In this document: positions 1-27,055 of the stretch, in pieces | Numbering within the stretch: position 1 is the first letter of the stretch | Layout: each line of letters starts with the position of its first letter | Source of the DNA: a virus | Strand: one strand, 5' to 3' | Length of the DNA: 27,055 nt | Virus record (IMG/VR): IMGVR_UViG_3300047276_000510 | Coordinates: 1 to 27,055 of that record | Translations under genes and position numbers: made by a program | Notes under the pieces: generated by a model | What the model saw: only the letters and a program-made list of their open reading frames with translations | What the model was told of the DNA's origin: nothing | The model's database searches: none

Positions 1-555
1 AATTTCTTCTTTAGACAAGTTTTTAACTTTATCCTGAACCTCTTTAATAACTGGGTCCATTGGAGGTATGTTCCTATTAGAAGCAACAGAAAATCCTGCT
101 ATAGTTTTATCAAGAAAATCTCTAGTTGAACTTGGAAGTTTTAAATAATCATCTGATGTTCCTACAGCATCAAATACCTTATTTTCTATTGGACTATATA
201 ACTCTTCATATCTCTTTTTTTGTAATTCTCCACCTTTTTGAAACTGTCCACCCCATGCAGGACTATAATTACGTCCTTTAGTGTTGTATGCCCATCCTTT
301 GAAACCAGGAGGTAAACTTACATCAGAATCATTAGCATTAGGTTTCTTACCATAGTTATCTTGCTTCTTCTGCTTCAACACCAGTCCTCCTTGCTCATAC
401 TTATCTAACCATGCACCACCTTCAGCCTTATAAGGCTCAGCTCCTCCTGCAATAGCACCAAAGAACTTACGTTGCTTCTCAGTGAGAGGATGCCCATGCA
501 CGCTCTTGTCGTGTAGGATTTCCTTAGCTTTTGCAGATGTTAACTTCTTTGCCAT
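1..555 (-). CDS. N-terminus of a probable large virion protein (partial)
   Basis: An open frame of 185 codons starts with ATG at 555 and runs off the left edge with no stop, so only the N-terminal part is visible. Residues 8-38 form a Lys-rich helix, then a HGHPLTEKQRKFFGAIAGG segment. I recognise this type of segment at the N-terminus of large structural or virion-associated proteins of Bacteroidetes phages. It is followed by a Gly/Lys-rich, low-complexity stretch (WLDKYEQGG, then GFKGWAYNTKG). The gene lies one base after the stop of the upstream gene (TAA-A-ATG), so it is probably co-translated with the tail genes. In crAss-like phages the genes after the muzzle often encode large proteins packaged in the virion, so a cargo or peptidase-type virion protein is my inference. 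No catalytic motif is visible in the part seen. Confidence 0.7.
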   Translation of the reverse strand, partial: MAKKLTSAKAKEILHDKSVHGHPLTEKQRKFFGAIAGGAEPYKAEGGAWLDKYEQGGLVLKQKKQDNYGKKPNANDSDVSLPPGFKGWAYNTKGRNYSPAWGGQFQKGGELQKKRYEELYSPIENKVFDAVGTSDDYLKLPSSTRDFLDKTIAGFSVASNRNIPPMDPVIKEVQDKVKNLSKEEI

Positions 556-556
556 T

Positions 557-1423
557 TTACTTGTAAGAGATTTGAGCAGGTGTAGTGATAAATTGGGAAA
601 CTAGATGCACATCAGACTTGTTATCAAGGATGTGTCTCACCTTCATGTCTTTAGCTCTTAGAGGTTCCTTTTTGAAGGATCTCTTGCCATAGTCCATATT
701 AGCTTGGTTCACCACCTTATCCAAAGATAATGATTCACAAGTGGTTAGGAATAGTGGCAGTGACTTACTTTTTACCAGTGACCAGAAGGTGTTATACTGG
801 TAGAAGTTATCACTCTTTGTATATGTAATTGTCTTACTCTCAGTGTTATATAAAGGATATTTCAAATACTCCTTCAGGTTGTTAATAGGTTTAGGTACCA
901 GTTCTAGAATACCAGTGGACTGTTGACCATTGTAAAGGACTGCCTTATTAAACCATTCATTATCCACCTCAATCCTGTCATTATCATTAAACACTCCATA
1001 CCCATTGTTGAAATATTTATACACCTTTGTGTAATCCTTAACACTCTGAAGAATCTCATCGTAGTAAGAATATGCAAAAGGATATTCAATAATGTAAGGC
1101 TCTATGTTTCCATAGAACTTGTTGTAGTTCTCAACATCTGTCAAATGTCTCCACACACAGGAGCTATAAGAAGGAGTGAATATAGCTGTTACCTGTTGAT
1201 TAGGAGTGACAGTAGATATAGGGAAGTTGATAGTCTTTTTGCACTTTCCTAAGGACTCAATAATAATCACTGATGCAGCATCGTCTACAGAATAGCTAAT
1301 GCCATTAATTAACGCACTCAAAGGCACGTTGGTTCCTAAAACATTTCCAAGGTTGTCAGAGATGTTGAAAGGACCACTCCTAGGAGAGGCTTTGGTGATC
1401 TTTATGAATACTGTCTGTGCCAT
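557..1423 (-). CDS. Muzzle-partner structural protein with N-terminal GPFN beta-domain
   Basis: This 288-residue protein has no signal peptide or membrane segment. Residues 4-70 form a compact beta-rich domain with landmarks GPFN (17-20), an L-x-x-G turn near 38-41, and an ESLGKC strand ending in a FPI segment. The same pattern is present in the 84-codon frame at 10249-10503. After residue 85 comes a Tyr/Asn-rich segment (SSCVWRHLTD, then many Y-rich strands) and a basic C-terminal part. It begins 11 bases after the stop of the 1730-codon muzzle-like gene, and its own stop is one base before the next ATG, so it belongs to the same tail operon. The Tyr-rich part has no family I can name. Its position suggests a component of the tail tip or muzzle, which is inference. 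Confidence 0.72.
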   Translation of the reverse strand: MAQTVFIKITKASPRSGPFNISDNLGNVLGTNVPLSALINGISYSVDDAASVIIIESLGKCKKTINFPISTVTPNQQVTAIFTPSYSSCVWRHLTDVENYNKFYGNIEPYIIEYPFAYSYYDEILQSVKDYTKVYKYFNNGYGVFNDNDRIEVDNEWFNKAVLYNGQQSTGILELVPKPINNLKEYLKYPLYNTESKTITYTKSDNFYQYNTFWSLVKSKSLPLFLTTCESLSLDKVVNQANMDYGKRSFKKEPLRAKDMKVRHILDNKSDVHLVSQFITTPAQISYK

Positions 1424-1434
1424 TCAAATAATGT

Positions 1435-4400
1435 TTATAAAGGGGCAGTAGTAGTTGTTGTAGTGGTTCCACAAGTGTTTCCACAATATGTTCCCTTTGT
1501 AATATTCGCAGCTCCACCAAATATCACTATACTGTTCTCCACTACACAAGGAATCACATAAGGAGTGGGGTCTGTAAGGGTTGCATTACCAGTAGTTTCA
1601 TCGCAGTTAAACCATTGAATCTGCACTACAGGATCTGCTACCACTGTATATTCATAACAATCATCACAGCTTGGAGCAATTGTTGTAGTAGTGGTGGTAG
1701 TGCTAGTGGATGTAGTGCTAGTTGTGCTTGTAGTGGTTGTACTGGTACTAGTAGTAGTGGTTGTAGTTATCTCACAAGCCTCTCCCACTAAGGTACAATC
1801 AGGTACAAAGTAGGTGGTAGTTGTTGTTGTGGTGCTACATCCAGATCCAATTAGTGTTACAAACAATCCTTTAGCTGCAGCTTGAATATCATCTCCACAT
1901 ACACACACATATTGTGTAGTTCCACCTGCTATCAGAACGTTAAACTGTGGAACACCATTGCAATCTGTGTAGTCGTATGTTAATGTGTCAGAAGATTGAT
2001 TCTCAACTGAATATGTATTACACTCACACACAAATGCTGTTGTTGTAGTGGTGGTAGTGTTAGGAACGGGATTTGCTACAATAGCCTCAAAGTCTGCACA
2101 GCAATCATTCAGTCCAGAATAGAAGAAGTTGTTCTCAGCTATGTACCAGTTAGGAATGTAGCTATGGAAACTCACCCAGCTCTTTGTGTTCACATTGAAA
2201 GACAAAGTCCAGCTCTTGTTGCAGAAGTATTCAGTATCAGTTAAATATACCTGCTTTCTAATAGTTCCTGTACTATCACAGCAATCAACCTCTTCCTCTA
2301 GATAGAAGTTGAAGTCTGTCTCATCGTACACAATGTTCTTGTGTTTTGGAATATAGTCAAGCTTAGTAATGATGATACGGTCAAACTTACTATCATATAC
2401 ACCATGCAGTCCAAGTCCCTTGAAATGATTATCGATAGGAACATTAGGGAAGTAACGCAAGATTTCAAATGCTAGGTGATCTGTAAAGAACCTGTTCATT
2501 CCAGATCCAAAAGCACTCAAGTCTTGAGCTCCGCTACCTGTAATAAGGAATATTTGTCCACGCTTAGCATCCACACTCACCTGCCCCTGAGGTATCTTAA
2601 GAAGCATTTTGTTCTGAGTTCCTACATATCCTAGATCAGTTTCTGCAAAGTCTACAGGAGGTGAGCTTCTAAATAAGCTATCGTTACCCATATAAGCAGC
2701 CTTAGGATTGCTCGTATCAATTGTAAGAAGCGTGTTATATAACAAGCTCTTGTTCTCAAAACGAGCAAGGATAGCTTTGTTCTGTATACCATCTAAGCTT
2801 ACCAAAGGACCATAGTTCTGTGGGAAGTCAAAATAAGATATAGCTCTGTATATCAACCAGTTATTTCCTCTTGTATCAGCATTTGCATCTTGAGCATCTG
2901 AGTAGATGGCTCTAAAGGGATACACTGTAAAGCACTCTTTCTTCCAGTCGTAAGGAAGGTGAGTGAATGTGTTCTCTCTATTTTGCTTTGAGAAGGTGGT
3001 GTTGTAGTAGTATGTATTGTCGTTTGCAATAGATACATAATCCTCCTGCACCCAGTCATCAGGAATACCTGTGCTAACATGAGGCCAGAAGTCTCCAGCT
3101 CTGTTATCAAATGCCTGACGAAGATCTACATTATAAGAACTCTCACAATAGAAATATGGAATTCCATAAGCAAACAGATACATTTTACCATCATAGTAAG
3201 TTCTACCAGCTGCAGTTTGAGGAGTTTGACTGTTAGGACAATCTAAATTAGTAGCCTTTATAGATATAAAGTTTCTCAACACTGCTGTAGATACACTTGT
3301 ATCTGTAACAATAGAACGAGCTGAATGCCAGTATTGTGGATAGGCTACATTACCAATCTCATCGTAGAAAATGTCACTATCATCAGGAGCATTTACACGA
3401 TTGTCTATGAAGAATGGAAGTTTGGTTTTAAATGCAAACTTGCTAATAAATGTATCACCTCCAAAGAATGTAGCAATTACAGGAGTGGTTACAGGAGTGA
3501 GATCTCTTTGAAACCCTGTATCTACAGTGTCATAAGAGTACATTTGTCCATACTGATTTGGAGCAATGTTCTTAATTGATCCATAGTAAGAGACAACACT
3601 TATATAATCTTCTCTATTAGGAGCATCACATTTATTAGCTCCTGAAAGAGTCATTCTTGAGTTATCTGTTACTAGTCCACTAATGCTTGCTGTATCACTT
3701 GGGAATGGTAAAGGATCTTTTGCTTCATCTGTCTTTAGATAAACAGAACTCTCTCTGTTCCAGTTGTTTACATTCTCATCATCACCTACTCCCTGTACAC
3801 CAGGAATTAAATAAAGCTTGATATCAAGCTCGCGTTGTTTAATTCCAAGTCCATTATCAATTACATTACTGTAGTCGTAACTAGCTATAGAATTGTAAGA
3901 CCAGGCAAAGTTTTGTCTAGTGATACCGTTGATGTAAATAGTAAGATAGGCTTGATAAGCAGCAAACAGAGCAGAAGGGTTATATGGAGACGTGATATTA
4001 GCAACCTGATTAGCACTAGCTAAAGCATCCTCTTGAGCCTGAAGACTCACAAGTCTGTACATAGCGTTCTTCTTCACCTGTACAAAGTGAGCACTACCAG
4101 CACCAAAGATTACATTCTCTAGCTTTAGAATGTTTCCTAAAAAGGGCTGACCAAACGAAGTTTCAGGAGAATTGAATACATGTCTATACTTAGATCCTTC
4201 TTCATCAAACCCGTTGAGATTATCAGGATTACAGTATTCATATCCTACTTGTTGAGTTAACTCAATTTGATAGTTTGCACTACCATAATCGTAGGTAGGA
4301 GATGTCAGAGCAACAAGGTATCTACTAGTTCCACTAGTTAATGTGAATGTTGTTTCTTCAAGAGCTTTTTGAGGACTGTTGCAACAACCATTTGTAGGGT

Positions 4401-6627
4401 TTAGTGCACAGTATTCAGCCCAATCATTATAGCCTGAAGGAGGAGGATTTAATGTTCCTGTTAATGCATTATATCCACATATTGTTGGAACAGCAGGAAC
4501 ATAGTTGAATGTAACAGATGTATCTGTATCAAAAATCTTATAGACGTTATATGTATTAGATATGATGCCTCCTTCAGCACCATCAACAAACTTAGGGGAA
4601 GGAAAATCTAATGCACAAAGAGTGAATGATGTATTTAAAGGAAAATCATCAGTAGTGTTTGGGCCAATTGTACCTGTAGCAAGTTCTCCTGTATAACAAT
4701 CAATATACTCTATTTTACCAGCTTTTGCAGCATAAATGAGAAATTGTCTACATATAGAACTAGTGCTTGTTCTAGCCAACTCAATTGTATAGGCATTACT
4801 TTTTTCTAGAAGGAATGGATCTTTCCTAAGATCGTTATAAGGATAGTTAGGAAAATAATAGTCAGTTCCCTCTCTATTATATTTACCTACGTTTCTAAGA
4901 ATACCCTTAGCTACGATAGACTTATTTGTACTACGGTCACCACGTACAATTTTAAAACCAACAATCTGACGTTTTTGTTCAGTTGTTAGACTGGAGGAGT
5001 TGATAAGTGCTTGCACTTGTGTAACATCAAGTCGTACACCTAATGGAAACACTGCATCTTTTTGCATCACCATGCTATTAGCACCAGTGAATAGAGCAGA
5101 TTCAAATATAGGACTCACTAGAACATCTGGGAACTTATGGTGTCTGATCTTCTGACCAGCTAGATCTCCCCATAACTCTCTATCACAAGGATATTCTTCG
5201 AGAGACTCCCAGTAGGAGAACTGACCATATTGATAAGGTCCTTTATAGTCTGTGTCTGTAGAATATCCTGGAGAGAACCCTGTAACACTAGCTGTGTTGT
5301 ATATCTTCCAGTAAGGGCTAGTTCCAGCAACAGGATCATCAGGTTCACCTATGAAGTCATCATTAGTATTGGATACAGGCCATAAGTCATTCGCAGTGGG
5401 TATTCTACCAGGAATATGGAATCCATCAGTTTGCTTACCGTTCTGAAGGAGGAATACAATCTCAAATGCATACACCTCATCCCTCAGATAACCTCTAAGG
5501 TTGGTGGCGTTTAATTCGTCTGCATAAGTTTCTGTAGCAGGAATACGATATGTTTCCCACTCAAGAGTGATTTGACTTGCAATCTGTTGATAGTTAAGTC
5601 TTTCTGCAGATGTGAGCTGGTCCCAAACTAATACATCACGAACAGCTGTAACATCCTGAGCCACTTCATAATAAGGAAACTTCTCAAAGATATCATCTAC
5701 TGTCAAACGAATATCAGTTTTGCTTTGACCAGTATAAGTGATTACTTGTGAGTCTCCATCAATAAAATAAGTGCCTACCAACTCTACAGAGGTGATACCA
5801 TTTATAGTCTTGATAACAGCTAAGTTAAAATACTTAAATAGTCCTGTAAGGTCCAAATTGCTAACAGTGAGCTCAATGGACTTACCCACTGCATAGTTGA
5901 AATTGATAGTGGTAATGCTTGGGTCAGCAATAGGAGTGGGATTGGTAACTGAGTAGTAAGAAGTATACGGACCACCAACAACATCTGCATATTGAATAGC
6001 AAATTGATAAGTGCCTGCAATAAGATCTCCTCCACTTGTTACGTCTGTAACTTCTAATTGAGGAATCTGGAAGTTGGGCTGTACGCTCAATCCATTGCAA
6101 TCAATCTCATCACTGTAAATAGGATCGCACGCAGGAGTTCCTCCTATAAGAACATAGGGGAGATTCTCAGGATTAAGGTCAATATATCTTCTAGGATTGA
6201 GACCGTCTGTCCAATACACCTCAGTGGTGCAATTGGTAATTCTGTGGACAGACTTATGGATGGGATGATTAATGCTGAAGTTAAGACAAGGAGCATTGAT
6301 ATACTTACGATAAACACAATCGTTGTTATCCATATATCCAATCTCAGAACCTCCATTAACAGGGTCTGTAAGAAAGAACACATGTTTGCTCTTCTCAGGG
6401 ATGAAGTGTTGACCTATCAATACATATCCATCAGGAAATGTAAGACAAAGCTCATTCCCCTGCTCATTCTGATAGTTTACAGAATTAGCATCAAAGTTTT
6501 CTAAAGCAGCGTTTAGTGCATACGTTAGCTGGCCTTTGGGAATCTGTTGAACAGATTGATCCATGTTAAGACCAACGGTAGCATTATTGTATTCCTGCCT
6601 AATATTGCCTTGTTCCTGTTCAGCCAT
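1435..6627 (-). CDS. Muzzle / tail stabilisation-like protein with Thr-linked C-terminal modules
   Basis: This 1730-residue protein is the largest in the window. The N-terminal part (about 10-120) has the pattern I associate with the P22 gp10-like stabilisation (muzzle) proteins of crAss-like phages: an NMDQSVQQIPKGQLTYALNA segment, a nearby Asn-rich strand, then FPDGYVLIGQHFIPEKSKHV. The middle is beta-rich with many Tyr/Asn repeats, compatible with propeller or beta-sandwich folds. The C-terminus from about 1520 is unusual. A Cys-rich module (1534-1597) and a second, more divergent one (1654-1720) are separated and followed by Thr tracts at 1524-1530, 1599-1605, 1621-1649 and 1721-1727. The core probably forms the distal part of a short tail. 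The Thr-linked modules look like add-on surface domains. The gene follows the ring-like gene by 5 bases. Confidence 0.78.
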   Translation of the reverse strand: MAEQEQGNIRQEYNNATVGLNMDQSVQQIPKGQLTYALNAALENFDANSVNYQNEQGNELCLTFPDGYVLIGQHFIPEKSKHVFFLTDPVNGGSEIGYMDNNDCVYRKYINAPCLNFSINHPIHKSVHRITNCTTEVYWTDGLNPRRYIDLNPENLPYVLIGGTPACDPIYSDEIDCNGLSVQPNFQIPQLEVTDVTSGGDLIAGTYQFAIQYADVVGGPYTSYYSVTNPTPIADPSITTINFNYAVGKSIELTVSNLDLTGLFKYFNLAVIKTINGITSVELVGTYFIDGDSQVITYTGQSKTDIRLTVDDIFEKFPYYEVAQDVTAVRDVLVWDQLTSAERLNYQQIASQITLEWETYRIPATETYADELNATNLRGYLRDEVYAFEIVFLLQNGKQTDGFHIPGRIPTANDLWPVSNTNDDFIGEPDDPVAGTSPYWKIYNTASVTGFSPGYSTDTDYKGPYQYGQFSYWESLEEYPCDRELWGDLAGQKIRHHKFPDVLVSPIFESALFTGANSMVMQKDAVFPLGVRLDVTQVQALINSSSLTTEQKRQIVGFKIVRGDRSTNKSIVAKGILRNVGKYNREGTDYYFPNYPYNDLRKDPFLLEKSNAYTIELARTSTSSICRQFLIYAAKAGKIEYIDCYTGELATGTIGPNTTDDFPLNTSFTLCALDFPSPKFVDGAEGGIISNTYNVYKIFDTDTSVTFNYVPAVPTICGYNALTGTLNPPPSGYNDWAEYCALNPTNGCCNSPQKALEETTFTLTSGTSRYLVALTSPTYDYGSANYQIELTQQVGYEYCNPDNLNGFDEEGSKYRHVFNSPETSFGQPFLGNILKLENVIFGAGSAHFVQVKKNAMYRLVSLQAQEDALASANQVANITSPYNPSALFAAYQAYLTIYINGITRQNFAWSYNSIASYDYSNVIDNGLGIKQRELDIKLYLIPGVQGVGDDENVNNWNRESSVYLKTDEAKDPLPFPSDTASISGLVTDNSRMTLSGANKCDAPNREDYISVVSYYGSIKNIAPNQYGQMYSYDTVDTGFQRDLTPVTTPVIATFFGGDTFISKFAFKTKLPFFIDNRVNAPDDSDIFYDEIGNVAYPQYWHSARSIVTDTSVSTAVLRNFISIKATNLDCPNSQTPQTAAGRTYYDGKMYLFAYGIPYFYCESSYNVDLRQAFDNRAGDFWPHVSTGIPDDWVQEDYVSIANDNTYYYNTTFSKQNRENTFTHLPYDWKKECFTVYPFRAIYSDAQDANADTRGNNWLIYRAISYFDFPQNYGPLVSLDGIQNKAILARFENKSLLYNTLLTIDTSNPKAAYMGNDSLFRSSPPVDFAETDLGYVGTQNKMLLKIPQGQVSVDAKRGQIFLITGSGAQDLSAFGSGMNRFFTDHLAFEILRYFPNVPIDNHFKGLGLHGVYDSKFDRIIITKLDYIPKHKNIVYDETDFNFYLEEEVDCCDSTGTIRKQVYLTDTEYFCNKSWTLSFNVNTKSWVSFHSYIPNWYIAENNFFYSGLNDCCADFEAIVANPVPNTTTTTTTAFVCECNTYSVENQSSDTLTYDYTDCNGVPQFNVLIAGGTTQYVCVCGDDIQAAAKGLFVTLIGSGCSTTTTTTTYFVPDCTLVGEACEITTTTTTSTSTTTTSTTSTTSTSTTTTTTTIAPSCDDCYEYTVVADPVVQIQWFNCDETTGNATLTDPTPYVIPCVVENSIVIFGGAANITKGTYCGNTCGTTTTTTTAPL
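1447..2058 (-). repeat. Poly-Thr linkers alternating with Cys-rich modules
   Basis: Four Thr or Thr/Ser tracts lie at 1447-1467, 1681-1767, 1813-1833 and 2038-2058 inside the muzzle-like gene. The tract at 2038-2058 is coded ACT ACC ACC ACT ACA ACA ACA, so it is not a pure trinucleotide repeat. Modules between the tracts share Cys-x-Cys or Cys-x-x-Cys, a Tyr-x-Val strand, a central Cys and a terminal Cys. The short segment at residues 1606-1619 (two Cys) may be a degraded module. The same arrangement recurs at 10516-10794. Confidence 0.85.
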
Positions 6628-6632
6628 TAGTA

Positions 6633-7604
6633 TTAGTTATTACGTCTCCAACCATATCTATTAGTACGGTTAGGTAATTCATACATGTTAAATCTATTCA
6701 AGTCATTCTTGATTCTACGTTGCTTAGTCCAAGCATCTTGCTTCTTGATCTCAATATCAGCCATGATAAACGCTTCATCAGACTGTTGTTTGTAGTACAT
6801 AAGCTTTTGCTGGAGCTGATTGTAGGTCTCGTCATTCACCTGGTTGGTTAGAGTTTCTACCACTTTATATTTGATGAAAGCCTCAACATATTCCCTAATA
6901 CGATAGTTATCAGGAATCAGCTGATTTCCATTAGCATCATAATCTGTAGCATAGAATAACAGGTGCACCACTCCATTACGGAAGTTGGTTACAAACTTGT
7001 TGTCTCTAATATCAAAACTGTCATATCCTGCAGATCCAGGAGTAAACTCACGAAGAGGAGGTGCCTCTTGATAGAACTCCCAATTGCTTGTATAATCTAC
7101 ACCACAGTTCTTTTGTGCAGAGATATTACCAGGCTTGAGTAAATACTCCCTTCTGTATAGAACAGGGGCTTGATTGTTTGTCTTGTACACTGCTTGTACT
7201 AGATTGGGCATACACTTAGGACAGAACTCCTGACCACAGTTTCCTTCTTCACAAGGATTGCCATACACAATTACAGGACTCACCTGAATTGTTGTAGAAC
7301 TAGCAGCCTGAGAATAGAAAGAGTTAGCTTGCTGATAAGGATAACCGTTTACAGCTGTGCATAACCAAGCTTCACGAACAGCAAAGAAGTTGTCTGGGAG
7401 CCTAGCCTCATAGTCACAGATGTGTAGAATTTCTTCAGCAATCACGTACGTGGTTCTACCTAGCTTTCTGAGACACTTGTCTAGATAGGTAGGGAACATC
7501 AGATCATCAACAGCTCCTGTATCAAAATAGCTTTTGAATTCCTCCTTAACGGTGGCATATACAGGCTCTGGGCTGATGAAATTATATTTGTAATAGTATG
7601 ACAT
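6633..7604 (-). CDS. Tail ring / tubular-like structural protein
   Basis: This 323-residue soluble protein has an N-terminal helical part (about 14-70, with EEFKSYFDTGAVDD). A middle Cys-rich insert near 118-132 has a C-x4-C-x4-C-x2-C spacing that might bind a metal. The C-terminus from about 235 is long, Lys/Gln-rich and helical. It lies directly before the muzzle-like gene, the place where crAss-like phages carry the ring protein that connects the tail barrel to the muzzle (related to P22 gp4-type tail proteins). The ATG follows the TAG stop of the upstream HU-like gene with no spacer. Assignment as a ring or tail-tube protein rests on gene order and general architecture, not on a catalytic or diagnostic motif. 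Confidence 0.62.
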   Translation of the reverse strand: MSYYYKYNFISPEPVYATVKEEFKSYFDTGAVDDLMFPTYLDKCLRKLGRTTYVIAEEILHICDYEARLPDNFFAVREAWLCTAVNGYPYQQANSFYSQAASSTTIQVSPVIVYGNPCEEGNCGQEFCPKCMPNLVQAVYKTNNQAPVLYRREYLLKPGNISAQKNCGVDYTSNWEFYQEAPPLREFTPGSAGYDSFDIRDNKFVTNFRNGVVHLLFYATDYDANGNQLIPDNYRIREYVEAFIKYKVVETLTNQVNDETYNQLQQKLMYYKQQSDEAFIMADIEIKKQDAWTKQRRIKNDLNRFNMYELPNRTNRYGWRRNN

Positions 7605-8087
7605 CTATTTTACTTTTTTCCATTCATGATAAACGTGTTGATATTTATCATTGGTTTTTAGGTAGTGAGAGAGTAACCTGGACGTATTTCTGGAAGGTTT
7701 GAAATACCACAGAGAAGATTGTTTAAACCTTGCTGTTTCTTTAAACCAAACCCACCCAAAGAAGAATCCTTCTGTATGAAAGTTGAAGTTGTAGATGCGT
7801 TTACCTTTCTCCTTTGTCTTTTTCCAGTCAATAGGAAGGTTGACAAACTCTTTACCATCTACACCTTTCATCTTTCTACGCTTCTTTTTGTTAATAGAGA
7901 ATTCACCAAATCCAAATGGAAGCTTTGCTCTTTCTCCTGTTTCTAGGATATATTCTTTGAAAGCCTCGTTAAAGGAATATACGATGTTTCTCCACTCATC
8001 AAATGATAGCTTGATAGAGGGGTGTTTCTTGCAGAAATTATTGTAGTTTTCTTTACTAGCGCTACGCCAGTCTATTTTAACTCTCAT
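7605..8087 (-). CDS. HU/IHF-like DNA-binding-fold protein inside the tail cluster
   Basis: This is a basic protein of 160 residues. Residues 29-72 read like the HU/IHF core: a helical stretch (FDEWRNIVYSFNEAF), then GERAKLPFGFGEFSINKKKRR. That segment matches the HU signature in which a conserved P/F-G-F-G-x-F turn leads into the basic beta-arm. It then departs from HU, with an aromatic-rich C-terminal half (IDWKKTKEKGKRIYNFNFHTEG, and a W-x-W-F segment) that HU of about 90 residues lacks. IHF-like proteins are a known feature of crAss-like structural blocks. It could bend DNA during ejection or packaging, or have been recruited as a structural part; the sequence does not decide. It ends in TAG immediately followed by the next ATG. 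Confidence 0.62.
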   Translation of the reverse strand: MRVKIDWRSASKENYNNFCKKHPSIKLSFDEWRNIVYSFNEAFKEYILETGERAKLPFGFGEFSINKKKRRKMKGVDGKEFVNLPIDWKKTKEKGKRIYNFNFHTEGFFFGWVWFKETARFKQSSLWYFKPSRNTSRLLSHYLKTNDKYQHVYHEWKKVK

Positions 8088-8090
8088 GTC

Positions 8091-8819
8091 TTATCTCAAG
8101 TTTGGAGCGTTTGGTGCTTGACCATCAACTCCATCACTTGTGATGTCTGTCTTCAATTTGAAATACGTAGAGAGAAGCTTTTGAGAAGTGAGCTCTAACA
8201 CTTGCTTTTCCAGATATCCTGGAACTGGTGATTCCTTATCTAAAGGATTCATGCAGAGTTGTTCTGTGGTGTACTCAGGAGTTCCACATCCACATTCGGG
8301 ATACATAATCTCATTTGGAACATCTTCCTCAAAGAGAGCAACTAGTCTGATTGCTTTCAGTAGGGGATTGTTCACATAGAGATATCCATTAGAAATCCAG
8401 TAGTATTCTTCCTTCTTGATAATAGGAAGCTTGAGCAAGTTTACGTATCGGTTGATGGTTATTTCCTTAAGTTTCTTTCCCTGTCCACTCATAGCATTAA
8501 TAGAATACACCCCTTGAATTACATACTGATAATTACCTTCTGTAATTCTGGGAAGTTTAAATTTTGTTCTAGCTACAGTGCAAGGATCTGCGTAATCACA
8601 GCATTCAGAAATAGGAACTTCCACCATCTCTAAACAAGGGATGGTGGTAAAAACTGTATCGGTTGCCCATAACTTCCTCAGATTAGTCTCACGCTTTATC
8701 AGGAGGAAGGCATTGTTCCTAATCTCAGACATGACAGCTCTATCCGTGATCAAGTTGTCCGTGGAGAGCAACTTGTGCATAGAGCGTACATCTGAAACTA
8801 GCTTCCTAAAAGTTGACAT
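8091..8819 (-). CDS. Tail/neck ring-like structural protein
   Basis: This 242-residue protein begins with a long helix (residues 1-48, containing RKLVSDVRSMHKLLS), followed by beta-strands and a Cys-containing middle (CLEMVEVPISECCDYADPC near 62-80). A C-terminal helix (VPGYLEKQVLELTSQKLLST) ends in a flexible Asp/Pro/Asn tail. This helix-sandwich-helix organisation resembles phage adaptor or ring proteins, and the position between the phosphoesterase and the HU-like/ring genes supports a role in the head-to-tail connection. The start overlaps the stop of the phosphoesterase gene by one base (TAATG), which suggests translational coupling. No enzyme motif is present. The general structural call is fairly secure and the precise ring position is inference. 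Confidence 0.58.
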   Translation of the reverse strand: MSTFRKLVSDVRSMHKLLSTDNLITDRAVMSEIRNNAFLLIKRETNLRKLWATDTVFTTIPCLEMVEVPISECCDYADPCTVARTKFKLPRITEGNYQYVIQGVYSINAMSGQGKKLKEITINRYVNLLKLPIIKKEEYYWISNGYLYVNNPLLKAIRLVALFEEDVPNEIMYPECGCGTPEYTTEQLCMNPLDKESPVPGYLEKQVLELTSQKLLSTYFKLKTDITSDGVDGQAPNAPNLR

Positions 8820-10069
8820 TATAAATACTGTTTGAATATATTTGTTATTCCGTCTTCAAAATCTATCAGGAAACCTGTCACCTCACCTTTAGTAATAGTG
8901 TAACCATTCTTATCATCCCAAGAACTCTTGGCTGTAGAGAAGGCAGGGAGCTGGTAGAACTTAATACCGTTGAAATCCAGACTCACCTCATGGTGCTTGT
9001 CTCCTGTAAATATGTAAAAATTCTCATGACTTGACCACTCATCTTTAAACTCCATAGGGAACAAACCAGCAAGTTTTGCAGGCTTCAAAGCATCCCCATG
9101 GTTGAACATCAGTGCGGATGCACCATAGCTGACATACTTCCTATATCTTGGAGAGATGTCAAAGAACACACGCTCCTCGTTTCTAAAGTAGGTTTTTAAC
9201 CAGCTAGCTAAGTGCCAGCCTACAAACTCATCGTGATTACCAGCTACAAAAATTACATCAACCTGTCCACCCTTCTGAAGGAGAAGATTAATGACGCTCA
9301 CCTCATGATCACAGATTGCTTGGAAAGCCTCGTGGTAGGAGAGAATATTTTGCTGGGGAGTACCCTTTGTAGTTGTGTTAGTGAACTCACTATTGAACTC
9401 ATCAGAACCAATAATATAGTTGATATCTGTGAGATTATTAGCTAAAGAGGCTTGATTTAAAATGATTTCCACTCTTTGGATAAAATCACCAAAGCGCTCT
9501 TCTATATCATTGTTTCCTCCAATGTCTAGTTTGTTTAGGTGGGAGTCCTGTTTGTTTATAACTAAACAGGCATCCTTCTTAGCTCTGTCAAACTTTGGAG
9601 CCACTATCTCAGGGGAGCAAGGTTCATAATTCTCAAGGAAAGCAACAAAGCTGTCTTGGAATACCTGCTCATCTTTTTTCTTACCTAACCATGCTTTCAC
9701 TTGGTAGTGAGGCTGGTCAGCATTTCCCCAGTAGTTTTGGACGTATTTAGTTATCTCCCACTTGTCCGTATCTATCTTACATTTCTCAATCAACTCGTCC
9801 AAACTCTTGATTTCTTCCTTAGAGTTGAACACCACTTCACCTGTTCCCTTCTGAATGTCTTCAACAAATCTTACGATTTGATCTTCTAGTTCTCCAATGT
9901 AATTTGCAATTTCTGCAGTTTCTTCAGCCAATTCTGAGCCTCGCAGCTCTCTCATCAATTCATCCACCTCATTTTCTGTAATGTTGAGTTTCTCTGCATA
10001 GAACTTTTTGCTCTTTTTCCAGTGAAGCATCTGCTCCAGCTGTTGCAGAAGGGATTGATTTTCAGGCAT
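8819..10069 (-). CDS. Calcineurin-like metallophosphoesterase
   Basis: This 416-residue protein carries the full set of metallophosphoesterase motifs in order: D175-x-H177 (KQDSHLNK), GSDEF at 221-225, GNHDE at 277-281, HGD at 324-326 and GDKHHE at 356-361. These provide the two-metal site that hydrolyses phosphomono- or diesters. The N-terminal 170 residues are helical. Residues 17-45 (KKSKKFYAEKLNITENEVDELMRELR) look like a helix-turn-helix of the resolvase/sigma-region-4 type, so the enzyme may dock on DNA. It is the first gene after a strong terminator and has its own promoter, so it leads the tail transcript. The substrate is unknown: DNA, a nucleotide or a protein phosphate are all possible. 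Confidence 0.85.
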   Translation of the reverse strand: MPENQSLLQQLEQMLHWKKSKKFYAEKLNITENEVDELMRELRGSELAEETAEIANYIGELEDQIVRFVEDIQKGTGEVVFNSKEEIKSLDELIEKCKIDTDKWEITKYVQNYWGNADQPHYQVKAWLGKKKDEQVFQDSFVAFLENYEPCSPEIVAPKFDRAKKDACLVINKQDSHLNKLDIGGNNDIEERFGDFIQRVEIILNQASLANNLTDINYIIGSDEFNSEFTNTTTKGTPQQNILSYHEAFQAICDHEVSVINLLLQKGGQVDVIFVAGNHDEFVGWHLASWLKTYFRNEERVFFDISPRYRKYVSYGASALMFNHGDALKPAKLAGLFPMEFKDEWSSHENFYIFTGDKHHEVSLDFNGIKFYQLPAFSTAKSSWDDKNGYTITKGEVTGFLIDFEDGITNIFKQYL

Positions 10070-10097
10070 TTACGTTTTAGTTTGATTAAAATTGCCC

Positions 10098-10130
10098 TAA
10101 AGGTACGAAAGTTTTTTGATATTTTCCAAA
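10098..10130 (-). promoter_or_regulatory. Bacteroidetes-type promoter for the phosphoesterase/tail operon
   Basis: Read on the minus strand, TTTG (10127-10130) is followed after 21 bases by TACCTTTA (10098-10105). This is close to the Bacteroidetes consensus TTTG / TAnnTTTG, with the last base differing. It lies about 30 bases before the ATG at 10069 and just downstream of the intrinsic terminator at 10173-10210, which is where a new transcript would be expected to begin. Confidence 0.65.
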
Positions 10131-10172
10131 TTATTTTAACCAATCTGATTATTGATACTAACCAACTTGGTT

Positions 10173-10210
10173 ATAAAATAAAAACTCCCTAGGGTAGAAA
10201 CCCCAGGGAG
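10173..10210 (-). terminator. Intrinsic terminator after the fibre-like genes
   Basis: On the minus strand a GC-rich stem (arms at 10200-10210 and 10185-10195, 10 of 11 positions paired, one mismatch, TTCT loop) is followed directly by TTTTTATTTTAT. This is the layout of a rho-independent terminator. It sits 38 bases after the stop of the last gene of the fibre cluster. It should separate the fibre transcript from the tail transcript that starts near 10090. Confidence 0.88.
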
Positions 10211-10248
10211 AAGCCCTGAAAACCAACAAACAGAGCTTTTTGATAAGT

Positions 10249-10503
10249 TTAAATTACTGTGGTTGTTGTGGTTGTAGTGCACTGCACAATAGGAATGTCA
10301 ACATAGTTTGAACAAAGTGGATTACTTGATGCCACTCTGACAACTGTTGTTCCATTAGGAACTAATGCACTAGTGTATCCAGCCAAGAGAGCCACCTTGC
10401 TCACTCCTGTTTCAAATGCTGATATATACCCATCTAGATCTGAATACAGGTTAAAAGGTCCTGTATCAGATCCAGCTGTTGTTAAAGTTATTGTTACTAT
10501 CAC
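10249..10503 (-). CDS. Small GPFN beta-domain protein with poly-Thr tail, GTG start
   Basis: This 84-codon frame opens with GTG at 10503. It encodes one beta-domain that aligns by eye with the N-terminus of the protein at 557-1423: GPFN at 15-18, an L-x-x-G-Y turn at 40-43, a VVRVASS strand, a Cys, then a V-D-I-P-I strand. It ends C75, seven Thr, Val-Ile. The frame is the same as that of the upstream 177-residue gene and is separated from it only by tandem TAA TAA and one Asn codon. It could be a separately started protein through GTG and coupling, or a readthrough extension, or a module cut off by stop codons. The leader is A-rich (TAATAAAACGTG) and resembles other starts here. No Shine-Dalgarno sequence is visible. 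The terminator at 10173-10210 follows. Confidence 0.62.
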   Translation of the reverse strand: MIVTITLTTAGSDTGPFNLYSDLDGYISAFETGVSKVALLAGYTSALVPNGTTVVRVASSNPLCSNYVDIPIVQCTTTTTTTVI

Positions 10504-10509
10504 GTTTTA

Positions 10510-11043
10510 TTAGACGGTTGTGGTTGTTGTAGTTGTTGCAGGACAATCTCCCAAATCAACGAGCGTTACACCTGGAACTGGAGGAACTACTACAGAATCC
10601 TCACAAGCACAAATGTATATAGTGGTTGGTCCAACAACATTAGCATTTACAAGAATTCCTCCACACTGATAGTATGCAACTTCTATTTCAGAAACTGTTG
10701 AATTTGTTACTGAGTAAAACTTACAAGAAGGACAAGCTATTGTAGTTGTTGTAGTGGTTGTTGGAGGATTAGTAGTAGTAGTGGTAGTTGTTGTTAAACT
10801 ATTCACTAAAGTTTGAAGACTTAGAATCTGATCTTTCAAATCACAAATCTCATTATCTACTTTCTCAAAAGCAACAGTACCTGTATCACAAGTATTAATT
10901 CCTGTACAAGGAAGATTTGGTCCACTATAAGAGATATAATCAGTAGGAACAAGTTGCACTGTACAAGGATCACCCCCTGGACAAGGAACTGTGTTTATCA
11001 ATGGATTCGTTGTGCAGCAAGGGTTTTGTGGAAGGAATATCAT
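10510..11043 (-). CDS. Fibre-like protein with docking motif, Thr linkers and Cys module
   Basis: This 177-residue protein has a mosaic build. A Cys/Pro-rich N-terminus (1-30) is followed by residues 36-66 (YISYSGPNLPCTGINTCDTG, then a short helix), which match residues 18-48 of the collar fibre at 11065-12195. A short coiled coil (66-83) leads to poly-Thr runs at 84-91 and 95-101 separated by Asn-Pro-Pro. A Cys-rich module at 104-167 (CPSC, a YSV strand, YYQCGG, a YICAC strand, a final C) matches the module at 1534-1597 of the muzzle-like protein. The protein ends in seven Thr and a Val. The architecture suggests a small trimeric fibre or decoration whose N-terminus docks to the virion and whose C-terminus exposes the Cys module. 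It lies between the collar fibre and the in-frame GPFN domain. Confidence 0.75.
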   Translation of the reverse strand: MIFLPQNPCCTTNPLINTVPCPGGDPCTVQLVPTDYISYSGPNLPCTGINTCDTGTVAFEKVDNEICDLKDQILSLQTLVNSLTTTTTTTTNPPTTTTTTTIACPSCKFYSVTNSTVSEIEVAYYQCGGILVNANVVGPTTIYICACEDSVVVPPVPGVTLVDLGDCPATTTTTTTV

Positions 11044-11064
11044 TTTATATAAGAGGTTTAACTA

Positions 11065-12195
11065 TTAAGGAATATACATAATATAATAGCAAGCACGAAC
11101 AGGAGGAATGTTATTGTGAGACTGTCCACCTCCTGCAGAAGCGTTGGTGATAGATACACTAATTCCTGTGCTGTCAGAGCTAGTAAGACCTACAGTTGCT
11201 GTTGTTCCAGAGCTATTTACCAAAGCATAACTTGAGTTACCACCTGCACCATATTGATCAGCAATACAGTGAGTAGAGTCAATTAAATCTCCAGTAGAGT
11301 TAGGATTAGCAATAAAGTGACTATGTTCAGGATCTACAATACTTACAGTGTTGACGTGAGTGTGAGCAGGAATTTGTGTAGTAACTAATGTTACAGCATT
11401 CTCACCAGCAAGTGTGTTGAGAGCATAGTTGGGATTGGAAGGACTTACAAAAGGATCTACCACAGGGCTCAGAGCTCCACCAGGAACACCCTGAATAGCA
11501 CCTACAGCAATTCTTCCGCGCTTGTCAGGAGTACCGTTATTTCCATTACACAGATAGATTTTGTCAAATCCATTAGCTGAAAGACCTGCACCTGTACTAT
11601 CAAAGTTAGCTAAAGATCCATAGTATTCAACCACTGTATAAGGAACCATTCTGTCCTTATATTGTGTAACACCAGGAGTTGGTGTACAAGCTGCTACAAG
11701 AGCACAGAGCTCTGATTTTTTTACATAGTTGGTTTCAACATCTAACACAAATGCTTCAAAATCAACAATATGTGCACAGAGTTCAGTGATTACTGCCTGA
11801 AGAATATCGTGTGTTCCTGAGGAAGAAGTTACACCTGTAAGACAACCTACAGTGTAAGGTCCTTCCAAAGCAGCAAAGTCTTCCTCTAGAGCAGTAAGTC
11901 TTTCGTCTAGTTCACACACAGCTTTGATCAATGCATTAATAACATTGGGGAGTGTAAGATCTTCACAAGCCACTAAGTTCTTGTTTACAATCTCACAAAT
12001 AATTTGAGGATTGATATCTAATTTTATACCAGTCCCATTAAGAGTAGAGGTGAGAAACTCAATAAGTGCTTGTTCAATATATGATAAAGAGTCACCTGTT
12101 TTAATACCTAACACAGGGACATCTATACCAGTATATCGTATACACTGATCTGATACAGTTTCCACGCAACCATTATAGCAATTTGAGCAAGACAT
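11065..12195 (-). CDS. Collar-domain fibre protein (phage tail-collar / MdpB-type C-terminus)
   Basis: This 376-residue protein has an N-terminal Cys cluster (SCSNCYNGC) and then a putative docking segment (18-48, IRYTGIDVPVLGIKTGDSLS) shared with the protein at 10510-11043. A helical stalk follows (about 60-165, with DERLTALEEDFAALEG). The C-terminal half is a typical phage collar domain: LCNGNNGTPDKRGRIAVGA (215-233), QIPAHTHV (274-281), a second H-S-H, a GGGQSHNNIPP motif (355-365) and a final YYIMYIP. Such domains are found in tail fibres and in microcystin-dependent-type proteins and act in receptor contact or fibre tips. In crAss-like virions, fibres encoded near the capsid genes can be head fibres, so head or tail placement is open. 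Its ATG follows the TAG of the previous gene with no spacer. Confidence 0.85.
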   Translation of the reverse strand: MSCSNCYNGCVETVSDQCIRYTGIDVPVLGIKTGDSLSYIEQALIEFLTSTLNGTGIKLDINPQIICEIVNKNLVACEDLTLPNVINALIKAVCELDERLTALEEDFAALEGPYTVGCLTGVTSSSGTHDILQAVITELCAHIVDFEAFVLDVETNYVKKSELCALVAACTPTPGVTQYKDRMVPYTVVEYYGSLANFDSTGAGLSANGFDKIYLCNGNNGTPDKRGRIAVGAIQGVPGGALSPVVDPFVSPSNPNYALNTLAGENAVTLVTTQIPAHTHVNTVSIVDPEHSHFIANPNSTGDLIDSTHCIADQYGAGGNSSYALVNSSGTTATVGLTSSDSTGISVSITNASAGGGQSHNNIPPVRACYYIMYIP

Positions 12196-12462
12196 CTATT
12201 TATATTTTAAAAGTTTAACTCTGCTAGCAATCATATTTACTGTGAAAGGAGCAGCGTAATCGGGGTTACAATACTTGTAGACAAGTATTCTTCTGTAGTT
12301 TATAAGATCCAGCATTACCCCTCCAGGTACAGGCTGGTTCAACATAAACACAACATTATTGTACAAATTATTTCCAAGCTGCGCTAACTTGCAGTCTATA
12401 TCTGCAATTAACGAAGGTACATCAGCGCACTCTGGACAATTTGTAAGCCTGGGTGATAACAT
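12196..12462 (-). CDS. Small protein with N-terminal Cys pair
   Basis: This 88-residue protein has a C-P-E-C pair at residues 9-12 and another Cys near 24. The middle is beta-strand-rich (LDLINYRRILVYKYC) and the C-terminus basic. It contains no enzyme motif and I do not recognise the family. Its ATG (12460-12462) lies within the last 41 bases of the zinc-ribbon gene upstream, and its TAG stop abuts the ATG of the collar fibre in the same frame, which points to tight translational coupling within the fibre cluster. A fibre chaperone or small structural protein is possible, but only by position. Confidence 0.6.
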   Translation of the reverse strand: MLSPRLTNCPECADVPSLIADIDCKLAQLGNNLYNNVVFMLNQPVPGGVMLDLINYRRILVYKYCNPDYAAPFTVNMIASRVKLLKYK

Positions 12463-12574
12463 TTCCTATAAGTTTTCTTCCTTGTTTTGCAGCACTATTG
12501 CATGCAGCACAAAGACCATTAATCAATTGACATCCGCATCCAACCTTCATTCCACATTTTCTACATGCAGCCAT
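12422..12574 (-). CDS. 50-residue zinc-ribbon-like mini-protein
   Basis: The short frame starts at ATG 12572-12574, one base after the TAA of the upstream gene (TAATATG), and ends with TGA at 12422-12424. It has C4-x2-C7, C13-x-C15 and C22-x2-C25 with Gly turns (CGMKVGCGCQLINGLCAAC), a layout typical of small zinc ribbons or knuckles. A basic C-terminal part (AAKQGRKLIGNV) follows. I have the impression that similar Cys-rich mini-proteins are common in Bacteroidetes phage structural blocks. It overlaps the next gene by 41 bases. The six paired Cys and the coupled start argue that it is real despite its length. Confidence 0.7.
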   Translation of the reverse strand: MAACRKCGMKVGCGCQLINGLCAACNSAAKQGRKLIGNVITQAYKLSRVR

Positions 12575-12575
12575 A

Positions 12576-13139
12576 TTAATAAAAGTTTATTACATAGTTG
12601 GTTCCAGAGCATCCACAGTTGTTCTTGATAAAGTTGTTCAACATCATGTCTGCTTGGTTGTATAATTTAGTTGCTTCAACGTCAGCACAATTGTTAGCAG
12701 CAGCAATGGCTCCTTGTATAAAGAAATAGATAGAGTTCAAATCCACCTTTGCTTGTGTTTTAATAGCTCTATCACATTCCATCATATCGAGCTTCATGAA
12801 CGCACCATCAAACTTTTCTTGCAGTTGCTCCACACGTATAATAGACTTCTCTACGAAGTTTTCATATGCAGGGGCTACAGAATACTTTAAACGATAAACC
12901 CCATCAGGTAAAGGTTGATCTATACCGACGGGACTTATTCCTAAATTTGATGTGGTAAATACATTGAAGTCGTTAACACTGAACGGTTTGATAAATGTAC
13001 CAAAACCAGGAACAGTGATCTCAATTGTGGCTCCAGAAACAACAGGAGGATTAGTTGGATAGACAGAAGCATCAGCAACTCCAAGTGTAGTTGTGTTATA
13101 CGTAGGAATTACTAATATATCTAATTTTAAATCTGCCAT
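12576..13139 (-). CDS. Structural protein: beta-sandwich plus helical C-terminus
   Basis: This 187-residue protein has an N-terminal domain (1-100) that reads like an immunoglobulin/fibronectin-type sandwich (LDILVIPTYN, ATIEITVPGFGTF, a PDGVYRLKYSV strand). A helical half (105-175, with LQEKFDGAFMKLDMMECDRAIKT) contains C-x-C near the end (NNCGCSG). It lies between a hairpin terminator and the zinc-ribbon mini-protein, and its TAA is coupled to the next ATG. The fold suggests a capsid decoration, head-fibre adaptor or vertex protein, but no diagnostic motif is present. It was chosen as a gene for its long uninterrupted frame, ATG with an A-rich leader (TTTAAAACAACATGG), and good fit in the operon. 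Confidence 0.62.
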   Translation of the reverse strand: MADLKLDILVIPTYNTTTLGVADASVYPTNPPVVSGATIEITVPGFGTFIKPFSVNDFNVFTTSNLGISPVGIDQPLPDGVYRLKYSVAPAYENFVEKSIIRVEQLQEKFDGAFMKLDMMECDRAIKTQAKVDLNSIYFFIQGAIAAANNCADVEATKLYNQADMMLNNFIKNNCGCSGTNYVINFY

Positions 13140-13154
13140 GTTGTTTTAAATAAA

Positions 13155-13197
13155 TAAGCCAGAGGATCTGAGTTTGTATCCTCTCACCTCTGGCTTA
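13155..13197 (-). terminator. Hairpin with alternative pairings after the Thr-tailed capsid-accessory gene
   Basis: The 86-base gap 13140-13226 holds an 11-bp perfect stem (13155-13165 with 13187-13197, arm TAAGCCAGAGG). On the minus strand it is followed by TTATTTATTTAAAA, so it can act as a weak intrinsic terminator. The 21-base loop contains ATCCTCT (13179-13185), which can pair with AGAGGAT (13161-13167), a segment overlapping the outer arm. The two folds exclude each other. The structure lies between the 390-codon gene and the 187-codon gene. Confidence 0.65.
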
Positions 13198-13226
13198 GGT
13201 TAATATAATCTAGGTTTATCCTACTA

Positions 13227-14399
13227 TTACGGGATCAAAGTTGATGTAGTAGTAGTAGAAGGCCATACAGTGGTTGTAGTAGATGTAGTTGTTACACATG
13301 CACCATTTACACTAGTCACTGTACCAAGTGCAGCCTCAAGAACAGCTTCGATAGCAGTCTCAGCAGCACTACCACTTTCAACAGCAATGATTACAGTGCT
13401 ATCTTCCTTGATGTAATCTCCCCACTGATAAGCAGACTTGTCATACTCATTGAACTTGATGTAGTAAGTGGTATAAGTTGTACCATCACTAACCCAGCTC
13501 TCAAAGTTTTCATTGTAACCATTCATTCTGTAGAGGTGCTTCAAGTAACCAGCTTGATAGCTGTAGAAGTTCTTCTCTAATTGTGCGATCTCTGCAGAAG
13601 TACCACTAGCGTAAGAAGAACGCTGTACTACAACAGGGTTAGCAACAATGTTACAAGCATCTGCTACGATGAAGTCAGCAGTTGTAGCTGGTCCACTGTA
13701 CACGAATGTACGGAACCACATACGGTCATACTCGTAAGGGAATGCAGCAACATCACAAGGCTGACCATATTTAGTAAGAGGCTTACCAGTGATACGCAAG
13801 AAAGCGTTTTGGTCGTTACCAATTCTCTGGAACTGATAGAAGTCAGAGAAAGTAATGTTGTCAGGGTTGTTTCCAGGAGCCTGAAGGTTGAAGTGATAAA
13901 TCAAATCATCGATCAAAGCAGGAATATCAACAATGTCACAAGGATCACCACCACAATCGCAGCAAGGAGCTTGAACTGTGATAGAACGAGTGAAACCGTT
14001 AAAATACAAGGTATCCAGGTAGCTAGAGTGAGCACGGAGAGTTACAGTTACAACCTCACCACACTTCACATTCCAGTTTCCAACATCAGTAATCTGAGTG
14101 AGAGGAGTAGGACATCCGTCCACTTTGTACCACTCAGTTACGTTGCTGTTACAACCAGAACCAGAAGGACAACCTTTAATCTTATCAGAACGCTTAGAGC
14201 CTTGCAGATAAGTGTTAGTACGGCCCTGCGCAATGTAAAAATAGGGGGCAGCAGCAATGTTCAAAGCTGTTGCAACAGCATAGTCATTTTTGTAGATACC
14301 TACTTGACCAGCTGTTAAGTCTTGCGTAGATCCAGAGCTAGGGAGCGCAGATTGCCCTACTGGCACTACGAAGAGCGTAGTTAATGAAAAATCAGCCAT
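13227..14399 (-). CDS. Capsid accessory / decoration-like protein with Thr-rich tail
   Basis: This 390-residue protein lacks signal peptide and membrane segments. It contains several Cys pairs (GCPSGSGC, VDGCPT, CCDCGGDPC at about 146-154) and a well-formed middle with aromatic strands. A conserved-looking segment (IDDLIYHFNLQAPG near 162-175) is followed by beta-rich parts. The final 23 residues are Thr/Ser-rich (CVTTTSTTTT, VWPSTTTTST), the same kind of tail as on the proteins at 10249-10503 and 10510-11043. It is preceded by a short A-rich leader (TAAAATAAAACAAAATGG) and followed by a hairpin terminator, as expected for an abundant virion protein. Similar position relative to the major capsid gene in crAss-like phages suggests an auxiliary capsid or other surface protein; this is inference. 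Confidence 0.65.
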   Translation of the reverse strand: MADFSLTTLFVVPVGQSALPSSGSTQDLTAGQVGIYKNDYAVATALNIAAAPYFYIAQGRTNTYLQGSKRSDKIKGCPSGSGCNSNVTEWYKVDGCPTPLTQITDVGNWNVKCGEVVTVTLRAHSSYLDTLYFNGFTRSITVQAPCCDCGGDPCDIVDIPALIDDLIYHFNLQAPGNNPDNITFSDFYQFQRIGNDQNAFLRITGKPLTKYGQPCDVAAFPYEYDRMWFRTFVYSGPATTADFIVADACNIVANPVVVQRSSYASGTSAEIAQLEKNFYSYQAGYLKHLYRMNGYNENFESWVSDGTTYTTYYIKFNEYDKSAYQWGDYIKEDSTVIIAVESGSAAETAIEAVLEAALGTVTSVNGACVTTTSTTTTVWPSTTTTSTLIP

Positions 14400-14426
14400 T
14401 TTGTTTTATTTTAGGTGATTGAAAAA

Positions 14427-15158
14427 TTATTCGTTAGTCTGTATCCTGAATTGTGCACTTTGAGCAGCAGACTGGTTCTCAGTGTACATTGCCAGGTTTT
14501 GTACTGTTAAGTCTACCAATTCATCCTCCAGATAGAGTTCAAGTTCGCAGTCTTGATCCACTGAGTCTGTTCCATCAAATCTTACATATCCAGTCTTGTC
14601 TATGTAAACAGGATATCTCATATAAGATATGTAGATGTCCTTTGGTGTGAATGTACCATCAGTGAAGATGCTTATCTCATCTGTCGAAAGGAAGTTGAAA
14701 GTCTCTTGATATTCAAAGCTTGGTTTGTAATGGGTGTTGTTCAGAATGAACTGAAGGTCACCGTGTTTAGCCAAGTCTCTGTTAATCCAGATCTTTCTAT
14801 CCTTACACACCCCTTTATCAGCTAGTACATAACTATCAATATAGAACATGTACTTAGGATCAAGCAGGTGCAAATTGGCAAACCATTGATTTAGTTCCTC
14901 GTTCTTAAGCGTGAGCTTAAGAGGTTGGTGATTGTAAGTGACCACTAAGCTCTGGAGGTCCTCATAACGCTTTTTAAAAGCATCTAGTCCCATCCCACTT
15001 ATTACACTAAAACCATCAACCTTTTGTTTTATCAGCTTGATTTGAGCTTCGTTAAGAGCTAAAATCTTGTCTTCTAAGTTTATCTGCTGGTGAACGTTAG
15101 TTGACAGTTTATTTAGTTTCTGATCAATCTTATATAATAAACTGTCTACTGGTATCAT
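14427..15158 (-). CDS. Head-tail adaptor / ring-like protein
   Basis: This 243-residue protein begins with a helical region (1-75, LLYKIDQKLNKLSTNV and further heptads) and then has a beta-rich part (IYISYMRYPVYIDKTGYVRFDG at about 177-198). It ends with a helix (LEDELVDLTVQNLAMYTENQ) and a short tail. Strands leading to a C-terminal acidic helix with DLTVQ is what I associate with head-completion or adaptor proteins that dock under the portal. The start overlaps the stop of the preceding gene as ATGA. I am fairly sure that it is a structural connector-type protein and less sure which ring it forms. Confidence 0.6.
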   Translation of the reverse strand: MIPVDSLLYKIDQKLNKLSTNVHQQINLEDKILALNEAQIKLIKQKVDGFSVISGMGLDAFKKRYEDLQSLVVTYNHQPLKLTLKNEELNQWFANLHLLDPKYMFYIDSYVLADKGVCKDRKIWINRDLAKHGDLQFILNNTHYKPSFEYQETFNFLSTDEISIFTDGTFTPKDIYISYMRYPVYIDKTGYVRFDGTDSVDQDCELELYLEDELVDLTVQNLAMYTENQSAAQSAQFRIQTNE

Positions 15159-16123
15159 ACTGCAGCTAATTTCTTAGTTTTCAACTTTCCTTCGAGAGTC
15201 AAGAGTAAGTCTTGATTATCATCGTCAGCAAGTTGTTTAATTAAATCATCTTCGTCCTTAGCTATTTCAAACTCACCCTCATAAATCTTACCATTAGGTT
15301 TGAGTCTATATACTGAGTGAGTGATTGCTTGTTTCACTAAGTCCTTGATATGGAGTAAGTTATCCTTCATATCTGCGAAGCGAGTGAACACTTCGACAGG
15401 ATTTAAACCTTGATACTTACCGTTCTTAAATTCGGTTTGTTTCAGGACATTGTCTACAAGGTTGTAAACTGCTTCCTCTTTAGTATCATCAGTTACAGGT
15501 AATCCCAACAGACGTGCTACTTTACGTTTTCTTTCAGGAGTCATGCTATCGAACTTAACAATAGCTTTATTGATAAGCTGTTTCTTTTTGAACAATACAG
15601 CATTCTCAATTTCATCATCAGCTACATAGAACTGAGTTTCAGCAGGATATTCACCACGCTCCCAAGCTTGATAAGAGCTAGCGATTGTGGGGTGAACACG
15701 CAACCAAGAGAAAGCTAATTCCTGAAAAGGAATTGAAAGATCGAAGAAGTTATCACCGTCCAGCAATTTAACAGGCTGAACGTGCAATGTGTCTGATGTA
15801 GATGTAGACAATCCATAGTTCCAGAAATTAGAACGAGGACCTAGGTCAACATCACCAAGTGCAGCTTGTAATTTGTCTCTAAGTTTTGTAACACGTTCAA
15901 TCTCCATTTCTCTTTCTGTAGGATCTTGAATTCTACGAATGTAAGCAGCTTCAGGATCAACTCCTGTTCTATACTTACCATCTAGTTCCTTGTAGGGATA
16001 TTTGAACACCCCTGTACCAGGAATACGCGTTAGACCTTTGAGTGCAAGACCACCTTGCATTGTCTGAAGTTGTGAGTTATTATACTCCTTCTTAATCGTT
16101 GAGATTTTACCTAACTTACCCAT
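15155..16123 (-). CDS. Conserved-type structural protein downstream of the major capsid gene
   Basis: This 322-residue protein is Lys-rich and soluble. The N-terminus is basic and flexible (KLGKISTIKKEYNNSQLQ). A helix at about 90-110 (ERVTKLRDKLQAALGD) is followed by a Trp/Phe-containing middle (SIPFQELAFSWLRVHP) and a helical region with a sequence like a small SAP/LEM-type or DNA-end-binding helix-extended-loop (MTPERKRKVARLLGLPVTDD, about 195-215). It follows the major capsid gene after a folded intergenic RNA and is coupled to the adaptor-like gene by ATGA. I do not recognise the family. A head-vertex, internal head or tail-connection role is possible. The start is supported by a leader that resembles the scaffold gene leader. 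Confidence 0.6.
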   Translation of the reverse strand: MGKLGKISTIKKEYNNSQLQTMQGGLALKGLTRIPGTGVFKYPYKELDGKYRTGVDPEAAYIRRIQDPTEREMEIERVTKLRDKLQAALGDVDLGPRSNFWNYGLSTSTSDTLHVQPVKLLDGDNFFDLSIPFQELAFSWLRVHPTIASSYQAWERGEYPAETQFYVADDEIENAVLFKKKQLINKAIVKFDSMTPERKRKVARLLGLPVTDDTKEEAVYNLVDNVLKQTEFKNGKYQGLNPVEVFTRFADMKDNLLHIKDLVKQAITHSVYRLKPNGKIYEGEFEIAKDEDDLIKQLADDDNQDLLLTLEGKLKTKKLAAV

Positions 16124-16146
16124 ATGTAGTTTATTTATTTGGTTTG
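16124..16146 (-). promoter_or_regulatory. A-rich translation leader, copy 1 (AACTACATATGG type)
   Basis: The 23 bases before this ATG on the minus strand end in AAATAAATAAACTACATATGG. The first eight bases counted back from the ATG are identical to those before the scaffold gene (19178-19200), as is a further TTTAT block. There is no Shine-Dalgarno sequence. A-rich leaders of this kind are typical of Bacteroidetes translation starts. Confidence 0.5.
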
Positions 16147-16151
16147 TTTTG

Positions 16152-16308
16152 CAGAGTGATTCCCACTGAAGGGAGAGCGATTAGGAGACACCCTAACCCA
16201 ACACTCTGTAACTTGAGAAGAGCTCCCCCACTCTGAAGTGGGGGGCAATCTCTTCTCGGTATATGTGTGCTTCCAGTGGAAGCAGATCTGCAATACTGAG
16301 ACTGCAGA
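16152..16308 (-). ncRNA. Densely folded intergenic RNA after the major capsid gene
   Basis: This 190-base gap (16124-16315) codes for nothing convincing but contains stacked inverted repeats. In transcript order they are: 6-bp stem 16287-16308 (TCTGCA arms); 6-bp stem 16269-16283 with a 3-base loop; a two-part hairpin with 8-bp outer stem 16215-16222/16250-16257 and 7-bp inner G-C stem 16225-16231/16238-16244; and a 7-bp stem 16152-16158/16202-16208 enclosing two small hairpins (16161-16174 and 16181-16196), giving a possible three-way junction. None is followed by a T-run, so a plain terminator is unlikely. mRNA protection, processing or attenuation downstream of the capsid message, or an independent small RNA, are options. 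Confidence 0.55.
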
Positions 16309-16315
16309 GGAGTTC

Positions 16316-17869
16316 TTAGAACTGTGGGATTTCCTCAATCAGAACTGTACGAGACAAGTCCTCAATGAATACATCACAACGATCCTTCATCCAGATTTCG
16401 TATCCTGGGAATTTGTTCGCAGAGCTCATACCCTGAGACTTAGCAAAGCCTAAGTGGTGGCGAGTTCCATCGATATAACCCCAAGTCATAGAAGGAGCAC
16501 CCTTCATACGAACTTCACGGATGTTGTTAACCAAAGAACCATCAGACATTGGAGATACGTCGAACACCATGAATACAGGAGTTGACTTCTTGTTCTGTCC
16601 AAATTCCAGGTTAGTTTGAGGCAGGTCAAGTTCTTTCAGGTGAATCAGTTCAACACGACCAGTCTCACGAGTAACCATTGCATCGAATGCAAAGTTGTAA
16701 GTGATGTGTTGTCCTTCTCCCTGCATGTAACGGTTTCCGCTATCAGCCATGAAGGTAAGACCACTGTTCAAAGCGTCATTCTTCAAAGCCTGCTGGAACA
16801 CGTCAAAACCAGCTTCGTTAGTATACATTTTAACGCGACGGTCCTTAACATCAACACGACGATAGAACAAGTCACCAAACACTGAACGGATCAGGTTAGC
16901 AGTGAACTCTCCACGGTTGTATTGAACCAGGTTACCGTTATTACGCATACGATGGTAAACACCAGCTGAAGTACGCTTCAACTCTTGCTTGCTACCGTTA
17001 GTCTTAACAGTACCAGGACGAGACCAAATCATACGCTTAACTTTCAACTCAAGCATAGACTTACGCATCCAGAACTCAATAAATGGCTCCCACTTAACAT
17101 CGTTACGAGTTAAAGGAAGTTGGTTACGACGCTGAGGTGCGTACACTAAGATATCCAAAGGCTGACCTTTAGAGTCTCTCATCATTTTGTCATCAGCCCA
17201 CTCAGTGATTTTGTGCTCAAAACCATATGCAGAACCTAAAGATTCAAACATTGTGATTTGCTCACCCAAACGAGGAAGACCTAACAAATCTTGGTCGAAC
17301 TCACCAATTGCAGCATCAACCAGCTCTAATTCAATACCTACTTGTAAGAAGGTAGAGCTAACGAAGTCTACAGTTGGGTTGTCAGTCACCAAAGTGAAGC
17401 TATAAAGGAAGCCCATGTTCCAAGGAACGGGATCCTTAATAACGTAAAAGCGAGGACCATACTGACGGCTACCAACAGAAACGATTGCGTTCTTAGAGAA
17501 CTCGTTTGTGTCAAGAACCAATTGGAACTCTTGACCATCGATACCAGGCTTGCTCAACTCAAGAGTTGCAGATGGAACATCGATGATTTTGGGGAATTTG
17601 TAGGGAACAGCTACTTGCCATTTCCAAGCATCGCTATTATTATCAATGTAATAAGGCGTGCTTTTGTTGATCATGTCTAGGAAGTCATTGCTGTACAGAG
17701 AGCTCTGTGTATAGAGGCTGATGATCTTCTTATCATAATCAGCAGGCTCAGTTGAGTGAAAGCTCTCCAGGTGGTTAGCGTCAGTTAGCTTACCTACAGC
17801 ACGCTTGTCCATTGATGCGACACGAGCATACGTGAAGCCAGTTAAACCTGGGATTGTTTGAATTGCCAT
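16316..17869 (-). CDS. Major capsid protein (HK97-fold, crAss-like)
   Basis: This 517-residue protein is close to the length of known crAss-like major capsid proteins (about 500). It starts with MAIQTIPGLTGFTYARVASM and has an N-terminal arm with many charged residues. A beta-rich middle includes a GSRQYGPRFYVIKDP strand pair, and a central helix-strand unit (about 205-260) contains FESLGSAYGFEHKITEWADD. A region rich in Arg/Lys (LKVKRMIWSRPGTVKTNG) precedes the C-terminal part (IREVRMKGAPSMTWGYIDG, near 445-465). Its place after the scaffold gene and before the folded intergenic region fits a highly expressed capsid gene. The leader contains AAAGGATAACAAAATGG, one of the few starts here with a purine-rich, Shine-Dalgarno-like stretch. 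No protease or maturation site is obvious. Confidence 0.85.
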   Translation of the reverse strand: MAIQTIPGLTGFTYARVASMDKRAVGKLTDANHLESFHSTEPADYDKKIISLYTQSSLYSNDFLDMINKSTPYYIDNNSDAWKWQVAVPYKFPKIIDVPSATLELSKPGIDGQEFQLVLDTNEFSKNAIVSVGSRQYGPRFYVIKDPVPWNMGFLYSFTLVTDNPTVDFVSSTFLQVGIELELVDAAIGEFDQDLLGLPRLGEQITMFESLGSAYGFEHKITEWADDKMMRDSKGQPLDILVYAPQRRNQLPLTRNDVKWEPFIEFWMRKSMLELKVKRMIWSRPGTVKTNGSKQELKRTSAGVYHRMRNNGNLVQYNRGEFTANLIRSVFGDLFYRRVDVKDRRVKMYTNEAGFDVFQQALKNDALNSGLTFMADSGNRYMQGEGQHITYNFAFDAMVTRETGRVELIHLKELDLPQTNLEFGQNKKSTPVFMVFDVSPMSDGSLVNNIREVRMKGAPSMTWGYIDGTRHHLGFAKSQGMSSANKFPGYEIWMKDRCDVFIEDLSRTVLIEEIPQF

Positions 17870-17896
17870 TTTGTTATCCTTTTATTTAATGAAAAT

Positions 17897-19177
17897 TTAT
17901 AAGAACCATGAATTTTGCTTAGAAGGCTGAGAGCTACTTGCTGGTGACTTAGCTCGTGTCACTTGTCTAGCCACTTCCTCAAACATTGCGTTTGATTTCT
18001 TTGTAACGCCTGTTTTTTGGATGGTAGATAATGTAGGATCTTTTTCTAGGATCTTTAGGAGGAGAGCAACCTTCACTTTTGTTGCATGGTTCTCAGGTCT
18101 CTTCAATTCCAAGATGGTCTTGTCAAAATCAGTCAGGGTTTCACCAGACTGGGTTTTGTACTTATCTACCAGTAGGAAGTCTTGTAGTTCGGTGGCCAAC
18201 TTGGGATTGATGGGGATTCCATCAAACTCCTTGGATTTCAGCTTTTCCTGTAGGACTTGCTGAACATTCTGGATGTATTGGTTTTTAATTGCTTGCTTCT
18301 GTTGGAGTTCTTGCTCAGCTCTTTGCTCCATTTGAGCTAGTTTCTGGGCTTCCTTCTTAACCAACACTTTGTGGTGCTTTGTAGCAACGCTTTCCAAATC
18401 ACCGTAGTTTTTCAGCCTTTCAACTTCTGTATCGATGTCTTCAGCTTCAAAACCTTGATCAGCTAATGCTTGTTTAATCACTGTCACCTGATTATTCTCT
18501 TGTGACAGGTCCATTTCAGCAAAGCTGACTACATTATTATAAGCTCCAAAGTATTCTTTGGGATTAACGCCCTTTACGAATATAGCATCGAACGCTTGTT
18601 GATAGTCTTCACCAAACTGACCAATGAAGCTATTTACCATCTCAATTGCTCCTTTCTTCTTCTCATTTTGGAAGCGCTCCAGGAACTCTTCAGGAGTGGA
18701 AATGTTTACATCTTCTTCATCTTCATCTTTGGAGAACACACCAAGTTTAAAAAGGTCACGAGAAAGAGCAGTGAATTGACTCACCTGTTCTTCTCCTTCT
18801 ACCTGATCATCATCAGCAGGAGTATCTTCAGCAGGTTTTGCTTCAGCAGCCTTTTTCTTAACTGGTTGAGGATCAGCATCTTCTGCATCATCCTCACTCT
18901 CATCATTGTCACCTAGGAAGTTTGAAATCATCTCCTGAGCAGAAGGTTCTTTACCTTCTTCTGTAGGAACAATCTCTTTTCCTTTAGGAACATCGGGTTT
19001 AGGGGTTGGAGCAGGAGGTTCAGCATCTTTTACAATCTTCTGAATATCATCAGGACTTCCTGTAGAAGTTTCAGGAGAAAGCAGATCGTTCAACAACTCT
19101 GCACCACCAGGTCCCATTTCCATAGTATTTTCAATACTAAAGTTCCCGAATGACGGGGTCTCAAGGTTCTCAGCCAT
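17897..19177 (-). CDS. Capsid scaffolding protein
   Basis: This 426-residue, highly charged protein has an N-terminal third that is Pro/Glu/Asp-rich and disordered (PAPTPKPDVPKG, DNDESEDDAEDADP). A helical middle (about 120-330) has long Glu/Gln/Lys coiled-coil stretches (QMEQRAEQELQQKQAIKNQY). A C-terminal basic segment ends QPSKQNSWFL, where scaffold proteins often bind the capsid subunit. The composition, coiled coil, size and position right before the major capsid gene are those of a phage scaffold. It leads a transcript: a promoter at 19209-19239 sits about 30 bases upstream, followed by an A-rich leader shared with the gene at 15155-16123. No protease motif is seen, so it is unlikely to be a fused maturation protease. 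Confidence 0.82.
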   Translation of the reverse strand: MAENLETPSFGNFSIENTMEMGPGGAELLNDLLSPETSTGSPDDIQKIVKDAEPPAPTPKPDVPKGKEIVPTEEGKEPSAQEMISNFLGDNDESEDDAEDADPQPVKKKAAEAKPAEDTPADDDQVEGEEQVSQFTALSRDLFKLGVFSKDEDEEDVNISTPEEFLERFQNEKKKGAIEMVNSFIGQFGEDYQQAFDAIFVKGVNPKEYFGAYNNVVSFAEMDLSQENNQVTVIKQALADQGFEAEDIDTEVERLKNYGDLESVATKHHKVLVKKEAQKLAQMEQRAEQELQQKQAIKNQYIQNVQQVLQEKLKSKEFDGIPINPKLATELQDFLLVDKYKTQSGETLTDFDKTILELKRPENHATKVKVALLLKILEKDPTLSTIQKTGVTKKSNAMFEEVARQVTRAKSPASSSQPSKQNSWFL

Positions 19178-19200
19178 ATGTAGTTGTTTTATATTGGTTT
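19178..19200 (-). promoter_or_regulatory. A-rich translation leader, copy 2 (AACTACATATGG type)
   Basis: The leader before the scaffold ATG ends in AAAACAACTACATATGG on the minus strand and shares its last 12 bases (AACTACATATGG, start codon included) with the leader at 16124-16146, plus nearby TTTAT and GG positions. It replaces a Shine-Dalgarno sequence and probably marks efficient starts. Confidence 0.5.
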
Positions 19201-19208
19201 ATGAAACG

Positions 19209-19239
19209 TAAAAGTATATAATACCTATTGAACCACAAA
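19209..19239 (-). promoter_or_regulatory. Bacteroidetes-type promoter for scaffold and major capsid genes
   Basis: On the minus strand TTTG (19236-19239) is followed after 19 bases by TACTTTTA (19209-19216), one base off the TAnnTTTG consensus. The expected start is near 19202, giving a leader of about 25 bases to the scaffold ATG at 19177. The 120-base gap 19178-19297 has no other function that I can see. Confidence 0.6.
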
Positions 19240-19297
19240 GAGTTATGTATCTATATTGACCTTTTTCAGATATAATATAGCATTAATATAATTTACT

Positions 19298-19828
19298 CTA
19301 ATCAAGTTTGTTTATCACTGTGTCATTTATGAGCCTAAAACTCTTGATTGGGGCTAGGTCAGTGAGGGTGACTTGTTGAATTTCAACGCCCCACTTCCTA
19401 GCCTCTACCCTTGCTTTCTTCGTAAGGGTATTATCAATCTCAGGGTCAATGCACTCATCTAGAGTTTTGTCCATGATAATATTCTTGATAATAGACTGGG
19501 TCATGTCAGATATAGCATCCTGAGCATCATACACTTCTAGAATGAAGGTTTGGATGTCAGCTATCCTATACTTAATCACTCCTTTCACCACAATGTTCTG
19601 CTTGTCTTTTGTATACAAGCTCTGTGGAGGAAGGCTCAACGTGGTTACCACTACGTGCTGTTCCATTGGATCATCCACAAATGGAATGCGCCAGTGGAAT
19701 CCAGGTTTAGCTACCCTATGGAATTTACCAAACCTTAGAACAACTGCTTCCTCATAATCCCTCACAATGAAGAAAGGAAGCAGTTGCTCAAACCAGTTTA
19801 CAATTAGGTCTATGAGCCTATCAAACAT
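19298..19828 (-). CDS. SPFH / Band-7 (stomatin-prohibitin-like) protein
   Basis: This 176-residue protein is a minimal Band-7 protein. Residues 5-22 (LIDLIVNWFEQLLPFFIV) form a hydrophobic/amphipathic stretch that could lie in or on a membrane. Family landmarks follow: VVLRFGKFHRVAKPGFHWRIP (29-49), LYTKDKQNIVVKGVIKYRI (71-89) and KWGVEIQQVTLTDLAPIKS (145-163). It stops at the end of the SPFH domain and lacks the C-terminal coiled coil that stomatins (about 250-300 residues) use to form rings. Its ATG overlaps the portal stop by one base (TAATG), so it is made with the terminase-portal unit. SPFH proteins organise membrane microdomains or chaperone membrane proteases. A role at the host membrane during assembly or lysis is inference. 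Confidence 0.9.
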   Translation of the reverse strand: MFDRLIDLIVNWFEQLLPFFIVRDYEEAVVLRFGKFHRVAKPGFHWRIPFVDDPMEQHVVVTTLSLPPQSLYTKDKQNIVVKGVIKYRIADIQTFILEVYDAQDAISDMTQSIIKNIIMDKTLDECIDPEIDNTLTKKARVEARKWGVEIQQVTLTDLAPIKSFRLINDTVINKLD

Positions 19829-22419
19829 TATTTCTTAGGTTTAGGTTGTTTAGCCCTTCCCTTTGCATTTTCTTTTGCTATTGCTAGATCGTTTGCTTGG
19901 TTCTCTCTAGCCACCTGAAGCTTTTCTCTTTCAACAGCCAGCTTCTCAGCAGCAAGCTTATTCTTACTATTGATGTCAGCCATCTTTGCTTCAAAGTCTC
20001 TGCTAGCTTTAGATTGTTCTGCAGCTAACTTACTGATTTCTAATACATCAGGTGTACCACTAGCATCAATATCACTTAATGGTCCCACCTTAGCTTCAGC
20101 AGCAATCAAGGCAATCTCTTTCTTATTAATCCTGTCAAGCTCGTTCTGGTAGTTCTCGTTTGCAATGTCTTGCTCCTTCATAGCCTGAGCCTGTTGGATT
20201 TGAGCAGCTGCAATTTCTCTTTGTTGTTCAATCTGTTGCTGTTGCTGTTGCAACTGTTGCTGTTGAATAGCATCTTGCTTATCACGCAACTCTTTGAATA
20301 CCTTCTTCATAGCTCTCATAGACTTAGTGCTATAAAGCTCAATAACGTCGTACAAGCTACCACCATTCTGAATAACAGCCTGAGAAAGCTGACGAAGCTC
20401 ATTGAACATTTGTGTATCTTCAGGACGGTTTGTCAAGAACACCTTCAGATCACGGAACTTTAAATCAGAACCATTCACTGTAACAAATGCAGACTCACCC
20501 TCATTTGTAATATAGCTGAGAGTGGACTGAGGCTTCTTAGATTCTACATACAGAGCAGCATCTATAATTGCTTGATAGAGCTGACCCATTACATATTCAT
20601 GTGCTACAAACAGAGGTTCTGTTTGAGAGTATGATTGTTGTACAGCTGTATTAACACCTGTAGCAGACTCACTAGCTGAGATGGAACCAAGTCTTTGTCT
20701 ACTCATACCTACTAGTTCCCAACACTCATTCTTAACTTGTTGAGCAAGTGTATAACGAGATTGAATCTCTTGTGTACGTGTAAGGTCAATATCTCTAAAC
20801 TGGTTGAAGCTAGATGGGCTCTTCAGGTTTTCTGGAGAGTCATCAATAAACACAACACCACGATTACGAGCTTCCATTTCCCAGATGTCTAATGCATCTT
20901 GAGCATCACCATCCTTTGGAACAGGAATATGACGAATTGATGTTAAATACACTTTACCAACTTCCTTCTCAAGAAGCTTGTAAAGCTGGTTCATACACAC
21001 ATTGTATAACACCTGGAAAGGCTTCATCAAGTCAACTAGACTCTTAGCCTCTGTGTTCTTCACCTCAAAGGTTGTACCAATGATTGGACAATAGTTAAGA
21101 AGTTTGAAAGGTTTAACATGATAAATATCTGGACCAACTTTAGTTCCTTGGTACCACTGATTAATCCATCCCCACTCTAAAGACTGTTGAGTAGGAATAG
21201 TGCCACTCTTGTAGTTTTCATCAACAAGAACAGACTGTTCGTTACCAAGCTCATCTAAATAAATGAGTTTACCAATCTTCTTCTTACTAATCCAATAGGA
21301 ACGTACAACAACATACTTATATCCAAAGGAGCTTACATTAGAAGTGAGTCCTAAAAAATCTTTAAGACCATCATTGTTCTCCTTCATTTCACTCTCGATA
21401 ATCATACGGGTCTGAAGAACCAGTGGATCATATGTGTCATACATCACTGAATCAATACCAGGTATTGCATCAGGATTGCCCAAATTTGATTCACGGACAT
21501 TAATTAGTCCATAGTCTTGGAGAGAACTTCTTAGATGGTCAATTTCTTCTTTAGTGAGATCAGGAATGCTTTCAATAATTTCAGAAAGCTCCATCACTTG
21601 TACAGTACCAGCAGCATAAGCACCTTGTGCTCTACCTGTAGGATCAGAAATATATTTTCTATCAGGTGTAGTGAGGAACCATGTATTCTTGGGGTTAGCC
21701 ACCTCAATGTTAAACCCAAGCTTGGAGTTATCCTCATATATGTGATAGAACTCCCTTCCAGATATAAGCAAATCACGGAAGGCATCTTCTGACTTTTCTT
21801 TTAGGTTGAACTCAGCCTTCTGACAAGTGAGAACGTGGTTAGCCCACTTCTCAGCAACAGATGTGTAGCTGTCTAGGACATCTTTCACATCTTCCATTGT
21901 CATTTGATTAAGCTGCTCTTCATCTATCTCTTGTCCTGTGAGAGCTGCTTGCTGTAAAATCTTTTGTCTAGCTTGAGAGATGACATACTCTTGAAGAATA
22001 CCAGTTTTAAACTCTAGCTCTTCAGCTTTACTATCATCATCGAAAGCTTTAACACGAAAAGTATCTGGACGCTTTGTTATCTCACCAACCAACTCGTTTA
22101 CAGGAGTGGTCATGATAGAATACATCTTTACATATGAAGGAAGTTGTAAATCAGCTGTTAATACATCTGTAAAACTTCTTACTTGAGGCTCTTGATAGAA
22201 ATCCTCCATGCGAAGAATACCTTTTATTAAGTCATAGTTCTTGACAAAGGTGTCACGGTTCTTTACATACTCAGCATATGCCTTGTTTGCAAAGTAGTCC
22301 ATGGTATTCTTAATCCAACTCTCATCTTGCTTCTCCTTGTCAGTTTTAAACTGATCAGGAAATATGTTTAGATAGGCATATCTAATCGTAGCATCTTTGG
22401 TATATCTAATGATAGCCAT
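19828..22419 (-). CDS. Portal protein with long coiled-coil C-terminus
   Basis: This 863-residue protein overlaps the TerL stop by one base (TAATG). The N-terminal 600 residues show portal-like features: an early helical part (DFYQEPQVRSFTDVLTADLQ), clip/stem-like strands, and around 570-590 the segment SRQRLGSISASESATGVNTA with a following helix. Residues 702-863 are almost wholly helical and contain a Gln-rich run (714-735), then Ala/Lys/Glu coiled coil and a basic tail ending KGRAKQPKPKK. Long C-terminal extensions like this are known in crAss-like portals. Residues 783-794 (DIDASGTPDVLE) match an EF-hand-type Ca-binding loop. It should form the dodecameric DNA gate between head and tail. 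Confidence 0.83.
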   Translation of the reverse strand: MAIIRYTKDATIRYAYLNIFPDQFKTDKEKQDESWIKNTMDYFANKAYAEYVKNRDTFVKNYDLIKGILRMEDFYQEPQVRSFTDVLTADLQLPSYVKMYSIMTTPVNELVGEITKRPDTFRVKAFDDDSKAEELEFKTGILQEYVISQARQKILQQAALTGQEIDEEQLNQMTMEDVKDVLDSYTSVAEKWANHVLTCQKAEFNLKEKSEDAFRDLLISGREFYHIYEDNSKLGFNIEVANPKNTWFLTTPDRKYISDPTGRAQGAYAAGTVQVMELSEIIESIPDLTKEEIDHLRSSLQDYGLINVRESNLGNPDAIPGIDSVMYDTYDPLVLQTRMIIESEMKENNDGLKDFLGLTSNVSSFGYKYVVVRSYWISKKKIGKLIYLDELGNEQSVLVDENYKSGTIPTQQSLEWGWINQWYQGTKVGPDIYHVKPFKLLNYCPIIGTTFEVKNTEAKSLVDLMKPFQVLYNVCMNQLYKLLEKEVGKVYLTSIRHIPVPKDGDAQDALDIWEMEARNRGVVFIDDSPENLKSPSSFNQFRDIDLTRTQEIQSRYTLAQQVKNECWELVGMSRQRLGSISASESATGVNTAVQQSYSQTEPLFVAHEYVMGQLYQAIIDAALYVESKKPQSTLSYITNEGESAFVTVNGSDLKFRDLKVFLTNRPEDTQMFNELRQLSQAVIQNGGSLYDVIELYSTKSMRAMKKVFKELRDKQDAIQQQQLQQQQQQIEQQREIAAAQIQQAQAMKEQDIANENYQNELDRINKKEIALIAAEAKVGPLSDIDASGTPDVLEISKLAAEQSKASRDFEAKMADINSKNKLAAEKLAVEREKLQVARENQANDLAIAKENAKGRAKQPKPKK

Positions 22420-24446
22420 TATGTAAAAAGTTTACTTTTTTTCCTTTTATTAAATAACCCACGAGATTCTGTAAACAGAACATTCTTCTTATTGGGTTTA
22501 AATATCGCGTTTATTCTGGGATCATCAGATCCTCCCACTTTACCAAGCACAGGATTCATTTTAAGAGCCTGAGCAATAGCAAGTTCTGCAGCAACAATAC
22601 GGTCAAAGTTACCCTGATCGTTATACTGGATAATCTCTTCCAGTAGAACAGGATCAAATATCTTTGACACACCTGTCACTTCTTTAGTCACATTACCTTC
22701 TTCATCCTTCTCTGTATACACCACTTCCTCCATATACTTCTTCAGACAGTTATGAAGATAGTCTCTTATCTTATCTGATGAACGGTGTACACCATAATCA
22801 CGTTTCACTGTTGTGCCAGGCACCACCTCTTTCAACCAATCAGGTTGCTTCTCCAAATAATGTGCATCTCCTTTCGCTTTCATGTATTCTATAAAGGAGA
22901 TATCATCATTCTCACAAAGCGTTCTAGCATTGTAATACTTGATAAGCAATCTAGCCTGTTCTTCCCAGGTTTCTTTCTTATCAGGACGTGCACAATACGA
23001 AGCTACGAACATATCCTGATATTTCTCTCCTGTAATATCATGCATACGCTTATATATGTATACAGATCCTAGAGAAGTGGAATATGCAGCTTGTCCTTGT
23101 CTATAAGGGTCAACTCCTGCTACATACAGTCCATACGGAGGGTTCTCAATAGGAAACTCGTATATAACAACAGGAGCATCTTTCAGATCGCTGTTTTTAA
23201 GGGGGAAGTTGGTTATAGGCTGTTTGTCTGTGAACTCATGAGAGATATTCTCACCATCATGGAACAAAACAACAGGAGTGCCTGTACGCCCCTGGTTAAG
23301 CAGTCTACCTTTTTGACGTTTAGCTGCTTCTATATCAAATATGTTTGTATCCTCATTTAGAAAGATGTCATCCACCTCTAGTGGGTAGTACATCTTCTCT
23401 TTCAGATAGGCCACTCTATCACCTGCCTTCTTAAGACGTTCTAGATTGCCTTCTGTTATTTGTTTAGCTTTCTCCTCATTACTCACCAACATCTTAATGT
23501 TGTGGAGATCGCTTCCTTCAGGCTGTCCCAAAAACTCGCCCAACGTACTTTCTTCTTTAGCTTCCATTCGATATTTATACGAAATAAACAAGCCATGAAC
23601 ACGTCTTTCGTCTTTCTCATTATTGTAAGTTAGGAAGTTAAAGTTGTCTGCATCAAACATTAAGCTCTTTGCATCCATGAATCTCTTCATATCACCACCA
23701 GTACCAGTGAGAATAGGAGAGCAGCCCCATCCATATGGTGTGGTGAAACCTGGTACAGCAGCTTGGAAGCCTCGAAGGAAATTACCTTTACCAATCTCAT
23801 CGATAATTAGTTTACGTGGTTTAGTACCTGCAATTGCCTCTTCGTTATTACCTTCATCCAGGTTACGGATGAGGATCTGGGAGAAGGGTATACGTTCTCC
23901 TGATTTAGTCTTAATACCTAGGGTGACTTGGTTTTTCCAGTTGTCCTCCACTCTCTGCCATCTCCATGCTTCAGGCAAAAAGTTGAGGCCCTTGTCCAGC
24001 TTATCTGTGATCAGCTTTATATCGGGGGCATTTAACCCAGCGATCACATTCTGGGAGTTTTCATCAAATGTAGCGCCCCACCCTATGTAAGAAGCCTCTA
24101 AAACAGACTTGGCAAAACGTCGTATACCTAGTATTACCAAGCCCTTTTTTTCTTGTTGTGCCCTGTCTATCTCACTTGTCACCAACCATTCGTTATCACG
24201 CAACAGGGGATTGGCATATTTCTGGTAGATGCGTCCTCTTTCATCAATAACATCCACCTCTGTGTGCCACATGTTCAGGTGCCAGTAAAGGAATGGGTTG
24301 ATATACATCCCATTCATTAAGCACCCGTTCAGACATATTTCTCTATGAAAGTCAAAAAACGGCTTATACTCTGCTGACTCACGGTCAGGCAGACGCCCCT
24401 GGTTAATAAACCAGTCTTTGTAGTCTATGCTTTTAACCCCATTCAT
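22419..24446 (-). CDS. terL: Terminase large subunit (TerL)
   Basis: This 675-residue protein carries both motor and nuclease motifs. The ATPase has a Walker A variant GIRRFAKS at 107-114, Walker B KLIIDEIG at 212-219, and a coupling motif SPILTGTGGD at 243-252. The RNase H-like nuclease has D446 in AGVDPYRQG, an acidic cluster near E512 (LCENDD) and D558 in SSDKIRD, the usual three acidic metal ligands. The enzyme drives ATP-powered DNA packaging and cuts the concatemer. Its start overlaps the TGA of the preceding 111-residue gene (ATGA) and its TAA overlaps the portal ATG, so packaging genes are made together. The length fits large terminases of crAss-like phages. Confidence 0.93.
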   Translation of the reverse strand: MNGVKSIDYKDWFINQGRLPDRESAEYKPFFDFHREICLNGCLMNGMYINPFLYWHLNMWHTEVDVIDERGRIYQKYANPLLRDNEWLVTSEIDRAQQEKKGLVILGIRRFAKSVLEASYIGWGATFDENSQNVIAGLNAPDIKLITDKLDKGLNFLPEAWRWQRVEDNWKNQVTLGIKTKSGERIPFSQILIRNLDEGNNEEAIAGTKPRKLIIDEIGKGNFLRGFQAAVPGFTTPYGWGCSPILTGTGGDMKRFMDAKSLMFDADNFNFLTYNNEKDERRVHGLFISYKYRMEAKEESTLGEFLGQPEGSDLHNIKMLVSNEEKAKQITEGNLERLKKAGDRVAYLKEKMYYPLEVDDIFLNEDTNIFDIEAAKRQKGRLLNQGRTGTPVVLFHDGENISHEFTDKQPITNFPLKNSDLKDAPVVIYEFPIENPPYGLYVAGVDPYRQGQAAYSTSLGSVYIYKRMHDITGEKYQDMFVASYCARPDKKETWEEQARLLIKYYNARTLCENDDISFIEYMKAKGDAHYLEKQPDWLKEVVPGTTVKRDYGVHRSSDKIRDYLHNCLKKYMEEVVYTEKDEEGNVTKEVTGVSKIFDPVLLEEIIQYNDQGNFDRIVAAELAIAQALKMNPVLGKVGGSDDPRINAIFKPNKKNVLFTESRGLFNKRKKSKLFT

Positions 24447-24778
24447 CGTCTGCTCTTAAGGAAGTCTTCAGCCATGGAGCTTAATTCTCCATTACCTCTC
24501 ACTTCCACCTTAGCTTCTTCCTTCTCACGTAGTTTCTCAACCACTTCAAGAAGAGCCAGATAATTCTTCATGGTTTCCTGGATGAACTTACCTTGTGCTT
24601 CAATAGAGGCAATCACCATAGGTAGCATACCACCCTTGGCTGTAGGTTTCCACTCAATCCTATCTTTTAACTCATGAAGAGGATTAGCATCCACATAAGC
24701 TTTCCAGCTTTGGAGCTGTTGTTCAGCCCAGTCTAGCTCAGCATTAATGTATGTAGTTTTTTTAATAGTCTTCGCCAT
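24443..24778 (-). CDS. Probable terminase small subunit
   Basis: This 111-residue protein is largely helical. A charged N-terminus (MAKTIKKTTYINAELDWAEQ) leads to WKAYVDANPLHELKDRIEWK, then an amphipathic helix (EAQGKFIQETMKNYLALLEVVEKLREKEEAK) and a short acidic tail. It has no HTH that I can point to. It sits directly before TerL and overlaps its ATG (ATGA), the usual place of the DNA-recognising small subunit. The call rests on position, size and coiled coil rather than on a conserved motif, so it could also be an unrelated TerL partner. Confidence 0.5.
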   Translation of the reverse strand: MAKTIKKTTYINAELDWAEQQLQSWKAYVDANPLHELKDRIEWKPTAKGGMLPMVIASIEAQGKFIQETMKNYLALLEVVEKLREKEEAKVEVRGNGELSSMAEDFLKSRR

Positions 24779-25043
24779 CTTCTTCTTTTAGTATGTTTTC
24801 CAGATTCATACCATCCTTTATAATCTGGTCAATTTCACTCTCGTCTGTGTGAGGCACGTCCATATCGAGCTCAGCCTTATACTTCTCAAGAGCAAAAACT
24901 ATTTCTCTATCTGTCAATCCCCATATATCTCCATACCCATCTAACGCTGTAGCTAGATGCCTACCCATATTATACTCAGGATAGGTAGAATGTAGTTGTT
25001 GGAGAATGGCAATTATGCGATGATAGTCGTTGGGTCTTCCCAT
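24762..25043 (-). CDS. Small acidic conserved-type protein
   Basis: This 93-residue protein starts MGRPNDYHRIIAILQQLHST. It has a segment (NMGRHLATALDGYGDIWGLTDREIVFALEKY, about 25-55) that resembles a helix-loop-helix, and an acidic C-terminus ending in EEDGEDY. It overlaps the next gene by 17 bases and follows a 59-codon gene by 9 bases. I do not recognise the family. Because it lies in the packaging operon, a role with the terminase (DNA or TerS contact) is conceivable, but nothing in the sequence proves it. Confidence 0.55.
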   Translation of the reverse strand: MGRPNDYHRIIAILQQLHSTYPEYNMGRHLATALDGYGDIWGLTDREIVFALEKYKAELDMDVPHTDESEIDQIIKDGMNLENILKEEDGEDY

Positions 25044-25052
25044 GTCTACAAT

Positions 25053-25232
25053 TTAGGCTATGATTCCAGCCGAACTTGCAGAGAGCTTTGTTAAACTAGG
25101 AGCCACTACGTCCTTTATAAGCTTAGCAATCTGTTCGTTGGCTAGGGTTTTAACATCTTCAGAGGTGCCTGGCGTAGCTACAAGTGCTGCCAGTTTCTCC
25201 ATTACAATCCATGCTTCTACTACGGGGTTCAT
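25053..25232 (-). CDS. 59-residue small helical protein
   Basis: The frame starts at ATG 25230-25232, overlaps the TGA of the upstream gene as ATGA, and ends with TAA at 25053-25055. The product (start MNPVVEAWIVMEKLAALVA, end SASSAGIIA) is Ala-rich and predicted helical, with no Cys. It has no motif that I know. It fills what would otherwise be a 185-base hole in a very compact operon and has a coupled start, so I treat it as a real gene. Confidence 0.65.
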   Translation of the reverse strand: MNPVVEAWIVMEKLAALVATPGTSEDVKTLANEQIAKLIKDVVAPSLTKLSASSAGIIA

Positions 25233-25462
25233 ATTAATTGGTTTAAGTCTTCGTCAGTAATATCTTTATTTGGGTCAATCTCAATATCGCCTTGTTCAGA
25301 GTGCATATATTCCTCTTTTACAGCAATAGCTATATTGTCTTGAATCTCGTCAGGTACTCCTATGATGTCTACATAGTCAGCTCCTTTCTCCCAAGCGTCC
25401 TGAAGAATCTCAATTAAGATTTTCAGGGGAATTTTTCTAAGTGCCACTTCTTTATTTTCCAT
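25229..25462 (-). CDS. Small acidic protein of unknown function
   Basis: This 77-residue acidic protein (MENKEVALRKIPLKILIEIL start) has a helix, then a strand segment (ADYVDIIGVPDEI), then a strongly acidic C-terminus (SEQGDIEIDPNKDITDED). The frame is uninterrupted and overlaps both neighbours by a few bases (11 bases upstream, 4 bases downstream). It has no recognisable family. The acidity might suggest DNA mimicry, but that is weak. Confidence 0.5.
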   Translation of the reverse strand: MENKEVALRKIPLKILIEILQDAWEKGADYVDIIGVPDEIQDNIAIAVKEEYMHSEQGDIEIDPNKDITDEDLNQLI

Positions 25463-25745
25463 CTTTTCTCATTTGCTCTTCTTGTTCTTGCGTAACCACA
25501 GCTGTCCACTTCTTCAGGGGACATTCACATGAAAGACATTTGGTTTTAGCAGACAGGGTGCACCCACAATGGGCACAATGAGCATCAAGACGGATGGTTT
25601 TATAGTTTTTTACATTAGCAGAGTGATATTCACATCCTTTACAGATGCGTATCCTTTCTGCACTCGTCTCATTTATCACTGTCTTCAACTTCTCTGGAGG
25701 TAGGAGGTTGTTCCTCCATCCCTCGTAGATCTGGGAAAGTATCAT
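25452..25745 (-). CDS. Zinc-ribbon protein
   Basis: This 97-residue protein has an N-terminal helix (MILSQIYEGWRNNLLPPEKL) and a Cys-rich core: C-x2-C-x2-H near 35-41 (ICKGCEYHS), then AHCAHCGC at about 55-62, and C-x2-C-x-C at about 69-74 (CLSCECPLKKW). This is consistent with a two-zinc ribbon. I recall similar small zinc-ribbon genes in many Bacteroidetes phages. It overlaps the HU-like gene upstream by 77 bases, which is unusually long. The ATG at 25745 is the only plausible start before the Cys-rich core. A DNA- or protein-binding role is inferred. Confidence 0.7.
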   Translation of the reverse strand: MILSQIYEGWRNNLLPPEKLKTVINETSAERIRICKGCEYHSANVKNYKTIRLDAHCAHCGCTLSAKTKCLSCECPLKKWTAVVTQEQEEQMRKDGK

Positions 25746-26115
25746 ACATCTTTGGTTTTAAATCTTCTATGGCATCTGTCACTGACTTGAGCATCACTCC
25801 CACTACCCTTCTGCGCTGGTCTGTCAATGTCTCGTCTTGGAGCCTTTTCTCATATGCCGCCTTCATCTCCTCGTATTTCTTCATCTGCTTGGCGGCTTTT
25901 TTGTCATTGAAATAAAACTTGCCAAACCCACTGATTTCCAGACTCTTATTCCTACCCATAGCCACATTAGCTTCCTGAAACTGGTGATTTACCACCGCCT
26001 CAATCGTCTTCTCACCTATCATCATCTTGACAGCCAGCTTCCTAATCAGGAAGTCTTTGACAGACATACTTATAGGCTTATCCGTGAACAAGTCTGATTT
26101 CAAGGGTGATGTCAT
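25669..26115 (-). CDS. HU/IHF-like DNA-binding protein with extra C-terminal helices
   Basis: This 148-residue protein uses ATG at 26113-26115; an in-frame TTG two codons earlier (26119-26121) is less likely. Residues 15-70 show the HU/IHF pattern: a helix (VKDFLIRKLAVKMMIGEKTIEAVVN), then ISGFGKFYFNDKKA, in which G-F-G-K-F is the turn before the DNA-binding arm. The C-terminal half adds a long charged helix (KQMKKYEEMKAAYEKRLQDET) and an acidic tail. It overlaps the HTH gene upstream by 38 bases. Together with the gene at 7605-8087 it gives two IHF-type proteins in the late operon, a feature known in crAss-like phages. It could organise genome DNA or help packaging. Confidence 0.68.
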   Translation of the reverse strand: MTSPLKSDLFTDKPISMSVKDFLIRKLAVKMMIGEKTIEAVVNHQFQEANVAMGRNKSLEISGFGKFYFNDKKAAKQMKKYEEMKAAYEKRLQDETLTDQRRRVVGVMLKSVTDAIEDLKPKMYDTFPDLRGMEEQPPTSREVEDSDK

Positions 26116-26422
26116 TTTCAAAGTTTAATACTATCTTAGGATTCACCTTCACTTTCCCCCCATCTTTTACCAGCACTCCCATCTTCTTCAGCCTAGAAAT
26201 GATGTTATTAATAGAGGCATTGGTGGTACCATACTTCTCACAGAACTCTTGCCTAATATTGGCATAAGATGCATTACCCCTAATAGCTGTAAAGGCTATA
26301 AGCTGTATTTCTCTTGTTGTAAGCTTCAGATCATTCACTGCAGATAGGAGTGTATAATACCTCTCTGCTACCAGATAGCTATCCTTTTCCTCCTTTCTCA
26401 GTTTTTGTAATATGACCTTCAT
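26078..26422 (-). CDS. Winged helix-turn-helix protein, first gene of the late operon
   Basis: This 114-residue protein has an N-terminal charged helical part and a winged HTH at about 33-95: LTTREIQLIAFTAI (helix 1), SYANIRQEFCEKYGTTNASINNIISRLKKMG (helices 2-3, recognition helix at about 68-80), then a VLVKDGGKVKVNP hairpin wing. I chose ATG at 26422 rather than the upstream TTG at 26440, because TTG lies inside the -7 promoter element and could not be in the transcript. The 5' leader would then be only about 10 bases. With the dyad in its own promoter spacer, an auto-regulatory or late-gene regulator role is likely; this is inference. Confidence 0.78.
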   Translation of the reverse strand: MKVILQKLRKEEKDSYLVAERYYTLLSAVNDLKLTTREIQLIAFTAIRGNASYANIRQEFCEKYGTTNASINNIISRLKKMGVLVKDGGKVKVNPKIVLNFENDITLEIRLVHG

Positions 26423-26437
26423 GATATATAGTTGATA

Positions 26438-26469
26438 CAAAGATATGATGTTATTATAACATAGTCAAA
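26438..26469 (-). promoter_or_regulatory. Main late-operon promoter (Bacteroidetes type)
   Basis: On the minus strand TTTG (26466-26469) is followed after exactly 20 bases by TATCTTTG (26438-26445), a perfect match to TAnnTTTG. Start of transcription is expected near 26432, ten bases before the ATG of the HTH gene. This is the best promoter in the window and should drive the packaging operon. Confidence 0.78.
26448..26462. promoter_or_regulatory. Perfect 15-bp dyad within the promoter spacer (operator candidate)
   Basis: ATGTTAT-T-ATAACAT is a perfect inverted repeat of 7-bp arms with a one-base centre. It lies wholly inside the 20-bp spacer between the -33 and -7 elements. Any bound dimer would block or alter RNA polymerase. 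The first gene of the operon encodes a winged HTH protein, which makes autoregulation a natural hypothesis. AT-rich sequence raises the chance of random dyads, so the position matters more than the repeat itself. Confidence 0.6.
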
Positions 26470-26724
26470 TACAATCTTTTACACTATTGCTATATTATGC
26501 TCTTTTTTCTACCAGATACACCTTCCCCATTCTTATATCCTTGGTTCTGGAGCCATCCGTTCACCACATTCAACCACCCAATTGACCATCTATCTGTAGG
26601 GAGTATTATCCTCCTAACCCACCCAACCGCCCCAAAGTTACAACATGAATATACCAACTTCCAAATTTATTTTTTTCACGAGGGATTAAATGAGGGAATA
26701 TGTAAAGCTATCCCTTGACAAACA
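26470..26724. other. Non-coding, strand-asymmetric intergenic sequence
   Basis: No convincing gene is present. The plus strand of 26511-26640 is strongly C-rich and G-poor (runs such as ACCCACCCAACCGCCCC), unlike the genes around it. Short plus-strand open frames at 26497-26718 and 26715-26906 look like chance frames in C-rich DNA. The region separates the late operon from the opposite-strand gene to the right. Confidence 0.6.
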
Positions 26725-26924
26725 CCCCCCTGGTAGTAAAGCCATATGTTGACACTCCCCCTCCTTTAGATCCCAACTATTTATGCCCCCCCTACCAAAG
26801 TTCCACGTGGAAAATCCCCCCTAGGTGGTTACCCCTAGAAGGCAAAAATCTACCATATGCATGGGAGGGGAGGTTACTCCATAATAAAACCCCCAGTACA
26901 GTTTAGGCGGTTGGAGTGTCCCCC
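26725..26924. repeat. Array of seven C-tracts with about 30-bp phasing
   Basis: C-runs of 4-7 bases lie at 26725-26730, 26757-26761, 26786-26792, 26816-26821, 26832-26835, 26890-26894 and 26920-26924. Centre-to-centre distances are about 31, 30, 30, 15, 59 and 30 bases, that is, steps of about three helical turns with one half step and one double step. Two of the tracts follow a TTGACA (26715-26720 and 26749-26754). Genes in this window almost never contain C-runs of this length. Confidence 0.7.
26801..26812. promoter_or_regulatory. 12-bp perfect palindrome
   Basis: TTCCACGTGGAA is a complete palindrome between C-tracts 3 and 4 in the divergent region. It could be a binding site for a dimeric regulator, or a chance 12-mer. 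It is noted because of its position in the C-tract array. Confidence 0.45.
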
Positions 26925-26948
26925 GTCATAACCATAAAACAAAACAAA

Positions 26949-27055
26949 ATGAACAGTTTGACAATCGTTTCGGGAAATTTCTCTACAGGAGAAAATGCAC
27001 AAGGTAACTACACAGGTTACACAGCGTTAGGCAAGAAAGTCTTCATCTTCAAGCG
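26949..27055 (+). CDS. Start of a plus-strand gene (partial)
   Basis: ATG at 26949 opens a frame of 35 codons that continues past the right edge. The start reads MNSLTIVSGNFSTGENAQGN and is hydrophilic, with no signal peptide. The leader ATAACCATAAAACAAAACAAAATG is A-rich, like the starts of the minus-strand genes. It is the only convincing plus-strand gene here and marks the switch from the late block to an oppositely oriented block (replication or early genes in crAss-like phages). The function cannot be told from this fragment. Confidence 0.65.
   Translation, partial: MNSLTIVSGNFSTGENAQGNYTGYTALGKKVFIFK

Follow-up and report, generated by a model that had tools for sequence, protein, structure and literature searches.

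What does a string of small cysteine-rich domains, joined by threonine tracts, do on the tail of a crass-like phage? The window, the whole 27-kb stretch of an IMG/VR virus record that was analysed, covers a structural-gene region of such a phage. Pfam and PHROG searches recognised a terminase and a major head protein (both by PHROGs), ring protein 1 (PF24228, E-value of 9 × 10−11) and a muzzle; the portal was assigned by position and size only. The protein carrying the cysteine-rich string, P0001 (1435..6627, minus strand, 1730 aa), had been described as muzzle-like in the initial annotation, and it is a crassvirus muzzle. It matches the Pfam model crAss_MUZ (PF25731) with an E-value of 1.3 × 10−35 and 123.3 bits against a curated cut-off of 27, a virion structural protein PHROG (2 × 10−107) and four reference muzzles in BLASTp searches. 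Its gene lies next to crassvirus ring, capsid and terminase genes. The muzzle is not a single polypeptide here, its C-terminal segment being encoded by a separate ORF (557..1423, minus strand). As the family model itself is matched, the split muzzle is a variation inside the PF25731 family. Elsewhere in the window, a protein flanked by the portal-size gene and the capsid genes (19298-19828) resembles SPFH/band-7 (stomatin) proteins by eye, and one in the tail gene cluster (8819-10069) contains a GNHDE motif that recalls metallophosphoesterases, also by eye.

The last 207 residues of P0001 read Thr7, module A, Ser-Thr7, a short Cys motif, Thr-Ser29, module C, Thr7 and APL before the stop, so the four Thr or Thr/Ser tracts reported around the Cys pieces (window 2058-1447, minus strand) are all present. 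On the minus strand, tract 1 (residues 1524-1530) lies at 2038..2058, module A (1534-1597, profile A1) at 1837..2028 and Ser/Thr tract 2 (1598-1605) at 1813..1836. These are followed by the short motif CTLVGEACEI (1611-1620, with Cys1611 and Cys1618) at 1768..1797, Thr/Ser tract 3 (1621-1649) at 1681..1767, module C (1654-1719, profiles A1/A7) at 1471..1668 and Thr tract 4 (1721-1727) at 1447..1467. The fibre-like protein P0002 (10510..11043, minus strand) carries one module flanked by Thr tracts at residues 104-167 (10543..10734, minus strand).

The resemblance between module A and residues 104-167 of P0002 was originally drawn by eye, and it withstands shuffling. Their Smith-Waterman score of 84 compares with 26 ± 5 for shuffled sequences, none of 2000 scoring as high, and shuffles with the cysteines held fixed likewise never reached 84 (0/2000). 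Module C scored 67 against the P0002 module (shuffles 28 ± 5.5, 0/2000). Compared directly, modules A and C show no detectable pairwise similarity (21, under the shuffled mean); what connects them is the wider family, together with the predicted fold. An initial set of 30 modules, in which four cysteines are invariant, came from the stretches that Thr tracts enclose in 21 related contigs. The profile built from them, whose scores for the 30 training modules are circular, matched further copies in relatives outside the training set, types D to G among them. The best listed chance match among 3250 shuffled Cys-bearing ORFs was 0.021. Across 76 distinct modules the core Cys columns are held in 76, 76, 76 and 75, bearing out the earlier proposal of one domain family.

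The number of cysteines is even in 72 of these 76 modules, and 18 have exactly four spaced cysteines. Among modules with all four core cysteines, 44 have an extra N-terminal Cys, and every one of these has another extra Cys as well (44 against 0; Fisher test, 10−10, ignoring kinship; the modules come from related contigs, so the counts do not represent independent events). Paired disulphides would produce this pattern, and it is from these counts that we infer them. The 30 modules had no consistent significant match in Pfam or PHROG (no family was matched by more than one module; best E-value 0.031) and the Cys module had no significant PDB match by sequence (best 0.67). With modules A and C, P0002 and a fibre array from a related contig (L014) as queries, tBLASTn of 50,697 phage records with the low-complexity filter on returned nothing. 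A scan of 84,980 bacterial and archaeal genomes for module types C and A, which reaches close relatives only, gave pattern matches and no relative.

AlphaFold2 predicted module A, from the 30-row alignment, as a five-stranded domain (pLDDT 91.3, pTM 0.78), and module C, whose own alignment was built from type C copies alone, as an all-beta domain (pLDDT 93.5, pTM 0.78). The two independent models have eight of their highest-probability viral structure matches in common, all of them unnamed proteins. We are therefore confident that the predicted structures of A and C represent one fold, and not the unrelated folds that would have spoken against a common family. The best fold matches, with TM-scores of 0.66-0.86 by query length, were four proteins of uncultured Caudovirales phages (A0A6J5M7Y7, A0A6J5NSF4, A0A6J7WZY8 and A0A6J5MG40), which have 16-28% sequence identity to the modules and no named function. 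A Foldseek search of the PDB with module A gave no significant match, with a best E-value of 0.21 and TM-scores up to about 0.57 among the matches listed.

Thr/Ser runs are the usual setting of the modules: 48 of 52 copies have one on the N side, and 49 have one on the C side or end there. The poly-Thr flanks noted initially are thus typical, but they are not required, since two modules lie in Gly-X-Y repeats and two in the muzzle of L019 without Thr on both sides. Threonine codons are used inside the runs (ACA 0.445, ACT 0.344, ACC 0.184) much as outside them (0.438, 0.374 and 0.136), and their order in the runs is mixed. Because this usage is ordinary and mixed, it is the amino acid that is maintained and not a DNA repeat. 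Considering that modules also occur on collagen-like Gly-X-Y spacers, poly-Thr seems to be one spacer type among several that can replace one another; as initially proposed, the Thr linkers may be rigid or glycosylated. The "shorter Cys piece" of the initial annotation proves to be a genuine motif that recurs, C-x-[LIF]-x-G-x-[AGVLI], with 94 copies in 49 of 55 distinct muzzle tails (shuffles: mean 2.6 copies, maximum 7). It is more widely spread across tails than any module type and is often found in tandem or at the extreme C-terminus; our guess is that it docks onto the muzzle.

Modules are found on both muzzle and fibre-like proteins, in agreement with the suggestion that the domain is mobile. 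Relatives of module C occur in the fibre arrays of L013, L014 and L120, and the L014 fibre module is 64% identical to module C of the window. The L014 and L013 fibre proteins each contain at least six beads per array, on Thr/Ser strings of up to 110 residues. One tree set of nine modules mixes muzzle and fibre copies (94/90, in a tree with few columns and many weak forks). In L030 (5504-11215; G001:C1 about 67500-73200), a 1903-residue collagen-like protein (PF01391, E-value of 7 × 10−224) consists nearly entirely of Gly-Thr-Ser repeats; its N-terminus resembles that of P0002, and mid-chain it carries two Cys modules that the profile detects at E-values of 10−5 and 5 × 10−6. A small protein of the window (10249..10503, minus strand) ends in CTTTTTTTVI, and the same gene bears a module in L003, L004 and L006. 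A PHROG_15060-like protein (13227..14399, minus strand) has a Thr/Ser tail end without a module. The fibre-like proteins at 10510-11043 and 11065-12195 and the L030 protein have the N-terminal pattern Y-x-G-...-G-I-x-T in common, possibly a common anchor. Weak module matches were also seen within the muzzle body of L019 (14602-19869), at residues 627-693 and 1448-1513, which suggests further insertion points.

How variable the array is among relatives was determined with a 54-residue query from upstream of it, which retrieved at least 536 IMG/VR muzzles. Of these we retained 80, and a total of 75 sequences, counting the window, were parsed. In these 75, the segment between the muzzle body and the next gene ranges from 36 to 654 residues while both flanks are conserved, the arrangement of a variable domain between conserved parts that is seen in receptor-binding proteins. 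The 55 distinct tails have 42 architectures, including -A-s-C- (the window), -A-s-B-C-, -s-B-C-, -s-B-, -A-ss-s and module-free forms, so modules are gained and lost among close relatives. L040, L041 and L043 are 93% identical to the window in the muzzle body and 90-93% in the next gene, with tails of 40-44% identity; for L105, body and tail are 74% and 7% identical. The modules are dispensable, as L092, L060 and L108 have none. At the same site, L093/L097 and L067/L078 carry an Lcl_C-like domain (PF07603) in place of Cys modules, with E-values of 3.9 × 10−8 and 1.5 × 10−7, just under the curated cut-off; neither P0001 nor its modules contain Lcl_C, which was found in relatives only. Some relatives have further unnamed domains of 90-250 residues there. 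In L064, L081, L087, L099, L117 and others, a recurrent unnamed domain of about 110-120 residues that starts with CQRP and ends shortly past DGWYF stands beside the short Cys motif. The homology breakpoints between tail pairs are too long and gapped to pin any exchange to the Thr tracts. None of five related records contained a reverse transcriptase, with positive controls, although the records may be incomplete; retroelement diversification was rejected for these five.

The array had been placed at the C-terminus of the muzzle. It does stand at the end of P0001, but this end is the insertion point of a split gene and not simply the end of the fold. Leptolyngbya phage Lbo-JY46, Flavobacterium phage FpV4, Cellulophaga phage phi17:2 and csAssE-Sib each have a single-chain muzzle, and the BLASTp homology of P0001 to these four stops near residue 1508. 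The ORF at 557..1423 (minus strand) continues the muzzle after an 87-residue N-terminal domain, its residues 88-288 being the split-off C-terminal segment (PHROG_15100 positions 1588-1779). In Lbo-JY46, FpV4 and phi17:2, a gap of 2-5 residues separates the P0001 match from that of the following ORF (residues 88/90 onward), and in csAssE-Sib the two matches overlap slightly. At this point the window has about 222 array residues, a stop and a start, and then the 87 residues that open the next ORF. Nearly all relatives likewise have a stretch of about this length ahead of the conserved segment. The following gene is a separate ORF in all 62 relatives where it was found, mostly 1-20 bases past the stop. 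In 15 relatives, the muzzle C-terminal segment begins about 630-680 bases after the tail stop; in L066, L070, L071, L073, L075, L079 and L096, this gap leaves room for an extra gene.

A profile of the four reference muzzles had no match in the PDB, so the split point could be placed on phicrAss001 gp44 by a weak profile match alone (HMMER E-value of 7.9 × 10−8 in a one-sequence search, hhalign probability 40%). This match puts it in a hairpin at about residues 1225-1235. Tentatively, the muzzle gene is split at a beta-hairpin turn of the tail-tip propeller, and the array may emerge from the propeller flank instead of the tip.

The initial annotation thus holds in part: the muzzle, the single family and fold and the mobility stand, whereas the need for poly-Thr and the plain muzzle end do not. 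We consider the region to be an interchangeable, putative surface-binding display cassette on the crassvirus muzzle, with a probability of about 0.6. Three observations favour this reading: a swappable array between conserved flanks, exchange with fibres, and relatives in which an adhesin-type domain occupies this site. The split of the muzzle gene at one point leaves a free C-terminus, with the next gene supplying the rest of the muzzle. Small beta modules, probably clamped by disulphides, the short Cys motif and other domains are strung on this free end with Thr/Ser spacers, and related modules stand on fibre-like proteins of the same phages. The muzzle is a hexameric tail-tip gate that likely contacts the cell (PMC10172136). 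In the proposed mechanism, six array copies per tail would be exposed at the surface, their disulphides forming once the particle has left the cytoplasm. The beads could then bind weakly and multivalently to a cell-surface glycan or protein, and swapping them would retune this binding. As a candidate function, bead variation probably lets the phages retune the surface they stick to. More tentatively, and with less than even odds, combinatorial bead exchange on a split tail tip and on fibres may set host range in a large group of environmental crass-like phages, replacing retroelement mutagenesis or acting beside it.

Other readings were weighed against a surface-binding cassette. The beads could instead bind particles, biofilm matrix or polymers in the water and so retain virions near their hosts, while other fibres recognise the host. 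The Lcl_C-like and collagen-like parts, being adhesin types rather than specific receptor binders, are in line with this, as are the relatives that do without modules. Yet the array sits on the part of the virion that must touch the cell (PMC10172136) and varies far more than the remaining muzzle does, and we regard this reading as unlikely. Somewhat less likely still is that the arrays are structural bristles or spacers without a ligand, in which cysteines cross-link neighbouring muzzle subunits or fibres and so strengthen the particle. The short Cys motif is present in most tails, and in the phicrAss001 virion hub and ring proteins owe stability to disulphides (PMC10172136), but cysteines are gained in pairs within modules, which points to internal bonds, and the array is widely exchanged for unrelated domains of 90-250 residues, unlike a fixed structural joint.

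Two further readings concern the modules and linkers themselves. CxC and CxxC pairs might indicate metal-binding, zinc-ribbon-like domains; against this, 18 of the 76 modules have just four spaced cysteines, extra cysteines are partnered and lie at differing places, and the one Zn_ribbon match was weak (0.069). Rejected on Cys pairing, this reading is very improbable. More improbable again is that the Thr runs arose by microsatellite slippage and the Cys patterns between them by chance. The number of tandem Thr units does vary (L003 and L006), but the runs mix ACA, ACC and ACT at genome frequency, and we rejected DNA slippage on this codon use, on the shuffle counts (0/2000) and on the fixed cysteines of 76 modules.

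A surface-binding cassette at this site would add to phage tips that are modular, which are already known in kind. In the literature consulted, mostly outside subscription journals, we found no description of the module family, the split muzzle or an array at the split, nor of polythreonine linkers or Cys modules in crass-like phages. The analysis brings out a domain family that has no name but a confidently predicted fold, and what seems to be a hotspot of surface change on the tail-opening protein of one of the commonest phage groups. With body and flanks constant and the array changing, the relatives form a natural series for testing bead content against host range in uncultured crass-like phages.

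Among known systems, phicrAss001 gp44 belongs to the same muzzle family as P0001 (PF25731) and varies in length by insertions in its crass and IG2 domains (PMC10172136). In contrast to the single chain of gp44, P0001 is split, and its bead array stands at a site outside the insertions named in that study. Lcl_C, the C-terminal domain of the Legionella collagen-like adhesin, is unrelated in sequence to the Cys modules; Lcl likewise couples a binding domain to a repetitive spacer, and its C-terminal domain binds sulphated glycosaminoglycans (PMC11162425). Collagen-like phage fibres (PF01391) have a repetitive spacer as the array does, Gly-X-Y where the window has poly-Thr, and the one in L030 bears two Cys modules. 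Diversity-generating retroelements have been reported in Zeta crass-like phages, and the retroelement targets of crass-like phages are also hypervariable tail proteins (PMC12386605). Unlike in those targets, the variation among relatives of the window consists of whole-module exchange, and considering that no reverse transcriptase was found in five relatives, swapping modules may be another way of reaching the same outcome.
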